This document shows, in pieces, positions 1 through 64,000 of a stretch of DNA of 64,000 nucleotides. The translations under genes and the position numbers were made by a program. The stretch comes from Capsulimonas corticalis (lineage in GTDB: Bacteria; Armatimonadota; Armatimonadia; Armatimonadales; Capsulimonadaceae). Below the pieces are notes generated by a model. The model had not been told where the DNA came from. It saw nothing but the letters and a program-made list of their open reading frames with translations, and made no database searches. The stretch is from contig NZ_AP025739.1 in NCBI RefSeq assembly GCF_003574315.2, positions 6,510,001-6,574,000 on the forward strand, given 5' to 3'. Positions within the stretch are counted from its first letter, which is position 1. Each line of letters begins with the position of its first letter.

Positions 1-1985
1 CCGCCAGGATTATCCAGCGTCAGGCCGCTGTTCAGGTTATAGAACGTGTACGTCCCGTCGCTGTTGAGCGACGGAAGCCATTCGTCGTTCGTCCCGCCGC
101 CGGCCGGCCACTGCACCGTCTTCGCGCCGTTGGTAAACAAGCCCCCCGCCACATTCAGCGCCTGACCGCTGTTGACGTTGATGATCCGGTAGTAGCCCCG
201 GCTGGTCGGCGTGAACGTCCAGAGCTGGCTCGTCCCGCCGCCGTATGGCAATTGCACGATCGGCGCGGAGTTGGCGGTGGAGCTTCCCGACACGTCGAGC
301 ACCTGACTGCTCGACACGCTCTGGATCTCATATCGACCGGGGAAGCTGACCACTGACTGGAGCTTCCACAGTTGGTTGGCCGCGCCGGCGCCCCCGGATG
401 TCCACTGAATGATCTGGCCGCCATTGGCCGTGCTGCCGCCTGAGACATCGAGCACCAGTCCGCTGTTGACGTTCTTGATGTTGTACCAGCCACTGCCCAT
501 GGAGACCAGGTCGAACTGCTGACTGGCGTCGCCGGTCGAGTAGGGCCAGTCCACCAGCTGCGCCCCGTTGGTCTTGGACGCGGCCGAAATGGTGGCGGCC
601 ATGCCGGTGACCGACGAGATCAGCGCATAGTGACCGTTGGGGGTGGGAATGACCATCCAGTGCTGCGCGCCGTCCAGGTAATTGCTGACGGACCACTGGT
701 TGATCGGCGCGTTGTTGGCCGTGTTGCCGCTGATCAGGTCCATCGACAGGCTGCTGTTCTTATTGATGATTAGGGACTGCTGCGGAACGTCGAGCAGCTG
801 CCATATGCCCGCCCCGCTCGACATCTCCATGGCGTCGCTGGGAGGAGAGTTCGGGGTGGTGGGCGCCGTCCACTGGTTCCAGGTCACGTTTAGGCTGCAT
901 CGCTCCTGCCACGCCTGGTTGGCGTTCGCCAGCAGATAGGGATAGTAAGTGGCCCACAGGTGGTTGTCCGTGGCGAAGTCGCTCAGCCCCTTGACGAACA
1001 AGTACGCATACTGCGCGCCGCCGCTTTCGCTCCCGTCGCTCAGGATCGGCTCGACGCTCATTCGGTGACTGATGTCCAGGACCGCGTCGTTGTAGTACAT
1101 GGAGTTCCCGGTGATATGATAGAGAGCGTTCGCCGCGATTAGGAACGACCCGCTGTTGTACGCATGGTCGCCGTTTTCCAGCGAGCCGTCCGCGGTATGT
1201 TGCCCCTGGCTAAACGAGCCGGGAGCGCCCACGGCGTTGTTGGAGTTGGTCGGGTTGAAGAGATGGGTGCGCACCCAGGCATAGATGTTCTCGGCCTTCG
1301 TCAGATACGTGCTGTCGCCGGTGATCTCATAGAGCCAGACGCCTTCCCAGGCGATGTTATCGTTGCTCAGGCACTCTTTGTCGCCTTTCGTGTCCATGAG
1401 CTCGTAGATACCGCCCCCGAGCGCGTTGTCCCAGCCCCGGTTGTAGACGGTGTTCCAGTTTTGAATGGCGATGTTCAAATAGGTGGTGTTGCCGGTGATC
1501 TTGTATCCGCGCAGGTAGGCGTTGACCATCCAGCCCAGGTCGTCGTTCCAGCCGTCGCCGGACCAGTCCGTGCCGGAAGAGGTTTCAAAGGTGTTGAGCA
1601 GATTGCTGACCAGCGCCAGCGCGGCCGGCGTTCGGGTGACCTCATAGTTGTCCTCGGCGATGACGATGGTCAGGGCCTGGCCCCAGCCGCCGGTGTCGTC
1701 CGCGCCGATGCTGTTGAGCTCGCTGTTATAGAACGTGTTGCCGGTGGCCTGCCACAGGTAGTTCTGGTTGAAGGCGTTGTACGACGCCGCAGCCTCGTAG
1801 GGGGTGACGGACTGGTTCAGCTGCGCGTAAGCCGTCGATGGAGCAAACGCGGCGGCCGCGCCAAGGAGCGTGATTGATAGGCCAACCAGGGGTTTCGCGT
1901 GGGGCACCGTCGGGGCTGTATCGAATTTGGCGGGCTTCCTCAGACCGGCAAATTCGAGGATCTTGCTGAGCGTGTTCGTCGCCAT
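1..1985 (-). CDS. Secreted GH76 (alpha-1,6-mannanase-like) with ricin-type lectin domains, C-terminus outside window
   Basis: About 661 residues are visible; the gene runs off the left edge, so its stop is not seen. The N-terminus has a hydrophobic export segment (about residues 30-55) ending in an Ala-rich cleavage site. The catalytic (alpha/alpha)6-type region carries the GH76 Asp-Asp signature in WNDDLGWM, where the family places its catalytic pair. The C-terminal part contains at least two beta-trefoil lectin modules with repeated Q-L-W/Q-W signatures, for example VQLPYGGGTSQLW. GH76 enzymes cleave alpha-1,6-mannan outside the cell. The start is the ATG at 1985, with AGGAGAA about 8 nt upstream. 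It is transcribed divergently from the GH43 gene at 2361 and served by the promoter at 2094-2122. Substrate is inferred from family only. Confidence 0.88.
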   Translation of the reverse strand, partial: MATNTLSKILEFAGLRKPAKFDTAPTVPHAKPLVGLSITLLGAAAAFAPSTAYAQLNQSVTPYEAAASYNAFNQNYLWQATGNTFYNSELNSIGADDTGGWGQALTIVIAEDNYEVTRTPAALALVSNLLNTFETSSGTDWSGDGWNDDLGWMVNAYLRGYKITGNTTYLNIAIQNWNTVYNRGWDNALGGGIYELMDTKGDKECLSNDNIAWEGVWLYEITGDSTYLTKAENIYAWVRTHLFNPTNSNNAVGAPGSFSQGQHTADGSLENGDHAYNSGSFLIAANALYHITGNSMYYNDAVLDISHRMSVEPILSDGSESGGAQYAYLFVKGLSDFATDNHLWATYYPYLLANANQAWQERCSLNVTWNQWTAPTTPNSPPSDAMEMSSGAGIWQLLDVPQQSLIINKNSSLSMDLISGNTANNAPINQWSVSNYLDGAQHWMVIPTPNGHYALISSVTGMAATISAASKTNGAQLVDWPYSTGDASQQFDLVSMGSGWYNIKNVNSGLVLDVSGGSTANGGQIIQWTSGGAGAANQLWKLQSVVSFPGRYEIQSVSSSQVLDVSGSSTANSAPIVQLPYGGGTSQLWTFTPTSRGYYRIINVNSGQALNVAGGLFTNGAKTVQWPAGGGTNDEWLPSLNSDGTYTFYNLNSGLTLDNPG

Positions 1986-2093
1986 AACGACATTCTCCTT
2001 TTTGTATTGCAATGATTACTATTACCACTTATGATATGGCGCTCAATTGCGCCTTTCGTCCTCCTTTGCACTAATAATCTCAAAGGCACCATA

Positions 2094-2122
2094 ATTGTAT
2101 CACGGAATGGGTCCAGTGTCAA
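2094..2122 (-). promoter_or_regulatory. Sigma70-type promoter for the GH76 gene ending at 1985
   Basis: On the minus strand TTGACA (2117-2122) and TACAAT (2094-2099) are separated by exactly 17 nt. The spacer starts with CTGGACCCAT, a palindrome-like element also found in the promoters at 2208 and 8753. Confidence 0.8.
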
Positions 2123-2223
2123 TGTATTAATGGCTCCATTTCTCAACATTGTTATGCGATGGGACCAATATCTTGGTAACAGCTTTGATAGTATCAGCCT
2201 AAAATTATTGACTATGGTCCCAT
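2107..2223. promoter_or_regulatory. Cluster of four ATGGNNCCAT-type operators
   Basis: Four related 10-mers lie in the 375-nt region between divergent glycosidase genes: ATGGGTCCAG (2107-2116), ATGGCTCCAT (2130-2139), ATGGGACCAA (2159-2168) and ATGGTCCCAT (2214-2223). Two sit in promoter spacers next to the -35 box, which suits binding by a repressor or activator. The regulator is not encoded recognisably in this window. Confidence 0.65.
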
Positions 2224-2236
2224 TATATGTTAGAAT
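2208..2236 (+). promoter_or_regulatory. Sigma70-type promoter for the GH43 gene at 2361
   Basis: TTGACT (2208-2213) and TAGAAT (2231-2236) are 17 nt apart, with ATGGTCCCAT directly after the -35 box. The layout mirrors the two GH76 promoters. The leader to the start codon is about 120 nt. Confidence 0.75.
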
Positions 2237-2360
2237 TAGCTTACCTCAGAGAGCAAAGCCGCCAGAAGTCATCGGAGCAGCAGAGCGTCTGCATCCCCCG
2301 CGAAGAACGCCGTCAGGTCAAGCAAATGCCGCCCGGCGTTCAGGAAAGTGAGCGACCTAT

Positions 2361-3899
2361 TTGAACGATGTGAAATTATCGCGCCGCGCGCTGCTGCAAT
2401 TGGCGGCGGGAGCGTCAACGACGATGCTGGCGAGCCGTTTGCCTGCGGCATGGGGACGCGCCCCGCGTGAGCGGAAAGCCGCTCAATTTCAGAACCCGCT
2501 GTTCGCCGGCGACTACGCGGACCCCACGATCCTGCGCGTCGGCGAGGATTTCTATTTTACCAATACGTGCTATCGCTATGCGCCGGGCTTGGTGGTCTGG
2601 CGCTCGCGCGATCTGGTGAACTGGACCCCGATTTCTAAAGTGCTTAATCACTCCTACGAAAGGGCGGAGGTGTGGGCGCCGGATCTTGTCGAACACAAGG
2701 GACACTACTATATCTATTTCCCAATGGGGGGCATTTTTGTCGTCCATGCGGAGCATCCGAGCGGACCGTGGAGCGAGCCGATCGAACTGAAGGTCGACGA
2801 CATCGATCCGGGCCACGTTGTCGGGCCGGACGGGACGCGCTACCTGTACACGGCCGGCGGCCACATGGTTGAGCTGAGCGCCGACGGCCTGTCTGCGGTC
2901 GGGGAAAAAAAGCAGGTTTATCAAGGCTGGCAGTTCCCGGCGGACTGGAAGACCGAAGGCTTCTGGCTGGAGAGCCCCAAGCTGACCCGGCGCGGCGACT
3001 TCTACTACCTGATTTGCGCCGAGGGCGGCACCAGCGGACCGCCCACTAGCCACATGTCCGTCGTGGCCCGCTCCCGCTCGCCGCTGGGCCCATGGGAGAA
3101 CTCGCCCCACAATCCGCTCATCCACACGTACAGCGAGGATGAGACCTGGTGGTCGGTCGGACACGGAACGCTCGTCGACACGCCCGACGGCCGCTGGTAC
3201 TTCGTTTACCACGGCTACCGCAACGGCTTTAAGTCGCTGGGCCGTCATACATTGCTGGAGCCGATCGAATGGACCGACGACGGCTGGCCGCGGGCGCCGC
3301 TGGGCGCGCGGCGCGACCAGCCAATGCCCGCGCCGATGGGCGTCGCCCAGAAACCGATGATCCCGCTGTCCGACGATTTCCGCGCGCCGACGCTCCAGCC
3401 GACCTGGGGAGCCTGGAGCGAAGCCGACATGAGCCGTTTCCAAACGGGCCATGGCGCGCTCACGGTGCGGGCCAAGGGAGACACGCCCGGCCACAGTTCT
3501 CCGCTCGCCGTGATGGCGCGCGACGTCAGTTACGAAGTGCAAGTCGTGGCGTCGCCGAAGGGCGGCTGCGGCGCGGCGCTGGGGCTGTTTTACAACCCCG
3601 ACCACTGGCTGTTCGCCGAACTGGGCAGCGGTCGTCTGCGCGCTTACGGCCCCAAGGAAACACTGGCGGATCGCGATTGGACAGCGCGCGCGGCGCACCT
3701 GAAGATCGTGAACAGTCGCAACCGCGTCGAGATCTTGGCCAGCGGCGACGGGCGTCAATGGCAAAGTCTGGTCAAGGATTTCGACGCAAGTGGCTTCAAC
3801 ACCAATACGCTGGGGGGATTTCAGGCGCTGCGCATCGCGCTTGCCGCGAGCGCTACGGATGAAGCGCGTTTCACCGATTTCCGTTACCGCGCTTTGTAA
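2361..3899 (+). CDS. Tat-exported GH43-family glycosidase
   Basis: 512 residues. The N-terminus has a twin-arginine motif (LSRRALLQL) followed by a hydrophobic stretch and AWG, so export by Tat is likely. The five-bladed propeller begins near residue 45 with AGDYADPTI (Asp base), followed by a DIDPGHVVGPDG segment (the second, pKa-tuning Asp) and ESPKL (Glu acid), the expected GH43 triad. After about residue 335 a C-terminal beta-sandwich of the kind seen in xylosidase/arabinofuranosidase GH43 members follows. Start options are TTG at 2361 or GTG at 2370, downstream of AGGAAAG. It shares the divergent operator region with the GH76 gene, so both likely respond to the same glycan. GH43 specificity (xylan, arabinan or galactan) cannot be assigned from this reading. 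Confidence 0.88.
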   Translation: MNDVKLSRRALLQLAAGASTTMLASRLPAAWGRAPRERKAAQFQNPLFAGDYADPTILRVGEDFYFTNTCYRYAPGLVVWRSRDLVNWTPISKVLNHSYERAEVWAPDLVEHKGHYYIYFPMGGIFVVHAEHPSGPWSEPIELKVDDIDPGHVVGPDGTRYLYTAGGHMVELSADGLSAVGEKKQVYQGWQFPADWKTEGFWLESPKLTRRGDFYYLICAEGGTSGPPTSHMSVVARSRSPLGPWENSPHNPLIHTYSEDETWWSVGHGTLVDTPDGRWYFVYHGYRNGFKSLGRHTLLEPIEWTDDGWPRAPLGARRDQPMPAPMGVAQKPMIPLSDDFRAPTLQPTWGAWSEADMSRFQTGHGALTVRAKGDTPGHSSPLAVMARDVSYEVQVVASPKGGCGAALGLFYNPDHWLFAELGSGRLRAYGPKETLADRDWTARAAHLKIVNSRNRVEILASGDGRQWQSLVKDFDASGFNTNTLGGFQALRIALAASATDEARFTDFRYRAL

Positions 3900-3937
3900 A
3901 TTCCGGCAATGCAGCTCGGCGCGCGGCGTCTTCCACT

Positions 3938-3997
3938 TTCAGGCACAAATCAGCCCCGCAAGCGAGTACTCGCTTGCGGGGCTGATTTGTGCCTGAA
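3938..3997. terminator. Long bidirectional terminator between convergent genes
   Basis: A 60-nt perfect palindrome: 30 bases (3938-3967) are followed directly by their reverse complement (3968-3997), centred on GAGTACTC. It lies between the stops of the GH43 gene and the convergent lectin-esterase gene. Confidence 0.85.
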
Positions 3998-4002
3998 GGC
4001 TG

Positions 4003-5145
4003 TTATCTTCCGATCACATTGAAGCGTTGGTTGGACTGACCGCCGTTCCATCCCCATTGGTCGAACTGCCCGGCCTGGGTCGTTCCGCTGGGATTGTCTA
4101 GAACGGAGCCGCTGTTGCGGTTGTAGAAGATATAGGAGCCGTCGCTCTGACGCACCGGCTGCCACTGGTCGTTCCCCTGGTTGCCGAACTGCCACTGCAC
4201 GATCTTCGCTCCGTTCGCCGTCGAAGCGCCGGCCACGTTCAGATCGAGAGCGCTTCCGGCGTTCTTGATCTGGTAGTAGCCATTGCTCGTCGGAATGAAG
4301 TTCCACAACTGATTCGAAGTGCCCTGGTAAGGCCACTGGACGATGGGCGCGTTGTTAGACGTGGAGCCGCCGGAAACGTCCACCACCTGGCCGCTGTATT
4401 GGTTTTGAATCTCAAAAACGCCGGCGAAGTCGATGTGCGAGACCCAGCCATTGGCGATGACTTGCCGGATACCGGCGTCCCAATTGTCGGCCATCTTCTG
4501 ATAACCGCCGTCATTGGGATGCAGGCCGTCGTTCAGGTCACCCAGGTTGAGCGAGCTCATGCTGACCGTGTAGACATGCTTGCCCGCATTCACGCGCGCC
4601 TGCACGATGCCGGGGATCTGGCTGTTGAAGTTGTTAATGTCGGTTTGGACCCAGCCAGTCGAATTACAGATCAGCTGCGCGACCAGAATGGTGACGCCAG
4701 GGTCGGCGGCGAGGATCTGATCGATCAGCGAAGCCAATCGGTTCGGAGCGGTGGAGACCTGGTAGTTTTGGCCCAGGTCGTTGGTGCCGATGTGCAGCAA
4801 TACAACATTCGGCTGGTAAAGAGCCAGTTCCCCGTTGATCAAGCCGGCGATCTGATCGATCCGATCGCCAAAGTACCCTTCGTTATCGGGATCGAACATC
4901 ACGCCGCTGCGCTGCGAACCCACGAAGTCCAGCGCGTCGCCCTGATTGATCAGCTCGGTCCACAATGGTCCGCGATAACCATTGCCGGTGGAGCTTCGGT
5001 AGCCGGCGGTGATTGAGTCTCCGACCGCCATCAATCGTAAACCGGCGCTCTGCGCGTGCGCCGTGGTCCCAGCCGCCATGAGCAGGGAGCCCGCGAGCGC
5101 CGCGACGGCGGAAGCGGCAATCGTTTTTCGTTTGGTGAAATGCAT
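4003..5145 (-). CDS. Secreted SGNH/GDSL hydrolase with ricin-type lectin domain
   Basis: 380 residues from the ATG at 5145, which has GAGGAGA 8 nt upstream; an in-frame ATG 18 nt earlier (5163) has a poorer context. A Sec signal peptide ends near AHA (about residue 32). The hydrolase part shows all SGNH blocks: GDSITAGY (nucleophile Ser), GTNDLGQ (Asn) and DGLHPNDGGY (Asp/His). From about residue 235 a beta-trefoil lectin follows with repeated Q-W motifs such as IVQWPYQGTSNQLW. It is probably a carbohydrate esterase (acetyl-xylan or related) tethered to polysaccharide by the lectin. It lies 61 nt after the GH76 gene at 5207-6748 and is likely its operon partner. Confidence 0.87.
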   Translation of the reverse strand: MHFTKRKTIAASAVAALAGSLLMAAGTTAHAQSAGLRLMAVGDSITAGYRSSTGNGYRGPLWTELINQGDALDFVGSQRSGVMFDPDNEGYFGDRIDQIAGLINGELALYQPNVVLLHIGTNDLGQNYQVSTAPNRLASLIDQILAADPGVTILVAQLICNSTGWVQTDINNFNSQIPGIVQARVNAGKHVYTVSMSSLNLGDLNDGLHPNDGGYQKMADNWDAGIRQVIANGWVSHIDFAGVFEIQNQYSGQVVDVSGGSTSNNAPIVQWPYQGTSNQLWNFIPTSNGYYQIKNAGSALDLNVAGASTANGAKIVQWQFGNQGNDQWQPVRQSDGSYIFYNRNSGSVLDNPSGTTQAGQFDQWGWNGGQSNQRFNVIGR

Positions 5146-5206
5146 GTTCGTCTCCTCATTCAAAGAGGCCGCCTCCGTCGTCGGGTGGCGGCCTCATATC
5201 ATCGTC

Positions 5207-6748
5207 CTATTGTAGTTTCCATCGCTGCTGAGGCTGGCCGCTCCAGCCCCATCCAATCAGCGCCTGCCCATTCGTCGTGGTGCTGGAGCTGTCCAGCGCC
5301 AAACTGCTCGCCTGGTTCCAGATCTTGTAAGTGCCGTCCGACTGCACGTCCACCCACCATCGCTGGTTGCTGTCGCGGCTCTGCGTCCACTGGATCATCT
5401 TCGTGCCGTTCGTGGTATTGCCGCCGGGATCGTCCAGGCCGAGCCAGCTAGACTGGCTGACGATGTTCCACGAAGTGTCCGCGTTCTGCGTGAAGTTCCA
5501 GATCTGGGTTTGACCGTAATTGAGGCCCCAGAGACCGACGACACTGTTAGTGGCGGTGAGGCCGAGACTGTCGATCGCCATGTTGTTCAAACCAACGATC
5601 GTGTGCCGGCCCCAAATGTTATTCGGCTGCGTGACGGGAGTGTATTGCAGCCACGCCGCCGCGTCGCAGAATCGATTGGTAATGATCGAATTGTCGTTGG
5701 GCGTCTGCGTCGTGAAGTCGCTCCAGCAGATGTTGTAGTCCGTGCGGCGATGGCTCATCGCCGCGTTGGCGTTAGCCTGCGCCCAGCTCAGATACGTACC
5801 CCACATGCGGTTATCACGGCAAAAGTGACCCAGACCGCGAGCGTACTCGTCCGACCAGGTATTGGTGCCGCCGCCGGTCATCACGCCGCCGTTGTACCAG
5901 GTGCTGCCCTTAACATAATCGAGCGCAAGTTTCGCGTCGTTGTAGTATTGGACGTTTCCCGTAATCTGGTAGAGGTAGTTGGCGTAGTCCGCGAACGTCC
6001 CCTGGTTATAGACATTCCGGCCGGTATTGACATTGCCGCTGCGGTCGACGCCGTTGTAAACCTGCCCATTGCTGGTGTTGAAAAGGTGACTGCGCACCCA
6101 CGCGTAAATCTGTGTGGCCCGGTCCAGATACCATTGATCGTGGTTGCCCATGTAGATCAGACAGGCCGCCTTGCCGATGCTGTCATTGGAGAGCGCTTCC
6201 TTGTCGATCGTCTGCCCCGCCGGAGTCATGTTGGGCTGCTGCTCCCAGATGCCGCCGCCGTTGTACTGCGTATCCCAGCCGCGCGACCAGACCATATCGA
6301 CGCAAGCGGTGCGCGCCTGAAGAAGCAGGTTGGAGTCGCCGGTGATTAGATAGCCACGGGCCAGCATGGTTCCAATCCAGCCCTCATCGTCGTTGTAACC
6401 ATCCCAGGTGTATCCCGGCGGGAACTTCTGCAGGAAGGTGGTGCAAAGCGCTTCGACCAAAGCCTTATGCGCGCTGCTGCCGGTGCGCTCATAAGCGTCC
6501 TCGGCCACCATGATATCGATCGCTCCGGTCCAGCCGCCGTCAAAAGTGTTGCCGTTGATCGATGTCTTGTAATAGTTTCCATTCACCAAAAAAGCGTTAT
6601 TGAAGCCGTTGAACATCGTATCGGCGTCGCCCGAACCGATGGCCGACGCCTGCTGCGGCAGGGCGCAGCAGGCGCCGACGAGCAAAGCGACCAGACCAGT
6701 CTGGACCGCGATGCCTTTGAGCGAGAACTTGAGTTTGTTTTGGAACAT
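5207..6748 (-). CDS. Secreted GH76 with C-terminal ricin-type lectin (copy 1)
   Basis: 513 residues, with a signal peptide ending around ASA (residue 35). The GH76 core holds the Asp-Asp signature in WDGYNDDEGWIG and the aromatic-rich repeats of the (alpha/alpha)6 barrel (SRGWDTQYNGGGIWEQ). The last ~130 residues are a lectin trefoil (LDDPGGNTTNGTKMIQW and WGWSGQPQQRW). AGGAGA lies about 6 nt before the ATG at 6748. It is a near twin of the gene at 6841-8382; 194 bp in the lectin-linker region are identical in both. It sits second in a three-gene transcript (GH76, GH76, SGNH) with spacings of 92 and 61 nt. Predicted to hydrolyse alpha-1,6-mannan outside the cell. Confidence 0.9.
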   Translation of the reverse strand: MFQNKLKFSLKGIAVQTGLVALLVGACCALPQQASAIGSGDADTMFNGFNNAFLVNGNYYKTSINGNTFDGGWTGAIDIMVAEDAYERTGSSAHKALVEALCTTFLQKFPPGYTWDGYNDDEGWIGTMLARGYLITGDSNLLLQARTACVDMVWSRGWDTQYNGGGIWEQQPNMTPAGQTIDKEALSNDSIGKAACLIYMGNHDQWYLDRATQIYAWVRSHLFNTSNGQVYNGVDRSGNVNTGRNVYNQGTFADYANYLYQITGNVQYYNDAKLALDYVKGSTWYNGGVMTGGGTNTWSDEYARGLGHFCRDNRMWGTYLSWAQANANAAMSHRRTDYNICWSDFTTQTPNDNSIITNRFCDAAAWLQYTPVTQPNNIWGRHTIVGLNNMAIDSLGLTATNSVVGLWGLNYGQTQIWNFTQNADTSWNIVSQSSWLGLDDPGGNTTNGTKMIQWTQSRDSNQRWWVDVQSDGTYKIWNQASSLALDSSSTTTNGQALIGWGWSGQPQQRWKLQ

Positions 6749-6840
6749 TTCAATCTCCTGTGAACGAAATCAGGACGCTTGAGAACGCCCTGGGAAAAGG
6801 CCGCCTCCCTGGGCGGAAGACGGCCGTGTTGGAAATGACG

Positions 6841-8382
6841 CTATTGAAGCTTCCATCGCTGCTGGGGTGCGCCGCTCCAGCCCCAGCCAATCAGCGACGC
6901 TCCATTCGTCGTGGTGCTGGAGCTGTCCAGCGCCAAACTGCTCTGCTGATTCCAGATCTTGTAAGAACCGTCCGACTGAACATCCACCCACCATCGCTGG
7001 TTGCTGTCGCGGCTCTGCGTCCACTGGATCATCTTCGTGCCGTTCGTGGTATTGCCGCCGGGATCGTCCAGGCCGAGCCAGCTAGACTGGCTGACGATGT
7101 TCCACGAAGTGTCCGCGTTCTGCGTGAAGTTCCAGATCTGGGTTTGACCGTAATTGAGGCCCCAGAGACCGACGACGCTGTTGGTGGCGGTGAGGCCGAG
7201 ACTGTCGATCGCCATGTTGTTCAAACCAATTATCGTGTGCCGGCCCCAGATGTTATTCGGCTGTGTGGCGGGGGTGTACTGCATCCACGCCGCGGCGTCG
7301 TCAAACCGATTCGTGTTGATCGAGTTGTCGTTAGGCGTCTGCTGGGTGAAGTTGCTCCAGCAGATGTTGTAGTCGGTGCGGCGGTGGCTCATAATGGCGT
7401 TCGCGTTGAGCACCATCCAGCTATAATATGTGCCCCACATGCGGTTGTCACGGCAGAAGTGACCCAGACCGCGAGCATACTCGTCCGACCAGGTGTTGGT
7501 GCCGCCGCCGGTGATGACGCCGCCGTTATACATGTTGTTCTTGACGTAATCGAGCGCCAGCTTGGCGTCGTTGTAGTATTGGACGTTTCCGGTGATCTGG
7601 TAGAGATAATTGGCGTAATCGGCGAACGTCCCCTGGTTATACGCCGTCGCATCGGCAGTGCTTGTATCGACATTGCCGCTGCGGTCGATCCACGAATACA
7701 CCTGCCCGCTGCTCGTGTTGAAGAGGTTGCTGCGCACCCACGCATAAATCTGTGTGGCGCGGTCCAGATACCATTGATCGTGGTTGCCCATGTAGATCAG
7801 GCAGGCCGTTTTGCCCAAGCTGTCGTTGGACAGCGGGGTTTTATTGATCGCTTGGCCCGCCGGGGTCATATTGGGCTGCTGTTCCCAGATTCCGCCGCCG
7901 TTGTACTGAGTGTCCCAGCCGCGAGACCACGCCATATCGAAACAGGACGTTCGAGCCTGGGAAAGAAGGTTGGCGTCGCCGGTGATCAGGTAACCGCGCG
8001 CCAGCATTGCGCCGATCCATCCAATGTCGTCGTTATAGCCATCCCAGGTGTATCCCGGCGGGAATTTCTGTAGGAAGGTGGTGCAGAGGGTCTCGACGAG
8101 CGCTTTGTGCGCGCTGCTGCCGGTGCGCTCGTAGGCGTCCTCGGCCACCATAATGTCCAGGGCTCCGGTCCAACCGCCGTCAAAAGTGCTGCCGTTGATT
8201 GATGTCTTGTAATAGTTGCCGTTCACCAAAAAGGCGCTGTTGAAGCCATTGAACACCGTGTCGGCGTCGCCCGATCCAATTGCCGACGCCTGCGGCGTCG
8301 CGCCGCAGCCCAGCCCGACAAGCAATGCCAGCAGTCCGGCCTGGGCAGTCGCTCTCGTCATTGAGAGCTTGATTTTCTTCAT
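6841..8382 (-). CDS. Secreted GH76 with C-terminal ricin-type lectin (copy 2)
   Basis: 513 residues from the ATG at 8382, chosen over an upstream in-frame ATG at 8475 because GGAGAT precedes it at good spacing and the signal peptide then starts correctly (MKKIKLSMTRA, cleavage near ASA). The GH76 signature is WDGYNDDIGWIG. The lectin trefoil is at about residues 390-513. It is paralogous over its full length to 5207-6748. Differences concentrate in the N-terminal signal, a Ser/Thr insert (DTSTADAT) and scattered synonymous sites, while one lectin-side tract is identical. It is the first gene of the transcript starting from the promoter at 8753-8781. Confidence 0.9.
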   Translation of the reverse strand: MKKIKLSMTRATAQAGLLALLVGLGCGATPQASAIGSGDADTVFNGFNSAFLVNGNYYKTSINGSTFDGGWTGALDIMVAEDAYERTGSSAHKALVETLCTTFLQKFPPGYTWDGYNDDIGWIGAMLARGYLITGDANLLSQARTSCFDMAWSRGWDTQYNGGGIWEQQPNMTPAGQAINKTPLSNDSLGKTACLIYMGNHDQWYLDRATQIYAWVRSNLFNTSSGQVYSWIDRSGNVDTSTADATAYNQGTFADYANYLYQITGNVQYYNDAKLALDYVKNNMYNGGVITGGGTNTWSDEYARGLGHFCRDNRMWGTYYSWMVLNANAIMSHRRTDYNICWSNFTQQTPNDNSINTNRFDDAAAWMQYTPATQPNNIWGRHTIIGLNNMAIDSLGLTATNSVVGLWGLNYGQTQIWNFTQNADTSWNIVSQSSWLGLDDPGGNTTNGTKMIQWTQSRDSNQRWWVDVQSDGSYKIWNQQSSLALDSSSTTTNGASLIGWGWSGAPQQRWKLQ

Positions 8383-8940
8383 CGTCGTTATCTCCTCGAG
8401 TACTATCTTCGCGGCTCCAAGCAGATCGCTTGTACTGTATGTCGTCATACGGTAAGCCATGGATCTGTATTGCAATTACTGCAATTAAAATATTAACATC
8501 AGCCGAAATCTTAGCGGCGCGGTGAACATCCTTTCCTGCTTGATCTTACATCCACTGAATTGCAATTCTATCTATTAAACTATCTGTAACGCGGCAAACG
8601 CTGATCCGGAGTTCCTGCAATCGTTACAAATCGCATATTTGCAAAGAACGGGCGGACAAAATAGCCATCCCTGGAAGTTCCTTCGCGGTCGAGCGCATTG
8701 CCGCAAAACATCAGCCGAGAGATCGTCACTCAATGATTGCGAATGCACCATAAGTGTATCACAGAATGGATCCATTGTCAACAAGAAAATCAAATACAAT
8801 CCATGATGGTACCAATCAAAGACAAGATGGATCCTTTCACTCACGAAATCGCTAATTTTACATCTCAAATTGGATATGTTCGGCGAGAAGAAAAGAGGTT
8901 CGTCGTCTGGCGCCACAAACACAGAGAATGGCGCCATTGC
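8383..8940. promoter_or_regulatory. AT-rich regulatory region upstream of the GH76-GH76-SGNH operon
   Basis: 558 nt without a convincing gene. It contains the minus-strand promoter at 8753-8781 and three ATGGNNCCAT-like sites (8766-8775, 8806-8815, 8827-8836). The leader from promoter to start codon is about 360 nt, long enough for further control. I see no other structure I can name. Confidence 0.6.
8753..8781 (-). promoter_or_regulatory. Sigma70-type promoter for the GH76 operon, with operator in spacer
   Basis: On the minus strand TTGACA (8776-8781) and TACACT (8753-8758) are separated by 17 nt. The spacer begins with the perfect palindrome ATGGATCCAT (8766-8775). The downstream half (GTGATACAcTTATGGTGC) is nearly the same as at 2089-2107, showing that the two promoters are homologous. 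Confidence 0.8.
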
Positions 8941-9432
8941 CTAAGAGGATGGGTTGGAGGAAGGACGGCTGTTTTTCAAGCTCGCCAGCGATGGCTTGAT
9001 GTCGATGACGGGCGTGCCGGGGAGGGCGTCGAGTCCGCGCACCAGGAGAATATTGTCCGTGACGGAGATGAGATCGACATCGGTGACGCAGATCGGATTG
9101 AGGCGGGCGGGGCTGCGGGTGGCGAATAGCCCGGCGTCCTTCTGATCCCAGCCGCGCACGAGGGTCGTGTGCAGCGTCTGTGGCTGATGCGCAATCCAGA
9201 TCACCGTCAGCCCCGTCTCCTCCGAAAGGTCACGCATAAAGCGCGTCATGCCCGGATGCAGCCAGATCTCCAGCAGGCCGCCGCCCGGGCCATCGACGGC
9301 GCTGACGACACCAATCGGCAGCACGGCAAACGCCGGGGGATCTCCGCACAGGCACATCAAACAAACGGGGACGTTATCAACAATCCGAAACGCCCCCTCT
9401 TCCAATTCCCGATCGCATTCACGGCATTTCAT
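8941..9432 (-). CDS. TsaA/TrmO-like domain protein with N-terminal zinc-ribbon-like motif
   Basis: 163 residues. Residues 1-30 hold two Cys pairs (MKCRECD and CLMCLC), which look like a small metal-binding knuckle. The rest matches the TsaA-like/TrmO fold: FMRDLSEETGLTV, GLFATRSPARLNPI and VRGLDALPGTPVIDIKP are the family's conserved blocks. TrmO enzymes methylate N6-threonylcarbamoyladenosine in certain tRNAs using SAM. Stand-alone TsaA proteins of uncertain role also exist, so the reaction is inferred. The N-terminal Cys motif is not part of the classic E. coli TrmO layout. It lies after the membrane-protein paralogues and may be transcribed with them. Confidence 0.75.
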   Translation of the reverse strand: MKCRECDRELEEGAFRIVDNVPVCLMCLCGDPPAFAVLPIGVVSAVDGPGGGLLEIWLHPGMTRFMRDLSEETGLTVIWIAHQPQTLHTTLVRGWDQKDAGLFATRSPARLNPICVTDVDLISVTDNILLVRGLDALPGTPVIDIKPSLASLKNSRPSSNPSS

Positions 9433-9451
9433 TGCATCGGATCCTTACGAA

Positions 9452-10030
9452 CTACGGAGCCTTGCCCGACGACGCAGACGCATTGTCCCAGGACCAGACC
9501 GCCGGACGCTCGCGGCGGGCCGCCACGGCGCATTCTGCGAGGAACGTATTAATCTGAGCCGCCAGACTCTCAATTTTACCGTAATCCCCGCTGAACTTCG
9601 AAAACGGGAAAAGGAAAATCTCCGGGCCGGAATCCGTCGTCAGATACAGGTCATTTCCGAGTCGTAGCTCCCCTCGCCAAAAACCTGCCCCGACCCGCGC
9701 CGAAAGCCCTCGCGAGAGCGGCGCAATTTTGCGCCCATCGATCAGTATTTGATCGTTCCCGGCGTCCAGCACGCAAACCCGTTCTCCAAAGTAGAGACGG
9801 TATGCGGAAATCGGCCAGACCAATAATAGCTCCAGTGCGAACAAGCCAGTAACCGTCACGTTCTCATGATGCAAGAAATAACCAGCAACACGCAGCACGG
9901 ACGTCACCGCCAGCGCGGCAAATAGCGCGGCTTCGACTGGGGAGATATTCCGTCCAGTCCATCCATCTCTCACAGTCCGAATCGTCAGCGTGTCTTTGGT
10001 GCGTTCAACATTAAATTTGCGCAATAACAT
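9452..10030 (-). CDS. Small membrane protein, paralogue 1 of 3
   Basis: 192 residues, function unknown. A short N-terminal beta-rich segment (KFNVERTKDTLTIRT) is followed by two predicted membrane helices (about residues 30-55 and 62-82). A soluble domain then follows, with the family motif VLDAGNDQILIDGRK. Related in layout to the products at 10072-10617 and 12410-12934, which share a T-x-D-x-LT/I-x-T N-terminal pattern and the VLD...ND...I segment after the helices. It resembles membrane-anchored PH-like proteins in layout, but I cannot assign it. Spacing of 41 nt to the next upstream gene suggests one transcript. Confidence 0.7.
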   Translation of the reverse strand: MLLRKFNVERTKDTLTIRTVRDGWTGRNISPVEAALFAALAVTSVLRVAGYFLHHENVTVTGLFALELLLVWPISAYRLYFGERVCVLDAGNDQILIDGRKIAPLSRGLSARVGAGFWRGELRLGNDLYLTTDSGPEIFLFPFSKFSGDYGKIESLAAQINTFLAECAVAARRERPAVWSWDNASASSGKAP

Positions 10031-10071
10031 CCGTAGTCGTCCTTTCGGAAGAACTCTCCCGATCTCGTCCT

Positions 10072-10617
10072 CTACCGCGATGCTCCCACCATCGAAGCGG
10101 CGGGCGACGCGGCAGCCTTGTGTGAAACTAGAAATTCCTCAATCTGAGACGCCAGCGCGCGGATCGTGTCATTGGGGCGTCCGAAGGTCAGCACGGTGTA
10201 AAGTTTGAGAGCAGGCGCGTTCTTTCTCGTCAGGTACAGTGTATTTCCAGTGGGAAACTCTTCGTCCCAAAGGATTTTGCCGATTCGCACACCAGTGACA
10301 CTCGATAGCGACGTGCTCCATGATCCAATCCATACGGTATCGTTGATGGTATCTAGCACGCAGGTTTTGGCTCCGAAGTAATTTTCATAGCTATAAAAAA
10401 GTAGGCAAAATGCGGAAGGCGCGCAAACGAATTCGCGAAGCGTCGGATGCGACTGTCGCAGCGCTAATTCCAAAAAATACATGGAGCAGAAGACGATCTG
10501 GGCGATGTTCGCGATCATCCAAGGAATCTGCATCCTTCGAGCGGTCAGCCCCGACTTCACCGTACTGATCGTCATGACACCGTCCTTGCACTCGATTTCA
10601 AATTTACGTGTGACCAT
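10072..10617 (-). CDS. Small membrane protein, paralogue 2 of 3
   Basis: 181 residues, function unknown. Same layout as its neighbour at 9452-10030: N-terminal KFEIECKDGVMTIST, two hydrophobic helices (about 30-55 and 65-85), then YENYFGAKTCVLDTINDTVWI, which parallels YRLYFGERVCVLDAGNDQILI next door. The soluble tail ends in a predicted helix (ALASQIEEFLVS). The duplication is old, since identity is limited to motif positions. Confidence 0.7.
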   Translation of the reverse strand: MVTRKFEIECKDGVMTISTVKSGLTARRMQIPWMIANIAQIVFCSMYFLELALRQSHPTLREFVCAPSAFCLLFYSYENYFGAKTCVLDTINDTVWIGSWSTSLSSVTGVRIGKILWDEEFPTGNTLYLTRKNAPALKLYTVLTFGRPNDTIRALASQIEEFLVSHKAAASPAASMVGASR

Positions 10618-10844
10618 GATTTGCGTGTCCTCAACTCGCCCGCGCCTGGGTTATGGTCGGCGGCTGACGGTTGGAATTATTTTACCCCGCCGCCTGCCGG
10701 AACCGTGGAGGCAATTCGTTCGCCTCTCACGACATTGGCCGGGCTATAAATGATGAGACTGGCAGGGAAGGGAAAAGTTGCGCGGCGATGCGACAACCGT
10801 ACATGAACAAAGAAGAAGCCGGCAAAGGAAGTGATTCGCGTCAC

Positions 10845-11900
10845 TCATCGTACAGCCGTTACCCAGAGAGCGTCGTTTTTCACGTAGCTGAGCTTTTTGC
10901 CGTTCGGGGACCAGTCCATTTTGGGATACTGCGCGTCCGCGCGCAGTTCGACGACGCCCAGTCCCCGCAGATCGCGGCCGTCCAGCGCGCTGACCCAGAG
11001 AGCGGCGCGCGCAAGACGCAGTCCGTGTTGAGATAGCGACGGCGCATTGAGAACCCAGGCGATGCGGTCGCCGCGCGGAGACACCGCGATTGCGCCGACG
11101 TTCGCCGGCAGCGTGACGGTCCAGTGACGCAGCGGCGCGGCGTGCTTCAAACTCCACACGCTGATCTCCTGCACACGGCTTCGCCGGACACGCACGAGTG
11201 TGTTGGGTAGCCGGTAGGCCATGGTTTCACGCTGATACCGCGCGTTGCCCGCCGCCCCCAGCGTGACCTCCGGTTTCCAGGCGACGATCTTTTCTGGCGT
11301 GACCACCCGCAAGATGTCCAGCCTCGCCATGGCGCGCGGCAGCGCGAACTCCGGCCAACGCCGGCGCGGCGTGAGCGCATCGTGCAGGATTGCGCGCCGG
11401 CCGGCGTCACGCGGCTGCTTGGGTGTGTAAATCTGCAGCCATCGATGGCCGCCCGCGCACCAAAACGCCCATGAACCCTCGAACGCCGGACTGGACATCG
11501 CGACGCGTCCATCCACATTCACTGGCCGAAATTCCTCCCCATCCCCTTCGTCGGACATCACCCATCCGCCTCGGGGAGACGCGCTGAAAAATTCGACATC
11601 CATGGCTTGATCGGGGCGTGTAAACTTCTCCAGGCTGCGCACCGGCAGGTCCGTGCGAGTCGTAAGGTCATAGCAGCGCGGGACGCCCTGCGCATCGCTA
11701 TGCAAAAGCTGATGATTGGAGAGCCACGGGTTCGTGACGCTACAGACATTCAAAATATGACGAACCGGAAAGCGCCTCGTTCCAGGCATCGGTTGATCCC
11801 CACGCGATCTCAGCTTCGCAATCGCCGGCGTCGCCCCCATCGCCATGGCGCACCCTGCCGCGACAATTACCGCTTGGACCCGACTTCGCAATTCTGACAT
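10845..11900 (-). CDS. Secreted beta-propeller-like protein, paralogue 1 of 2
   Basis: 351 residues. A Sec signal peptide (AVIVAAGCAMAMGATPAIA) starts the protein. The body has repeated strand patterns with SPRGGWVMSDEGD, VSPRGDRIAWVL and DWSPNGKKLSYV, typical of TolB/WD-like propellers that report values along blades. No catalytic motif is seen. GAGGAGAAGG precedes the ATG at 11900. It is clearly paralogous to the product of 14295-15335 (shared HELLH/HQLLH, CYD, ASPxGGWV and ALWVTA ends). Role unknown; the two are separated by the helical-repeat gene and the other small genes of this block. Confidence 0.7.
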   Translation of the reverse strand: MSELRSRVQAVIVAAGCAMAMGATPAIAKLRSRGDQPMPGTRRFPVRHILNVCSVTNPWLSNHQLLHSDAQGVPRCYDLTTRTDLPVRSLEKFTRPDQAMDVEFFSASPRGGWVMSDEGDGEEFRPVNVDGRVAMSSPAFEGSWAFWCAGGHRWLQIYTPKQPRDAGRRAILHDALTPRRRWPEFALPRAMARLDILRVVTPEKIVAWKPEVTLGAAGNARYQRETMAYRLPNTLVRVRRSRVQEISVWSLKHAAPLRHWTVTLPANVGAIAVSPRGDRIAWVLNAPSLSQHGLRLARAALWVSALDGRDLRGLGVVELRADAQYPKMDWSPNGKKLSYVKNDALWVTAVR

Positions 11901-11927
11901 CCTTCTCCTCGATCAAACGCGTGGCTC

Positions 11928-12389
11928 CTAATGGCGATACGCGAACAGTGTCAGGCCATCGTCGTCGATGATATATTGTGTTTGCGCCGTCGCATCTAGC
12001 AGACGAGCCAGCGCGTCGATATCCTGTGCGCCGCTGACCGTCTGCTGCGGGCGCTTTGGATCCGGCAGTTCGCTCCACGTTCTAGGAAACGATATCCATT
12101 CGATCCACTTGTATTCGATCGGCGGGAAGCTCCCGCAGTCGGCAAGATGGGTAAGCTCCAATTCGTGCGCGCCGGGCGGCGGCCACGGAAACAAACGATC
12201 GGAATCGATAAACTTCCACGTCGCGCGCTGGAGATGGAGACGCGACTGAGCAATCGCGGTCAGCACTTTAAACCACTTGGCGCTGCTCATATACGACGCC
12301 CCAAATTGAGCGGCAAGGCGTGCGTAATCTTCGTCCGTATGACGGTCACGATAAAGATAGTGCTGTGGTCTTAATTCTGAATCGCTCAT
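11928..12389 (-). CDS. Hypothetical protein, possibly DUF6678-like
   Basis: 153 residues from the ATG at 12389; an in-frame ATG at 12413 overlaps the previous gene's stop. No signal peptide or membrane helix. The SSAKWFKVLTAI segment followed by a Trp/Pro-rich stretch (DRLFPWPPPGAHE, YKWIEWISFP) recalls DUF6678-type proteins, small soluble proteins often placed in accessory or immunity-like gene blocks. The match is by eye and weak. It follows the third membrane paralogue by about 20 nt and precedes the secreted propeller gene by 27 nt, so the genes are probably co-transcribed. Confidence 0.6.
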   Translation of the reverse strand: MSDSELRPQHYLYRDRHTDEDYARLAAQFGASYMSSAKWFKVLTAIAQSRLHLQRATWKFIDSDRLFPWPPPGAHELELTHLADCGSFPPIEYKWIEWISFPRTWSELPDPKRPQQTVSGAQDIDALARLLDATAQTQYIIDDDGLTLFAYRH

Positions 12390-12409
12390 GAATAGCCTCG
12401 CCGACTCGA

Positions 12410-12934
12410 TCAATCTCGGCGCCGGTGCGCGCCGTCGCGCGGCAGCATTTCCGCAATCGCGGCGGAGAGAATTTGCAGTTCTTCCGCCTCACGTCGAAAG
12501 CCCCGCGCCCATCGGATTTGGATTTTGCGGCGTGGAACATGCAGGACGAGCAACTGCCGGATAAAGAATACGGGCGTCCAAGGCAACGGCGAGCGCTCAA
12601 TCTCGGCGCGCACGTCGTTCAATCCGCAGATCTTGCGGCCGTCGATGAATAACGCATCGTTTTTGCGATCCAGGACGATCAGCCATCGCGCGACCATCAC
12701 TTGATAGAAGACATACAGTAAAAAGCCCATGACTGCCGCCATCATGACGGCGGAAGCCGCGCCGTCCAGAGTGTGCGGAAAGGGCTGGATCTTATTCCCT
12801 TTCGGATCCCGATGATACAGCCATACAGACCAGGCAATGAGCAGAGGAACGCTCACGCATCGGCTCAGGATCGACTCGCGCGTTCGGCGGAGTGTGAGAC
12901 GGTCATCGGTCTTCGTAATTTGAAATTCAGACAC
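12410..12934 (-). CDS. Small membrane protein, paralogue 3 of 3
   Basis: 174 residues from a GTG start at 12934. N-terminal FQITKTDDRLTLRRT matches the T-x-D-x-LT pattern of the paralogues at 9452 and 10072. Two membrane helices follow (about 28-42 and 60-82), then VLDRKNDALFIDGRKICGL, closely like VLDAGNDQILIDGRKIAPL in paralogue 1. The C-terminus is Arg-rich. Function unknown. It heads the leftward gene run and starts 54 nt from the divergent gene at 12989. Confidence 0.7.
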   Translation of the reverse strand: MSEFQITKTDDRLTLRRTRESILSRCVSVPLLIAWSVWLYHRDPKGNKIQPFPHTLDGAASAVMMAAVMGFLLYVFYQVMVARWLIVLDRKNDALFIDGRKICGLNDVRAEIERSPLPWTPVFFIRQLLVLHVPRRKIQIRWARGFRREAEELQILSAAIAEMLPRDGAHRRRD

Positions 12935-12988
12935 GCCGCCTCATCTCTGTTCGTTTATCGCTTCGGCCATCGCCGGCGATAGAGCATT

Positions 12989-14311
12989 ATGACCGATTTT
13001 GTTTCGCAAGACTTCCCGCCGCCCGCAAGCGCGGCGAACTTTGAACTCGCACTGCGCCAAGGACTGGGCCGCGCCGTACTCTGGCTGCGATCGAGCGCCA
13101 TTGCGCCGGATCGCGACTTGATCTTCCAAGCGTGCCGCGAGAACTGGGCTTATGATAAACAAAGCGAAGACAACCGCGCGCTATATATGGCCGACGTGGT
13201 TCGAGCTACGGGCGAGCCGGAGTTTTATGTTCCCCGCATTCTTGAAACGCTTGTCGCCAGGGACGCCGGGAACAGCTTCGCGCAATTATTTCAGCTTGCG
13301 GGGATACTCGCCTCTGAGCACAATGATGCGAGGGAAAAGTTGTACGAGATTTTCGCGGAGGCGCCCAGAGAAAATCCTCGATACATGGCGCAGGTCCTGG
13401 TGGATATTGATGGACTGGAAGGTTATTTGTTCGCCGTGCGAGGCTGGATTCGCGAACCCTACGCGGACGCGGATTGCCTCGACGCTGTGCATTTGCTCGA
13501 CGATCTTGAAACGCAATTCGGCGCGGAGACCATGGCGGCGTTCCTCGCCGACGCTTCGTCCCTCGATCCGGCAATCACGGCGTATCACGACGCCGTGCGT
13601 GAGAGACGCAAGAGATGGAAGTCTGACCTTCTGTCTCGCCCAAAGCGCACCGAGCCGACCTACGAAGAACTGAACGCGATGCTGGACCATCCCAAGTTCA
13701 AATCGCGCGGCATATGGGCGAGCCGTGGGCGGCGAATGGACGATGCCGCCGCAGACCGCTTCGCCGCCGACCTGCTGACCGAGAAGAATCCAGATCGCCT
13801 CTGCCGTCTTCTCTATCTCTTTGGAGAATATGAGTTTCCCAGCGATCCTGCTCCCCTTTTCGCCCTATCACGCAGCGATAATGAAACAGTAGCGAACGCG
13901 GCCGCGTTCGCCCTGTCGGCCCTGACGGATCCCGGCGTTCGCGCTCTCGGCCTTTCGATCATGCGTGGCGAACGCGCTCCGTGGGACGGCGTTCGTCTCT
14001 TGATTTACAACTTCCAGCACGGCGATTGCGCCGCCATACTGCATCTGCTCTCACAACTCACCGCCGCCGATGAGATTCACTCGCTGGGCTTTCAAATTTA
14101 CGATATTTTTGATGAGAATCCCGTCGCCGAATTTTCCGATGCGCTCATGCGGCTTTATGAGCGCGGCATGTGCTCAATGTGCCGCAGCGGCGTGATCAGC
14201 CGACTTGCGACGCTGGGAGCACTTTCCGAAACCATTCTCACGGAAGGTATCTACGATGCGTCGGAGGAGACACGCCGGATCATCGCGTCCGCCGTCACGT
14301 CGCCGCCGTGA
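12989..14311 (+). CDS. Helical-repeat (HEAT-like) hypothetical protein
   Basis: 440 residues, no signal peptide or membrane segment. The sequence is almost all amphipathic helix. The second half shows HEAT-like pairs (FALSRSDNETVANAAAFALSAL, LLSQLTAADEIHSLGFQIY, SGVISRLATLGALSETIL). A basic linker (RERRKRWKSDLLSRPKR, about residue 205) separates an N-terminal helical block from the repeat block. Such proteins act as scaffolds or binding modules, but no partner can be named. Its last 17 nt overlap the convergent gene at 14295. Confidence 0.65.
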   Translation: MTDFVSQDFPPPASAANFELALRQGLGRAVLWLRSSAIAPDRDLIFQACRENWAYDKQSEDNRALYMADVVRATGEPEFYVPRILETLVARDAGNSFAQLFQLAGILASEHNDAREKLYEIFAEAPRENPRYMAQVLVDIDGLEGYLFAVRGWIREPYADADCLDAVHLLDDLETQFGAETMAAFLADASSLDPAITAYHDAVRERRKRWKSDLLSRPKRTEPTYEELNAMLDHPKFKSRGIWASRGRRMDDAAADRFAADLLTEKNPDRLCRLLYLFGEYEFPSDPAPLFALSRSDNETVANAAAFALSALTDPGVRALGLSIMRGERAPWDGVRLLIYNFQHGDCAAILHLLSQLTAADEIHSLGFQIYDIFDENPVAEFSDALMRLYERGMCSMCRSGVISRLATLGALSETILTEGIYDASEETRRIIASAVTSPP

Positions 14312-15335
14312 CCCAGAGGGCTCCGCCCTGAGTGAAGCTGAGCATCCGGGCGTCGGGGGACCAGTTCACTTCGGGATATGGGCTGTTTTGGGGAAAGTCG
14401 ATCACGCCGATCTCGCGCAGACCGCGACCGTCGAGGCCGCTGGTCCACAGAGTGATCTCAGCGCTGGCCGGACCGGAGTCACGTTTGACATCCGGCGCGT
14501 CGAGCAGCCAGGCCACACGCTCGCCATGCGGCGAAACCACCGCCTGCGCCACTCTTCCAGGCAGCGTGATTGTCCAGCAATGCAGCGGCTCCGCCTGGCG
14601 TACGCTCCAAACCGTGATTTCCTGGATGTCACGGCGCTGCTTCTGCATCTCCCGCCGGATCTGCGCGATATCGGCGCGCTTCGCGATCGGGGCATGGCCG
14701 ATGAGATCCCGCGTCCTGGCGACGATCTGAGTGTCCGAGACCACCCGCAAAATCTCCCGCGATGAGATCGACGGCGCCAATCTTCGCGGCGCCTCGCAGT
14801 CTCCAGGACTTTGTACGTTGCCCACACGCGCTGTCCAGTCCGCGCCGGCGCGTGATGGGGACACGATCCGCATCCACCGTCGTCCATCCGCGCACCAATA
14901 CGATGCGGCGTCACCATCCCCCGAGCAGGACTTATGGCCCGCGCCGCTCATCGTCGCCGTGTGAAATTCACTCCCCCGCACATCACTCCCCCACGCGACC
15001 CAACCGCCGCCGGGCGACGCCTTGATCGCGCATTCATCCCCCGGCGCGCTGGCGATTCGCCGCGTCAATCCAGGAAGCGGTTTGTCCATTCGGGTATCGA
15101 CATCGTAACAGCGCAGAGTCCCCAGCCCATCGATGTGGAGCAGTTCGTGATCGGATATCCACGGCTCGGACACAGATCTCCCATGGCTTCCCGGAAACAT
15201 CACAAAAGCGCGCGTCGCGGGGATCGGCGGCAGAGGCGCGCGCGGATGCGTCGACAATCCGACCAGATATGGCGCGCTGGCGAGCGCAAGAACGCATCCC
15301 GCCACCACCGCGATCGACGCCGCCGCTCGTCTCAT
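14295..15335 (-). CDS. Secreted beta-propeller-like protein, paralogue 2 of 2
   Basis: 346 residues with an N-terminal hydrophobic export segment (AAASIAVVAGCVLALASAPYLV). It has the same strand-repeat body as 10845-11900: DHELLHIDGLGTLRCYDVDT, ASPGGGWVAWG, VSPHGERVAWLLDAP and WSPDARMLSFTQGGALWV. Its ATG overlaps the TGA of the small membrane gene 15332-15565 (ATGA), so the two are translationally coupled. Function unknown; a cell-surface or periplasmic reporter-type propeller is the best structural guess. Confidence 0.7.
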   Translation of the reverse strand: MRRAAASIAVVAGCVLALASAPYLVGLSTHPRAPLPPIPATRAFVMFPGSHGRSVSEPWISDHELLHIDGLGTLRCYDVDTRMDKPLPGLTRRIASAPGDECAIKASPGGGWVAWGSDVRGSEFHTATMSGAGHKSCSGDGDAASYWCADGRRWMRIVSPSRAGADWTARVGNVQSPGDCEAPRRLAPSISSREILRVVSDTQIVARTRDLIGHAPIAKRADIAQIRREMQKQRRDIQEITVWSVRQAEPLHCWTITLPGRVAQAVVSPHGERVAWLLDAPDVKRDSGPASAEITLWTSGLDGRGLREIGVIDFPQNSPYPEVNWSPDARMLSFTQGGALWVTAAT

Positions 15336-15565
15336 GATTTATCCCCAAAACCGCCCACAATCTTCGCAGCAGCGCTGACCATCTCCACGAGACAAACGAT
15401 CGCAACGCCGGCCAACAGCGACATCTCAAACCCATGCAGCGATGGACCGTGATTCCACCGATGATTGCGCAGCCCAACCGCATCCGCCGCCATCAGCCCG
15501 GCAGCGCAGGCGACGACCTTCCCGCCCCACTTCGCCAGATCCGCAATCATAGATTTTGATTTCAT
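15332..15565 (-). CDS. Small two-helix membrane protein
   Basis: 77 residues from the ATG at 15565. Helices are predicted at about residues 14-28 (GKVVACAAGLMAADAV) and 46-68 (MSLLAGVAIVCLVEMVSAAA). The stop overlaps the start of the secreted propeller gene by 4 nt, a firm sign of an operon. The pair may form a membrane-plus-exported unit. No family recognised. Confidence 0.6.
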   Translation of the reverse strand: MKSKSMIADLAKWGGKVVACAAGLMAADAVGLRNHRWNHGPSLHGFEMSLLAGVAIVCLVEMVSAAAKIVGGFGDKS

Positions 15566-15674
15566 CGTATTCTTACGGGGTTTGACAGCAATAGGAACGA
15601 AAAGTTGCAGAGAACACATCGCCTGTCCAAACAGCAGGGATTCCTATCCCACACACCCCATAACGAGGCGACGC

Positions 15675-15821
15675 TTAGCCAAGAGGAACTTGCACCGCTC
15701 GCAGAGAGGCTTGAGACATTAGTGGAAGAGATTCACTCAGAACAGACTCACAGAAGACCGGGGATCCGAGCCGTTCGCTTAGAGGCGCGCCGTATTCCTC
15801 CTCAAAACGATCGATTGACAT
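15675..15821 (-). CDS. Possible 48-residue ORF after the FMN reductase gene
   Basis: The reading frame starts with ATG at 15821 behind a very good ribosome site (TAGGAGAAAAG) that overlaps the stop codon of the reductase gene 9 nt upstream. The peptide begins MSIDRFEEEYGAPLSERLG. Its second half is Ser/Leu-rich and featureless, so it may be a degraded or frameshifted gene rather than a functional one. Confidence 0.35.
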   Translation of the reverse strand: MSIDRFEEEYGAPLSERLGSPVFCESVLSESLPLMSQASLRAVQVPLG

Positions 15822-15829
15822 CTTTTCTC

Positions 15830-16339
15830 CTACCCGATCAGCGCCGCGAGCGCCGCGCGTAATGTGTCCGCGATTTCGGGGCTGGCGACCATTCCCGACA
15901 CATCCAGATTCTTGGGCAAAATCCGCACGGCGACGCACGCCTGCTCGACAATATGGGCGTCCATTGTCTTGATCGTTTCTTTTAACTGACCGTGGGCAAA
16001 CGTCGCCCACGGGGCGGCGTTGAGCAGGGCGACGGGCTTTTGGGTGAATACGCCGGTGCTGACCGTCCAATCCAGGGCATTCTTCATCACGCCGGATACG
16101 CCGTGCGCGTACTCGGGGCTGCAAATCAAGACGGCGTCGGCGTCGCGCAGCGCGTCACGAAAGTGCTGAACGGAAGCAGGCGCATGGTCGTCCAGATCGG
16201 GATTGAACGGCGGAATTTCGCCGAGGCGCTCGTAGAGAGAAATCGTTACGCCCTCGGGCGCGAGCGCGGCGGCCGCATGCAGTAGCGTCGTGTTGGAAGA
16301 GCCCTGACGCAGGCTTCCGGAGATGGCGAGGATGTTCAT
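15830..16339 (-). CDS. NADPH-dependent FMN reductase
   Basis: 169 residues, flavodoxin-like fold. GSLRQGSSNTTLL is the phosphate-binding loop that holds FMN, and SPEYAHGVSGVMKNALDW is the second FMN-contact block shared by SsuE/ArsH/YieF-type reductases. The start at 16339 is preferred over an in-frame upstream start because MNILAISGS begins the first strand directly. It is divergent from the flavin monooxygenase gene at 16423. Such a pair commonly forms a two-component system in which the reductase supplies FMNH2 to the monooxygenase; that link is inferred. Confidence 0.88.
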   Translation of the reverse strand: MNILAISGSLRQGSSNTTLLHAAAALAPEGVTISLYERLGEIPPFNPDLDDHAPASVQHFRDALRDADAVLICSPEYAHGVSGVMKNALDWTVSTGVFTQKPVALLNAAPWATFAHGQLKETIKTMDAHIVEQACVAVRILPKNLDVSGMVASPEIADTLRAALAALIG

Positions 16340-16414
16340 GAGAAGTTCAACAGTCAGACAACTTTGAGAGGTTCCCCGTCCCAGGCTGAGGATTTTTGCG
16401 CGTCCGTGTCTAAT

Positions 16415-16428
16415 TGTCATGTATGACA
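16415..16428. promoter_or_regulatory. Palindrome overlapping the monooxygenase start
   Basis: TGTCATGTATGACA is a perfect 6+2+6 palindrome. It covers the start codon of the gene at 16423 and lies in the 83-nt space between divergent genes, a position suited to a repressor site. Confidence 0.5.
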
Positions 16429-17604
16429 CGTTTCGAATCAGATCATCCAGAATGGGGTGTTATCGCCGAGCAGCTCGCCCAGGAGTTTGCGAAAACCGCG
16501 GCCGCGCGCGACAAAGCCGGGGGAACGCCGAAGCACGAGCGAGACCGTCTGCGCGAGTCGGGACTGCTGGCGATGTCGATCCCTCAGGAATACGGCGGGC
16601 ATGGCGCGTCGTGGCCGGAGACGATGCGTGTGGTTCGAACGATCGCGCAAGCGGACAGCTCGGTCGCGCATGTGTTCGGGTTTCATCATCTCCTGCTCGC
16701 CACCGTGCGCCTCTTCGGTTCGGAATGGCAACTGGCGCCGCTGTTCGAAGAGACTGTTGTCCGGCAATGGTTCTGGGGCAACGCGCTCAATCCGCTCGAC
16801 CGCCGTACGGTCGCCAAAGCCGACGGCGATGCATGGAAACTCAACGGCGTCAAAAGCTTCAGCTCTGGCGCGGCCGATTCGGATATTCTGATCGTATCGG
16901 CGTTAAACGACGAAACCGGGAAACTGATGGTGGCGGTGACGCCGTCGGACCGCGCCGGGATCACGATCCATCACGATTGGGACAATATGGGCCAGCGCCA
17001 GACCGACAGCGGCACGGTCGAGTTTCGGGATTTGCGCGTGGACGCACGCGATCTTCTGACCACTCCTGGACCGCTGGGGAGCGTCTTTGCCTCGCTTCGC
17101 CCATGTCTCGCGCAATTGATTCTCGTCAATGTCTTTCTGGGAATTGCCGAGGGCGCGTTCGCCGAGGCGAAGCGCTACACCCAGACGCGCGGTAAAGCCT
17201 GGGCAACCTCGGGCGTCGCGACGCCATCGGACGATCCGTACATCCTGCGCCAGTACGGCGAACTCTGGCTGGCGCTGGAAGGAGCCCGGCTGCTGGCCGA
17301 TCGCGCCGCCGATATCTTCCAAGGCGCCTGGGACCTAGGAGACGGCCTGACCGCCCAGCAGCGCGGCGAAACCTCCATCGCGATCGCCGCCGCGAAAGTC
17401 TCAGCGACAAAAAACGGCCTGGACGTCGTCAATCGGATGTTCGAAGTCATGGGCGCCAGCGCCACGTCGGCGCACTGGGGGTTCGACCGCTACTGGCGAA
17501 ACCTGCGCACTCACACCCTGCACGATCCCGTCGATTACAAAATCAAAGAACTGGGCGAATGGGCGCTCCGCGATACGATCCCGACCCCGACATTTTATTC
17601 GTAA
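16423..17604 (+). CDS. Acyl-CoA-dehydrogenase-fold flavin monooxygenase (SfnB/DszC-like)
   Basis: 393 residues from the ATG at 16423 (a TTG 9 nt upstream is possible). The acyl-CoA dehydrogenase fold is clear: helical N-domain with LRESGLLAMSIPQEYGGHGA, middle beta-domain with LNGVKSFSSGAADSD, and C-terminal helical bundle ending FDRYWRNLRTHTLHDPVDYK. That last block (HDP) is typical of the DszC/SfnB branch, which uses FMNH2 and O2 on organosulfur compounds rather than acyl-CoA. True acyl-CoA dehydrogenases carry a catalytic Glu that I do not see here. The divergent FMN reductase next door supports a monooxygenase role, perhaps sulfur scavenging. Confidence 0.82.
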   Translation: MTRFESDHPEWGVIAEQLAQEFAKTAAARDKAGGTPKHERDRLRESGLLAMSIPQEYGGHGASWPETMRVVRTIAQADSSVAHVFGFHHLLLATVRLFGSEWQLAPLFEETVVRQWFWGNALNPLDRRTVAKADGDAWKLNGVKSFSSGAADSDILIVSALNDETGKLMVAVTPSDRAGITIHHDWDNMGQRQTDSGTVEFRDLRVDARDLLTTPGPLGSVFASLRPCLAQLILVNVFLGIAEGAFAEAKRYTQTRGKAWATSGVATPSDDPYILRQYGELWLALEGARLLADRAADIFQGAWDLGDGLTAQQRGETSIAIAAAKVSATKNGLDVVNRMFEVMGASATSAHWGFDRYWRNLRTHTLHDPVDYKIKELGEWALRDTIPTPTFYS

Positions 17605-17649
17605 CGCTCAAGTTTGCGATCACAGAGTGATATCTGGGAGGGTCCCTAT

Positions 17650-19083
17650 ATGTGCGCCAATATGAATTCGCCTTCATCCAATCCATGGGAGCAGCGTTTA
17701 ACCAGTATCGTGAAAAGTCCGCACTTCGCCGCCGTACTTGGAGCCATCGGCTCCGTGCATCCAACCATGCTGGTCGTCCTGGTGCTGAGCGAACACAATC
17801 GATGGCTGCGGTCCTTGTGGCCGGCAGGAGTGTACCATTCTCTCTTCGAAACGTTTTATGATGTATCGGTGTGCTATGGGCTTGTCATTGGGCCGCTGAC
17901 CATTGCCTCGGCGGTCCGCTTGTTCCTGCATCGCGCCGCCGATCCCCGCGCGAACGCGCTAACGATTACCCGGCGGCTGCTCGTCATTCCCGCGATGTAT
18001 CTTCTCTCGGCGCTGTGGAGCGCGGCCTGGCTATCCGGACATCGCGCCTCAGGGTTCGGCGAGGCGGTTGCCTGCCTTTATCTCGCCGATCAGATCGTGA
18101 GCAATCTCTATTATGGATTCCGCAAGCCGATCACCGACGCCGCGCTCCGGGCCAAGGAGCCAGCCGCCGGCGGCTTACGTCTGATCGCCCTCGAACTCTG
18201 GTCCATGCTGGCGACGCGCGTACGCACAGCCGAGATCAAGATGCGACGGCGCTGGTGGCGGCGGACACATCCCGACTACTTGAAGAAGCTCTCGCCGCAG
18301 GACAAGGCGCTGTACGAGAGCGCCATGCGGGGTGAGTCCCAAAATGTCGAGATATTTCTCGCGCGCGGCGCCAATCCCAATCTGACACTGAACTTCGGAG
18401 TTCCGCTGATCGCCGAAAGCGCCGCCAAGGGTCGAACCGACGTCGTGTGTCATTTACTGAACGCTGGCGCGTCCGTGAACGCCGCCTGTCCGGTCGATGG
18501 GTTTCGGGCGCTCCACCGAGCCGCCTCGCACGGACACCTGGAATCCGCGCGGCTTCTCGTGGCGGCGGGAGCCAGTCTGGACGCGAGGACGCGAAGCGGA
18601 TCCACAGCGCTCATTTTCGCCGCCACCGCTGGACACACATCGATCGTCACGCTGCTGCTGGAGAACCAAGCGCCCGTCGACTCCGTGAGCAAGGCCGGAG
18701 CGACGGCGCTGATCGCGGCCGCGACCAAGGGCCATCACGATATGCTCCAAGCGCTGCTGGACGCCGGCGCAAACCCATCGATCAAATCATACGACGGCTC
18801 ATCCGCTCTCACGGTCGCCGCCGCGAAGGGGTACGCCGATACATTGGCTCGATTGCTGAAGCACGGCGCGCACATCGACGACGCAACGCCGGACGGGAGA
18901 ACCGGGCTGATCTGGGCAGCCTATTTCGGCCACGACGCCGCTGTCCGACTTCTTCTGGAAGCCGGAGCTGATCCCACGATCAAAGCCATTGATGGGAAGA
19001 CCGCGCTGCAATTCGCCAAAGAGCGCGGCCACGCCACCGCCGCCGCGCTGATCGAATCACAGTCCCGCGCCGTGGCCGCCTGA
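17650..19083 (+). CDS. Membrane protein with C-terminal ankyrin repeats
   Basis: 477 residues from the ATG at 17650, behind GGGAGGG. The N-terminal ~185 residues contain four hydrophobic helices (VLGAIGSVHPTMLVVLVL, VCYGLVIGPLTIASAVRLF, LLVIPAMYLLSALWSAAWL, and one near ACLYLADQIVSNLYYGF). After a basic linker (KMRRRWWRRTH, about 210) come about seven ankyrin repeats, e.g. GSTALIFAATAGHTSIVTLL and GRTGLIWAAYFGHDAAVRLL. Ankyrins mediate protein binding. A membrane-anchored scaffold is likely; the partner is unknown. It is followed by a small membrane gene in the same direction. Confidence 0.82.
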   Translation: MCANMNSPSSNPWEQRLTSIVKSPHFAAVLGAIGSVHPTMLVVLVLSEHNRWLRSLWPAGVYHSLFETFYDVSVCYGLVIGPLTIASAVRLFLHRAADPRANALTITRRLLVIPAMYLLSALWSAAWLSGHRASGFGEAVACLYLADQIVSNLYYGFRKPITDAALRAKEPAAGGLRLIALELWSMLATRVRTAEIKMRRRWWRRTHPDYLKKLSPQDKALYESAMRGESQNVEIFLARGANPNLTLNFGVPLIAESAAKGRTDVVCHLLNAGASVNAACPVDGFRALHRAASHGHLESARLLVAAGASLDARTRSGSTALIFAATAGHTSIVTLLLENQAPVDSVSKAGATALIAAATKGHHDMLQALLDAGANPSIKSYDGSSALTVAAAKGYADTLARLLKHGAHIDDATPDGRTGLIWAAYFGHDAAVRLLLEAGADPTIKAIDGKTALQFAKERGHATAAALIESQSRAVAA

Positions 19084-19153
19084 TCCACCACGCGCCGAGC
19101 TAAAATCCCAGGGCTCGGAATTACAAGACGGAATATCTCAAAGGAGCGGTTTG

Positions 19154-19363
19154 ATGTTGTGGAAGAGTCTGATGCCGGAACTACGATCACATCTTCTCGT
19201 CGCGATCGTTGTCAACCTCATATTTCATCACATCCTGCACTACTGGACCTGGTGGGGAGCGTTGGTGTCGTTAATCCCAGGCGTCATTGGCCTCGTGGTC
19301 CGGCATTGGTTGTTGACGCGCAAGGCGGCGGCTGTGCTTTTGGATACGAAACGACTACGGTAA
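19154..19363 (+). CDS. Small membrane protein
   Basis: 69 residues, ATG at 19154 behind AAGGAGCGG. It has one or two hydrophobic helices (HLLVAIVVNLIFHHILHYW, WWGALVSLIPGVIGLVVRHW) and a basic C-terminus. Unknown function. It lies 70 nt after the ankyrin membrane gene. Confidence 0.6.
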   Translation: MLWKSLMPELRSHLLVAIVVNLIFHHILHYWTWWGALVSLIPGVIGLVVRHWLLTRKAAAVLLDTKRLR

Positions 19364-19455
19364 TCACAAACTAACCAAAAGGTTAGCGAGCTGTTGAGAA
19401 CAATCTCTACAATCTCATCCAGCGTGATTGCATCATTTCTCATAGGATATGCGCC

Positions 19456-21468
19456 TCAGCTCTCGCCAGTTTTTGGGATGGCGGCGATGAGCATTTTGGT
19501 GATTTCTGGGTTCGTGCTCCAGTCGAGAGCGGTTTTGCCGTCATCGTCCTTCATGTTGACGTCGGCGCCGTGGGCGAGCAGGACGGCGACGCAGTCCACG
19601 GAGGCAAGTTTGCTGGCTCGGATTAGCGGCGCGCCGCCATTTCCACGCGCATTTGGATCCGCGCCGTGGGCGATCAGTAATTGGAGTAACTCGGGGCCGC
19701 GTTCGTTTCTGATGATGTCGTAAGACAAGGCGGCGAACAAATCGGTCTCGGTCAGATCAGGCGATGTATCGATCAGCAGTTGGATCGTCTCGACATTCCG
19801 ACTGTTAATTGCATATCCAAGTGCGGACATTGGCTGTCCTGCGGCGGCGCCGGGACTGACAATGCTTCGGAGCGTTGCATTGGCCCCGCGCTCCAGGAGC
19901 ATACGAACCGCGTCGGCGCTGCCGCTCATGGCGGCGGACATCAACGAGGTCTGTCCCTGATCACCCCAGCGATTGTCGATCGCCGCGCCATGATCCAGCA
20001 AAAAGTCAATGACGCCCGCATGTCCGCACAAGGCTGCCATGTGGAGAAGCAGACCAGACTCAGTTGGAAGCGATACTCCACGATCGAGCAACCATTGGAC
20101 CATCGCAACGCTCCCGCCTTCGACGGCGTTAAAGAGCATCTGGATCGCAAAGTCCGGATCGTGTGGATGAAAGCGCGCGCCGCCCTTCACAAGCGCCTCA
20201 GCAATGTCGGTCTGCCCGTCCTGTATCACTCGGGCCAGAAGAGTCGTTTCCATGTGCATCGGGTTAGGATACGGGAAATTGGGATCGGCGCCTGTGGACA
20301 GCGCCGCTTTGACACGCACAACATCACCCTCGGAAATCGCCGCTTCAAGATCCTTTTGCGCGATTTGCCTCTTTGTAGGATATTCGCGCGCGTAGGCAAT
20401 GCGCCGCAGCGCGGCCTCGTCGATGCGATAGAGATAGATTTCGTCGAATCGGTACGGACGGGTTCCGAAGTCCCGATATCCCCCGGCAAGCAGCGAGCCA
20501 TCGGGCGAAAGCGCGGCAAAGTCTTCGAAGACGTCGAGTTCGGCAATGAGCTTCCCTGTGGAGCCATCGAACACAGACGTCCCCTCATTTCGGTTGCCGG
20601 TGACCACCAACCTACCTGAGTTACTAAACGCCGAATGATTGTGTTGTAAAATGCTGCCGGCGAGATGCTTACCGGCGTCAATATCCCAGAATTCCAGGTC
20701 GTACTCTACGATCTTGCCATTCGGCGAGATCGAGCCTGCGCGCGCGTCCTCTCCTTCCCGGCGCCAGATTTTCTTGCTCGAAGTGAGCGAAAACACCGCG
20801 CCTTCGCGGTGCGAAACGACCAGCAGGCGCTGGGTTTGGGAAAAGTTGATCTGAGACACGCCCCCGGAGATCATCAGCTTGCGCTGGAGACGAAAGCTGG
20901 GAAGCGACCAGAGAAATACGGAAGCGAGTGGTTTCCCAGCCCCGTCTTGGAATGATTCCTCCCCGCCTTCAGCCTCCATGTCAGCCAGCTCGTTTGGGCT
21001 GACCGTACCGGCGGCAAGCGTCTTTCCGTCCGGTGAGATGGCGACACATCCCACGCTGGCTCCAACCGCAAGTCGCCGGCGAATGGCGCCGGTTTGCACG
21101 TCGGAAATGATGATGCCGCCGCCGCAAGTCACCAGGAGTTTGCCGTCAGGCGTCACGGCGATGGCCTGGACGCCGCCCTCGTGAAAGCGCCCGGTCCGGA
21201 GTCCCCACTTCCGGCTTTTCAGGTGATAGAATCCCGCAGTTCCATCGGAGAGGCCAACCGCTAAGATCGTTCCATCCGGCGAAAACGCCAGGGCGGTCAC
21301 GCCCGCCTCCCCAAGTTTCAAGCAGACCGTCAAGGATTCCACGGCGATCCGCTCGTGATCGAGCAGGTCATACGACGGCGGCGCGGCCGGAGCCCCAAAC
21401 GCCAGACGCGAGGACCGCGCCGGAAAAGGCCAGTCGAAGTTCAAGAATTTGGGCAGGACCATAGTCAC
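19456..21468 (-). CDS. WD40-like propeller fused to ankyrin repeats (copy 1)
   Basis: 670 residues. Residues ~50-360 hold propeller blades with repeated SPDGTILAVGLSDG, TPDGKLLVTCGGG, SPDGKTLAAG and SPDGSLLAGGYR motifs. Residues ~390-665 hold ankyrin repeats (NVETIQLLIDTSPDLTETD, ASVDCVAVLLAHGADVNMKD, DDGKTALDWSTNPEI). It is a tandem duplicate of 21513-23471; similarity extends past the stop codons into flanking DNA. Unlike that copy it has no obvious signal peptide, so the pair may act in different compartments or this start may be wrong. Function unknown; both domains are protein-binding. Confidence 0.8.
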   Translation of the reverse strand: MTMVLPKFLNFDWPFPARSSRLAFGAPAAPPSYDLLDHERIAVESLTVCLKLGEAGVTALAFSPDGTILAVGLSDGTAGFYHLKSRKWGLRTGRFHEGGVQAIAVTPDGKLLVTCGGGIIISDVQTGAIRRRLAVGASVGCVAISPDGKTLAAGTVSPNELADMEAEGGEESFQDGAGKPLASVFLWSLPSFRLQRKLMISGGVSQINFSQTQRLLVVSHREGAVFSLTSSKKIWRREGEDARAGSISPNGKIVEYDLEFWDIDAGKHLAGSILQHNHSAFSNSGRLVVTGNRNEGTSVFDGSTGKLIAELDVFEDFAALSPDGSLLAGGYRDFGTRPYRFDEIYLYRIDEAALRRIAYAREYPTKRQIAQKDLEAAISEGDVVRVKAALSTGADPNFPYPNPMHMETTLLARVIQDGQTDIAEALVKGGARFHPHDPDFAIQMLFNAVEGGSVAMVQWLLDRGVSLPTESGLLLHMAALCGHAGVIDFLLDHGAAIDNRWGDQGQTSLMSAAMSGSADAVRMLLERGANATLRSIVSPGAAAGQPMSALGYAINSRNVETIQLLIDTSPDLTETDLFAALSYDIIRNERGPELLQLLIAHGADPNARGNGGAPLIRASKLASVDCVAVLLAHGADVNMKDDDGKTALDWSTNPEITKMLIAAIPKTGES

Positions 21469-21512
21469 CAGCTTCTGGGCCAGATCACATCATTTCTCAT
21501 GGCGTACGCGCC

Positions 21513-23471
21513 TCAGATTTCGCCAGGTTTCGGGATAGCGGCGGTGAGCATTTTGGTGATTTCGGAATCGGTGCTCAGGTCGAGGGCGGTCTTGCCGTCG
21601 TGGTCTTTGGCGTTGACGTCGGCGTGATGGGCGAGGAGGACGGCGACGCAATCTTTAAAGCCGAGGCGGGCGGCGGTGATCAATGGTGTTTCTCCGTCGG
21701 TGTTCCGGGCGTTTGGGTCGCACCCTTTGTCGAGAAGAACGGCCAGGACGGGGCTGGATTTGGGGCCGATGGCCCGGGTGGCGAGAGGCTCATGGAAGGC
21801 GGCGGGGTCGTTGAGGTTCGGCAGAGCGCCCGCGAGGGCGGCGACGGTGGCGGGATCGTCGCTTTCGACGGCGACGGTCAGCGCGTTGACCGGGATGTAG
21901 GCGGCGTCTTTGGGATCGGCAAGGGTCATCAGCTTCGGATCGGCGCCGCGCTGAAGGAGCAGTCGGATAGCGGCCGGTTTCTTGTTTTCGGCGGCCGCCA
22001 TCAGCGCGGTCGCACCGTGGATGAACTCGCGGGCGTCGATTGCCGCGCCGTGGTCGAGCAGAAAGGCGATCATCTTCGTGTCGCCGGCTTCCGCCGCGAG
22101 ATAGACTGGCGGAAGCAGCTCGTTATGGACGACATTCACGCCGTGATCGAGCAGCCATTGGAGCATGGGAAGCTGTCCGCTGTGGATCGCCCCCTCCAGA
22201 ACCTCGCTCACGATTCGAGGTTCGTTCACGGCAAAGCGCGCGCCGCCGTCCACGAGCGTTTGGAAGATGGCCGCATTCCCGCTCCACGCCGCAAGCCCCA
22301 ACAGCGTCGAGTTCTGGGTGTCTTGCTCATTGGGATCGGCCCCGAGCGCGAGACTGCTCTTCACCTTCGCGAGGTCGTTGTTTCGCACGGCCTCCAGAAG
22401 CTTCTTTTGCACGATCTGTTTCTTCGTGGGATGCTCGCGCGCGTAGGCAAGCTTCCGCAGCTTCGGCTCGTCGATTTGGCAGACCGCGATCTCGCGGCCG
22501 CCGTAGCCGGCCGCGAGCAGCACTCCGTCCGGCGAGGGCGCGCAGAAATCCTCGAAGATGCGAAGATCGGACAGCAGCTTGCCGGTATGGCCGTCGTAGA
22601 CGGATGTTCCGTCTTCCTGACTTCCGCAGATCAAAACCGAGCCCGAACGGCTGAACGCCGAAAAGTTGTTCTGCGCGAACGCGTCGGCGAGCATTTTCCC
22701 GGTGTCAACATTCCAGATCCCGTTCCCCCCGCCCACGATTTTACCGTCGGGCGAGATCGCCGCCGTCCGAGAGCCGATGTTGTCATGGCTCCAGATCTTC
22801 TTGCCGGCGGGCAGCGCAAAGACGACGCATTTGTCGGCGGCGGCCAGCAGACGCGCGCCGTCTCCAGAGTAAGAAACGGCGAAAACCGGCCCGGTCACAT
22901 TCAAACTGCGCTGCATATGGAAGCTGGGGACCGACCAGATCCGCACCATCGGCGCACCATCCTTGTCTTCAGACGAGGATGGTGCGCCGGACGCCTCGGA
23001 GCAGCCGGCGGCCAGCGACTTGCCGTCGGGCGAAAACGCGAGACATAAGACGGCGCTCCCAAGGGGAAGAGTGTGTATTATCTCTCCCGTGCGCGCATCG
23101 GCGATCGAAACGTGATTGTCCTCCCCGCACGCCGCCAGCAGCGCTCCGTTCGGCGACAGAGCGACGGCTTGAATACCGCTGGACTGGAGGCGTTTCGTAT
23201 GGAATGTCCATCGCTTGGTCCGGAAATCGTACAAAGCCGCCGTTCCATCCGACATACCCACCGCCAGCGTGCGGCCCCCAGGCGAGAAAGCCTGCGCGGT
23301 GATCACGCCGCCATACGGCATCATCAGCGTGGTCGACGCCGCTTCGACAGCGGGCGGCTCGTCCTGAGCGAAGAGCGGCGATGTCAGGCGCAGCATCGCC
23401 GCGCCGACCGCCAAAGGCAACCAGAGCGCATGTGTTCGCCGGTGAGGCGTCGTGACAGGGGAACAAGACAT
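21513..23471 (-). CDS. Secreted WD40-like propeller fused to ankyrin repeats (copy 2)
   Basis: 652 residues from the ATG at 23471, chosen because a signal peptide (LWLPLAVGAAMLRLTSPLFAQ) follows at once; an in-frame ATG at 23546 lacks support. Propeller blades carry SPGGRTLAVGMSDGT, SPNGALLAACGEDN and SPDGKSLAAGCSEA. Ankyrin repeats from ~residue 375 end with DHDGKTALDLSTDSEITKML. The C-terminal repeats are almost the same as in copy 1, 44 nt downstream. An exported WD40-ankyrin protein is unusual, since ankyrins are mostly cytoplasmic. Confidence 0.8.
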   Translation of the reverse strand: MSCSPVTTPHRRTHALWLPLAVGAAMLRLTSPLFAQDEPPAVEAASTTLMMPYGGVITAQAFSPGGRTLAVGMSDGTAALYDFRTKRWTFHTKRLQSSGIQAVALSPNGALLAACGEDNHVSIADARTGEIIHTLPLGSAVLCLAFSPDGKSLAAGCSEASGAPSSSEDKDGAPMVRIWSVPSFHMQRSLNVTGPVFAVSYSGDGARLLAAADKCVVFALPAGKKIWSHDNIGSRTAAISPDGKIVGGGNGIWNVDTGKMLADAFAQNNFSAFSRSGSVLICGSQEDGTSVYDGHTGKLLSDLRIFEDFCAPSPDGVLLAAGYGGREIAVCQIDEPKLRKLAYAREHPTKKQIVQKKLLEAVRNNDLAKVKSSLALGADPNEQDTQNSTLLGLAAWSGNAAIFQTLVDGGARFAVNEPRIVSEVLEGAIHSGQLPMLQWLLDHGVNVVHNELLPPVYLAAEAGDTKMIAFLLDHGAAIDAREFIHGATALMAAAENKKPAAIRLLLQRGADPKLMTLADPKDAAYIPVNALTVAVESDDPATVAALAGALPNLNDPAAFHEPLATRAIGPKSSPVLAVLLDKGCDPNARNTDGETPLITAARLGFKDCVAVLLAHHADVNAKDHDGKTALDLSTDSEITKMLTAAIPKPGEI

Positions 23472-23619
23472 AATGCCTATTTTAGCACGAGAGACCTGGA
23501 CATAACACCTAATTTTTACGGGCCTGAATTCCGACAATAGGCACAAGCGGCGCGGAACATTGCTATTCCGTCATGCTGAACAGTTTTACGCAGCCAAGGG
23601 CAAGCCCGAGGGAGCACAA

Positions 23620-25824
23620 ATGAGTCGTTTTGTTTACATCGCCATTTTGACCGTAGGAATCGGCATGACCATGCTGGTCCATTGGAAGTACCAGGCCGAC
23701 CTGGGCGCGGCGCGGGAACATTACCGCATCGAATCGCACGACCACACTGTGGAAGTCTCCCACAAACTCGAAAATACATTCACGCAGATGTATCAGGGGC
23801 TGCGGACAATGGCCCGCCTGCCTGGAGTACAGACCATCGATCGGCACGCAAAGCATTTTGATAGCGACGCCAAGACTACGGTCCAGGAGATCTACAATGA
23901 CCTGGGCACCAATGTCGCCATGTCCGAAGTCTATATCGTCCCGCGCACTCTGGAGCCGGACAAGATCGACCCCGTCACGCACGCCACGGAGATCCCCATC
24001 ACCACGTTCGATCACCTGATCATCGACCGCATCAAGAAAGAAAACGAAGCCGAGGATCCCAATGCGGGGATGGAGCAGACGGAGATCTACGAATATCGCT
24101 TGATGAAGAAGCAGCTGGCGTGGATGAGCAATATGTACGGCCGGCAGGACACCATCGAAGGACTCAACTATCCCGCCGCCTCGGGACCTGAGGTCATCAC
24201 ATGCGACAACTCGCGCTACGACAAGGCGACACACGACGATAAAGACCGCTCCGGGCTCGTCTATTCTGTCCCCTTTTATCAAAAAGACGGCGCGCTGAAG
24301 GGCTGCATCTCAGGCGTCATCCTGACCCACGCTCTGCGCGACTTGCTGCCGGACGGATCCCACGCATTCCTGAACCGAAAGCAAGGATATGTGGCTCAGC
24401 CCAATGTCGACGGCCAATGGAAGACCTCGAAGTCGTCCGTGGACGGCGGCGCGGCCGACCCGAAGCTGCTCTACTCGGAGGTCGTTCCGCTCAAGATCAC
24501 GGACAGCGCTGGAGACTGGATCGTTTGGGCGGGCCAGCCCGACAGCGCGTTCTGGTCTCGCGCAGACGTCAAGGCGGCGCGCGAAGCCCTTTGGCTGGGT
24601 CAAGCCGGCGCCGCAGTAATGACCGCCGGGCTGGTTGCGTTTATCTTTATTTTGCGGCGCGGACGGCGCGCGATCGACCTGAAGAACTCAGAACTGGAAA
24701 CCCGCGTCACAGATCGGACGATGGCGCTGACCGGCGCGAAAGAGGAGATGGAGCAGACGGTGTCCAGCCTGCGCGCTCTGGCCGCCGGCGTGACCGGCAA
24801 CGCCGACAAAGTCGCCTCAACCAGCATCAGCCTGTCGGCGTCGACCCAGGAAACCGGAGCGGCGGCCGATGAGATCGGCCGGATCGTCGCTGGCGTCGTG
24901 GACGCGGCGAGCGAGGCTCAGCGCGCCAGCGCCGAGATGTCGGAAGGCAGCCGCCGCCAGCAGAGCGCGGCCGAACAGGCCGACGAGCAGATGCGCGCGG
25001 CGGCGGCCGCCGTCGAGGAAGTGGCCCGTTCGGCGCGGCAGATGGCGCAGATGACCCGGCAGGCGACGGAAGTCGCCGAGCAGGGCGGCCAGTCCGTCAA
25101 CCGCACCATGAACAGCATGCAGCGGATCCAGGACCAGGTCTTCTCGTCCTCGGACAAGATCAAGGAACTGGGCGCCAAGAGCCAGGAGATCGGCGCGATC
25201 GTCGAAACCATCCGGCAGATCGCCGAGCAGACTAACCTTCTGGCCCTGAACGCCGCGATTGAAGCGGCGCGGGCCGGCGAGCACGGACGCGGCTTCGCGG
25301 TCGTCGCCGATGAAGTCCGCAAGCTCGCCGAGCGATCCAGCGCCGCGACCAAGGAGATCGGTTCACTGATCGGCAGTATCCGATCGGGCGTTGACGACGC
25401 CGTCACGGCGATGGCGGCAAGCACGAGCGAAGTCGAAAGCGGCGCGGTGCAAAGCCGGGAGGCCGGCGCGGCCCTCAGCCAGATCCTGACGGCGACCCGC
25501 TCGGTCTCGGCCGAAGTGGCGGGCGTGGCGGCGTCGGCGGACCAGATGTCCGCCTCCGTCAGTCAGGTCCTCTCCAGTGTCGCCACCGTCCGAAGCGTAG
25601 GCGCGGACAACGCCGGGGTCGTCGTCCATTTGCAGTCGATCTGCGAGGAAGTGGCCGAAAGCGCGCAGTCGGTCTCGCTCACCGTTCAGGAACAGGTCGC
25701 GGGCATCAACGAAGTCGGAAGAATCGCGGAGGATCTCAGCGACATGGCCGGCCAGCTGCAGGAAATGGTCAAGGAATTCCACCGCGATACTCAGCCTGCC
25801 CCATCCCTCGCCCGCGCGGCGTAA
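23620..25824 (+). CDS. Methyl-accepting chemotaxis protein
   Basis: 734 residues from the ATG at 23620, behind GAGGGAGC. TM1 is at residues ~3-22. A ~300-residue extracytoplasmic sensor of Cache type follows, including a helical start and YIVPRTL and [13 protein letters not shown] strands. TM2 is at ~325-346. There is no clear HAMP domain: a short coiled coil leads straight into the signalling helices. The hairpin tip signature is [20 protein letters not shown] followed by [20 protein letters not shown] (about 523-565). It would pass ligand signals to CheA/CheW, which are not in this window. A terminator hairpin follows at 25868. Confidence 0.92.
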
Positions 25825-25867
25825 CGACGGCGTACAAAAGAAACCGCCGACCGCCACTGCGGACATC

Positions 25868-25895
25868 GCGCCTGACGAATGGATTCGTCAGGCGC
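25868..25895. terminator. Terminator after the chemoreceptor gene
   Basis: A 13-bp perfect stem (GCGCCTGACGAAT / ATTCGTCAGGCGC) with a 2-nt centre, followed by TTCTC. It lies 44 nt past the chemoreceptor stop. Confidence 0.7.
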
Positions 25896-26026
25896 TTCTC
25901 ACCACTCATCCAAAACTCCCTTTCTTGATGCTATACTAAATTCCATACACCGCTTACGGCAATTGTGTGAGCAGGCAAATCGACCATGCCGCGCCCAAAC
26001 GGCGCGCGTGTCCCGAGGAGACGCCC

Positions 26027-27283
26027 ATGGCCCGTTTCGATCTCTCCGGCAGTCCGATCTTCGATCCCGATGACAACGACGCATCGGCGCCAGCCCCGCA
26101 GACGCCGCCGCCCTACACTCCACCCGGTCGCGCCGCTGGAACGCCGCCGCAGGCTCCGCCTCCCGGCTTCGCTAACGACCAGGCGCCGCCCTGGGCCGGG
26201 CAGTCCACGTCGGGCGCGCGGCCGCCAGCAGCGGGAGCGCCGGCGAGTCCCGGAACGAACGCCGGCCCCCGCGCGCCGCGCGCCTATCCCATCGATCCTC
26301 CGCGTTCCCCGCTGCCGACGCCGGACTATGACAGCCCGTACAGCGGCAACGACTCGGGACATAACGCCACCGTACCGCCGGAAGTGGCCGCACTGCGCTG
26401 GAACTGGGGCGCGTTCTTCCTGCCGCCGATGTGGTGCGCGTCGCACGGCGTCCCCACCCTCGGCTATATCTACGATTTGATCGCGATCCTGTTCCTGCTC
26501 TCACCCTTTGTCTTCGGCCCCACTTACGCCCTGCTGGTCTTCTTCTCCACGGCGTTTCTGATGTTCGGCATTGGGATCTACCTGGGAGCGCGCGGCAACG
26601 AGATCGCGTGGCGCAACCGGGCGTTCGACAACGGCGTGGACGGCTTCTTTCTCGTGCAGAAGGGCTGGCTGATCTCCAGCTTCGCGATCGCGCTGCCGAT
26701 CTACGTGATCCTGCTCGGGGCGTTCGGCTACCAGGTCGTGCGCGCCAGCCGGCAGCAGCAGGAACTGGTCAACCGCGCTCTCGCCTCCCAAAACGCGCCG
26801 CAGCCACAGCAAGTCCCCGCGTCCGAAGCCCCGCGCCCGGTCTTCCAGCCTTCCGGACAGCCGACGCAGACGATCATCTACGGCCGGCCGCCTGGCGAAT
26901 ATAATCGCGAAACCTTCAATCGCGGCGGCTTTCCCGGCGGTATGAACACACGAAGTCCGATCGTGATCATCCAGCGCGTTCCCGGCGCCCCCGCAGCCAG
27001 CCCCGCCACGCCTCCCGGCGCCGCCCCCGCCGACCCAAACGCCGCCGCGGCCCAGTCCCAGAGCCCAGCCTCGCCCTACTCGGGCCAGCCGACATCTCTC
27101 CCCGCGCAGCCCGCTCCCGCCGCGCCCGACCAAAACGCCGCGCCCAGCGCGCCCGCCGCGCAGGAGCCGCCGCAAAACGGCGCCCCGCCCGAAATGACCG
27201 CCCCGCCGCAAAACGCCGCGCCCCAGGACGCGGCGCCGCCAGCCCAGAGCGCATATCCCGGCCTCCCGCCGGGCCAACAATGA
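26027..27283 (+). CDS. Pro/Ala-rich membrane protein with DUF2628-like core
   Basis: 418 residues from the ATG at 26027, behind GAGGAG. Residues 1-110 are a disordered Pro/Ala/Gly tail. Residues ~115-230 form the membrane core: LRWNWGAFFLPPMWCASHG, LIAILFLLSPFVFGP, LLVFFSTAFLMFGIGIYLGA and WLISSFAIALPIYVILLGA, an arrangement like DUF2628 proteins with the GARGNEIAWRNRAF loop. The last ~190 residues are again low-complexity Pro/Ala/Gln. Function unknown; the long disordered ends suggest a scaffold at the membrane face. Confidence 0.75.
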   Translation: MARFDLSGSPIFDPDDNDASAPAPQTPPPYTPPGRAAGTPPQAPPPGFANDQAPPWAGQSTSGARPPAAGAPASPGTNAGPRAPRAYPIDPPRSPLPTPDYDSPYSGNDSGHNATVPPEVAALRWNWGAFFLPPMWCASHGVPTLGYIYDLIAILFLLSPFVFGPTYALLVFFSTAFLMFGIGIYLGARGNEIAWRNRAFDNGVDGFFLVQKGWLISSFAIALPIYVILLGAFGYQVVRASRQQQELVNRALASQNAPQPQQVPASEAPRPVFQPSGQPTQTIIYGRPPGEYNRETFNRGGFPGGMNTRSPIVIIQRVPGAPAASPATPPGAAPADPNAAAAQSQSPASPYSGQPTSLPAQPAPAAPDQNAAPSAPAAQEPPQNGAPPEMTAPPQNAAPQDAAPPAQSAYPGLPPGQQ

Positions 27284-27325
27284 TCGATCTAAGCCCAAAC
27301 CTTACGTGATTTTCAAAGGAGTCTT

Positions 27326-27739
27326 ATGACAGAAGTTTCGCCCGAGCCTGAGGTTCCGTCCGTGGATTCTCAGGCTGCGAAGACGCTGTCATGGCGTGAG
27401 GAAGAGGCAAACCGCCGCACGGCGCGACTGGCGTACAATGCCTTACCAGCAGATGCTCGGTATAGTATTAGCCATCTGGATGACGAGATTAATATGGCGC
27501 ATATCGATCTCGTGCGAACACTTCTCGACGCCGGGGCAGATGTGAACGGCAGAAATATACTTGGGGACACGCCACTGAAAGTCGCGGCATACGTGGGAAG
27601 CGCCGAAATCGTGCGGCTGCTTTTGGAACGTGGCGCGGACATCCACGCACGCGACAGCGAGGGCCTCACCGCCCTTGAGCAGGCGACACGTTTGAGACAC
27701 GCGAAAGTCGTCGCCGTCTTTCACGACTATCTCCACTGA
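27326..27739 (+). CDS. Short ankyrin-repeat protein
   Basis: 137 residues, ATG at 27326 behind AAAGGAG. Residues ~45-135 hold three ankyrin repeats (INMAHIDLVRTLLDAGADVN, LGDTPLKVAAYVGSAEIVRL, SEGLTALEQATRLRHAKV). The N-terminus is polar and not repeat-like. Likely a cytoplasmic protein-binding module; partner unknown. Confidence 0.8.
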   Translation: MTEVSPEPEVPSVDSQAAKTLSWREEEANRRTARLAYNALPADARYSISHLDDEINMAHIDLVRTLLDAGADVNGRNILGDTPLKVAAYVGSAEIVRLLLERGADIHARDSEGLTALEQATRLRHAKVVAVFHDYLH

Positions 27740-27770
27740 GTGCAGTAAACCCAAGTCCCTTTGTTGACGT

Positions 27771-28214
27771 TCATTCACCCATCCGAAACGCGACCAGCCG
27801 CCGCCAGCGAGGCAGAATCGCCATAAGTCGCGCCCTATCTTCCTGCATCATCCCCTCGCCTACAATCACACTCCAGCCGGCTTCCGTCGCTGTAACGACA
27901 TCTCGCCCAAAAGCGGTGACGACTGCCTCTGGACGACAGCAATTCACGCATTGTTCCGGAAACCGGATGACATTCGTAAAGACAGATCGATGGCCGGGAA
28001 GCATGAACGCCGCCAGCCAGTCGTGTTCCGCCGTGACAATCCACCAATCGTCCATGCGACAAATTCTGACATGGCTCCCTGAATGACGCGCGGCGTCCGC
28101 GAGGGCGTCTGCAAGCAATTCCGCAGTCGGGATCTGAGGCCCCAGGAACATCTGTGGATGGCTGCGGATAAAGTCTAAAGCTTCATTATCTCCACGATCA
28201 GACACTGCTTCCAT
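27771..28214 (-). CDS. Hypothetical protein
   Basis: 147 residues, no signal or membrane segment. It has an alpha/beta look, with LLADALADAARHSGSHVRI, CRMDDWWIVTAEHDWL and a Cys pair (CVNCCRPEA). No family recognised. Its start overlaps the end of the membrane gene 28198-28434 by 17 nt, so it is the last gene of a three-gene leftward operon (28708 to 27771). Confidence 0.6.
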   Translation of the reverse strand: MEAVSDRGDNEALDFIRSHPQMFLGPQIPTAELLADALADAARHSGSHVRICRMDDWWIVTAEHDWLAAFMLPGHRSVFTNVIRFPEQCVNCCRPEAVVTAFGRDVVTATEAGWSVIVGEGMMQEDRARLMAILPRWRRLVAFRMGE

Positions 28215-28434
28215 CGTTCTTATTCTTCCCCTCCCTTTGCCCCTTTCGATCAGGCATGGGGATGCGCGCCAGCATCATTTCCACCGCCACGAACACAACA
28301 TATCCCCCAAATGCGCCGGCCACGCCACCGATAATGGCCCAGAAGACTCCATGTCCCAAGCCAATCCGCATGCCGACGGCCGCACCGGCGATCACGAAAA
28401 TGGGAAATGCGATGAATTCGATGAGCGACATCAT
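28198..28434 (-). CDS. Small membrane protein
   Basis: 78 residues from the ATG at 28434, one base after the upstream gene's TAA. Two hydrophobic helices (IEFIAFPIFVIAGAAVGMRI and FWAIIGGVAGAFGGYVVFVA) precede a charged tail (KGQREGKNKND). Tight coupling on both sides marks it as the middle gene of the operon. Confidence 0.62.
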   Translation of the reverse strand: MMSLIEFIAFPIFVIAGAAVGMRIGLGHGVFWAIIGGVAGAFGGYVVFVAVEMMLARIPMPDRKGQREGKNKNDGSSV

Positions 28435-28435
28435 G

Positions 28436-28708
28436 TTAACCTGGCGCTGTCTGGGCGTCGATCGCGTCAAGGATGTCGGCGCATTCGTAAAAGTACGCCT
28501 TTGCTTCGTTACTGCTGTACTTCTTAGCGGCCTCGCGACATTCAAAGGCGCAGATACCGACGAATTGCGCGATTTCCGCGTCTACGACGCCGTTTTGCAC
28601 ATAGCCGGCGATCAGCATATCGGCCATGGATCCCGGGGCGTAGCGCGAAGCCATCTCCTCGGGAATCGCGCGATTGAGAAAGACCAATCCTCGTTCTTTC
28701 AAATCCAT
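28436..28708 (-). CDS. Small helical hypothetical protein
   Basis: 90 residues, mostly helix (MADMLIAGYVQNGVVDAEIA, CREAAKKYSSNEAKAYFYEC) with three Cys. No family recognised. First gene of the three-gene leftward operon; the next gene begins one base after its stop. Confidence 0.6.
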   Translation of the reverse strand: MDLKERGLVFLNRAIPEEMASRYAPGSMADMLIAGYVQNGVVDAEIAQFVGICAFECREAAKKYSSNEAKAYFYECADILDAIDAQTAPG

Positions 28709-28867
28709 TGAGTGTGCTCCCTTTGCGTCGGTTCTCTCTTATTATCCCATGCAGCATGGGCAGTTGACGCCGCTAAGAAATTTTATTCGAACTCCTTTCC
28801 GGATTTCCTTTCGCCATACGAGTAATGAATGGAGAGACGCGCAAAACGAACGGGAAAGGAATTAGGC

Positions 28868-29935
28868 ATGGAGAGACACGACGAAGCAATATCGATCACA
28901 GCGTTCGCGGGTTACGAAGAATTTCTGATCGACATCAAAACCCGCGTCCGCGCGGCGCGGGTGCGGGCCGCGCTGGCGGTCAACAGCGAGCTAGTTCTAC
29001 TTTATTGGAATATTGGACGATTGATCGCTCTGCGTATGAAAGAGAACGCATGGGGCGCCAAAGTGGTCCATCAACTCGCCGACGACCTGCGGCGCGAGTT
29101 TCCGGATATGCATGGACTATCACTGCGTAACTTACGGTATATGCGTTCTTTCGCAGAGGCGTGGCCCGACGAGGTAATTTTGCAGCAAGCTGCTGCAAAA
29201 TTGCCATGGTTCCACAATTGCGTTCTGATCGAGAAACTTAAGGAATCGGACGAGCGTTTGTGGTATGCCCGCCAGACGATCGAACAAGGTTGGAGCCGGA
29301 ACGTTCTAGTCCATCAGATCGAGAGCAGGTTATACAAGCGACAGGGGAAGGCTGTCACCAATTTCGATCGGGCGCTGCTGCCGGAGCAGTCGGACCTCGC
29401 GCGGCAGCTTGTCAAGGATCCCTATCACTTTGATTTTCTCAACATCGCGCAAGGCGCGGCGGAACGTGAGATCGAGCGGGGGCTGATCGACCATATCCGC
29501 CAATTTCTGATTGAGCTAGGAGCGGGCTTCGCGTTTCTTGGGAGTCAGTATCACCTGGAAATCGCGGACGACGACGACTATCTCGACCTCCTCTTCTATC
29601 ATGTCAGGCTGCGCTGCTACGTGATTATCGAGCTCAAGAGCGGCAAGTTTCTGCCGGAATACGCCGGAAAAATGAGCTTTTACCTCGCCGCCGTGGACGA
29701 TCTTTTGCGCCACCCGGACGACGCGCCAAGCATCGGGTTGATCCTCTGCAAAGAAAAGAAACAGGTTGTCGCGGAGTACGCCCTGCGTAATACGGCCACG
29801 CCGATGGGAGTGTCGGCATATCAGCTCACCGAATCGCTGCCCGAGGCGCTGCAAGGCAGTCTGCCGACCGTCGAACAGTGGGAAAGCGAATTGGCAAAGG
29901 ACAACGGCTCAGCGCAGAGGGTAGACCACGCATAA
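28868..29935 (+). CDS. YhcG/DUF1016-family PD-(D/E)XK nuclease-like protein
   Basis: 355 residues from the ATG at 28868 (AAAGGA upstream). The N-domain carries the DUF1016 hallmarks (LVLLYWNIGRLI, GLSLRNLRYMRSFAEAWP, LPWFHNCVLIEKLK). The C-domain is a PD-(D/E)XK nuclease fold, with the catalytic strands seen in DDYLDLLFYH (Asp) followed by CYVIIELKSGKF (E-x-K). The family is widespread in mobile and defence-linked regions, often near restriction genes. Here it stands alone between small genes. A DNA-processing role is likely from the fold; the target is unknown. Confidence 0.88.
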   Translation: MERHDEAISITAFAGYEEFLIDIKTRVRAARVRAALAVNSELVLLYWNIGRLIALRMKENAWGAKVVHQLADDLRREFPDMHGLSLRNLRYMRSFAEAWPDEVILQQAAAKLPWFHNCVLIEKLKESDERLWYARQTIEQGWSRNVLVHQIESRLYKRQGKAVTNFDRALLPEQSDLARQLVKDPYHFDFLNIAQGAAEREIERGLIDHIRQFLIELGAGFAFLGSQYHLEIADDDDYLDLLFYHVRLRCYVIIELKSGKFLPEYAGKMSFYLAAVDDLLRHPDDAPSIGLILCKEKKQVVAEYALRNTATPMGVSAYQLTESLPEALQGSLPTVEQWESELAKDNGSAQRVDHA

Positions 29936-29948
29936 CGTTTCAAACCGA

Positions 29949-30053
29949 TTACGCACGTCGGTTGCGCAGCAAGGCGATGGAGAATCCCGCGCTGACCAGC
30001 GCGTTAGCGATCGGAATCAGCGCGCAGGCCCAATAGATTTTGCGGTCAGGCAT
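29949..30053 (-). CDS. Single-helix 34-residue membrane peptide
   Basis: MPDRKIYWACALIPIANALV starts a 34-residue peptide made of one membrane helix and a basic end (LLRNRRA). The ATG at 30053 has GGGAGAA at good spacing. It is convergent with the nuclease gene. Such peptides can be small regulators or toxins; nothing shows which. Confidence 0.45.
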   Translation of the reverse strand: MPDRKIYWACALIPIANALVSAGFSIALLRNRRA

Positions 30054-30151
30054 CGCCGTTCTCCCATATCGTTCCCGGCTATGGGTGGCCATTCCAACTG
30101 AGTATAATATTGGCGACGCAGCGCCTATCATCGCCAAAGGACATTTTTATT

Positions 30152-30550
30152 ATGCCGATCCATTACCGCACCAACGCCGGTCTGAGCGCGGAGGCTCTCG
30201 CCGAACTGTTCGACAAATCCGGCATCCGCCGCCCGACCGGCGATCTGAAACGGATCCAGCATATGATCGACCACGCAAACCTGACCATCACCGCATGGGA
30301 TGATGACAAGCTCGTCGGCGTCGCCCGCGCGCTGACCGATTTCGTCTGGTGCTGCTACCTCTCGGACCTGGCGGTCGATCAAGATTATCAGCATCAAGGC
30401 ATCGGCCGCGCGCTCGTCGACCAGGTCCACGCCGCCATTGGCGAAGAAAGCCTTCTTGTGCTGCTGTCCGCACCCGAGGCGATGGAGTACTATCCGAAGA
30501 TCGGCCTTCAGCCCGTGACGACCGGCTGGATGATCAAACGGACAAAGTAA
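30152..30550 (+). CDS. GNAT-family N-acetyltransferase
   Basis: 132 residues from the ATG at 30152, with AAAGGA 11 nt upstream and TATAAT at 30103-30108. The acetyl-CoA binding motif is LAVDQDYQHQGIGRALVDQV (Q-x-x-G-I-G-x-A). The protein is short, with the typical final YPKIGLQP strand. GNAT enzymes move an acetyl group to an amine; the substrate cannot be told. Confidence 0.88.
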   Translation: MPIHYRTNAGLSAEALAELFDKSGIRRPTGDLKRIQHMIDHANLTITAWDDDKLVGVARALTDFVWCCYLSDLAVDQDYQHQGIGRALVDQVHAAIGEESLLVLLSAPEAMEYYPKIGLQPVTTGWMIKRTK

Positions 30551-30604
30551 GTCCGCGCCGCCATCTCGCCCGCCGTTCCTTCCGGCGATTTGTTTGGGAA
30601 CAGC

Positions 30605-30660
30605 TTGACATGCGGAACTCTATGCGTTATAATTCATTATACTATTAGTATAATGAATTA
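30605..30660 (+). promoter_or_regulatory. Consensus promoter with 31-nt palindromic operator
   Basis: TTGACA (30605-30610) and TATAAT (30628-30633) are 17 nt apart. A perfect inverted repeat with 14-bp arms (30630-30643 and 30647-30660) and an ATT centre starts inside the -10 box and covers the start of transcription. This fits tight repression by a dimeric regulator such as MarR, ArsR or PadR type; none is adjacent. Confidence 0.8.
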
Positions 30661-30682
30661 CCAGAAACGAGAGGGAACCGCC

Positions 30683-31054
30683 ATGAAAGTCAATCATCTG
30701 GATTTGCAAGTCTCCGATATTCACGCCGCGCGGACATTCTTCGAGACCCATTTCGGCCTGCGCTGCACCTACACGCGCGGCGACGAGATCGCGTTACTGG
30801 ACGACGAAATCGGATTCTCCCTTGGGGTGAGCAATTTGGGCAATCATCCTGCCCCCGTCTATCCGCCCGACTTCCATCTCGGCTTCGTGCTGGAAAAATC
30901 GGAAGAACTCCAAGCGATGTACACCCGCTTCCAGGCCGACGGCGTCCCGATCAAGCGCGAACTCCAGCAGGGCGGCCCCAACCTCTACTTCGTCTGCGAA
31001 GGTCCAAGCGGCATTCCCGTCGAAGTGCGCGCGCCGCTGCGGACGGCGCCGTGA
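30683..31054 (+). CDS. VOC (glyoxalase/bleomycin-resistance fold) protein
   Basis: 123 residues from the ATG at 30683, behind GAGAGGGA. It starts with KVNHLDLQVSDIHAARTFFE, the usual first VOC half with a metal-ligand His, and has the second half FHLGFVLEKSEEL ending in GIPVEVRAP. Members are dioxygenases, isomerases or antibiotic-binding proteins. The strong palindromic operator upstream suggests an inducible detoxification gene. Confidence 0.88.
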   Translation: MKVNHLDLQVSDIHAARTFFETHFGLRCTYTRGDEIALLDDEIGFSLGVSNLGNHPAPVYPPDFHLGFVLEKSEELQAMYTRFQADGVPIKRELQQGGPNLYFVCEGPSGIPVEVRAPLRTAP

Positions 31055-31084
31055 CCAGAGCCTGAACCCATCGGTCCATGGTTC

Positions 31085-31113
31085 TTGACTCCCCCAATAA
31101 AGTATGCTAAAGT
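31085..31113 (+). promoter_or_regulatory. Promoter of tail-collar cassette 1
   Basis: TTGACT (31085-31090) and TAAAGT (31108-31113) have a 17-nt spacer. The unit TTGAC-N18-TAAAGTAG and a following ATTG-N2-TTC match the promoter at 32995-33023. Confidence 0.65.
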
Positions 31114-31132
31114 AGCGCAGCATTGCCTTCAT

Positions 31133-31189
31133 CGGCACATGCGCCCCTGCAGCCATGCTTAGCCCTGGTGACTGCGTTCTGCCGGGCGC
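31133..31189 (+). ncRNA. Structured leader motif, copy 1
   Basis: GCGCCC (31141-31146) pairs with GGGCGC (31184-31189). Inside, GCAG (31149-31152) pairs with CTGC (31172-31175) and CCA with TGG. An imperfect GGCACATGCGCC hairpin (31134-31145) overlaps the 5' strand of the outer stem, so the two folds exclude each other. 34 of 40 bases match copy 2 at 33182-33221. No known riboswitch class recognised. Confidence 0.5.
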
Positions 31190-31354
31190 CCCGCACGCGC
31201 GAGCGCCCGTTGTCCGATTCCAACCCGGGAGCCGACCAGATGCATGTCGCCATACCGCCGCGCCAGTCCACGGCGCGGCGCTTCGCCGCCGCACGTAATC
31301 GCGACTATTGCGATCTCTCTACGCCGGCTCCCCATACTCCCACGGAGGCAACCC

Positions 31355-31867
31355 ATGTCTGAGCCGTTTTTATCAGAGATACGCGTCTTCTCCTTCAACT
31401 TTCCGCCCAATGGCTGGGCGTTCTGCAATGGAGCGATCGTGCAGGTCCAGCAGAATCCGCTCCTTTATCAGCTGATCGGCAATACCTACGGGGGGACCGC
31501 CCCAAATTCGTTCGCGCTTCCAAATCTGAGCGGAAGCACGCCGATTCATATGGGTGGCGACTACGCTCTGGGCGCGGCCGGCGGCAAACCGGACAACCTG
31601 CTGACCGTGAACACAATGCCCCAGCACACGCACACGCTGCTCGCGTCGAAGGCTGCGGCGACTTCGGGATCGCCGGCCGGCGCGGGTCTTGCGGCGCCGA
31701 TCGCGCAAGTCGGGCCGGTCTACACGCCGAACACGGACTTCTCGGCGAAGATGGCGCCTGGGGCGATCGCAAACGCCGGCAGCGGCGGCGCGCACAACAA
31801 TATGCAGCCTTACCTGGCGCTGAACTTCTGCATCGCCCTGCAAGGCGTCTATCCTAACCCCAGCTGA
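31355..31867 (+). CDS. Tail-collar/microcystin-dependent-type protein, type A, cassette 1
   Basis: 170 residues, ATG at 31355 behind GGAGG. The collar domain is at residues ~6-60: EIRVFSFNFPPNGWAFCNGA, then LIGNTYGGTAPNSFALPNL and an HMGG turn. The centre is variable and Ala/Ser/Pro-rich, with an HTHTLLAS strand. The end NNMQPYLALNFCIALQGVYP is family-typical. These proteins resemble the short tail-fibre collar of phages and the MdpB-type proteins of bacteria, for which I know no settled function. Type A is marked by EPFLSEIR, as in 33600-34112. No signal peptide. Confidence 0.88.
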   Translation: MSEPFLSEIRVFSFNFPPNGWAFCNGAIVQVQQNPLLYQLIGNTYGGTAPNSFALPNLSGSTPIHMGGDYALGAAGGKPDNLLTVNTMPQHTHTLLASKAAATSGSPAGAGLAAPIAQVGPVYTPNTDFSAKMAPGAIANAGSGGAHNNMQPYLALNFCIALQGVYPNPS

Positions 31868-31887
31868 GGATCGGAGGAGATCACATT

Positions 31888-32409
31888 ATGCCAGAGCCTT
31901 ATGTCGGCGAAATTCGCCTGGTCGGCTTCAACTACGCCCCCTCCGGATGGGCGATTTGCGATGGCGCATCGCTCCCGATCTCGCAGTACGACACTCTCTA
32001 CGCCTTGATCGGAACAAGATACGGCGGCGACGGAGAGGAGAACTTCAATATCCCGAACCTTCTGGGCAGGCTGCCGATCCATATGTCGGCGGATTATCCC
32101 ATCGCAAGCTCCGGAGGATCCGAGACAGTCTCACTGACGGCCACGGAAGTCCCGGCGCACGGACACGCCCTCGCGGCGTCCAGCGCGACCGCCAGCGCCT
32201 CATCGCCGGAAAATGCGCTCCTGGCGGTCCCGGCCGTCGATATTTACACGCCGATTCCGGCCCCGCCCACGCCGCCGCCGGCGCTCGTTTCCATGACCAC
32301 GCAAACCGACGCCGGCCCGTGCGCGGGGGCGCCCCATGTCAATCTGATGCCGTCGCTTTGCATCAATTACGTGATCGCCCTCTACGGAATTTTTCCGACA
32401 CAGAATTGA
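31888..32409 (+). CDS. Tail-collar/microcystin-dependent-type protein, type B, cassette 1
   Basis: 173 residues, ATG at 31888 behind GGAGGAG, 20 nt after type A. Collar domain: EPYVGEIRLVGFNYAPSGWA, then ICDGASLPIS and YGGDGEENFNIPNL. The middle has VPAHGHALAASSA and a Pro-rich stretch. The end VNLMPSLCINYVIALYGIFP differs from types A and C by CINY instead of LNF, as in the second cassette's type B. Probably forms oligomers with the neighbouring types, but that is inference. Confidence 0.88.
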   Translation: MPEPYVGEIRLVGFNYAPSGWAICDGASLPISQYDTLYALIGTRYGGDGEENFNIPNLLGRLPIHMSADYPIASSGGSETVSLTATEVPAHGHALAASSATASASSPENALLAVPAVDIYTPIPAPPTPPPALVSMTTQTDAGPCAGAPHVNLMPSLCINYVIALYGIFPTQN

Positions 32410-32426
32410 CGAGAGGAGTCAAAGAT

Positions 32427-32960
32427 ATGTCCGACCAATACATCGGCGAAATTCGGATTGTGCCGTTCGGCTACGCCCCCTACGGGTGGGCGATGTGCAA
32501 CGGCCAGATCCTGCCGATCAATACCAACTCGGCGCTGTTCTCGCTGCTCGGAACGTACTACGGCGGCGATGGGATCTCGACATTCGGGCTGCCCAATTTG
32601 ATCGGGCGCGCGGCGATGGCGTACGGCAATGGAAATAACCTGACGCCGCGCGCCATCGGCGAGATCGACGGAAGCCCCGCCGTCGAGCTGACTCCCGATC
32701 AGCTTGGCGCGCATACGCATGTCATGAATGGCAATAACGCCACCGCCTCGTCGTCATCCCCCGACGGCGCCGTTGTCGCCATTCCCGCGACAGGTCCCCG
32801 CGAGCCCAACGCGCTCTATAATCCCGCTCCCGCCGATACCGGCATAGCGGCCGCCTCGCTTTCCCTGGCGGGAAGCAGCCAGGCGCACGACAACATGCAG
32901 CCCTATCTGACGCTAAACTTCATCATCGCTCTGAACGGAGCTTTTCCGCCAAGATCATAA
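32427..32960 (+). CDS. Tail-collar/microcystin-dependent-type protein, type C, cassette 1
   Basis: 177 residues, ATG at 32427 behind GAGAGGAG, 17 nt after type B. Collar domain: SDQYIGEIRIVPFGYAPYGW, then CNGQILPINTNSALFSLLGT and YYGGDGISTFGLPNL. The middle has LGAHTHVMNGN and GPREPNALYNP, the latter matching the type C protein at 34692. The end is NMQPYLTLNFIIALNGAFPP. A terminator follows 2 nt after the stop. Confidence 0.88.
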   Translation: MSDQYIGEIRIVPFGYAPYGWAMCNGQILPINTNSALFSLLGTYYGGDGISTFGLPNLIGRAAMAYGNGNNLTPRAIGEIDGSPAVELTPDQLGAHTHVMNGNNATASSSSPDGAVVAIPATGPREPNALYNPAPADTGIAAASLSLAGSSQAHDNMQPYLTLNFIIALNGAFPPRS

Positions 32961-32962
32961 CA

Positions 32963-33009
32963 CATTCTCCCTGTCAAAATCCCATCCCGCAATATTGACA
33001 GGGAGAATG
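32963..33009. terminator. Terminator of cassette 1, sharing sequence with the next promoter
   Basis: A 15-bp perfect stem: CATTCTCCCTGTCAA (32963-32977) pairs with TTGACAGGGAGAATG (32995-33009) around a 17-nt loop. The right arm contains the -35 box of the second cassette's promoter. Confidence 0.65.
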
Positions 33010-33023
33010 AATTGTGATAAAGT
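32995..33023 (+). promoter_or_regulatory. Promoter of tail-collar cassette 2
   Basis: TTGACA (32995-33000) and TAAAGT (33018-33023) with a 17-nt spacer; homologous to the promoter at 31085-31113. Confidence 0.65.
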
Positions 33024-33161
33024 AGACAGACATTGTTTTCAAAGTATGCATGAAGCATGGGCCCTTTCAAATGTGAGGATCCATCGCGATGTTTGTGTAC
33101 GCTGTTCCGATAGCCATGCGCCGCCACAACGTTCTCCGTGGCGGCCGCGCGACGGAATGAA

Positions 33162-33221
33162 GGCGGACATGTCCGCCTCGGGCAGCCATGCTTGTATCTG
33201 GTGACTGCGTTTTACCGGGCG
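33162..33221 (+). ncRNA. Structured leader motif, copy 2
   Basis: CGCC-U-CGG (33174-33181) pairs with CCG-GGCG (33215-33221). GCAG (33182-33185) pairs with CTGC (33205-33208). The outer stem differs in sequence from copy 1 but keeps pairing. A strong hairpin GGCGGACATGTCCGCC (33162-33177) uses the same CGCC, so again two folds compete. It lies 51 nt before the DUF6916 gene. Confidence 0.5.
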
Positions 33222-33271
33222 ATCCATTTTCCTAATGCTCGCTGTACGATGTACGCGCTGGAGCCTACACT

Positions 33272-33580
33272 ATGTCTGTCACAATTTTGCTTAGCCACGC
33301 CACGGCTGAAGACTTCTCCCCCCTGCTGAACACCGAATTTTCCATCGCGACGGACGACGGCGGATCCGCCCAGGTCACTTTATCGGACGTCAAGTCCGTC
33401 GGAGTCGCCATGGCGAACGCACGCCAGCCATTTGTTCTGACGTTCACGGGAACGCCCGGCCTCGTGCTGCCCCAACGTATCTACCGGATTTCTCATCCGG
33501 GTGTCAACGACATCGAAATCTTCATCGTCCCCATCGCCGCGACGGCGCAGGCGACGACATATGAAGCGATTTTTTCCTAA
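33272..33580 (+). CDS. DUF6916-family protein
   Basis: 102 residues. The pattern matches DUF6916 as I know it: an opening ATAEDFSPLLNTEFSI, then VTLSDVKSVG, FVLTFTGTPGLVLPQRIYRI, SHPGVNDIEIFIVPI and YEAIF at the end. It is all beta and has no signal peptide. DUF6916 proteins are commonly met beside tail-collar genes and no function is established. Here the gene opens the second cassette, directly after the leader motif and 19 nt before the type A gene. Cassette 1 has no copy. Confidence 0.8.
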   Translation: MSVTILLSHATAEDFSPLLNTEFSIATDDGGSAQVTLSDVKSVGVAMANARQPFVLTFTGTPGLVLPQRIYRISHPGVNDIEIFIVPIAATAQATTYEAIFS

Positions 33581-33599
33581 TCCACAATCGAGGTGAACC

Positions 33600-34112
33600 A
33601 TGGCGGAGCCATTTCTATCGGAGATTCGCATCTTTTCTTTCAACTATCCCCCCAAGGGATGGGCGTTTTGCAACGGACAGTTGCTTTCCATCGCGCAGAA
33701 CACCGCGCTCTTTTCGCTGATCGGCACATACTATGGCGGCAACGGTCAAACGACATTCCAGCTTCCGAACCTCCAGGGCCGAGCGCCTCTTCACTCCGGC
33801 CCAATCAATTCCGCTGTGGGGACCCAAGGCGGAGAGGCCGCTCATACACTGACACTGGGTGAGATCCCAACGCACTTCCATACTCTGCAAGGGCAAAACG
33901 TGACCGCCACCACGGGTTCGCCAAGCAGCGCAAACCTCGCACAGCCAGTCTCGAATGTCGGCGCGGTATACGCCACGACTGCGGGAGACACGACCATGGC
34001 GCCGCAGGCGATCGCGAACGCGGGCAACAGTCAGCCACACAATAATATGCAGCCGTACCTCACATTGAACTTCTGTATCGCACTGGTTGGCATATTCCCA
34101 AGCCGCAACTGA
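33600..34112 (+). CDS. Tail-collar/microcystin-dependent-type protein, type A, cassette 2
   Basis: 170 residues, ATG at 33600 behind GAGGTGA. Collar domain: AEPFLSEIRIFSFNYPPKGW, then CNGQLLSIAQNTALFSLIGT and YYGGNGQTTFQLPNL. The middle has HFHTLQGQNVTATT, and the end is NNMQPYLTLNFCIALVGIFP. It has the same length as the type A protein of cassette 1 and shares AIANAG before the C-terminal block. Confidence 0.9.
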   Translation: MAEPFLSEIRIFSFNYPPKGWAFCNGQLLSIAQNTALFSLIGTYYGGNGQTTFQLPNLQGRAPLHSGPINSAVGTQGGEAAHTLTLGEIPTHFHTLQGQNVTATTGSPSSANLAQPVSNVGAVYATTAGDTTMAPQAIANAGNSQPHNNMQPYLTLNFCIALVGIFPSRN

Positions 34113-34149
34113 TGCGCCAGCGCCGTTTGTTATTAGGAGAAACCTCATT

Positions 34150-34647
34150 ATGTCAGAGCCATATATCGGCGAAATCCGCCTGGTCGGCTTCAGCTTCGCA
34201 CCTGTAGGGTGGGCGTTTTGTGATGGGTCGCTGCAATCCATCGCGGAAAACACCACCCTTTTCCAGATCATCGGAACAACGTACGGGGGCGACGGGCAAA
34301 ACACGTTTGCGCTGCCCAACCTTCAAGGGCGCGTCCCTATTCATCAGGGCAATGGCTTCGTCATCGGCCAGATTGCCGGCTCGGAAACCGTAACGCTGAC
34401 TTCTCAGCAGCTGCCTTCGCATAAGCACGCGTTAGCCGCGTCGACTGGGGCGGCGACAAGCACGAGTCCGGCGAACGCCAATCTCGCCGCCTCCGGCATT
34501 GACGTCTATATTTCGCCCACGTCACCCGTCTCGACCACGACGAGTTCGACGGCGGCGGGAGGCGGGCAGCCTCACGAAAACATGATGCCGTTCACGTGCA
34601 TTAACTATATCATTGCTCTGTTCGGGGTTTTCCCTTCGCAGAATTAA
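34150..34647 (+). CDS. Tail-collar/microcystin-dependent-type protein, type B, cassette 2
   Basis: 165 residues from the ATG at 34150, behind TTAGGAGA; an upstream in-frame start would overlap the type A gene. Collar domain: EPYIGEIRLVGFSFAPVGWA, then FCDGSLQSIAENTTLFQIIG and YGGDGQNTFALPNL. The middle has LPSHKHALAAS, and the end ENMMPFTCINYIIALFGVFP carries the type B CINY signature. Counterpart of 31888-32409. Confidence 0.9.
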   Translation: MSEPYIGEIRLVGFSFAPVGWAFCDGSLQSIAENTTLFQIIGTTYGGDGQNTFALPNLQGRVPIHQGNGFVIGQIAGSETVTLTSQQLPSHKHALAASTGAATSTSPANANLAASGIDVYISPTSPVSTTTSSTAAGGGQPHENMMPFTCINYIIALFGVFPSQN

Positions 34648-34691
34648 TATCGGAAGCGCCGGATCATCACCGGCCGCCGGAGACTACCATT

Positions 34692-35225
34692 ATGTCGGAT
34701 CAATTTCTCGGAGAGATCAGAATCGTTCCCTTTAACTTTCCGCCGCATGGGTGGGCGTTCTGCAACGGACAAATTCTCCCCATCTCGCAGAATACCGCGC
34801 TCTTCTCGCTGCTCGGTACTTTTTATGGCGGCAATGGAACGAGTAACTTCGCGCTGCCCAACCTTCAGGATTCCGTGGCGATAAGCCAGGGGCAGGGATC
34901 CGGCCTGACGCCGCGTATCCTCGGCGAAACCGGCGGCTCGGCGTCCGTAACGCTCCTCTCCACGGAGATGGCGCCGCATGTCCACGGTCTTGTCGCCGAC
35001 TCCAGTATTGCGAGCAGCGTTAGCCCGGCGGGAAACCTTGCGGCCGTTCCCGCCGCCGGCCCTCGGCGCCCAAACCAGATGTACGCCACCGGCGCCGCGA
35101 CAACCGCCATGCAGCAGAACGGATTGCTGGCGGCGGGCAGCGGGCTGCCGCACAATAACCAGCAGCCTTACCTGACGCTGAATTTCGTCATCTCGATGGT
35201 GGGAATCTTTCCGCCGCGCGGATAG
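34692..35225 (+). CDS. Tail-collar/microcystin-dependent-type protein, type C, cassette 2
   Basis: 177 residues, identical in length to its cassette 1 counterpart (32427-32960). Collar domain: SDQFLGEIRIVPFNFPPHGW, CNGQILPISQNTALFSLLGT and YGGNGTSNFALPNL. The middle has MAPHVHGLVADSS and GPRRPNQMYAT, and the end is NQQPYLTLNFVISMVGIFPP. It is followed after 28 nt by the Tat-exported gene, probably on the same transcript. Confidence 0.9.
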   Translation: MSDQFLGEIRIVPFNFPPHGWAFCNGQILPISQNTALFSLLGTFYGGNGTSNFALPNLQDSVAISQGQGSGLTPRILGETGGSASVTLLSTEMAPHVHGLVADSSIASSVSPAGNLAAVPAAGPRRPNQMYATGAATTAMQQNGLLAAGSGLPHNNQQPYLTLNFVISMVGIFPPRG

Positions 35226-35253
35226 TTCGCATCACCGTCACAAAGGATACATT

Positions 35254-35901
35254 ATGAACGTTATTAATATAGAGCCAATCGACCGGCGCGGCTTTTTGCG
35301 CGGCGCCGCGGCCCTTGCCGCCGCCGCGACAATCGGCATGGAAGCGCAGCCCGCGGCCGAAGCCGCTGCAACGGCAACCGCAGCCACGCACAGCACGTGC
35401 GCTCTGGCGTCGGCCAGCGGCCTGATCAATCCTACGGCGCTCGGCGTGGGCGGCGTCGGGACCGCGTACGCGCGGATCACGATCCAGGGTCACTTCGTTC
35501 CGGCGAACGCGACGGCGGCGCTGCGCTCCGTCAAAGCGCACTACGCCGTGTCGATCAACGGCAAGATCACCGATGTTCCGATGTACGCCTGGGCGGCATC
35601 TTCCGGCAAGCCGCAGAGCTCGACGATCAAAGTCCCTGTCGGCCCCGGCGCCGGCGTCCTGCTTTCCGTTGAGATCGGCTCACCGCAAACCGCCGAGGAT
35701 TACTATTTCCTGTCGGCCGGAAGCACGCCCGGCATCGCAAAACTGGTCCCCGGCACATACGCGATCGTCGCGGGAACGCCGAACCTGTCCGGCTGCCGCC
35801 TGACACAATACAACGGCGCCCCCGCCCTGGTGCGCGGCGGCGCGACCGGCCCGGTTCCGGTCGATTTTGAGTACGTGCTGGTGACGGTAGCGGGAGTTTA
35901 G
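35254..35901 (+). CDS. Tat-exported hypothetical protein of the tail-collar locus
   Basis: 215 residues with a clear Tat signal (DRRGFLRGAAALAAAATIGM, then an Ala-rich cleavage zone). The mature part is beta-rich (TAYARITIQGHFVPANATAA, HYAVSINGKITDVPMYAWAA) with two Cys (STCALAS and GCRLTQ) that could form a disulfide. No family recognised. It ends the second cassette, so it may be an exported partner of the collar proteins, which themselves lack signals. Export of a folded protein by Tat would suit such a role; this is inference. Confidence 0.75.
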   Translation: MNVINIEPIDRRGFLRGAAALAAAATIGMEAQPAAEAAATATAATHSTCALASASGLINPTALGVGGVGTAYARITIQGHFVPANATAALRSVKAHYAVSINGKITDVPMYAWAASSGKPQSSTIKVPVGPGAGVLLSVEIGSPQTAEDYYFLSAGSTPGIAKLVPGTYAIVAGTPNLSGCRLTQYNGAPALVRGGATGPVPVDFEYVLVTVAGV

Positions 35902-35935
35902 GAGGAGCTCGGGAAACTCGGCGTCGCGGGTTTCC

Positions 35936-36180
35936 CAGGTCCCCCCGGCGCTTCGGGGCAATCCACCCCGGCGCACCGCGTACTCCCTGGCAAACCCGCC
36001 CCGGCCCTGCGGGCTCCCCTCCCGCCGACGGGCAGGGTTTGTAAGATTACCTCTTATGGTGGCCGCGTGCGATAACACAATCTGAAATAACCCTTCCCGT
36101 CGCGGGAGGGGTGGCCCGAAGGGCCGGGGTGGGTTTGCCAGGGAGGGGTCGGCCGAAGGCCGGGGGTGGGTTTGCCCCCG
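35936..36180. repeat. GC-rich dispersed inverted-repeat element
   Basis: In the 332-nt gap before the GNAT gene, an arm at 35984-36040 (TCCCTGGCAAACCC onward) is nearly complementary to 36088-36144 (ending GGGTTTGCCAGGGA). A third partial copy of the arm repeats directly at 36140-36180. The pieces GGCCCGAAGGGCC and GGCCGAAGGCC form internal hairpins. No ORF is believable here; it looks like a REP/MITE-like repeat. Confidence 0.65.
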
Positions 36181-36233
36181 ATGCGCCAGGTTGGGTTAGG
36201 GCAGAGCCGATTGCGGCCGCAGGATAATAAAAT

Positions 36234-36725
36234 ATGATCACTTCACCGCAAGTCGAAATGCGGCCGGCGACCCCGGAGGATGATGAGTTCCTCTACACCG
36301 TCTACGCCAGCACGCGCGAACAAGAGCTTTTGGCGGCGCCCTGGGATAACGAACAAAAAGCGTCGTTTCTGCGCATGCAGTTCCAGGCCCAGCATACTTA
36401 CTATCATGCGCAGTTTCCCGACGCGCGGTACGACGTACTGATCCGCGATGGCGAAGCAATCGGACGTTTATATACCGATCGTCGCAAAGACGAACTAAAA
36501 ATTCTCGACATTGCCCTGCTGCCGCAGCATTGCGGCAAGGGCGTGGGAACACAACTCATCCGGATGTTCATGGATGAGGCGACGGCGCTGGGTCTGCCGG
36601 TTCGCCTGCACGTGGAGACATTCAACCGAGCCCAGCGGCTGTATGCGCGCCTGGGGTTCACCCAGGTCCAAAACGACGGCATCTACATTTTGATGGAATG
36701 GAACCCAACCAATGGCCACCAATGA
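36234..36725 (+). CDS. GNAT-family N-acetyltransferase
   Basis: 163 residues, ATG at 36234 with AGGA upstream. It opens with VEMRPATPEDDEFLYTVYAS, then QELLAAPWDNEQKASFLRMQ. The acetyl-CoA loop is LLPQHCGKGVGTQLIRMFMD, and the end LHVETFNRAQRLYARLGFTQ is classic for GNAT. GNAT genes of this kind often sit beside tail-collar genes, so it may modify a protein of that locus. Its stop lies 14 nt inside the next gene, so the two are translationally coupled. Confidence 0.9.
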   Translation: MITSPQVEMRPATPEDDEFLYTVYASTREQELLAAPWDNEQKASFLRMQFQAQHTYYHAQFPDARYDVLIRDGEAIGRLYTDRRKDELKILDIALLPQHCGKGVGTQLIRMFMDEATALGLPVRLHVETFNRAQRLYARLGFTQVQNDGIYILMEWNPTNGHQ

Positions 36726-39717
36726 AACGTTCTCTCCGCCGAGAACCGCTCTCGTGAGGCGAACACTCACGATCGTCGCCTCCTTTGCTCTCGTGAGCGC
36801 CAGCGTCGCCGCCACATCCGCCGCCACACTGACAGTTTCTCTGACGCCGACAGGCGGCCAATACGGCACGATCCAGGCCGCGATCAACGCCGCCAGCGAT
36901 GGCGACACGATCAGCGTCACGGATGGCTTGTATAGCGCTAATGGCGATCACAATCTCACATTAACCGGTAAACACCTCACGATTCAGTCGCTGAATGGCC
37001 CGGCCGTAACGATCCTGGACAACAGCGGCGGATCGCTCTCCACGCCGCGTAATGCGGTGCTGTTCAGCGGACCAACGAATAACAACAGCGTTCTGAAAGG
37101 CTTCACGATCAAGAACAGCATCAGCAACAACGGCGGGGCCGTCGCGATCGTCGACTGCGCCGCCACCGTCGCCCAGTGCATTTTCATCAATAACCTCGCC
37201 GGCGCGGAGGGCGGCGCGATTGATGTCGTCACTAACAACATCGACGGCGGCGCGACGATCTCCCAGTGCTCCTTCCTCGGCAACACCGCCGGCGACCTGA
37301 CCACGAATTCAGGCTTCGGCGGCGCGATTGGATGCACGGTCAATACGGGAACTGGACATCAGCAGAACGTCTCCATCACGAACTGCGTGTTCGACGGCAA
37401 TCTGGCGACCTATGACGGCGGCGCTATCGACGTCGAGGGGTACACCTCCACAAGCCCCAAAGTCAGCGTCGTCAACTGTAGCTTCGCGCATAACAACGCA
37501 GACGGTTATGTCTCGCAAGCCTCTAACTTCCTGCCGTCTCCCAGCCCTGGCAGCCAGCCCGGCGTTGTGGATATCTTTGGCGGCATTGCAACACTGACGA
37601 ACTGCATCCTTTACGGCGATACGGCCCCGACGGAGGTTTCGACCCTGAGTCCCGGTTTCACGGCCACCTACAGCGATATCCACCAATCCGGAGTCTCTGG
37701 AACGGGCGACACCAACCAGGATCCGATCTACTCCGACGCCAGCCATACCGATCCGACGCTGGACAACCTGCATCTGGCGATCAACTCCCCGGAAATCAAC
37801 ACCGGGCTAGCCGGCAATCAAACGAATGCGCTGGGCGGGATCGTTCCCACCATCGACCGCGACGGCCGCGTGCGCGACGCCTCCACGGATCTGGGCGCGT
37901 ACGAATTTCTGGCGCCGGTCGCAAACGCCCAGGCTGTTACCGTCATCGAAAATACACCGACCGCCATCACCCTGACCGGCTCCGACCCGAATACCCCGGT
38001 TCGCCCCCTGACATATTCGATCGTCACCGGGCCGACTCAAGGCGTTCTCTCCGGGACCGCGCCGAATTTGACTTACACTCCCAGCGCGAATTACAGCGGC
38101 TCCGACTCCTTCACCTTTACGACCAACAACGGCCGATACACGAGCCCGGCGGCGATGGTATCCATCAACGTCACCCATGTCAACCAACAGCCGACGATCA
38201 ATGCGATCCTCGACCAGACGGTCAATGAAAACGTCGGACCGCAGAACGTGGCGCTCTCGGGAATCACGCAGGGCGCCGGCGACACCGGACAGGCGATCAT
38301 CATCGCCGCGTCCAGTAACAACCCGGCGCTGATCCCCACCCCGACAATCACCTACACCAGCGCGAATTCGACGGGGACGCTCACCTATACCCCGGCGGCG
38401 AACGCCTTCGGGACGGCGACCATCGCGGTCAAGGTCACGGACAACGGCGGAGTAGCCAACGGCGGCGTGGACACCAAAACGATCACTTTCAATATCGCCG
38501 TGAACCCAGTCGTGCTGACGCCGACGGCCAATAACCAGAGCGTCACAACAAACGAAAACACGGCGGTCGGCGTCACGCTGACGGGTTCGGACCCGAACGC
38601 TCCGCCAAAGCCCCTGACCTACGCGGTGACGACCAACCCGGCGCACGGGACACTTTCGGGAACCGCGCCGAACCTGACCTACACACCGAACACGGGATAC
38701 TTTGGATCGGACAGCTTCCAGTTCACCGTGAACAACGGGACGCAGACCAGCGGGGCGGCGACGGTGTCGATCGCGGTAAACCGCGTCAACAACATCCCGA
38801 CGATCGGCGCGGTCTCCGACCAGAACGTCTCGGAGAACAGCGGCGCGCATACGGTCAGCCTTTCGGCAATCAGCGCCGGAACCGGAGACAGCGACCAGAC
38901 GGTCATCATCGCCGCGACAAGCAATAACCCGAGCCTGATCCCGGACCCAACCGTCACATACACCAATCCAAACACCACTGGATCGCTCACCTATACCCCG
39001 GCGGCAAACGCCTTCGGGACGGCGACCATCGCGGTCAAGGTCACGGACAACGGCGGAGTAGCCAACGGCGGCGTGAACACGAAAACGATCACGTTCCAGA
39101 TCCATGTCTCCCAGGTCATCCTGGCGCCGACGGCCAACAACCAATCGGTCACCACGGCGCAGGACACGGCGGTCGGGATCACGCTCTCCGGCTCCGATCC
39201 CAATACCCCGCCCCAGCCGCTCACCTACACGGTGACGACGAACCCGACGCATGGGACGCTTTCGGGAACCGCGCCGAACCTGACCTACACGCCCAGCGCC
39301 GGCTACTTCGGCTCCGACAGCTTCACCTTCACGACGAGCAATGGCGCGCAGACCAGCAACACGGCGACGGTCTCGATCAACATCACGCAGGGTTCGGCGA
39401 CCAACGTCACCGGCCAGATCACCGTGACTCGCGGCGGCTACGTTTACAACCGCACCACCGGCCACTACCGCCAGTCCGTCACACTGACCAACACCGGCGG
39501 CGCCGTCGCCGGCCCAATCTCGTTGGTCCTGGACGGCCTGACCGGCGCTGCGCTCACCAACGCGACCGGAACCACGGTTCAGACTGCCCCGGCAGGCAGC
39601 CCGTACGTCAACACATCCGGCCTCAGCGCGGGAGCGAGCACAAGCGTTGTCCTGGAATTCAACCACCAGCCCAGCGGATACACACCCCGCATATTGGCGG
39701 GCGGCGGAGCGCGATAG
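36712..39717 (+). CDS. Large secreted beta-helix and Ig-repeat surface protein
   Basis: 1001 residues. After a signal segment (LTIVASFALVSASVAATSAA) comes a right-handed beta-helix (~40-390) with short N/G-rich rungs such as GFTIKNSISNNGGAVAIVDC, ending in IDRDGRVRDASTDLGAYEF, the mark of choice-of-anchor Q proteins. From ~404 follow five Ig/cadherin-like units of two alternating kinds: V-E/A-N/Q-T-x-ITLTGSDPN with YTPSAGYFGSDSFTFT, and DQTVNENVGPQNVALSGI with YTPAANAFGTATIAVKVTDN. The last ~100 residues form a separate beta-domain. No LPXTG or PEP-CTERM tail is seen. Likely an adhesin or polysaccharide-binding surface protein. Confidence 0.85.
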   Translation: MATNETFSPPRTALVRRTLTIVASFALVSASVAATSAATLTVSLTPTGGQYGTIQAAINAASDGDTISVTDGLYSANGDHNLTLTGKHLTIQSLNGPAVTILDNSGGSLSTPRNAVLFSGPTNNNSVLKGFTIKNSISNNGGAVAIVDCAATVAQCIFINNLAGAEGGAIDVVTNNIDGGATISQCSFLGNTAGDLTTNSGFGGAIGCTVNTGTGHQQNVSITNCVFDGNLATYDGGAIDVEGYTSTSPKVSVVNCSFAHNNADGYVSQASNFLPSPSPGSQPGVVDIFGGIATLTNCILYGDTAPTEVSTLSPGFTATYSDIHQSGVSGTGDTNQDPIYSDASHTDPTLDNLHLAINSPEINTGLAGNQTNALGGIVPTIDRDGRVRDASTDLGAYEFLAPVANAQAVTVIENTPTAITLTGSDPNTPVRPLTYSIVTGPTQGVLSGTAPNLTYTPSANYSGSDSFTFTTNNGRYTSPAAMVSINVTHVNQQPTINAILDQTVNENVGPQNVALSGITQGAGDTGQAIIIAASSNNPALIPTPTITYTSANSTGTLTYTPAANAFGTATIAVKVTDNGGVANGGVDTKTITFNIAVNPVVLTPTANNQSVTTNENTAVGVTLTGSDPNAPPKPLTYAVTTNPAHGTLSGTAPNLTYTPNTGYFGSDSFQFTVNNGTQTSGAATVSIAVNRVNNIPTIGAVSDQNVSENSGAHTVSLSAISAGTGDSDQTVIIAATSNNPSLIPDPTVTYTNPNTTGSLTYTPAANAFGTATIAVKVTDNGGVANGGVNTKTITFQIHVSQVILAPTANNQSVTTAQDTAVGITLSGSDPNTPPQPLTYTVTTNPTHGTLSGTAPNLTYTPSAGYFGSDSFTFTTSNGAQTSNTATVSINITQGSATNVTGQITVTRGGYVYNRTTGHYRQSVTLTNTGGAVAGPISLVLDGLTGAALTNATGTTVQTAPAGSPYVNTSGLSAGASTSVVLEFNHQPSGYTPRILAGGGAR

Positions 39718-39724
39718 AAAAAGA

Positions 39725-39864
39725 GGCCCTCACCCCCCGGCCCCCTCTCCCAATTTTGGGAGAGGGGGAGTCAGAGGGAGTTTTTTATTTGGATCAAAGA
39801 TCCAAATCTTACTCCTAACCCTCTCCCCGAATGAAGAGAGTTGGCGAAGGGCCGGGTGAGGGCC
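39725..39864. repeat. Dispersed repeat with terminal and internal inverted repeats
   Basis: The ends GGCCCTCACCC (39725-39735) and GGGTGAGGGCC (39854-39864) are inverted. Inside are a 13-bp hairpin (39741-39768) and ATTTGGATC-AAA-GATCCAAAT (39787-39807). There is no ORF. Non-coding repeats of this look occur widely between genes in GC-rich genomes; it may also act as a terminator. Confidence 0.65.
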
Positions 39865-39904
39865 AGTTCGGATTACAGTAATTCACTTATCAAGGAAACC
39901 TCGA

Positions 39905-40606
39905 ATGAAGAATCATCTGATCTCATACGCCGCTGCATTGACCCTCACCGCCTGCGCCCTGGCCGCCGCAGCGCCCGCTCAGGCGGGGACGCAGCATGTC
40001 ACGGTCACGACCGGCGCGCTGAACGGCGCGGGCACATACTATGTCGAGTTCACGCTCACGGATGGATCTGGGCTGGGCGACGGCAATAGCTTTGCGGGCG
40101 TCTCGAACTTCTCCGTCAATGGCGGATCGCTCGGCGCGGTGCTGCCGCCGACCACCGGCGATGTCACCGGCAGTCTGGGCGCCGGTCATACGCTGGGTCT
40201 CACCGACAGCAACGCCGGCTCCGGCGGCCTGGCCGACTTCGCGCAGGGCTTCACAATCACCAATCCCAGCGCAACGCTCGGCTTCGATCTGACACTTACC
40301 GACACAAGCGTCGACCCCGTCACGCCCGACGGCTTCACCTTCCAATTGCTGGACGGAAGCTTCAACCCAATCGCCACCACCGGCCCAACCGGAACCGAGC
40401 TGGTTGGCGCCGACTTCACAAGCATCAGCCCGGGCGCCACGGGTTACTCCAGCAACGGCGTCTATTCGCCCCCAATCATCGCCACCATCAGCCCCGTCGT
40501 CAGCGCCACCGTTCCCGAACCCAGCGCCTACGCCGCGCTCGCCCTCGGCGCGCTCACCCTCGGCGGCGTGATGCTGCGCGGCCGACGCCGCGCCCGCGTC
40601 GCATAA
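39905..40606 (+). CDS. Secreted PEP-CTERM protein
   Basis: 233 residues, ATG at 39905 behind AAGGAAA. Signal peptide to about AQAG (residue 28). The middle is an all-beta domain (HVTVTTGALNGAGTYYVEFT), a low-complexity matrix-type sequence. The C-terminus has VPEPSAYAALALGALTLGGV and an Arg-rich end, the PEP-CTERM sorting signal recognised by an exosortase, which is not in this window. The mature protein is likely released into or bound to extracellular polymer. A strong terminator follows at 40624. Confidence 0.88.
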   Translation: MKNHLISYAAALTLTACALAAAAPAQAGTQHVTVTTGALNGAGTYYVEFTLTDGSGLGDGNSFAGVSNFSVNGGSLGAVLPPTTGDVTGSLGAGHTLGLTDSNAGSGGLADFAQGFTITNPSATLGFDLTLTDTSVDPVTPDGFTFQLLDGSFNPIATTGPTGTELVGADFTSISPGATGYSSNGVYSPPIIATISPVVSATVPEPSAYAALALGALTLGGVMLRGRRRARVA

Positions 40607-40623
40607 TCACTATTTAGCTTACG

Positions 40624-40664
40624 AAAAACGCCGTCCGATCCTCAGAGGATCGGACGGCGTTTTT
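40624..40664. terminator. Rho-independent terminator after the PEP-CTERM gene
   Basis: A-tract, a perfect GC-rich stem (ACGCCGTCCGATCC / GGATCGGACGGCGT) and a T-tract. It works in both directions and serves the convergent small gene as well. Confidence 0.85.
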
Positions 40665-40703
40665 ATGTCTGAACGTTTTATGTCTGAGCGGCCAAAGCGG
40701 CGC

Positions 40704-41073
40704 TTACCGGGGTAATTTGCGCAGTTCAGCAAAACGGATTCCAGCAGCCGGTTCGTTGTTTTTCGGGTTCCGAGGAGCGTGCATCACGGCGATCACATCT
40801 CCGTAGGCAGGCGTGTCGGCGCGCGATGGCTTCAGGCTCCCAACGCCATGATATTGGACGCCGGCGATCTCGAAAACATAGTTGACGATATAGTCTCCGC
40901 GACACAGTCGAATGTTCGTCACACGAGCATCACTTGATCCAGTCGTAATCGTCCGGCGACGGTCCATAAAATCCCATATGCACGTAGCGCCATCGCGTCA
41001 CAAACGCGGCGGCGAGGCTCAGTGCGAGCGCTAGCAGGATCGGAACGGAACGGCGGCGGAGCAAGCTCATCAT
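40704..41073 (-). pseudogene. Small membrane-anchored gene split by an apparent frameshift
   Basis: Two overlapping minus-strand frames look like one gene. The first (41073 to 40930, 47 codons) gives a signal/anchor helix (RSVPILLALALSLAAAFVTR) and a linker, then stops. The second (open to 40704, ATG at 40967) gives a beta domain (ARVTNIRLCRGDYIVNYVFE, then GVQYHGVGSL and VIAVMHAPRNPKNNEP) like DUF3592-type domains, which normally follow such an anchor. The 38-nt overlap is where a one-base shift would join them. It may instead be a real 87-residue gene at 40704-40967, or a sequencing error. Confidence 0.5.
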
Positions 41074-41129
41074 GCGAGATGCGCGGGACCAACCCTTCGG
41101 GGAGATGGTTCTATCTTAGCATATCTCGA

Positions 41130-43112
41130 TCATTTCCAAAGCAGCACGCGGCCGGATTGGGGGCGCAGGGTGACGGTCAGTTTTTTGCCGTCGGCGGTCA
41201 GGGTTCCGTCGAAGCAGACGTCGCGCAGATCGCCATCGCGGGGCGTGTCGATCGTGATGGTTTGGGGCTGACGTTCGGGATTGACCAGGGCGATCCCTTT
41301 TTCGAACATCCGGGAGTAGGCGCGGCCGTTAGCGAGGACTTTGCCCTGGGGCTTGCCTAGATCGACGGCGTAAAGATCGCGCGAGGCGCGCTTTTCGCAC
41401 TCGTTCCCCATCGCGCTATACCAATCGCCCCACCCCATGCCGTAAAGGCGCGCGTAAGCATAGGTATAGAGGACGCGGTCGCTGCGGACGGCGGCGGGCT
41501 GGTCGAGGAAGTAGCTGAGGATAACCGGGACCTTGCCGTGACGCTCGGCGTCGGCCTGGAGTTCGCCCATGTACTTGGCGTCGGGCCATTCGGTGGTCGG
41601 CGCGACGACTCCGGAGCCGTACAGACACGATTCCCACATCTGGACATCCGAGTACGCCCACTGATCCGGCGTAATGCCGCTGTTGAGGATGACAATCTTG
41701 TCGTCGCCATAGCTTTTGACGACTTTGTACACACGCTGCATCAGCAGATTGTACATCTCAGTGTTCGTCTTGCCGTCGGAATGCGTGTGCTTGCCGAACT
41801 GATCGCCATAGCATTCCTGGATCGGGCCGGCGTTGTCGATGAAAATTCCGTCCACGCCCAGCGCCATGACCTTTTTGAGCTGCGCGATCGCGGCGTCCTG
41901 AAGATCGGCCTGATGCAGGCAGGTATTGTAAAGACCGGGGACATTCGCCTGCGCGCCCCACACGGATTGACGGGCCTTCCCCTCTTTGTCGTAAGCGATC
42001 CAATTTGGGTGTTTCGATAAGTCCATGTTCTCGTGGTCGACGATCTGCTCCCAGTTGCCCTTGAAGTACGCTTCGCCCTTCGGTCCGACCGCCTTTTGCG
42101 CCACGGAGTCCAGCATCTCCATAAAGTTGATGTACATGATCGCATGGCGCCTCGCCTTGTGCAGACGCGCGATGATCGCCGGATCGTTCGGGATATGCGA
42201 GACGAGCGGGAAGTCCGCGAACCATTCCTTGATCTCGGCGTCGCCCCACTGCTTCGGGGCGCAGGAGGCGAACGGCCAGCAGTTGTACTTATCAATGCCG
42301 CGCGCCCACTTCGGCGCGGGCCGCCCATAGTTCACCGCGCTCAGCGACGGCATATCCACGCCGACATTCAGCGCCGGGATCTTGCGAGCGCGCAGTTTGC
42401 GCAGCAAATCCGCCGCCTCCTGGGGCGTCTGAACGCTCACCAGCCCCATGCCCATGTTCAGCGACGATCCGCCGCCGATCAACTGGTTATTGGGAATGGC
42501 GTTGAGGAACGCCATATGGTCCGTGCTCGGCCCAAACCCAACCGTCTGTTTGGAAAACAGCGCCAGTCCGCCCGTGTCCTCGGGCAGATAAACCCAATCA
42601 TAAGCGCCGATTCGGTCGTACGTCGCAGGATCCGTTTCCCGCGCCACGGGACCAACGGCGCCCGGAACCTCGGGCGTCTTGCCGTTCCCCTCCCACGACC
42701 AGAAGAAATAATCCGAATGCAGCGCGCCCAGGCTTTTGAGTTTGCTCACCAAATAAATCCCCGGCAGATCTTTGTAAGCGCTCACATCCAGAATAAACTG
42801 CCGATTGCCGGTGACTGGATAAACGATCTCTACATTCGTTCCCTTGTCATCCTGATGCACGGCAGGCGCGCCCGCAGGCGCGGTCGGCTCCACCCACGCG
42901 CCGTCCTGAATGATGCTCGTCTTCAGATGATATGTTTTGCCGGGCGTCTTAAGCTCGATCCGCGCATTCGACAAACTGACCGTCGCCGTATACCCGTCCG
43001 TCGCCACCACCGCGCCGCCATCCTCGACACGCGCGCTGGGATCGGCGAGCGCCGGAAGCGAGGCGCCGAGAAGACAGAAGACCGTCAGAAAAGATCGCGA
43101 GGTTGGGTGCAT
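41130..43112 (-). CDS. Secreted putative TIM-barrel glycoside hydrolase
   Basis: 660 residues from the ATG at 43112 (CGGAG upstream); a long in-frame extension to 43298 would run through the promoter and is rejected. Signal peptide LTVFCLLGASLPALA. A beta-sandwich N-domain (~30-260) precedes a barrel with conserved acids: MALGVDGIFIDNAGPIQECY and VILNSGITPDQWAYSDVQMW. A short beta C-domain (RDVCFDGTLTADGKKLTVTL) ends it. The layout is that of alpha-galactosidase-like or related barrel glycosidases; the family is not assigned. It is controlled by a strong promoter and a LacI-type operator at 43123-43169. Confidence 0.75.
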   Translation of the reverse strand: MHPTSRSFLTVFCLLGASLPALADPSARVEDGGAVVATDGYTATVSLSNARIELKTPGKTYHLKTSIIQDGAWVEPTAPAGAPAVHQDDKGTNVEIVYPVTGNRQFILDVSAYKDLPGIYLVSKLKSLGALHSDYFFWSWEGNGKTPEVPGAVGPVARETDPATYDRIGAYDWVYLPEDTGGLALFSKQTVGFGPSTDHMAFLNAIPNNQLIGGGSSLNMGMGLVSVQTPQEAADLLRKLRARKIPALNVGVDMPSLSAVNYGRPAPKWARGIDKYNCWPFASCAPKQWGDAEIKEWFADFPLVSHIPNDPAIIARLHKARRHAIMYINFMEMLDSVAQKAVGPKGEAYFKGNWEQIVDHENMDLSKHPNWIAYDKEGKARQSVWGAQANVPGLYNTCLHQADLQDAAIAQLKKVMALGVDGIFIDNAGPIQECYGDQFGKHTHSDGKTNTEMYNLLMQRVYKVVKSYGDDKIVILNSGITPDQWAYSDVQMWESCLYGSGVVAPTTEWPDAKYMGELQADAERHGKVPVILSYFLDQPAAVRSDRVLYTYAYARLYGMGWGDWYSAMGNECEKRASRDLYAVDLGKPQGKVLANGRAYSRMFEKGIALVNPERQPQTITIDTPRDGDLRDVCFDGTLTADGKKLTVTLRPQSGRVLLWK

Positions 43113-43122
43113 TGATTCGACT

Positions 43123-43169
43123 CCGTAAGCGTTTACGGACATTGTAACAGAGTTTACTCCAGGTGTCAA
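43123..43169 (-). promoter_or_regulatory. Promoter and LacI-type operator of the glycosidase gene
   Basis: On the minus strand TTGACA (43164-43169) and TACAAT (43141-43146) are 17 nt apart. Directly downstream lies CCGTAAGCGTTTACGG (43123-43138), palindromic with 6-bp arms and a central CG, the shape of LacI-family sites. Repression lifted by a sugar inducer is the simplest reading. Confidence 0.78.
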
Positions 43170-43263
43170 ATGATCACGCCCCAGCGCTTTCCTCACGAAG
43201 CCGCAAAAATCGTTCGTCCAATCCGGAACCATTCTAAGACAATCCGAGTTCATAATTTTAGAC

Positions 43264-43273
43264 CGACCGGTCG
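43264..43273. promoter_or_regulatory. TetR/NemR-like operator before the alcohol dehydrogenase
   Basis: CGACCGGTCG is a perfect palindrome inside TTAGACCGACCGGTCGTAT, 24 nt before the start codon. It resembles the TAGACC...GGTCTA sites of NemR-type TetR regulators, and such a regulator is encoded at 44627. Confidence 0.6.
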
Positions 43274-43296
43274 TATTTAAATATAAGGATATCACC

Positions 43297-44514
43297 ATGA
43301 ACTCGTTTGCGATCTACACACCTACTCGGATCTTCTTCGGCCCCGACCAGCGAGCTTCCTTCGCCGAATCCGCCGCGCGGCTGGGCAAGCATGCATTTGT
43401 CGTCACGGGCGGCGGCAGCGTGGAGCGGTTGGGATATTTGAAGCATGTGACCGACGCTCTCACGGCGGCGGGCGTTACGATTTCTTACTTCAGCGGCGTC
43501 GAGCCAAATCCAGAGGCGGCGACAATCAATCGCGCGGCGGCGCAGCTGAAGGCGGCGGGCGCGGACTTTGTGGTGGCGGTGGGCGGCGGGTCGGTGATGG
43601 ACGCCGCGAAGGGCATCGCGGCGCTCGCGTACACCGGTGAGGAGGATATCTGGCCGTTTGTCATCGGGGAGTCGCGTGCGTTTCAGCTGGGCGGCGCCAT
43701 TCCGATCGCGGCCGTTCCCACCACCACGGCGACAGCGTCGGAGGTCACGCCCTTCGCCGTCATTTCCAATCGCGCGGCGCGCGGCAAATCCATCCTGATC
43801 GCCGAGTTCCTGAAGCCGCAGGCGGCTTGGCTGAATCCGGAGTATACGACCGGCCTCTCGCCGGTGACGACGCAGGACGGCGCGGCGGACATCCTCAGCC
43901 ATATCTTCGAAAGTTATCTCCTCGGCGGCAATGAGTCGCCGCTGGCCGATCGCTACTCCGAAGGCGTGATCCATACCGTCATCGAAACGCTTCCGCGCGT
44001 TCTGGAAAACCCCGCCGACACCGCCGCGCGCGGCGATCTGTTCTGGGCCTCGACGCTGGCGCTCAACGACTACCAGAAAGCCGGCCGCAGTGAATCGCAG
44101 TTCGTACTGCACGCCATCGAGCACGCCCTCAGCGCCCACCAGCCCAGCCTTGCCCACGGACGCGGCCTCGCCACACTCTATCCCGCCTACCTGCGCTGGC
44201 TCCTCGTGAACGGCCGCGCCCAGGACCGCATCGCCCAGCTCGGCGAGCGTATCTTCGGCCTGACCGGAACCGAGCAGGAGCGAGCCGGGGGATTCATCGC
44301 CCGGTTTGAGGACTGGCTGGCGGCGAACGGCCTGCTCCAGTCGCTGGAAGAACTCGGCTTTCACGAAAGCGACTACGCCTCCATCGCCAATTACGCCGTC
44401 ACTACCTATGGTGACGGCCGTGAATTGGACGCCCTAGGATCCCTTCCCGCTTCCGAAATCGTCGCGATCTTCCAGGCGACGGCCTCTCAGGGCAAGACGC
44501 TGGCGGCGGCGTAA
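43297..44514 (+). CDS. Iron-containing alcohol dehydrogenase (YqhD/butanol-dehydrogenase type)
   Basis: 405 residues, ATG at 43297 behind AAGGA. NAD(P)-binding is marked by VTGGGSVERLG and VAVGGGSVMDAAKG. Metal ligands are in QDGAADILSHIFESYL (Asp, His), LHAIEHALSAH (His) and LAHGRGLA (His), complete for the family. These enzymes reduce aldehydes to alcohols in the cytoplasm. The NemR-like operator and the downstream TetR gene suggest induction by reactive aldehydes or electrophiles, as known for YqhD-type aldehyde detoxification; this is inferred. Confidence 0.92.
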   Translation: MNSFAIYTPTRIFFGPDQRASFAESAARLGKHAFVVTGGGSVERLGYLKHVTDALTAAGVTISYFSGVEPNPEAATINRAAAQLKAAGADFVVAVGGGSVMDAAKGIAALAYTGEEDIWPFVIGESRAFQLGGAIPIAAVPTTTATASEVTPFAVISNRAARGKSILIAEFLKPQAAWLNPEYTTGLSPVTTQDGAADILSHIFESYLLGGNESPLADRYSEGVIHTVIETLPRVLENPADTAARGDLFWASTLALNDYQKAGRSESQFVLHAIEHALSAHQPSLAHGRGLATLYPAYLRWLLVNGRAQDRIAQLGERIFGLTGTEQERAGGFIARFEDWLAANGLLQSLEELGFHESDYASIANYAVTTYGDGRELDALGSLPASEIVAIFQATASQGKTLAAA

Positions 44515-44518
44515 GGAA

Positions 44519-44549
44519 ACGCCCTCGGCCCCTATGGGGTCGAGGGCGT
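44519..44549. terminator. Terminator after the alcohol dehydrogenase
   Basis: ACGCCCTCG...CGAGGGCGT stem with inner GCCCC-TAT-GGGGT, 4 nt after the stop. The regulator gene downstream therefore probably has its own promoter. Confidence 0.75.
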
Positions 44550-44626
44550 CCTCACCAAACGCGGTCGCGTTTGCAGTATACTGAAACCCTCGGACAAATT
44601 TTGTGAGATCGAGGACGGCGGCAGTT

Positions 44627-45214
44627 ATGCGTCAAAAGAACAGCGATAAACCCAGCGTGCGCGACCGGATCGTGGTGGCCGCGCTGGATCAGTTCCATAC
44701 AGAGGGGTATAACGGACGCGGCGTGCAGGAGATCGCGGACGCGGCGGGTGTGCCGAAGGGGACGTTTTACAACCACTTCAAAAGCAAGGAATTGCTGGCG
44801 CTCGACGTGCTCCAGCTCTATATCGAGGGCAACAGTCCCGAGATGCTGCTGGACACCAGCCAGCCGCCGCTGGAGCGACTGCGCGCGCACTTCGGGTTCA
44901 TCTCCCGGCGCTACGCGGAATGCGGATTCTCACGCGGCTGTCTTTTGGGCAACTTCAGCGCGGAGATGGCCGATGTCAGTCCCGCGCTGCGCGAAGCGCT
45001 GGACAAGGCGTTCGGCGACTGGACCCAAGGCGTCGCCTCGCTTCTGCGCGAAGCCCAGGCGGCTGGCCAGATCGACTCCCGTCACGATCCCGAACTGCTC
45101 GCCCGATTCCTCATCAACTCCTGGGAAGGCGCCTTGCTTCGGATGAAGGTCGTCAAAGCGCGCCAGCCACTGGACGATTTCTATGATGTCTGCTTCGGAG
45201 TCTTGCTCAAATAA
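44627..45214 (+). CDS. TetR-family regulator, NemR/AcuR-like
   Basis: 195 residues from the ATG at 44627; a GTG at 44603 is possible. N-terminal HTH: GVQEIADAAGVPKGTFYNHF, then KSKELL. The ligand domain holds GFSRGCLLGNFSAEM, which matches the region of NemR-type proteins with a redox-active Cys. Such regulators release DNA on reaction with electrophiles, bleach or aldehydes. Likely target: the palindrome at 43264-43273 before the alcohol dehydrogenase. Regulator and target lie on the same strand with a terminator between. Confidence 0.88.
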   Translation: MRQKNSDKPSVRDRIVVAALDQFHTEGYNGRGVQEIADAAGVPKGTFYNHFKSKELLALDVLQLYIEGNSPEMLLDTSQPPLERLRAHFGFISRRYAECGFSRGCLLGNFSAEMADVSPALREALDKAFGDWTQGVASLLREAQAAGQIDSRHDPELLARFLINSWEGALLRMKVVKARQPLDDFYDVCFGVLLK

Positions 45215-45240
45215 CACGGCGAAGCAGCCGTCGGGGTGAA

Positions 45241-45873
45241 TTACGCCGGCGCACTATGCGTCCCACGCTTAGTTTTCTTCGCTTTAGGCTTCGGATGCAC
45301 AGGCGCATGGGCCGCCGGATCGGCCTGCGTCCCGGCGATCACGACATCGACGGGCATCATGGACCACTGCTGATTGGGATAACCGCTGCGCGGCCACTGA
45401 TCGATGGTCCCCGCCTCGGCAGTCGCGCTGCCCGCCACTTCGAGGTACTGTCCGCTGCCCCGATTGATGATCCAGAAGGTTCCATCCCCCACGTTTTGCA
45501 GCGCCCACTGCTGGGACGGCAACGCGGTATACGGCTCCTGAGCGCACTTCGCGCCATTGGCGGTCGGAGTATCAACAACGGTGAGCGCCTGCGCGCTATT
45601 CACGTTGGCGATTTCCCAGTACCCTCCGTCCACCGGCAGCACCTTCCACTGCTGGTTTTTCGTCCCATGATATGTATACTGAAAGACCTGCGCGCCGGCC
45701 GTAACCGAGCTGCCCGCCACATCCGCGACCTTCCCGCTGTTCACATTGATCAGTTGATACGTAACACCCTGCGCCTCCGACGCCGGATCCTGCGCACACG
45801 CCGGCATACCCGCCAGCGTTAACCCAGCTCCAACCGCCAGCGCCATCAATCGAAGCTTATCTTGGTTAGTCAT
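45241..45873 (-). CDS. Secreted ricin-type lectin domain protein
   Basis: 210 residues. Signal peptide MALAVGAGLTLAGMPACAQ, with a Cys near the cleavage site that might allow lipidation. Residues ~35-185 are one beta-trefoil with three Q-W repeats (YTYHGTKNQQWKVLP, YTALPSQQWALQ, WPRSGYPNQQWSMMP). The Lys/Pro-rich tail (VHPKPKAKKTKRGTHSA) is unusual and may bind cell-wall polymer or be disordered. There is no catalytic domain, so it is a free carbohydrate-binding protein. Confidence 0.85.
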   Translation of the reverse strand: MTNQDKLRLMALAVGAGLTLAGMPACAQDPASEAQGVTYQLINVNSGKVADVAGSSVTAGAQVFQYTYHGTKNQQWKVLPVDGGYWEIANVNSAQALTVVDTPTANGAKCAQEPYTALPSQQWALQNVGDGTFWIINRGSGQYLEVAGSATAEAGTIDQWPRSGYPNQQWSMMPVDVVIAGTQADPAAHAPVHPKPKAKKTKRGTHSAPA

Positions 45874-46094
45874 GGATGCTCTTATTTTCCGATGAGAATT
45901 TACGATAACGTTTGCGCATGCGCTGCTGTCAGCATATCATAAAGTTTGCTCGCTGTCAATTTTGCCGCACAGATATTTTGTAATATTTGCGCTAATTACG
46001 ACACATTTACAGCATCGGCTTTGACGCCTTTTACAATTTCTTGTGGATCAGGCGATATGACTATGGGATCCCTCCACGACCTAAGAGAGATGCG

Positions 46095-46460
46095 ATGCAA
46101 AACTCAGCACAAAAAACGCCTCGAATGTCAAAAGGCTGGCGCGCCATCACTGTCAACGATCAGAAGTATTTATGGATCGCAAGGCTTATGGACCCATGGA
46201 TCTTTTGCCCGCACCCTTACGCTCCGACGGAGCGCACAGGCGACGTGCTGATCCGGATTCCAGACAACGCCAGCCAGACATTGACGATCAAGGTTGATGA
46301 CGAGATTCTCCAAACGCCAGAGCACAATGGATCCGTTACGCCGAGAATGATACGCCGTTTTATCCTTGGCGCCCTCGCACGCGGCTGGGACCCAATGCAG
46401 AGCAGCGAGGCAATCGATCTGCAAGAAACAAAAATACTTCTCAAAAGGACAGATGACTAG
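46095..46460 (+). CDS. Hypothetical protein
   Basis: 121 residues from the ATG at 46095, behind AAGAGAGA. Beta-rich start (KGWRAITVNDQKYLWIAR, GDVLIRIPDNASQTLTIKVD), then a helical end (SVTPRMIRRFILGALARGWD). The KGWR-x-I-x-V and VTP...GW blocks look like a family of small proteins scattered in environmental bacteria, but I know no function. It lies alone between the lectin gene and a broken gene. Confidence 0.6.
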   Translation: MQNSAQKTPRMSKGWRAITVNDQKYLWIARLMDPWIFCPHPYAPTERTGDVLIRIPDNASQTLTIKVDDEILQTPEHNGSVTPRMIRRFILGALARGWDPMQSSEAIDLQETKILLKRTDD

Positions 46461-46525
46461 CCAAAGGCGATATCGTATGGAGCAAGGAGATTGCGTCTTC
46501 GGCGTCAGACGTTCGTGTATTGATC

Positions 46526-47065
46526 ATGACCGATATCAATAAATACAATCCGTATCCGGATACATTTTCGATTTCCTGCCCGAGCTGTGGCCGGGAAGCA
46601 ACATTCGCCTTTCCTTTCGTTTTGCTGATGACACAGTCAACGTGTCTTGAATAACAAATCCATCGGGTCGCGCTGCCGGGACATCAAACGGAAATATGGG
46701 GAGGCTGGCTTGTCATCGTCCAATTTCCAGACCTTTATCCATGGACGCGGCCTGCAAGAAACTGTCACCAACGCCAGGACTGGGGAGCCTGCAAATGTCC
46801 GCACTGCGGCCGGCGTACGAAGCACCGACTGGAATGGCCGCGTGACGCTTACTTCACCTGTGAAGTCCGAGGTCACACTCTCTGGGCATGGCCCCGCAAT
46901 CATACGACGGCGCTTAAGAGATACATTGAATCCCACGAGCGCAAACAGTATCACGCCTACTTTTTATTTTTGCGACATATTCCCAAGGTCTTCCTGCTGG
47001 CGAAGAACCGAACTTCTGTCATCAAACAACTGGATCGCCTGCTGGATGAAAGCGCCCTCAAATAA
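46526..47065 (+). pseudogene. Zinc-ribbon protein gene interrupted by one in-frame stop
   Basis: From ATG at 46526, 42 codons read MTDINKYNPYPDTFSISCPS and on to a TAA at 46652-46654. The same frame then stays open for 136 more codons to a stop at 47063. The second part has no start codon near its beginning yet has strong coding character: WGGWLVIVQFPDLYPWT, WGACKCPHCGRRTKHRLEWP and KQYHAYFLFLRHIPKVFLLA. Two Cys pairs (CPSC, CPHC) in the two halves would form metal sites. The simplest reading is a full gene of ~179 codons with one nonsense change or base error. No known function. Confidence 0.65.
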
Positions 47066-47313
47066 GAACGTCCGGATTTGACGACACCGATGGCGTGACC
47101 AAGCGCGAAAAGGCTGACGATCTCCAGTCGTGATGTCTCCTCCACCGAAGCAAACAACTTCCTTGCCGGCAAGAGCAGGAAAGCCGAGGCTCCGTGGTGT
47201 ATGTTGGGCCAAACGGGCGTCTCTCGGGACGGGGTGCGCGATGGCTTCATGGTCCAACGCAGCGCGTGCGCTTTACTCCATCCGTGCATAAATCCAGATG
47301 AGGAGACGTAACG

Positions 47314-47709
47314 ATGAAACGTGTCACTGGCATCGGCGGGATTTTCTTTAAGTCGAAGGATCCAAAAGCGCTGACCGATTGGTACGCAAGCCATCTCGGC
47401 GTTCCGATCGGCGAGCATGGGGAAGTGATGTTCCAATGGCGCGGCGCGGAGCATCCGGCGGAGGAAGGCGTCACCGTTTGGGCGCCGTTTCCCGAGGATA
47501 CAGACTATTTCGAACCAACAAAGGCTGCGTTCATGGTCAATTACCGGGTGGATGACCTCGACGCTCTCCTTGAAGCGCTAAAAGCGGAAGGTGTCGAGAT
47601 CGATCCGAAGCGCGAAGATTTCGACTATGGCCGCTTCGCCTGGATCATTGATCCCGAAGGAAATCGGATCGAACTGTGGGAGCCGCCAAAAGGACAGCAA
47701 ACGGCATAG
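47314..47709 (+). CDS. VOC-family (glyoxalase-like) protein
   Basis: 131 residues, ATG at 47314 behind GAGGAGA. It opens with RVTGIGGIFFKSKDPKALTD then WYASHLGVP, the first VOC module. The second module has AFMVNYRVDDLDALLEALKA and the Glu-ligand strand DPEGNRIELWEPP. Probably a dioxygenase-like or lyase-like enzyme or binding protein. Not related in context to the VOC gene at 30683. The 248-nt gap before it holds nothing recognisable. Confidence 0.88.
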   Translation: MKRVTGIGGIFFKSKDPKALTDWYASHLGVPIGEHGEVMFQWRGAEHPAEEGVTVWAPFPEDTDYFEPTKAAFMVNYRVDDLDALLEALKAEGVEIDPKREDFDYGRFAWIIDPEGNRIELWEPPKGQQTA

Positions 47710-47781
47710 CGTCTGAGCGGCTCGGATCCTAAGATACGCAGCGCGCCCGCTTTACTCTATTCGCGCATAATTTGGGTTAAT

Positions 47782-48579
47782 ATGGACGATTCAGTCAGCA
47801 ACAGCGATGTACGGGACGTGTGGGACGCGAACGCCGAGTTTTGGGACGCGCATATGGGTGAGGAGGGCAACACCTTCCACCGCGAGCTGGTCGCGCCGGC
47901 GGCCGAGCGGCTGCTGGAAGTCCAGAGCGGCGAACGTGTGCTGGAGATCGCCTGCGGCACGGGCTTATTCGCCCGGAGGATGGTGGAGCTTGGCGCGCGT
48001 GTTCTCGCGACTGATGTGAGCGGGGTGATGGTGCGCATGGCGCGCCAGAAGTTCGCCGACGCCAGCGCTCCGATTGAGTTCCGTCAGCTCGATGCGGCGG
48101 ATCCCGCGCAGATGGGCGCGCTTCCAGAGAACGGCTTCGACGCCGCCGTCTGCAATATGGCGCTGTTCGACATGATCGAAATCGCCCCACTCTTCCAGGG
48201 GCTCGCGCGCGCGCTCGTCCCCGGCGGTCGTTTCGTCTTCACGATTTGCCACCCAAGCTTCAACACCAACGCCAGCATCCGCATGGTCGAACAGGAAGAC
48301 CGTGAGGGCGAGATCCTCACGTGTCACTCCATGAAGGTGACAAAGTACAAGGGTCTGGGGCCGGCCCGCGCCATCGGGATCGTCGGTCAGCCCCGCGTAC
48401 AGCACACCTTCCACCGCCCTCTCAGCAACCTCCTCGATCCCGCCTTCGCCGCCGGCTTCAGCCTCGATGGTCTTCTGGAGCCGTCGTTTATCAGCGCCGC
48501 CGACAGCAAACGCTCGCTGGAGATGCGAAACTTCGCCGAGTTCCCCATGGTGCTCGCGGGACGACTGCGACTGCGTTAG
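47782..48579 (+). CDS. Class I SAM-dependent methyltransferase
   Basis: 265 residues. SAM-binding motif I is RVLEIACGTGLFARRMVELG, motif II VLATDVSGVMVRMARQ, and motif IV-like NGFDAAVCNMALFDMIE. The C-terminal part (FHRPLSNLLDPAFAAGFSLD) is like UbiE/small-molecule methyltransferases. Substrate unknown. No ribosome site is evident before the ATG. Confidence 0.88.
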   Translation: MDDSVSNSDVRDVWDANAEFWDAHMGEEGNTFHRELVAPAAERLLEVQSGERVLEIACGTGLFARRMVELGARVLATDVSGVMVRMARQKFADASAPIEFRQLDAADPAQMGALPENGFDAAVCNMALFDMIEIAPLFQGLARALVPGGRFVFTICHPSFNTNASIRMVEQEDREGEILTCHSMKVTKYKGLGPARAIGIVGQPRVQHTFHRPLSNLLDPAFAAGFSLDGLLEPSFISAADSKRSLEMRNFAEFPMVLAGRLRLR

Positions 48580-48605
48580 CATCCCCAACGCGGACGGAGG
48601 CGATC

Positions 48606-49046
48606 ATGAACCACAAACCATTGGCGGCAGCCATTCCGCCTGGCGCACGAATCATCATCGCGGCCCTTGTCCCCGCCAAAGGCGATGAAGACCATCCGCT
48701 CGTGGCTGCCGTAACCAAAGCCGTGGAAGCCACGGGAGCAGCCGTTGTCGGAACCCTCATCCAGCGGCGAGGCGTTTCTCGCGCGCGCAGGCCGGGAGGA
48801 ACGAAGAAGCTGCGAGCTCCATTGAACGCCGCCACACACATCGGTAAGGGCAAAGCCACGGAACTGGCGGAGATGGTCACACTCCTGCGGGCAGAAGCAA
48901 TCGTCTTCTGCAACCTATTGACAGGAACACAGCGCCGAAACCTGGAGCAGATGACAGGCGTAGTTGTGCTCATTTACAGGCCGACGACAGACACCTCTCT
49001 CGCTGTCCTACACACATATGGCTCTGAGCCTTCACACATGAATTGA
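48606..49046 (+). CDS. Stand-alone HflX N-terminal-domain-like protein
   Basis: 146 residues, ATG at 48606 behind GGAGG. It resembles only the N-terminal nucleotide/ribosome-binding domain of GTPase HflX: GAAVVGTLIQRRG, then THIGKGKATELAEMVTLLRA and AIVFCNLLTGTQRRNLEQMT. HflX would continue into a DRT motif, a coiled linker and a GTPase domain with P-loop; here the protein ends with VLHTYGSEPSHMN and no G motifs follow downstream. It may be a remnant of a truncated hflX copy or a specialised small paralogue. A terminator lies 19 nt after the stop, so the short form ends a transcript cleanly. Confidence 0.7.
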   Translation: MNHKPLAAAIPPGARIIIAALVPAKGDEDHPLVAAVTKAVEATGAAVVGTLIQRRGVSRARRPGGTKKLRAPLNAATHIGKGKATELAEMVTLLRAEAIVFCNLLTGTQRRNLEQMTGVVVLIYRPTTDTSLAVLHTYGSEPSHMN

Positions 49047-49065
49047 ATATTGGCGCAGATTTCAG

Positions 49066-49097
49066 GGCGGACGCTTTCATCGCCGAAAGCGTCCGCC
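49066..49097. terminator. Terminator after the HflX-N-like gene
   Basis: 13-bp perfect stem GGCGGACGCTTTC / GAAAGCGTCCGCC with a 6-nt loop, followed by TTCTGT. Confidence 0.75.
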
Positions 49098-49253
49098 TTC
49101 TGTCGTGCGGACCGCGCAAATTCCAATAGCAGGGAGGTATAAAGAAACCATGCCCATCCTAAAAGCCGGACACAATTGGTCCGCGCCTGCGATTTCGCCC
49201 TACGGATAATATACAAAACGTAGGTCTGCGGACCTATCGCATTCAATGACCCT

Positions 49254-49568
49254 ATGACAAAGAAACAAACGAGACTGGCAAAATATCGTCCGGAATGGCA
49301 GCCATTCGCATCGCCTCTTGGCGTGATCCGTCTTATCCTGATCGTTGATTGGGACCCCATCCATGTCTTTGGTCCACCGGATGGGTTAGATGAATACGAT
49401 TCCTATGCGCCGGGCATATTGCAGCAGCTAGAAAATGGCGCCGACGTCGAGCGGCTCATGGATCATCTTCATTTCCAGGAAACGACAAACATGGGTATGG
49501 CTACGGCGCGTGAGCGCCTTCGCCCGATTGCTCAGAAATTGCTCTATGCATTTGCCCAAGCACAATAA
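49254..49568 (+). CDS. Hypothetical protein
   Basis: 104 residues, cytoplasmic. LILIVDWDPIHVFGPPDGLD with EYDSYAPGILQQLENGADVE recalls a small family in which a D-P-I-x-V segment is followed by Y-D-x-Y and a helix, common among accessory and immunity-like genes. I cannot assign a function. It lies just before the ankyrin-CPCC gene in the same direction. Confidence 0.6.
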   Translation: MTKKQTRLAKYRPEWQPFASPLGVIRLILIVDWDPIHVFGPPDGLDEYDSYAPGILQQLENGADVERLMDHLHFQETTNMGMATARERLRPIAQKLLYAFAQAQ

Positions 49569-49644
49569 ACGAACGATAAAATCCCTTTGGAATTAGACCT
49601 GACGGAATCAGACATGATTGCCGAACTCGACTCGGCAAATAACT

Positions 49645-50946
49645 ATGAATGACAAGCAAGTACAGATTCAGCATATCTTCAAGATGATCGATGCGGATGA
49701 AGCGGCGGCGATCGCGAAGGCGTTCGCAATTGTCGAAAGCGTCTCCGAAACAGACTTATCGTATAACATGCGTTATGTGAATAATGCCCATTCGATTTCT
49801 CGGAGCATAGATGATCGAACAGGCGAGACGATCATGACCTATGCTGTTTCGAAAGAAAAAATCGGAATCGTAAAATTATTACGCGAACACTTTGCAGATA
49901 TCAATGCGCCGAGGCGCGATGGAAAGACGCCGCTGGCGGTCGCCTACGAGCGCGGCGCGGTGGAAATGGTTCGGTTTCTGTTAAGCCGAAACGCGGATTC
50001 TCGCCTTGTCTCACTGACAGTATCATCTCCGTCCGCAAATCAATGCGAAGCGGCGAAGCTAATTTCCGATCGAATGACGATCAACAATAAATTTCCCTGC
50101 CATTGCTGTGGATATCTTGTGAATGAGTACATCGGGTATTCCGAAATCTGCCGAATCTGTCACTGGGAAGAAGATGGGTCAATGCTTCGATGGCCTTATC
50201 GCGGCGGCGGACCGAATCACGTCTCGTTGATGGAGGCTCAGCGCAACTATCAAGACTTTGGCGCAAGTGAAGAGAGACGTCGTCAAAGGGCGTCTCTCCC
50301 TTTGTCGACAGACGTTCGGGATCGCGGCTGGCGGCCGATTTCGCTCGAAATCGATAACTTTGAGCGGAGTGATAAAACGTATGGGCCAATATTCGATTCG
50401 ATCTCTGAGTATTATTGGCGCGATAGCTTTTGGCTTAAAAACGAAGCTCGCTACAAAGATGTGGGGGTGTTTCGCGTTATTCCCCTGCGCGGCGTGCTGC
50501 CGATTGAGTTCGGAATGACGCGCAAAGAAGCGCGCGAGGTCATCGGCTTACCAGTATCTCCATACGTACGGCCATCGGTCAGTCCCTATCTTTCGGATAC
50601 TTATTTGAATCGCGGCTTCCAGGTCTTCTTTGACGCCGACAACCGTGTGGAGTTTATCGAACTGAGGAATTCGGTGAGCGCCGTCTACAAAGGCTTCTCG
50701 GTGCTGGAAACGAAGGCGACGAGTGTCGTCAACTCTGTATCAAAGGATGCGCCATACGATGAGAGTGATCCTAAGTTAGGATACCGTTACACATTCCCGG
50801 ATCTGGAAATGCGCCTTTGGCGGAATCACATCGCGAAAGAACAATACGATCCTGACGACTATTCTGGAATATATTTCTTAACAATGGGACTTGGGAAACC
50901 AGGATATTACAGCAATGCCTCGGAAATCCCGGAAATCGAAGAATGA
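49645..50946 (+). CDS. Ankyrin + CPCC cysteine-rich domain protein (immunity-like)
   Basis: 433 residues from the ATG at 49645. Residues ~55-125 hold ankyrin repeats (GETIMTYAVSKEKIGIVKLL, DGKTPLAVAYERGAVEMVRF). Residues ~150-205 match the cysteine-rich CPCC domain: FPCHCCGYLVNEYIG, EICRICHWEEDG, PNHVSLMEAQRNYQDFGASE. The last ~160 residues form a third domain, with VLPIEFGMTRKEAREVIGLP and a following strand set like barrel-type immunity proteins. CPCC domains are known from polymorphic-toxin immunity loci. The three-part fusion suggests a poly-immunity protein; no toxin gene is adjacent. A HEAT-like gene follows. Confidence 0.78.
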   Translation: MNDKQVQIQHIFKMIDADEAAAIAKAFAIVESVSETDLSYNMRYVNNAHSISRSIDDRTGETIMTYAVSKEKIGIVKLLREHFADINAPRRDGKTPLAVAYERGAVEMVRFLLSRNADSRLVSLTVSSPSANQCEAAKLISDRMTINNKFPCHCCGYLVNEYIGYSEICRICHWEEDGSMLRWPYRGGGPNHVSLMEAQRNYQDFGASEERRRQRASLPLSTDVRDRGWRPISLEIDNFERSDKTYGPIFDSISEYYWRDSFWLKNEARYKDVGVFRVIPLRGVLPIEFGMTRKEAREVIGLPVSPYVRPSVSPYLSDTYLNRGFQVFFDADNRVEFIELRNSVSAVYKGFSVLETKATSVVNSVSKDAPYDESDPKLGYRYTFPDLEMRLWRNHIAKEQYDPDDYSGIYFLTMGLGKPGYYSNASEIPEIEE

Positions 50947-51042
50947 ATTCGTTGTGCGTTTATGGAAACTGAGTCTCCCAAGTATCGGCCGCGCACGAAC
51001 AAACATGGTGCGCCGGTATCGCAAGGAAGCGAGGCTGTTGTC

Positions 51043-51543
51043 ATGAACCACGAGGAGGCGATCGATTTCTTACGGCGGCATCAGCCGATGCCGTGCGATG
51101 AGGAATTGACGCGGGAACTCATCGATACCTATGAAGAAGTCCGACTCTTTTTCATGGAGAATCTCGATCCGCGCTGTGTGCCGCTGTTTCTGAATTCCTT
51201 CGGCGAAGGCGATGGTCTGGGGGTGTACCAGCTGGTCGACTTTGTGATCGCACAGTATCCCGACGACATCGTTATTCCAGACCTGGTGCGCGCGCTGCAA
51301 AGCCCGCATAAGGGAGTGGCGTACTGGTCCGCGCAGATCGCCGCCTGCTTCCCGTCGGAGGCGTCTCTGCCCGCACTTACGCGCTTGATCCAGAGCGACG
51401 ACCCGGATCTGCGCGGCGCGGCCATTACCGCAGTGGACCTGACGCCCAGCGCCAGCCGCTCCAAAATCTTATTCGATGCGCTGGAAAACGAACGGGACCC
51501 CACCCTCATTCGGCTGATCAAAAGCGCTATTGAAGCGATTTGA
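51043..51543 (+). CDS. HEAT-repeat protein
   Basis: 166 residues from the ATG at 51043 (GAGG upstream); an earlier in-frame ATG at 50962 has no ribosome site. Helical pairs of HEAT type: VIPDLVRALQSPHKGVAYWS, ASLPALTRLIQSDDPDLRGA and KILFDALENERDPTLIRLIK. The N-terminal NHEEAIDFLRRHQPMPCDEE segment is separate. Likely a binding scaffold; may be co-transcribed with the ankyrin-CPCC gene. Confidence 0.7.
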   Translation: MNHEEAIDFLRRHQPMPCDEELTRELIDTYEEVRLFFMENLDPRCVPLFLNSFGEGDGLGVYQLVDFVIAQYPDDIVIPDLVRALQSPHKGVAYWSAQIAACFPSEASLPALTRLIQSDDPDLRGAAITAVDLTPSASRSKILFDALENERDPTLIRLIKSAIEAI

Positions 51544-51656
51544 AAATCACAGTAAAACCACTCACGCAATTAATAAAACCAAACCATTGACAAATCGTGG
51601 GGAAGGTCCTAAAATGGCTTATCTGACAACAAATCACAAAGCTGGATATCCCATCA

Positions 51657-53117
51657 ATGAAGACCATGATCCCCGCTCTCCTCGCCGTCACCCTCGCCGG
51701 GGCCACCTATGCGGACACTGAGACGGTTCCGCTGTCGATCCCGCAGGTCGGCGTGATCCTGCCGGCGGCCCGCGACGTCAATTCTCCCGGCGGGCTGCCC
51801 CTGCGGATGCTGTTCGATTTTCCTGTGCGCGATCCCAATATCTGCCTCGGTCACGACGGCAATTTTTACTTCGTCGGAACGACCGAATCGGCGGATGGGC
51901 ATGGGAGCATGTGGGACGAGAACGACGGCGTTCGGATGTGGCGTTCGCGCGACTTGGTCCACTGGGAAAAGAGGGGGTTCGTGTGGACGTTCGACCGGGA
52001 TGGGACATGGTCCAAGGAGCACAAGAAGTCGCCTTGGGTCAGTCCGCATGGCGAACTGCGGCGGGCGCTGTGGGCGCCGGAGATCCATTACCTCAAGGGG
52101 ACCTACTGGATCCCATACAGCATGAACTACAGCGGCACGGGGATCCTCAAAAGCACGTCGGGCAAGCCTGAAGGCCCGTATGTCGATATCAAAAAGGATG
52201 GTCCGCTCACCGACGCCATCGATCCCTCCATGTTCGAGGACACCGACGGCAAGGTCTATATGCTGTGGGCGGATTACAACATCGCTTTAATGAAGGACGA
52301 TATGTCCGGCCTCGCCGAGCCGCCGCGCAAAGTGCAAATGCCGAAGTATCCTTGGGGCGAAGGCATCTTCATGGTGAAAAATCACGGCAAGTACATTTTC
52401 ATCAACTCCGGAACCTCGGAGACGACGTTTCAGGGCCAGCCCGTCAAAACCTACGACTGCTACTCCGCCGTATCAGATTCGATCTACGGCCCGTACACCG
52501 CCATCTATCGCGCGATCCCGCACGCCGGGCACAACAACTTATTTCAGGACACGAAAGGCAATTGGTGGTCGTCGTACTTTGGATCGGGCGACCCGAACGC
52601 GCCTTGGGAGATCAAGCCGGGCGTCCTGCCCGTAACGATTCGCAAAGAGGGTCACGTCAGCCCAAAGTGGGCGACCAAGCCGCCCGTCTGGCGCTACTCA
52701 ATGACCGCGCCGGCCGCCGACTGGGCAAGCGCCAATTTCCATGACAACTCCTGGAGCCAGGGTCCAGGCGGTTTCGGCGACCCTGCGATCTTCGAATCCG
52801 GCCCCGTCACCATCGTCCGCACGCCCTGGAAATCGGGCGAGGTCTGGCTGCGCAAAACCTTCACCGTGAAAGTCGGTCAGGAAAAGCCCGCTCTGCTCTA
52901 TCTGCGCCATACGGGTGACACCGAGGTGTTTGTCAACGGCAAGCAAGTCGCCCATCTGACGGGCGCGGACGAAAACTACGAAGCTCTGCCGCTCGCCGAC
53001 CCGGACGCCCTGCGCGCCGGCCGCAACACCATCGCCGTTCACGCCACGGCGCCTGCGGACAAGCTCCCCTATATCGATGTCGGCCTCATCGACAAAGCTC
53101 CGCCGGCGACACGCTAA
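51657..53117 (+). CDS. Secreted GH43-like glycosidase with C-terminal beta-sandwich
   Basis: 486 residues. Signal peptide MIPALLAVTLAGATYA. Five-bladed propeller of GH43 type (~45-345): FPVRDPNICLGHDGNFYFVG (Asp base), TDAIDPSMFEDTDGKVYMLW (second Asp) and YPWGEGIFMVKNHGKYIF (Glu acid), plus AGHNNLFQDTKGNWW. The last ~130 residues form a galactose-binding-like sandwich (EVWLRKTFTVKV, TEVFVNGKQVAHLTG). It differs from the GH43 gene at 2361 in signal type (Sec instead of Tat) and C-domain. Substrate not assignable. No ATGGNNCCAT site is seen upstream, so it is probably regulated apart from the first locus. Confidence 0.87.
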   Translation: MKTMIPALLAVTLAGATYADTETVPLSIPQVGVILPAARDVNSPGGLPLRMLFDFPVRDPNICLGHDGNFYFVGTTESADGHGSMWDENDGVRMWRSRDLVHWEKRGFVWTFDRDGTWSKEHKKSPWVSPHGELRRALWAPEIHYLKGTYWIPYSMNYSGTGILKSTSGKPEGPYVDIKKDGPLTDAIDPSMFEDTDGKVYMLWADYNIALMKDDMSGLAEPPRKVQMPKYPWGEGIFMVKNHGKYIFINSGTSETTFQGQPVKTYDCYSAVSDSIYGPYTAIYRAIPHAGHNNLFQDTKGNWWSSYFGSGDPNAPWEIKPGVLPVTIRKEGHVSPKWATKPPVWRYSMTAPAADWASANFHDNSWSQGPGGFGDPAIFESGPVTIVRTPWKSGEVWLRKTFTVKVGQEKPALLYLRHTGDTEVFVNGKQVAHLTGADENYEALPLADPDALRAGRNTIAVHATAPADKLPYIDVGLIDKAPPATR

Positions 53118-53156
53118 TCCAGCCGGGTACAATCTCCATAGTCCGCTCCAAGAACG

Positions 53157-53198
53157 AACGACGCCCTCCGGCCCTTTGTGTGCCTTGAGGGCGTCGTT
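53157..53198. terminator. Terminator after the GH43-like gene
   Basis: 12-bp perfect stem AACGACGCCCTC / GAGGGCGTCGTT with an 18-nt loop, followed by CTTCCC. Confidence 0.6.
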
Positions 53199-53231
53199 CT
53201 TCCCAAAATTCAGCGGACGAAAGCATCAACT

Positions 53232-53567
53232 ATGGAAGACCCAATCAAAATCGTCCGCACGGCGACGCGCGCGATCGACGCTCAAAAGGAATCGCTCCAG
53301 GAAGCCGGCCTGCGTCCCGCCGTGCTCGTCCTCGACCATCGCACCTACCAGGCAATCGCCCTGATCGAAGCCCAGCGAAAAGCCGAGGCCAGCGAGAACT
53401 CCTGGGCCAATCCCGAAGGTATGGAAGTAGAAGCCGTCACCGAATACCTCGGCCTCTTCGTCGTCGTAATCGCCTCCGCCGAAACCACGATCCGCGTTAC
53501 CTGCCCCGTCCAGCAGATCTGGAACGCCGGCGAGGTATTCCTGGAAGCGCTCAAAGATTACCTGTAG
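53232..53567 (+). CDS. Hypothetical protein
   Basis: 111 residues from the ATG at 53232. It starts with a helical segment (RTATRAIDAQKESLQEAGLR), then VLVLDHRTYQAIALIEAQRK and a strand-rich end (LGLFVVVIASAETTIRVTCP). Soluble, no signal. No family recognised. It stands alone; the 264 nt that follow hold no gene and are AT-richer than the surroundings. Confidence 0.55.
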   Translation: MEDPIKIVRTATRAIDAQKESLQEAGLRPAVLVLDHRTYQAIALIEAQRKAEASENSWANPEGMEVEAVTEYLGLFVVVIASAETTIRVTCPVQQIWNAGEVFLEALKDYL

Positions 53568-53831
53568 CGCCCAGCTTAACACCATCACCCTAACGTTACG
53601 AACGCAGTGCACCCTACATTGGCATAGATTATGCACGCTTCACTATTAGCCGCATTCGACTACGACGGCGGCCACCGGAACCGAGAGAAGGGCATAGGGA
53701 TTCATCAAATCGCATAAACCGCATTGATCGAAGGTAGATTTCAATCGATCGTCAACGAGCGCCTTTACTCTCAGTAGCTCAGTTCGTTGTTCGTACAGAA
53801 GCAAGATCGCCACATCAAGGAGGCAAGTATT

Positions 53832-55259
53832 ATGCAAACGACCGCTACGCCGCCTGTCGCAAGAGAAACGCATTTAAGTCCCGATCGATCCGAGCCTACT
53901 CGTTATCTCTGCGCATCCGCCTATCTAAACCCTGTATTTCGATCTCAATTTCTTGCGCACTTAAGTAGTCCATACCATACGTTAGGAAGAGCATATGGTT
54001 TGGACCTTCATCGAATTGCCCAGCATTGCCTGAAAGCAGAACGACGCTTAATTGACAAGGAACTAGTTCTCTTTGGTTTATTTGTCATGTGCGGTTTAAA
54101 CTTCGCTCACAACCCGCAAATTTTAACAGCATCCTGTCTTATTGCTGCAATTGTATTACAAGTGAATGACTACGTGGTACGTTATAAAATTGCCGCCGGA
54201 AAGTTTAGTAGGAATACATTTGCTCCTTCGGAACCACTGGAACCGTTGCCGCCAAGGATCAATGACGCAGTCCAGCACGCCGAGCAAGAGCAGGTGGGAA
54301 ATCTGGTGGTTTACGGTGGCTTTCTTCCATTTGTCGGTTTCGGATCATCAGTCAAGGCATGGTCGTTTGGCGTCAACATAAAGGACGGGAAAAAAACACT
54401 GGGAAGCATGCTGAAACCGAAAGAATTTGATTTGACGCAGCTTCAGCAAAAGGTTTCCAGCAGTCTTGCGTTATTGGGGATCGCAGGAGTATACGAGGAA
54501 GAAGTCGCGTTCGTAAGTGGAACGGCGATTCGCAGCAAGCCATCACTGCTCCCGAATATCTGCGGGCGGCCAGCCACTGTTATACCAGAGGAAGAAGTTG
54601 CAGGTGCTGAAGGCGAGGATGATCAATTGCGCCGATATCGATGCCTCCGCGTGCCGGCATGGAGCGGCGAAGTCGCGGTCGCTCTGCTATACCGATTCCG
54701 AGTGATGGGGGACAACCTCTATGTGGAAGCTAACTGGCGCGGTCTCCTGCCGATTGCTAAACAATATCAGAATGTCGACAACATACCAAATAAACCGCGA
54801 TTGATGGTTCTGTTCTCACGATTTGTGTTAAATGTGATCATAGCGCCGTTTTACATGGCCCTCTCGCCGTTTATTATCTTAATCAGGATCATAAATGCTT
54901 ATGAAGGCTATCGCCGCCGGGCGACATTGAAGGCGTCTATTTTGGACAATCCCTTGTTCAATTATGGAGCCGATATTTCACTTCGAGAGCGATTTTCGAG
55001 TGATGAATATGAAAAATATTTTCAATATTTAGACAAAGAAATGTACGTGAAGATTATTGACCGCGAGTTTCTGGATGAAATCGTCAATTTTCTAGACGAG
55101 CATAATATCGATACGTCCATCATACGTGAGCGTGCAGAAGCGATATTGAACCATGGAGTTATTGTGTCGGGCGGCAATATTAACGCTAAGAATGTTGCTG
55201 CTGGCCAAGGAGCAATCGCGGGTGTGATGAAGGCAGTCGGCTCACATGCCAAAGGATAA
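53832..55259 (+). CDS. Membrane protein with C-terminal INAxNVAxG motif
   Basis: 475 residues, ATG at 53832 behind AAGGAGG. Two membrane helices at ~75-115 (LVLFGLFVMCGLNFAHNPQI, ILTASCLIAAIVLQVNDYVV). A soluble domain ~150-330 (VGNLVVYGGFLPFVGFGSSV) follows, then a third hydrophobic segment near 340 (VLNVIIAPFYMALSPFIILI). The end carries HGVIVSGGNINAKNVAAGQG, a short strand motif often found in adaptor regions of bacterial conflict proteins. The small gene that follows carries the same kind of motif. GC is clearly lower than in neighbouring genes, which suggests horizontal gain. Function unknown. Confidence 0.7.
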   Translation: MQTTATPPVARETHLSPDRSEPTRYLCASAYLNPVFRSQFLAHLSSPYHTLGRAYGLDLHRIAQHCLKAERRLIDKELVLFGLFVMCGLNFAHNPQILTASCLIAAIVLQVNDYVVRYKIAAGKFSRNTFAPSEPLEPLPPRINDAVQHAEQEQVGNLVVYGGFLPFVGFGSSVKAWSFGVNIKDGKKTLGSMLKPKEFDLTQLQQKVSSSLALLGIAGVYEEEVAFVSGTAIRSKPSLLPNICGRPATVIPEEEVAGAEGEDDQLRRYRCLRVPAWSGEVAVALLYRFRVMGDNLYVEANWRGLLPIAKQYQNVDNIPNKPRLMVLFSRFVLNVIIAPFYMALSPFIILIRIINAYEGYRRRATLKASILDNPLFNYGADISLRERFSSDEYEKYFQYLDKEMYVKIIDREFLDEIVNFLDEHNIDTSIIRERAEAILNHGVIVSGGNINAKNVAAGQGAIAGVMKAVGSHAKG

Positions 55260-55265
55260 ACCAAT

Positions 55266-55652
55266 ATGCCAGGAGAGCAACTTCGAGAAAATAGTGGTGT
55301 TATTGCAGCGACTATTAACGCCACGAACATTGCTACGGGAGCCAATTCGCATGCTGGAGACGTCTATGACCAATCGATAGGGGCGGTAACCAAAGATGCG
55401 GTTCTGAAAAAATTTGACGCAGTGATTTCTCTTCTGTCGCAAACGGGAGCATCAGAAATGAGCGTCGACGACCGCGACGAACTGATAGCAAGCGCAAAAT
55501 CAGCAAAAGACGAGCTCTCCAGCGAATCACCAAACAAAAGAAAAATTATGCCTATTATCAATGACATTGTTGATACCGTTAAGTCTGTAGGCAGCATTGC
55601 ATCAGCCGCTACGGCCCTACTCGGCGTCGCAAATCAATTCTTCGGTAAGTGA
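55266..55652 (+). CDS. Small partner protein with INAxNIAxG-like motif
   Basis: 128 residues, 6 nt after the membrane gene. The N-terminus SGVIAATINATNIATGANSH repeats the motif of its partner's C-terminus (NINAKNVAAGQG). The rest is helical: KDAVLKKFDAVISLLSQTGA, DDRDELIASAKSAKDEL and a hydrophobic end (SAATALLGVANQFFG). It is likely that the two proteins bind each other through the shared strand motif. A strong terminator follows at 55705, so the two genes form a closed unit. Confidence 0.7.
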   Translation: MPGEQLRENSGVIAATINATNIATGANSHAGDVYDQSIGAVTKDAVLKKFDAVISLLSQTGASEMSVDDRDELIASAKSAKDELSSESPNKRKIMPIINDIVDTVKSVGSIASAATALLGVANQFFGK

Positions 55653-55704
55653 TCCTTGTTCATGATGTTCGCCACAAAAGTCGGTGGATCGTCACAAAAT
55701 CACC

Positions 55705-55743
55705 ACGCCTTCGGATTTGGATAACTTCCAAATCCGAAGGCGT
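55705..55743. terminator. Terminator closing the two-gene unit
   Basis: 16-bp perfect stem ACGCCTTCGGATTTGG / CCAAATCCGAAGGCGT with a 7-nt loop and ATTTGCT after it. It also serves the convergent PEP-CTERM gene. Confidence 0.8.
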
Positions 55744-55799
55744 ATTTGCTGCGCACTCACATTCCTGCCATACGACGGACATTGAAGGCAAACGGGATA

Positions 55800-56384
55800 C
55801 TAACGGTTCGACCGGCGTTTGCGGCGCAGAGCCGCCGCGCCGATACAGACGGCGCCGACGCCCAGCGCCGCGAGCGAATTCGGCTCGGGAACGGTGGAGG
55901 CGGGCGTCACGCTGACATTGTCGAGTTCATAGTACGCCGGATCCTGCCGTCCGGAAAACTGGATCGCCGTGAATGGGTCGGACGCCGTTTCGTTGAAGTA
56001 ATAGTGCGTGAAGGAAAAACCGTTGGCGTCCACCATCTTGATTAACGCGCGTCCGCCGAAAAAGACGGAAAAATCGTTGTGCACGCCGCCGTCGTTCTTC
56101 AGGTCAAACTGAAAGCTATACTCCTTGCCCGGCGTGGTGGGAATGAGCTGCGTGATGGTGGTGTCGGAGCCGAGCGCGCCAAAGTAGGCGCCATAAGCGC
56201 CCGAGCGGGCGTCGGAGCCGCCGTCAACGCCGATAAAACGCGGATCGCCCAGAATCGTCCAATTGGTAAAATTGCCAGTTTCAAAGCCGCCGTTCCGCAC
56301 CAGATTGGCGTGCGCGGCGAGAGGCGTAAAAGCACAGGTCAAGGCGAGCACAAGCGCAGCGCCAGTCTTGTTGATTGTCGTCAT
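55800..56384 (-). CDS. Secreted PEP-CTERM protein with carbohydrate-binding-like domain
   Basis: 194 residues. Signal peptide LVLALTCAFTPLAAHA. The mature domain is a jelly roll of the kind that starts NLVRNGGFETGNFTNWTILG and ends with YYELDNVSVTP, as in many PEP-CTERM proteins with CBM-like folds. The C-terminus VPEPNSLAALGVGAVCIGAA plus LRRKRR is the PEP-CTERM sorting signal. Predicted to be handled by an exosortase and placed in extracellular matrix. The 255 nt upstream are AT-rich without a gene. Confidence 0.88.
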   Translation of the reverse strand: MTTINKTGAALVLALTCAFTPLAAHANLVRNGGFETGNFTNWTILGDPRFIGVDGGSDARSGAYGAYFGALGSDTTITQLIPTTPGKEYSFQFDLKNDGGVHNDFSVFFGGRALIKMVDANGFSFTHYYFNETASDPFTAIQFSGRQDPAYYELDNVSVTPASTVPEPNSLAALGVGAVCIGAAALRRKRRSNR

Positions 56385-56639
56385 GGTAAATAAACTTCTA
56401 AGGGAGCGTGGTCCCTGAGGGGAACATCACGGACTTACATACCCACTGCTGTGGAAGGATAATAAACAGGTAGATAGCCGTACTGTCGTTAATTTCACTC
56501 AACAGCAATAAGTATGCCAAACAGGTATAAAGACAGGCATGCTTGCCTGGTTACAAAAGAATAAAATACGAAAAAATACCGATCGAAACCAAATCACTTT
56601 CATCACGTTATATTTCCTATACCACAAATTATCGGCGGG

Positions 56640-59174
56640 ATGAACTTCTTGAATTTATGTCGTTTTTCATTTCTATTGATCGCGGGAGCTGCCCTCATTG
56701 CTCCTTACGGCAATGCCGCGGACGCTGCGGCGGCGCCCCTCACCCTCGCTCAGGCCCTTTCTCAGGCGGCGCCTCCCAGAACGGAGGTTTATGTCTCGGT
56801 AGGCGCGGAAAAGGTCCGGTTGCCGAAAGATACATCCCCTCCGGTCCCCGGCGACACGGCGGCCCAGGTCGCGGCGGCGTTTGGGCGGCTGGTCAGCGGG
56901 TTTGGGAATGTCGACGCTATCGCTGCGCCAACGATCGTTGTCGTGAATGCCCCGCCCGAGAAGCCGAACATCTACGACGGGATGGCGCCCGGGCCGCTGA
57001 TCCGTCTGCTTGCGTCCACATTTTCGGAGGATCAATGGAAGGCGTTTTTAAGCGCCAAAGGGCTTGCCTATTCCGAACTGGCGCGCGAAGATCAAAAGGC
57101 GATGTTCGAGGCGCTCTTTCCCGGCGGGAAAATGGTGGTTCTGCCCATAGCGTCCGTTGATCCCAGCGTCCCGCCAACAGAGGTTGGCGGGGACCAGCTG
57201 CGCCTGGCGAAGATTCGGCTCACTGATAAGACCGAGATCGGGCTGTCCACGCCAAACCAGCCAGAGGCGCATGTCTTCTCCGCTCCCTATCAGCCTCCGG
57301 ATACCCCTTCGGACTACGCCATGGTAAACACGACCACGAAGGATGTCGATCGGGAGTTCGGCGCCGTGGTACGCGAAACGGTTCCCAATACGCTCAAGGC
57401 CAGCGATCTCGACAGTGGGGATCCCTCGTGGAAAACGCGGATCCCGATCTCCACGATTTCGACCGTGGACGACGCGGCGCGCGCGATCGCGACGGCCACG
57501 CAGCGCGAGATCTACGTCGATCCCCGCTACGCCGCCATGACCGTGACGATGCGCGGCCCCGGTACCCCGGTGCGCGCTTACGATCTGATGCGCACGCTCG
57601 CGATTTGTCTGGGCGCCGCCTGGCGTCAAGTCGGCTCCGCGCTTCTGCTGACGAATGACAAAGTCGGCCTGGGCGCCAAGCGTGAGATGTGGGGAGAGTT
57701 TGAGGCCAGAGCGGCCGCCCTGCTTCCCACCGGGAAATCCGATACGCCGATTGCACAGCCAGAAGGATCCGCGTTCACCGTGAAGGACATTCCGTTCAGC
57801 GGCGCGAACTTTCCCTTCTCCGCAAAGCAGCTGGAAAAGTATTGGAAGCAGGAAGCCGAGGCCGAGATGCAGAACTCCCTGGACGAAATGCGTCTCACAC
57901 TTCCGTTCGCACAGCTGACGCCCGAGCAGCAGGACGCGGCGCGCCATACTCAGGAAGCGAATACTCGCAGCCACGTTCCGTCGACTCTGACCGGGGATGT
58001 CTGGCTGACGGCCCGGCCGCGCGTGCAGGTTCTCATTCCGGCGCTGCCTGCCCCGGTCGATATCGACGACAGCTATCAGCGGCTGCTGCCGGCGCCGCCG
58101 ATGAACGCTGCGGAGCAGGCTGCAAGCGACCACCGCGCCGAGGAAGCCCGCCGCCCCGATCAGAACACCCCGCACACGCCTGCCGATCTGCTTGCGCTGA
58201 TCCGCTCCTTCGATCGGCGCGCCGTGCTCGCGGACGCGCACACGCCGGAAGAGATCGACCGCGTTATCGCCGACATGAAGACGCTCGCCCTGACCGAGCT
58301 CTGGCTGCGTATCCCCTTGAGCGGCGGCGCTCAGAGCGACGGCGCGGAGGTTGCGCTGCTGCGCCACGCCGCCAAAAGCGCACAGGCGGCCGGCGTCAGC
58401 CTCATTCCGGAAGTCCGTGTGCTTGCGTGGGGAGATCAGTCAGCCGAGAAACAAATAGACCGCACCATCCTGGGACGAACCCCGCGTCAGCAGATCGACG
58501 CGAGCGGCAAGCGCGACCAGGATGTCCATGATACCGTCTCACCATTCGACCCCGAGTCCGCGCGGTGCGCGGCGGCGCTCATGGCGACGGTGGGAAGCAT
58601 TCCGGGGATCACGGGAATGCTCTGGGCGGACGCCACTCCGCCGGGATATGAAGCGGGGCATGGGGATCAGGATAGCCCCGCCGCGCTGGGCTACACCATG
58701 GAGGGCCGGCTCGCCTGCCTGCGTCAAACCCACGCGGATCCCATTGATCTCGATCGGACTCAATACCCAGCCATCCGCGCCCATGTCGGCGTCCCCGGCT
58801 TCGGGGACGATGACGGCGGAGACGCAGCGCGATACGACTCCTGGCGAGCGGTGCGCGCCGACGTCGAACGCAAATTTCTTGCCGTCGTCACAAGCGCTCT
58901 GCCCGTATCCTACAGCGCAGGTCACAAGCGGCTGCCGATTCTTATCCGGGCGGACGGTGATTTCGGCGAGCAGTACGCGCTGCTGGACGCCCCGGATAAG
59001 CCAATCTACGCAGGCGTATCGATATTCGTCAGGCCGGACGCTCCGGATGCATTGCAGAACGCCTTTGGCGCGCTCACCATGTTCCAGGGGCTCAAAGCCC
59101 ACAGCGTCGTACTGAACGGACTGGGCGAGGCCGACACTTTTCACGCGATCGCAAGCGCGATCGCGGCGCGCTAA
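56640..59174 (+). CDS. Large secreted protein, tandem family member 1
   Basis: 844 residues with a signal peptide (FSFLLIAGAALIAPYGNAAD). An N-domain (~30-200) starts with LTLAQALSQAAPPRTEVYVS and holds PGDTAAQVAAAFGRLVSGFG and FEALFPGGKMV. A short domain at ~270-335 (DDAARAIATATQREIYVDPR, RTLAICLGAAW) resembles the STN/secretin-N fold. A C-domain (~510-840) has barrel-like alternation (DMKTLALTELWLRIPLSGGA, GVSLIPEVRVLAW, IPGITGMLWADATPPGY), recalling poorly known glycoside-hydrolase-like proteins. No family name can be given. Followed after 29 nt by the regulatory-like domain gene. Confidence 0.7.
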   Translation: MNFLNLCRFSFLLIAGAALIAPYGNAADAAAAPLTLAQALSQAAPPRTEVYVSVGAEKVRLPKDTSPPVPGDTAAQVAAAFGRLVSGFGNVDAIAAPTIVVVNAPPEKPNIYDGMAPGPLIRLLASTFSEDQWKAFLSAKGLAYSELAREDQKAMFEALFPGGKMVVLPIASVDPSVPPTEVGGDQLRLAKIRLTDKTEIGLSTPNQPEAHVFSAPYQPPDTPSDYAMVNTTTKDVDREFGAVVRETVPNTLKASDLDSGDPSWKTRIPISTISTVDDAARAIATATQREIYVDPRYAAMTVTMRGPGTPVRAYDLMRTLAICLGAAWRQVGSALLLTNDKVGLGAKREMWGEFEARAAALLPTGKSDTPIAQPEGSAFTVKDIPFSGANFPFSAKQLEKYWKQEAEAEMQNSLDEMRLTLPFAQLTPEQQDAARHTQEANTRSHVPSTLTGDVWLTARPRVQVLIPALPAPVDIDDSYQRLLPAPPMNAAEQAASDHRAEEARRPDQNTPHTPADLLALIRSFDRRAVLADAHTPEEIDRVIADMKTLALTELWLRIPLSGGAQSDGAEVALLRHAAKSAQAAGVSLIPEVRVLAWGDQSAEKQIDRTILGRTPRQQIDASGKRDQDVHDTVSPFDPESARCAAALMATVGSIPGITGMLWADATPPGYEAGHGDQDSPAALGYTMEGRLACLRQTHADPIDLDRTQYPAIRAHVGVPGFGDDDGGDAARYDSWRAVRADVERKFLAVVTSALPVSYSAGHKRLPILIRADGDFGEQYALLDAPDKPIYAGVSIFVRPDAPDALQNAFGALTMFQGLKAHSVVLNGLGEADTFHAIASAIAAR

Positions 59175-59203
59175 CCACCTTTCCCGACCATCGGAGGATA
59201 CGA

Positions 59204-60481
59204 ATGATGCAGCCATCTCTCATGACCGGCGCCCTGATCGCCCTTCTCCTCGCGCCAGGCGCGCATCCCGTTCTTGCAGCCACGCAGCAAAGCGCGGCGC
59301 ATTCGCCTCCAGCGGGGAGCGCCCTCACTGGGCGCGTCACCACAAGCGACGGCAAGCCGGTCGCGGGCGCGGATGTCATCATTTGCTACGCCTTCCCTAA
59401 AGTCGGCGCCAGCACGACCTGTCCAGGCTGCTATACCGACTGCAAGCGGGCCGCGAAGACAAACGCCGGCGGCGAGTTTCAGTTCCCGGGCGTCGCGCGC
59501 ACGCTGGTCTTCGACGTCATGGTCGCACGCGACGGCTTCGTTTCCAAGCTCGTATCCCGAATAGACCCAAGCACGCCCGAGAAGCAGATCGCGCTCGTAT
59601 CGCAGCCCACGCTTCCCGGCGAGGATCATCTCTTTCGAGGAACGGTGACGGATCCCGCGGGGCGTCCCGTGGCGGGCGCCCTGGTCGAGCCGGTTTCGAT
59701 CACTTCTCCGAACGAAAATCTCGTCGGCGAAGTCCCCGGAATGGACCGGTTCGCCATCACGAACAGGCGGGGCGAGTTTTTGCTGGCGTCGGATCAGGCC
59801 AGCGCCGTGCTCGGCGTTGTGGTCTCCGCCCCCGCCCTCGCGCCGGAGGCGTTTTCCACGCTTCATGAAGGGACCAACGAAAAGCTGCCTCTTTCTCTGG
59901 GAGCGGCGATTGTCGGCAAGTTAATGCGTAACGGCAAGCCCGTGGCTAACGCCGCGCTGGGCCTCGTCCAGGTGGACAAAGAGGTGGAGCGTTTTCTTGG
60001 CCCGGCCACCGCGACCACGGATATCCATGGCGCGTTCCAATTCAGCAACGTCGCTCCCAATCAGAAATACTGGATCTATGGCCTGATGGGCCACGACGGC
60101 GGCGCGGGATCACTCGCGATCCAGCAGCTCAGCGTCGGCGCGGATGGTTCGATTGTGGATCTCAAGGATCTGAAGCTCGCGGAATCCCAAACGGTCCATG
60201 GACGCGTCCTCCTGTCCGACGGACAGCCTATTCCGAATGGCATACAGATCGCCGTGTACCGCAACGACGCCTGGGACGATATTCATATCGACATCCGCCC
60301 CGATGGGAGTTTCGATCTGGAGGACGCCCCGTCCGAGTCTTTCAATCTCACGACAGGAATTCCCGGTTATAAAATCCACGACGCGAAGCTGAACGACGGC
60401 GGCGTTAGCGCGGTCACCGTGACGCCCGAGACGCGCAAGCATGAAGTCGTCGTGACCATGGATCCCGAGAAACACAAGTGA
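59204..60481 (+). CDS. Secreted protein with carboxypeptidase-regulatory-like repeats
   Basis: 425 residues, ATG at 59204 behind GGAGGA. Signal peptide LIALLLAPGAHPVLAA. Four beta-sandwich units of the CarboxypepD_reg type start with TGRVTTSDGKPVAGADVIIC, RGTVTDPAGRPVAGALVEPV, GKLMRNGKPVANAALGLVQV and HGRVLLSDGQPIPNGIQIAV. A Cys cluster (TTCPGCYTDCKRA) in the first unit is unusual and could bind metal or form disulfides. These domains are structural or binding modules. The TGA stop overlaps the GTG start of the next gene (GTGA), so the two are coupled, and all four genes to the window's end are probably one operon. Confidence 0.82.
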   Translation: MMQPSLMTGALIALLLAPGAHPVLAATQQSAAHSPPAGSALTGRVTTSDGKPVAGADVIICYAFPKVGASTTCPGCYTDCKRAAKTNAGGEFQFPGVARTLVFDVMVARDGFVSKLVSRIDPSTPEKQIALVSQPTLPGEDHLFRGTVTDPAGRPVAGALVEPVSITSPNENLVGEVPGMDRFAITNRRGEFLLASDQASAVLGVVVSAPALAPEAFSTLHEGTNEKLPLSLGAAIVGKLMRNGKPVANAALGLVQVDKEVERFLGPATATTDIHGAFQFSNVAPNQKYWIYGLMGHDGGAGSLAIQQLSVGADGSIVDLKDLKLAESQTVHGRVLLSDGQPIPNGIQIAVYRNDAWDDIHIDIRPDGSFDLEDAPSESFNLTTGIPGYKIHDAKLNDGGVSAVTVTPETRKHEVVVTMDPEKHK

Positions 60482-63117
60482 CAACTCCGATCGGACACAG
60501 ATCCACACTCCGTATTTCCTACACACTCGCCGGCGTCGCCCTATGGAGCGCCGGCCTCTCCCCCGCCCGCTCCGCCGACGCAAGCCAGTCAGCCCCCACC
60601 CTGGCGCAGGCCCTCGCCCACGCCGCGCCGCCGAAGTCGGATCTTTATATCACCGTGAATGCACACAAAGTCTCCCTGCCCAAAGACGCTCCCGCCCCAG
60701 CGGCCGGCGATACGGCGGCGCAGATCGCCGCGGAGTATGGCCGGCTGGTGACCGGTTTCGGAAGGGTGGACGCCATCACGGCCACGACATTTGTTGTCGT
60801 GAACTCGCCGCCGCTCAAGCCGGATCCGTACGACGGCATGGAGCCCAAGCAGCTGATCAAAATCCTGACATCCGGATTTGTCGACGGCCAGTGGAAGGAT
60901 TTTTTGAGCGAGCGCGGCGTGGGATACGCCGATCTGACGACCGACAATCAGCGCGCGGCGTTTGAGGCGCTCTTTCCAGATGGCGTGATGAAGATCGCGC
61001 GCGGCGGAGCGAAGAAAGAGATCCAGGGCGCGGAGCTGCGCCAGGCGCGCCTCCGCCTGACTTATGTGACGAGCGTCGCCCTGCCCATCTCCGGAAAAAC
61101 GGACGAGCACGTCTTTACCGGCGGGGACATCCGGGCCGCCGGCCCCGAGCCATACAAGATGGAAAACTTGCCGTTTTCCGATGTGGACCGCGAGTATGGG
61201 GTCGAGGTTCGATCCCGCAAACCCGCCGTCGCCAAACCGACCGATCTGGATGAAGACGACCCGGCGTTTCACCCGCTGGTCCCCGTGGCGGGATGGAAAA
61301 CGGTGGAGGATGTCATTCGGGCGATCGCCGCCGCGACAGGCCGTGAGATCTACGCCGATCCCCGGTACGCCGCAAAGTCCGTGACGCTGCTTGGCGCAAA
61401 AGGCGCTGTCCGCGCGATCGATCTCATGCGCGCGCTGGCGCTGTGTGTCGGCGGGACCTATCGGCAAGTCGGTCCCGCGTTCGTGCTGACAAACGACATC
61501 ATCGGCCTTGGCTCCAAGCACGAGCTCTGGCGGCTCTTCGAATCGAGAGCGGCGGCGATGGTCGCCGCGCCGCCGGCCGCGCCCACCACATATACGCAGC
61601 AAGATATTCGCTGGACAAGCGACGAGATCTCACCAACGCAAACGCAGATCGACGACTATTGGAAGAAGTGGCGCGAGGATCCCAGATCCGCGCGGAGCGA
61701 CTCGCTGGAGCTGTATCTCCCACTCCAAGATCTCAGCGCGACGCAGCTGTCCGCCGTGCGCGAGCTCCAAGCGCAGGCGGTAAAGGCCGGACAGGTCCAT
61801 ACGACGCTGGAGGGAACCATCCTGGTGCAGTCCGAGCCGGTCGTACAGGCCATTCTGCCGGCGCTCGACGCGCCCGTCATCCTCTACGACACTTACGACA
61901 ACCTGCTGCCGCCACCGCCACATAACTCCCGGGCAATCCATGAGCGGGAGGAGAAGTTACGGCAGTCCCGACAGAGCGCCGCGGGCGCGAAGGAAGATAA
62001 GCCTCAGTCGCTCGCCGCGCTCCTCGCGGGCTTCGCGCGGCGGGCCGTTCGTCTGGAGCCGAAATCCGGCGCGGAGGTTACGGACGACCTTGCCCGGATG
62101 CACGATCTCGGTATGAACGAACTCTGGCTGAAGATCACTCCTGGTACGGACACCGAGAGCGACGACGATTCGATCCGCCTTCTCCAGCAGACGATCGTCG
62201 CGGCGAAGGCGGCGAAAATCGCCGTCTATCCCGATATCTCCTTGTTCGTCTGGCGCAAATACGCCGGCGATGAATTCCTGGATCGAACGGTGACGGACCG
62301 CACTCCGATGGACGAAAACCTGCTGTCTCCTCCGCCGCCTCCAAACGTCATCAACCCCGTGTCGCTCGTCGCCCCCAAGGTCGGAGAGCGCCTCTCCGAG
62401 CTGATCGGCCGAACGTCGCGCGTGGACGGCGTAGCCGGCATGGTTTGGGACAATATGACGCCGCGCGGCTACGAACAGCGCGCGCAATTCGATTCCGATT
62501 GGGGAACTGGCGCCCCGCTGGGATATTCGGTCCCTGCCCGTCTCGCGTTTCTGCGCAAAACACACGCCGACCCGATCGACACGCATAACAACTCGTTTAC
62601 CGCCACACGCGCCCACGTCGCCGTTCCCGGCTTCGACGACGACCAGAGCTACGAGCAGCGATTGTACGAGGATTGGCGAAAATTTCGGATCTCCCTCGGC
62701 CAGATGGCCGTCCACTCGCTCACCAGCGCGCTGCCCGACGCATTCCTCTCCGGGCCAAACCGCCTCCCGCTGCTGGCGCTTCCCGCGAACAATCCGATGG
62801 AGGATCTCTACGGATCGTGGGACGATTTCGCGAAGCCGTCTCCCGCCCTCGAATTGGTCCCCTGGATCGGGCCTGACGGAAAGCCCATCCCCGGAACGGA
62901 ACGCGGACACCTGCGCTCCTCCCTTGTCTATCGGACGGTGTACGTCACCGCATGGCCCGGCGCGTCATCCAGTCAGATCGCCGCTCGGGTGATCGAAACG
63001 CTTGAGACCGACGCCCGAAACGGCGAAAAAAACATCGTGATCGACAGCATCGCCGATCCCCATTCGCTGGAAACCCTGTCCGACGCCGTATCAGCATCCG
63101 CCGGCGACCATCCGTAG
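60478..63117 (+). CDS. Large secreted protein, tandem family member 2
   Basis: 879 residues from a GTG start at 60478. Signal region ISYTLAGVALWSAGLSPARS. Same layout as member 1: LAQALAHAAPPKSDLYITVN, APAAGDTAAQIAAEYGRLVT, then FEALFPDGVMKIA. The STN-like part is at ~273-345 (WKTVEDVIRAIAAATGREIY, DPRYAAKSVTLLG). The barrel-like part (~530-870) has DLARMHDLGMNELWLKITPG, KIAVYPDISLFVWRKYAG and VDGVAGMVWDNMTPRGYEQR. The shared D-x-x-x-L-x-x-x-ELWL and MxWxxxTPxGYE blocks mark conserved barrel sites. The third member begins 10 nt after its stop. Confidence 0.7.
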   Translation: MTTPIGHRSTLRISYTLAGVALWSAGLSPARSADASQSAPTLAQALAHAAPPKSDLYITVNAHKVSLPKDAPAPAAGDTAAQIAAEYGRLVTGFGRVDAITATTFVVVNSPPLKPDPYDGMEPKQLIKILTSGFVDGQWKDFLSERGVGYADLTTDNQRAAFEALFPDGVMKIARGGAKKEIQGAELRQARLRLTYVTSVALPISGKTDEHVFTGGDIRAAGPEPYKMENLPFSDVDREYGVEVRSRKPAVAKPTDLDEDDPAFHPLVPVAGWKTVEDVIRAIAAATGREIYADPRYAAKSVTLLGAKGAVRAIDLMRALALCVGGTYRQVGPAFVLTNDIIGLGSKHELWRLFESRAAAMVAAPPAAPTTYTQQDIRWTSDEISPTQTQIDDYWKKWREDPRSARSDSLELYLPLQDLSATQLSAVRELQAQAVKAGQVHTTLEGTILVQSEPVVQAILPALDAPVILYDTYDNLLPPPPHNSRAIHEREEKLRQSRQSAAGAKEDKPQSLAALLAGFARRAVRLEPKSGAEVTDDLARMHDLGMNELWLKITPGTDTESDDDSIRLLQQTIVAAKAAKIAVYPDISLFVWRKYAGDEFLDRTVTDRTPMDENLLSPPPPPNVINPVSLVAPKVGERLSELIGRTSRVDGVAGMVWDNMTPRGYEQRAQFDSDWGTGAPLGYSVPARLAFLRKTHADPIDTHNNSFTATRAHVAVPGFDDDQSYEQRLYEDWRKFRISLGQMAVHSLTSALPDAFLSGPNRLPLLALPANNPMEDLYGSWDDFAKPSPALELVPWIGPDGKPIPGTERGHLRSSLVYRTVYVTAWPGASSSQIAARVIETLETDARNGEKNIVIDSIADPHSLETLSDAVSASAGDHP

Positions 63118-63127
63118 GACCAACACC

Positions 63128-64000
63128 ATGTATCACCGCCTATTCGCCATCGCGATCTTCGCCAGCCTCAGCCTCGCCGCGCACGCCGACGACGCCAAGC
63201 CGAAACTGCCCACGCTTGCCCAGGCGCTCGCGCAGGCGGCGGCTCCAAAGTCGGAATTGTATCTTTCCGTGGACGCCGATCAGGTTATGCTGCCTAAGGA
63301 CGCGCCGCCTCCCGCTCCCGGCGATACCGTGGCGCAGATCGCGACGGAGTATGGCCGTCTGGTGAGCGGATTTGGCGACGTGTCTGTGGTTGCGCCCCAC
63401 ACGATCACCGTCGTCAACGTCCCCCCAGATACTCCTAATCCCTATGACGGCATGGATCCGAAACAGCTTCTCAAACTGCTGACGGCCGGGTTTAAGGCGG
63501 GCCAATGGAAGGCGTTCCTGAGTGAAAACGGCATTGGATACGCGGATCTGCTCACCGACGATCAGCGGTCCCTGTTCGAGGCGCTCTTTCCCGGCGGCGT
63601 TCTGAAAGCGCGGCGCCCTGCGGATGATACGAGTAAGGAAGTGTCGGGAGACGATCTGCGGCTGGCGCATCTGCGCCTCGCCTACGTCGGCTCCATGGCG
63701 CTCGCCGTTACGGGAAAGCCCAACGAGCATGTCTTCACCGGCGCGAACGCCCCGCACCTTGGGCCGGCGACATACGAGATGGAAAATTCGCAAGCCTACA
63801 ACGCCGATCATGAGTACGGCGCCGATGTCCGCACGATCCGCGCGAACGAGCTGAAGCCCAGCGATCTGGACAACGATGACGGCGCCTGGCGCGTCGATGT
63901 CCCCATGGCGGGAGTAAAAACGGTGGATGACCTCATTCGGGTGATCGCCGCCGCCACCCAGCGCGAGGTCTACGCCGATCCCCGGTACGCCGCAAAGCCC
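63128..64000 (+). CDS. Large secreted protein, tandem family member 3 (cut by window end)
   Basis: 291 residues are visible from the ATG at 63128 (TAGGA upstream); the gene continues past the window. Signal peptide LFAIAIFASLSLAAHA. It starts LPTLAQALAQAAAPKSELYL and contains KDAPPPAPGDTVAQIATEYG, then YADLLTDDQRSLFEALFPGG. It ends in the STN-like segment (LIRVIAAATQREVYADPRYA). It is closer to member 2 than to member 1 at most motif positions. Function unknown, as for its relatives. Confidence 0.72.
   Translation, partial: MYHRLFAIAIFASLSLAAHADDAKPKLPTLAQALAQAAAPKSELYLSVDADQVMLPKDAPPPAPGDTVAQIATEYGRLVSGFGDVSVVAPHTITVVNVPPDTPNPYDGMDPKQLLKLLTAGFKAGQWKAFLSENGIGYADLLTDDQRSLFEALFPGGVLKARRPADDTSKEVSGDDLRLAHLRLAYVGSMALAVTGKPNEHVFTGANAPHLGPATYEMENSQAYNADHEYGADVRTIRANELKPSDLDNDDGAWRVDVPMAGVKTVDDLIRVIAAATQREVYADPRYAAKP

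Follow-up and report, generated by a model that had tools for sequence, protein, structure and literature searches.

A GG-nn-CC operator in glycan-gene promoters of Capsulimonas corticalis, probably bound by a clade of AraR-like regulators

Introduction

Operators placed between the -35 and -10 boxes, such as the tet and engineered lac operators, occupy the classical position for steric blocking of RNA polymerase. To our knowledge, few regulators of Armatimonadota have been studied. Operators of the GntR family are normally palindromic with a GT...AC core (NyGTNxACNy), and those of the FadR subfamily with a two-nucleotide centre read TKGT-nn-ACMA (PMC4494728). AraR of Bacillus subtilis is a repressor with the operator consensus ATTTGTACGTACAAAT (PMC4218819). 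The recognition-helix residue R41 makes contact with an operator G, and both R41 and R45 may be positioned by E30; changing T6 to G together with E30A has been proposed to let R41/R45 contact GG (PMC4218819).

In this study, we analysed a window of 64 kb, bases 6510001-6574000 of the 7.65 Mb single-contig genome of Capsulimonas corticalis, in which the original prediction had seen one palindrome shared by three promoters of glycan genes. The regulators that we propose to read this palindrome resemble AraR in joining a GntR winged helix to a LacI/GalR-type sensor. They would also resemble AraR in governing polysaccharide-degrading enzymes (putative here), with several palindromic operators per promoter. 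Unlike AraR, which occurs once per genome, they form a set of eleven paralogues with an extra Arg after R41. The operator differs as well: ATTTGTACGTACAAAT has a GT...AC core, whereas the site described here is 10-12 bp long, has a GG-nn-CC core that does not match the GntR consensus, and usually lies in the -35/-10 spacer. Its half-sites are spaced as in the FadR form TKGT-nn-ACMA, and the second core base is the main difference between that form and WTGG-nn-CCAW; however, in FadR-type regulators the sensor is all-helical and binds carboxylic acids, whereas the one found here is LacI-type. The tet and engineered lac spacer operators involve unrelated DNA-binding proteins and operator sequences. 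AraR-type repressors are already known, but the GG-nn-CC operator seems to be new, as does its sharing, and a literature search of open-licence papers returned no relevant report of TGGNNCCA-type operators.

Results

Genes of the window

Gene calls were made with a simple codon-usage script. The genes at the start of the window are the following (window coordinates):
1..1985, minus strand: GH76 gene with ricin-B repeats, running past the window edge and leading a unit (sequence reading)
2361..3899, plus strand: GH43 glycosidase gene, start codon approximate (Pfam Glyco_hydro_43, E 1e-83)
4003..5163, minus strand: GDSL/SGNH esterase gene with a ricin-B domain (Pfam)
5207..6748, minus strand: GH76 gene with a ricin-B domain (Pfam)
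6841..8475, minus strand: GH76 gene with a ricin-B domain, start codon approximate (Pfam)

The labels GH43, GH76, GH76 and SGNH given by the original prediction hold in Pfam, with ricin-B domains in addition. The GH76 domain match of the first gene lies at genome positions 6510888-6511568, and the unit that it leads goes on with GH76, GH92 and GH76 genes in the adjoining locus L064 (Pfam). Taken together, the window start and L064 hold several GH76 genes, one GH92, GH43 and two GDSL esterases (Pfam), and form an alpha-mannan-type cluster. The GH76 genes at 5207-6748 and 6841-8475 are duplicated in tandem, with 94% identity over the 300 bp at their 3' ends.

Two other features of the window were noted. 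A perfect 30-bp inverted repeat with no loop (3938-3997) lies between the convergent GH43 and SGNH genes and is terminator-like. Farther on (31355-35225), six tandem genes encode similar proteins of 165-177 aa that begin MSEP(F/Y)..EIR(V/I/L)..F.(F/Y).P.GWA.CNG. They recall phage tail-collar proteins.

Promoters and sites of the window

The promoters and sites are (window coordinates):
2094..2122, minus strand: GH76-unit promoter, TTGACA-CTGGACCCATTCCGTGA-TACAAT, extended -10 TGATACAAT (sequence and exact composite-motif match)
2107..2116: operator ATGGGTCCAG (minus strand: CTGGACCCAT) in the spacer of the 2094 promoter
2083..2092: degenerate operator AAGGCACCAT (one mismatch), directly 3' of the -10 box and near +1 of the 2094 promoter
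2130..2139: operator ATGGCTCCAT, 23 bp from the spacer site of the 2094 promoter (exact match)
2159..2168: operator ATGGGACCAA in the divergent intergenic region, perfect TGGnnCCA core, different outer bases
2208..2236, plus strand: GH43 promoter, TTGACT-ATGGTCCCATTATATGT-TAGAAT, extended -10 TGTTAGAAT (sequence and exact composite-motif match)
2214..2223: operator ATGGTCCCAT in the spacer of the GH43 promoter (exact match)
8753..8781, minus strand: promoter of the GH76-GH76-SGNH unit, TTGACA-ATGGATCCATTCTGTGA-TACACT, extended -10 TGATACACT (sequence and exact composite-motif match)
8766..8775: operator ATGGATCCAT in the spacer of the 8753 promoter (exact match)
8806..8815: operator ATGGTACCAA, 5' of the 8753 promoter, perfect TGGnnCCA core, different outer bases
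8827..8836: weak operator-like site ATGGATCCTT, one arm damaged

The sequence bears out the three predicted promoters: each has a 17-nt spacer, and the 10-mer [A/C]TGGnnCCAT begins at spacer base 1, right after the -35 box. All three -10 boxes are extended (TGnTAnAnT), a feature absent from the original prediction. The four extra copies that it had listed are uneven: 2130 is perfect, the cores of 2159 and 8806 are intact but bordered by different outer bases, and one arm of 8827 is damaged. Some other promoters of the group carry a site at the place equivalent to 2083..2092.

Allowing one mismatch, the bare 10-mer occurs 37 times over the 64 kb against 24.5 expected, a count reached in 1 of 100 shuffles; this is too weak alone, because coding DNA dilutes the signal. 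The significance of the window sites comes from their position and not from the bare count. Four TGGnnCCA cores fall within 332 bp (2029-2360) and four within 480 bp (8461-8940), where about 0.08 would be expected in each, and none of 5,000 dinucleotide shuffles came as high. No promoter of this class was seen near a further site at 46188, which was therefore left unassigned.

These data bear on the reading that the repeats are chance occurrences, or descend by duplication from a single promoter or mobile element. In its favour, some 45 bp are common to the two minus promoters of the window, and two of the GH76 genes are tandem duplicates. However, the plus promoter and the promoters in L061, L062 and L064 are otherwise dissimilar and share the operator position, the core is kept while centres and flanks differ, and the shuffles never came as high. 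We regard this reading as very improbable.

Distribution of the site in the genome

Genome-wide counts were obtained by pattern searches, with the reversed motif as control. With at most one mismatch, TTGACnnTGGnnCCAT matched 44 times in the whole genome, against 6 for the control. Two of its six exact matches (L001 and L002) lack a -10 box and look like coding DNA. The composite promoter motif TTGACnnTGGnnCCAnnnnnTGnTAnAnT matched 7 times exactly and, with at most two mismatches, 23 times against 0 for the control. We dropped the two-mismatch matches L068, L070, L071, L072 and 3820585 (in L066), which have no core palindrome; the one-mismatch matches 3813185 and 6639578 are doubtful, having no perfect core palindrome. 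The convincing composite matches are (genome coordinates):
6512094: before GH76
6512208: before GH43
6518753: before GH76-GH76-SGNH
6502735: before an SGNH and ricin-B gene pair
1063714, 1065224, 2787728 and 3040634: before DUF1559 genes
3040432: before a GH2 enzyme gene
5389077: before a PQQ-domain gene, itself just 3' of an AraR-like regulator gene

Hence, the site is enriched in promoters throughout the genome, as expected of a true operator. The group extends beyond the carbohydrate genes on which the original prediction had focused: the same promoter also stands before several DUF1559 pseudopilin-type genes. A fourth promoter with a spacer site lies 9 kb outside the window, within its alpha-mannan-type cluster. 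Paired sites (ATGGnnCCA...TGGnnCCA) numbered 29 against 9 in the control, and 10 against 1 in a second Capsulimonas genome (G002, 69% complete), in counts where palindromic pairs may score on both strands. The paired-site search adds, among others, a unit with a GalA-type beta-galactosidase and GH92 (L222).

The genome holds at least 152 DUF1559 (SBP_bac_10) pseudopilin-type genes (for example L061:7853-8668 and L166:10063-10917), many of which adjoin LacI or AraR-like regulator genes and glycosidase genes. We rejected DUF1559 genes as the common feature of the site loci, because DUF1559 loci are not enriched in general.

A look-alike had to be set apart. The sequence TATAATGGTCCCAT has six copies (genome 1762889, 3156687, 4191091, 4228324, 4287454 and 5339348), occurs in several genera (including L246, L248 and L250), and lies, in the copies read, about 60 bp 5' of an IS3-type transposase gene. 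This sequence, a promoter-like element end, mimics the operator. Such copies are what a mobile-element origin of the repeats would predict. A genome-wide class with the operator overlapping the -10 box (TANAATGGnnCCAW) was mostly rejected, the TATAATGGTCCCAT copies with a readable neighbour adjoining an IS3-type transposase; those left after excluding TATAATGGTCCCAT include L222, L230, L069 and L229.

Position of the site relative to the promoter

The palindrome has the consensus AWTGGnnCCAWT; across 81 collected sites, A is favoured before the core and T after it (AATGGnnCCATT). Measured from the start of TTGAC to TGG, offsets fall into three clusters separated by about two helical turns: 11 sites in the spacer at 6-8, eight of these at 7; 10 upstream at -14 to -17; and 5 around -10/+1 at 27-29. 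One array precedes a sialate-O-acetylesterase-type gene (L164 9718-9785), with four operator cores in 68 bp (spacings 17, 24 and 17), four different centres and a TATAAT-like box between cores.

The ten sites just 5' of the -35 box could be taken as the working sites of an activator, at about -14 to -17 relative to TTGAC. Yet the best-conserved position is the spacer of promoters with good -35 and extended -10 boxes, which favours blocking, and AraR is a repressor (PMC4218819). Activation thus seems quite unlikely.

A clade of AraR-like regulators associated with the site

Several loci with motif matches hold AraR-like regulators (GntR HTH plus Peripla_BP_3). To avoid circularity, regulators were then picked by homology alone, independently of the motif. 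Of the 48 GntR-type HTH matches in the genome, 11 constitute an AraR-like clade marked by (H/D/Q)R(R/K/Q)xxR in the recognition helix and by a CR(P/A) motif after it. In a maximum-likelihood tree, all 24 clade rows, drawn from several genomes, fall on a single 100/100 branch; an upstream site is present in 12 of these 24 rows and in 1 of 30 outside the clade. In C. corticalis, 6 of the 11 clade members have a core site at most 300 bp upstream, against 1 of 30 other regulators (Fisher p 6e-4), and the remaining 5 have none within that distance. Candidate regulators with the site in their own upstream regions, which the original prediction had suggested looking for, are thus present.

Of the 64 palindromes with this layout, WTGGnnCCAW ranks first in enrichment in the intergenic DNA lying up to 3 kb from the 11 clade genes, with 17 occurrences against 0.6 expected from base composition only; near the clade members of G002 it again ranks first (5 against 0.38). 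Comparison loci were GntR, LacI and DUF1559 only, with 0 sites against 1.38 expected near other GntR genes, 2 against 0.5 near LacI genes and 0 against 0.7 near DUF1559 genes. The AraR-type operator ATTTGTACGTACAAAT is not the one enriched near the clade. Enrichment near regulators chosen by homology also contradicts an origin of the repeats by chance or duplication.

Clade members have an N-terminal GntR-type winged HTH (Pfam GntR above cut-off) and a C-terminal LacI/GalR-type sensor (Peripla_BP_3, E 1e-29 to 1e-32). Against the DNA-binding domain of AraR (4egy) the HTH gives E 0.0066, less good than against other GntR structures, and the sensor matches that of AraR (3tb6) at E 5e-12, with CcpA and other LacI-family sensors scoring higher. 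Since the architecture is that of AraR but the operator is different, we call the clade AraR-like and do not regard its members as AraR orthologues. The Glu and two Arg residues matching AraR E30, R41 and R45 are invariant in the clade, and mostly an extra Arg follows R41. We propose that the helix with the added Arg may fit the GG-nn-CC core. The original prediction had not recognised the site as that of a common family; the likely binder does belong to one (GntR, AraR-like), and the site itself departs from the GT...AC core of that family.

Genes adjoining clade regulators include GH31, GH2, GH76 and esterase genes, which would point to a variety of glycans as signals, and the clade genes at 1741908 and 2390723 lie near other GH76 genes. 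No clade gene was found within 1 Mb of the window; hence, the regulator of the window would be one or more of the 11 candidates, acting in trans.

The same distance would fit a different single regulator, LacI-type or a global catabolite regulator, that co-controls the glycan genes and the AraR-like regulator genes. Some sites do lie beside LacI genes (for example at 2974312, where a LacI gene and a large gene flank the site), in line with the slight excess at LacI loci. However, the excess is 28-fold near the clade and 13-fold in the second species, the site is absent near other GntR genes, and in the Chthonomonadaceae it still lies directly 5' of a clade gene. Judging from the GntR, LacI and DUF1559 loci compared, control by such a regulator is unlikely.

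Conservation in relatives

The nearest relative found was Capsulimonas sp. RYN_270 (phylum Armatimonadota). The GH92-unit promoter (L222/L230) keeps TTGGCGCCAAAATGCTTGACAGG and TATAATGGnnCCATTG in both Capsulimonas species, although the aligned region is 57% identical. Other orthologous pairs (L061/L153, L062/L161, L065/L228 and L069/L229) have sites in both species, with more turnover. Such conservation in orthologous promoters also speaks against chance or duplication as the source of the repeats.

When one clade member was compared with 291 genomes of the phylum, 7 of them gave strong matches (E 1e-65 or better). The Chthonomonadaceae homologues are about 46-49% identical, with ATGGTACCAA or ATGGCACCAA directly 5' of the regulator's likely ATG and ATGGTACCAA again 5' of the DUF1559 gene after the regulator. 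More distant members (G024, L322 and L323) have one-mismatch sites at best. The sites, their positions, their recurrence and their clade-specific association can be read directly in two Capsulimonas species and in the Chthonomonadaceae.

A side observation concerns the Chthonomonadaceae start codons (L188 1454-1463, L189 1454-1463), where the operator runs almost up to the likely start codon of the regulator, at the place expected for a ribosome-binding site. This suggests a leaderless transcript or one with a very short leader.

Discussion

Judging from sequence, the site is probably the operator of a clade of AraR-like repressors that controls the glycan cluster and is released by a sugar. 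The same operator stands in several promoters and upstream of candidate regulator genes, as in a repressor regulon. We infer direct binding, repression rather than activation, cooperativity, a sugar signal and the candidates for the acting paralogue. An AraR-like dimer would occupy the promoter spacer with its GntR winged helix-turn-helix on the DNA; as it would cover the stretch that RNA polymerase needs between -35 and -10, initiation would be blocked, and the spacer position of the site points to such steric repression. Extra dimers about two helical turns upstream and, in some promoters, around -10/+1 may bind cooperatively and tighten the block. A polysaccharide breakdown product would then bind the LacI/GalR-type sensor and release the repressor, turning on glycosidases and, at several loci, also genes of the DUF1559 pseudopilin type. 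For the window, the predicted target is the alpha-mannan-type cluster (GH76, GH92, GH43 and esterases), controlled in trans by at least one of the 11 paralogues.

The original prediction had assigned the three window promoters to one regulator. The shared operator does group them, but the assignment to one regulator is not supported as it stands: 11 paralogues appear to share the site. Each promoter might instead obey its own paralogue through the nn centre, the flanks or the array spacing, with one paralogue dedicated to the window cluster. This is a finer version of the preferred explanation, so that the probabilities of the two overlap, and it may well hold, although we lean slightly against it. 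The clade genes near GH76 genes, at 1741908 and 2390723, are candidates for such a role, and arrays do vary in spacing and centre bases. However, centres vary widely even inside single arrays, as in L164, so no private code is visible, and there is no perfect core site at the GH76 genes beside 2390723.

We tentatively consider a broader scenario: a lineage-specific expansion of AraR-type repressors within Armatimonadota, in which about a dozen glycan sensors would read one GG-nn-CC spacer operator, with a specificity shift from the added recognition-helix Arg. If so, promoters would integrate many sugar signals through a single type of site.

Altogether, our results provide a testable operator, a regulator family and a target list for polysaccharide use in Armatimonadota, and name candidate regulators for an alpha-mannan-type degradation cluster. 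They also offer a clean case for GntR specificity, in which a conserved extra Arg accompanies a GG instead of a GT operator core. A subset of DUF1559 pseudopilin-type genes gains a regulatory link to glycan use. Finally, the paralogue set raises the question of whether a dozen sensors on one DNA site give separate responses or cross-talk.

Follow-up and report, generated by a model that had tools for sequence, protein, structure and literature searches.

A membrane protein and a small partner joined by a private terminal motif: a candidate NLR-free signalling pair in Capsulimonas corticalis

Bacterial amyloid signalling has so far been defined around NLR receptors. Dyrka et al. (2020) reportedly described the bacterial amyloid signalling sequences BASS1-10 in NLR/Bell pairs. 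According to a review of these NLR/Bell pairs, BASS motifs pair adjacent genes and are also found with CHAT and TIR domains (PMC7889193); their phyletic range comprises actinomycetes and filamentous cyanobacteria (PMC9815663). The two-gene unit described here, together with its relatives, resembles these systems in several respects. The products of adjacent genes share a motif of ~20-40 residues, Gly/Asn-rich (Gly/Asn/Gln-rich overall), which lies at disordered ends and at opposite termini. There are many motif families, alike within pairs and unlike between pairs, TIR and CHAT are among the associated domains, and the range of the membrane family (actinomycetes, filamentous cyanobacteria) equals that reported for BASS (PMC9815663). 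However, no NLR is present here. The constant partner is instead an unannotated multi-TM family with a C-terminal motif, and the variable partner carries its motif at the N terminus. In known systems the C-terminal motif is that of the Bell effector, whereas here it is that of the membrane protein, which counts against the receptor reading that we favor below. Other NLR-receptor systems with motif-coupled adjacent genes also use a PNP_UDP effector and have tandem motif copies in some members, but their receptors are NLRs and their sequence similarity to the present motifs is sporadic. Resemblance to three published amyloid-signalling peptides is likewise sporadic, a further point against our reading, and amounts to no family assignment.

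Two folded or membrane-bound alternatives bear comparison. The homotypic adaptors EAD, Death-like and TRADD-N link sensors to TIR, CHAT and PNP domains in multicellular bacteria (PMC8195603, PMC7159879). These are folded adaptor domains in systems built around NTPases, in contrast to the short disordered motif of ~25 aa found here, where no NTPase is encoded; an EAD match was sought for the window proteins and none was found. The SLATT 2TM proteins of nucleotide-dependent systems (PMC7159879) similarly place a TM hairpin protein beside nucleotide-related effectors, but the membrane protein studied here is larger, with a folded domain and a motif tail, and none of 36 members of its family matched the SLATT Pfam model at E <= 0.05. 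No PADLOC-listed system matched both genes.

The gene pair and its predicted proteins

The window, the whole 64,000-nucleotide stretch that was analyzed, spans positions 6510001-6574000 of a 7.65 Mb genome in one contig. The features of the pair are as follows.

53832-55259 (+): gene for the 475-aa membrane protein, a putative receptor or transducer bearing the C-terminal motif (ORF; >80 relatives; AlphaFold2 pLDDT 89.5, pTM 0.86)
54006-54203 (+): pair of long hydrophobic helices near the N terminus, aa 59-90 and 95-124, predicted to form a TM hairpin (model; hydropathy peaks 1.55 and 1.69)
54303-54746 (+): candidate sensing domain, an alpha/beta fold flanked by the membrane segments, with strands inside aa 158-305 (model)
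54801-54947 (+): long hydrophobic helix, aa 324-372 (49 residues), predicted membrane segment (model; hydropathy peak 2.13)
55149-55223 (+): C-terminal motif NHGVIVSGGNINAKNVAAGQGAIAG, aa 440-464 of the membrane protein (alignment to the head; pLDDT < 50 from aa 444; pattern match)
55266-55652 (+): gene for the 128-aa small partner, a putative effector (ORF; relatives with the same position and tag)
55290-55358 (+): motif NSGVIAATINATNIATGANSHAG near the N terminus of the small protein, aa 9-31 (alignment to the tail; disordered in the model; pattern match)
55392-55643 (+): four-helix bundle, aa 43-126, last helix moderately hydrophobic (AlphaFold2, mostly pLDDT > 90; hydropathy 1.33 at aa 104-122)
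55704-55744 (no strand assigned): inverted repeat of 17-18 bp, transcription terminator (z = -8.9; T-tail recognized on the minus strand)

An earlier note, made from the sequence, had described two genes 6 nt apart and more AT-rich than their flanks. The ORF coordinates place the stop of the membrane gene 6 nt before the start of the small gene. GC content is 47% in each gene of the pair as compared to 59.7% for the whole window, and GC3 is 46% in the membrane gene and 43% in the small gene, against 79% and 74% in the flanking genes. The same note had the pair closed by a strong terminator, which is right as to the strength of the hairpin and uncertain as to its direction. Because the T-rich tail recognized by the terminator scan is on the minus strand, the hairpin suits the convergent gene at 55800-56384 (-) at least as well, and it may terminate in both directions. 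The product of this convergent gene is secreted and ends in a PEP-CTERM-like sequence, VPEPNSLAALGVGAVCIGAAALRRKR. A further low-GC stretch, at 49618-51543 and ~2.3 kb before the pair, encodes an ankyrin and CPCC-type Cys-rich protein and a HEAT-repeat protein, and may be a second acquired block. A search for recognized defence genes around the window copy of the pair found none, which counts against the favored reading.

In both models the motif forms a disordered end on a folded domain: the disordered tail of the membrane protein (aa 444-475) holds nearly the whole motif, and disordered aa 9-36 of the small protein include it. The membrane family matched no Pfam or NCBIfam model (36 members in the family-wide Pfam search), NTPases included, and had no match in PHROGs, one weak match to PADLOC among 36 members, and nothing significant in the PDB by sequence. 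Structure searches gave no firm relative for either window protein. The best values for the membrane model with Foldseek/VIA were E 0.045 and Z 5.2 (KICSTOR/SZT2, KA1, START-like), and the model carries a hint that the alpha/beta domain could be helix-grip-like and possibly lipid-related. A literature search covering non-subscription papers returned no description of the family, and the gene tables of the plasmid carrying one relative (L007) label both genes hypothetical.

For the small protein, structure comparison returned generic up-down bundles and no specific relative, which counts against the favored reading, and PDB sequence matches were coiled or helical chance matches. A Pfam Goodbye match (E 0.07) was too weak to retain, and PADLOC gave weak matches to PDC-M14B only (E 6e-4). 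Across the family, 12 of 27 small partners match DUF5955 (PF19380) and 12 of 27 match the C-terminal part of PDC-M14B; a literature search on PDC-M14 found no paper. The ordinary form of DUF5955, by contrast, is near-universal in Streptomyces, with the motif absent in the copies read, and the window protein has no DUF5955 match; DUF5955 was set aside as a key to function because its main Streptomyces members are without the motif. Our preferred guess is that the small four-helix partner is a Bell/HeLo-like membrane-damaging effector. It is a four-helix bundle with a hydrophobic last helix, yet its motif is N-terminal, whereas that of a Bell domain is C-terminal.

Pair-specific motifs and exchangeable partners

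The tail of the membrane protein, GVIVSGGNINAKNVAAGQG, and the head of the small protein, GVIAATINATNIATGAN, read as the earlier note had quoted them, and N440-G464 of the former aligns with N9-G31 of the latter over ~25 residues. A degenerate DNA pattern for INAxN(V/I)AxG has exactly two matches in the 7.65 Mb genome, the membrane tail and the small-protein head, and the reversed-pattern control has no match in the same genome. With the family-wide test given below, these counts confirm that the motif is common to both products. Taken alone, the score of the window pair is modest (47; z = 4.3 against shuffled heads, with 2 of 300 shuffles reaching 47), and the window tail scores equally well or higher against a few foreign heads, which is again unfavorable to our reading.

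For the family-wide comparison, the partner ORF downstream of each membrane gene was picked by codon-position GC, not by motif, and 32 non-redundant pairs were defined as those with membrane cores < 60% identical. Across these pairs, the mean score of a tail with its own head was 74.6 versus 29.3 for mismatched pairs. The sum of own-pair scores was 2387, and the maximum reached in 100,000 permutations was 1391. The own head ranked first for 22 of the 32 tails. Tails also match their own heads (average 74.5) better than they match the tails of homologous membrane proteins (37.2). It should be noted that the best foreign tail averages 85.9, above the own head, which counts against the favored reading; the 32 pairs still include near relatives, which explains this value. 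The motif thus differs from pair to pair and matches inside each pair, with tail-head scores of at least 45 in 70 of 76 loci. This insulation is seen within one genome in Nonomuraea zeae, whose two pairs score 82 and 66 with their own partners and 24 and 19 when crossed. Pairs whose small gene is upstream (L107) or divergent (L010) retain the match, which therefore does not stem from duplication of a gene junction. L056, L088, L071, L102, and L103, which have either no motif partner or no motif, are exceptions and weigh against the favored reading. The last two are membrane-protein paralogues in TIR-pair genomes, and their C-termini have no motif.

The motif has a median length of 27 aa and a tail-head identity of 56%. 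It is enriched in Asn (6.5x) and Gly (2.5x) and depleted in Leu (0.1x), and charged residues make up 8.6% versus 23.3%. Two or more tandem motif copies occur in the small partners L069 (7236-7766), L081 (7754-8293), and L006 (6488-6844), reminiscent of the HET-s r1/r2 repeats. A search within ~6 kb of the pairs for a third motif-bearing gene, such as an NLR, gave no credible match.

The partner changes while the membrane protein stays. Small helical proteins are found at most loci, including the window. At 23 loci the partner bears the signature of a CAP12/Pycsar TIR domain (PF10137), Pfam-confirmed in four with E values down to 2e-27. A PNP_UDP_1 domain (PF01048, E 2e-13) is present at L045 and a CHAT domain (PF12770, E 5.6e-11) at the Fischerella locus L009. 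In the latter, from Fischerella muscicola (7522-8400), the motif NTENQGIQMYGGTISAENIA and the CHAT domain are not in the same frame, which means either a broken gene or an assembly error. In the partner at L058 (7839-8555), the motif YIGNNSGTIGQFGGRGNTY precedes a domain of ~190 aa that matches neither Pfam nor PHROGs and is nucleotide-cyclase-like by eye. TIR, CHAT, and PNP are known effectors in bacterial conflict systems (PMC8195603, PMC7159879, PMC7889193), and, judging from these established families, they would act as effectors here. The earlier proposal that the motif acts as an adaptor element is upheld by its pair specificity, by the exchangeable partner domains, and by the presence among them of these standard conflict-system effectors.

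Distribution and origin of the membrane family

The first relatives of the membrane protein, identified by tblastn, were in Streptomyces and Nonomuraea replicons. A profile-based scan of genome contigs revealed 134 relatives, 80 of which were retained, from three cyanobacteria and many actinomycetes; viral contigs held none. The family occurs in two of 291 genomes from the window's own phylum and in three of 386 in the cyanobacterial sample, and is commoner in filamentous actinomycetes than in either. In the tree, the window protein clusters with the cyanobacterial members (99/95) on a long branch. Base composition, the lack of the family in 289 of the phylum's 291 genomes, and the cyanobacterial nearest relatives support a horizontal gain of the pair, as the earlier note had suspected. 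Unpaired homologues in housekeeping contexts, which that note named as a contrary outcome, were not seen; homologues are almost always paired and have no fixed housekeeping context. The second member in the window's phylum, L090 (853-3232), has the tail NNFGIINQSGSISGGAIV, the head NKGVINYKGTISGGIHV, and a different helical partner domain.

Proposed coupling and its alternatives

The tested features of the pairs all fit amyloid-signalling systems except for the NLR, and we therefore propose a membrane receptor that templates the motif of its partner. Our current hypothesis, which we consider probable by analogy with described systems, is that the two genes encode an NLR-free module of the amyloid-signalling-motif type, made up of a membrane receptor or transducer and a motif-coupled effector. 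The TM helices and the folded alpha/beta domain of the membrane protein would sense an event taking place at the membrane, and the disordered tail at its C terminus would present the beta-arch-like motif of ~25 residues. Upon activation, clustered tails could template the matching N-terminal motif of the partner into a polymer, and the attached domain (a four-helix bundle here; TIR, CHAT, or PNP in relatives) would become clustered and active. The likely outcome would be that the cell stops growing or dies and thereby protects its kin, for instance from phage. The amyloid step is modeled on BASS and HET-s, and the roles of the membrane protein as sensor and of defence as outcome are likewise putative. 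The membrane protein is placed on the receptor side mainly because the partner domains exchange while it stays. The earlier note had suggested a membrane-linked defence or signalling pair, which the findings support in part; the present proposal of amyloid-signalling-type receptor/effector coupling is more precise.

The same pair specificity would also result if the motifs associated by beta-strand augmentation or folded together to give a stable hetero-complex, as a constitutive docking tag or a toxin-antitoxin-like restraint, with no amyloid templating. We regard this as unlikely, though a serious contender: the strands of the two proteins are nearly identical, with much Gly and Asn and little charge or Leu, and this suits self-templating better, as do the tandem copies in the heads of L069, L081, and L006, which are less expected of a lock-and-key fit. 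Motif coupling could instead run in the reverse direction, with the membrane protein as a Bell-like, pore-forming executioner and the partner as co-effector or trigger. A membrane location combined with a C-terminal motif is indeed the Bell arrangement (PMC7889193), and no sensing domain is obvious in the small partner. However, the partners include enzymes that are effectors themselves, and the membrane protein is large and has a conserved folded domain, unlike a bundle of ~100 residues, so that we find this reversal rather improbable.

That the resemblance is due to chance, or to a duplicated low-complexity end without a common function, is very improbable. Short Gly/Asn-rich ends do recur by chance, and the window pair by itself reaches only z = 4.3. 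At the level of the family, chance resemblance is already refuted: it is at odds with the 100,000 permutations, the insulation within one genome, and a match that survives rearranged gene order and the use of non-homologous partners.

Returning to the receptor/effector reading, we advance tentatively, as somewhat short of an even prospect, the broader proposal that these proteins are an undescribed membrane-receptor family of multicellular bacteria. Such receptors would pass a signal by prion-like templating to TIR, CHAT (caspase-like), PNP, and four-helix effectors, with a private motif insulating each pair, in a pathway that would start at the membrane and need no NLR. If this is true, the motif would be a general, portable wiring device, used on the same principle by a membrane family and enzymatic effectors, and the membrane proteins would be a new candidate sensor family outside Pfam, NCBIfam, and PADLOC. 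The family would also supply dozens of naturally occurring motif pairs, insulated from one another, on which the encoding of amyloid specificity could be tested.
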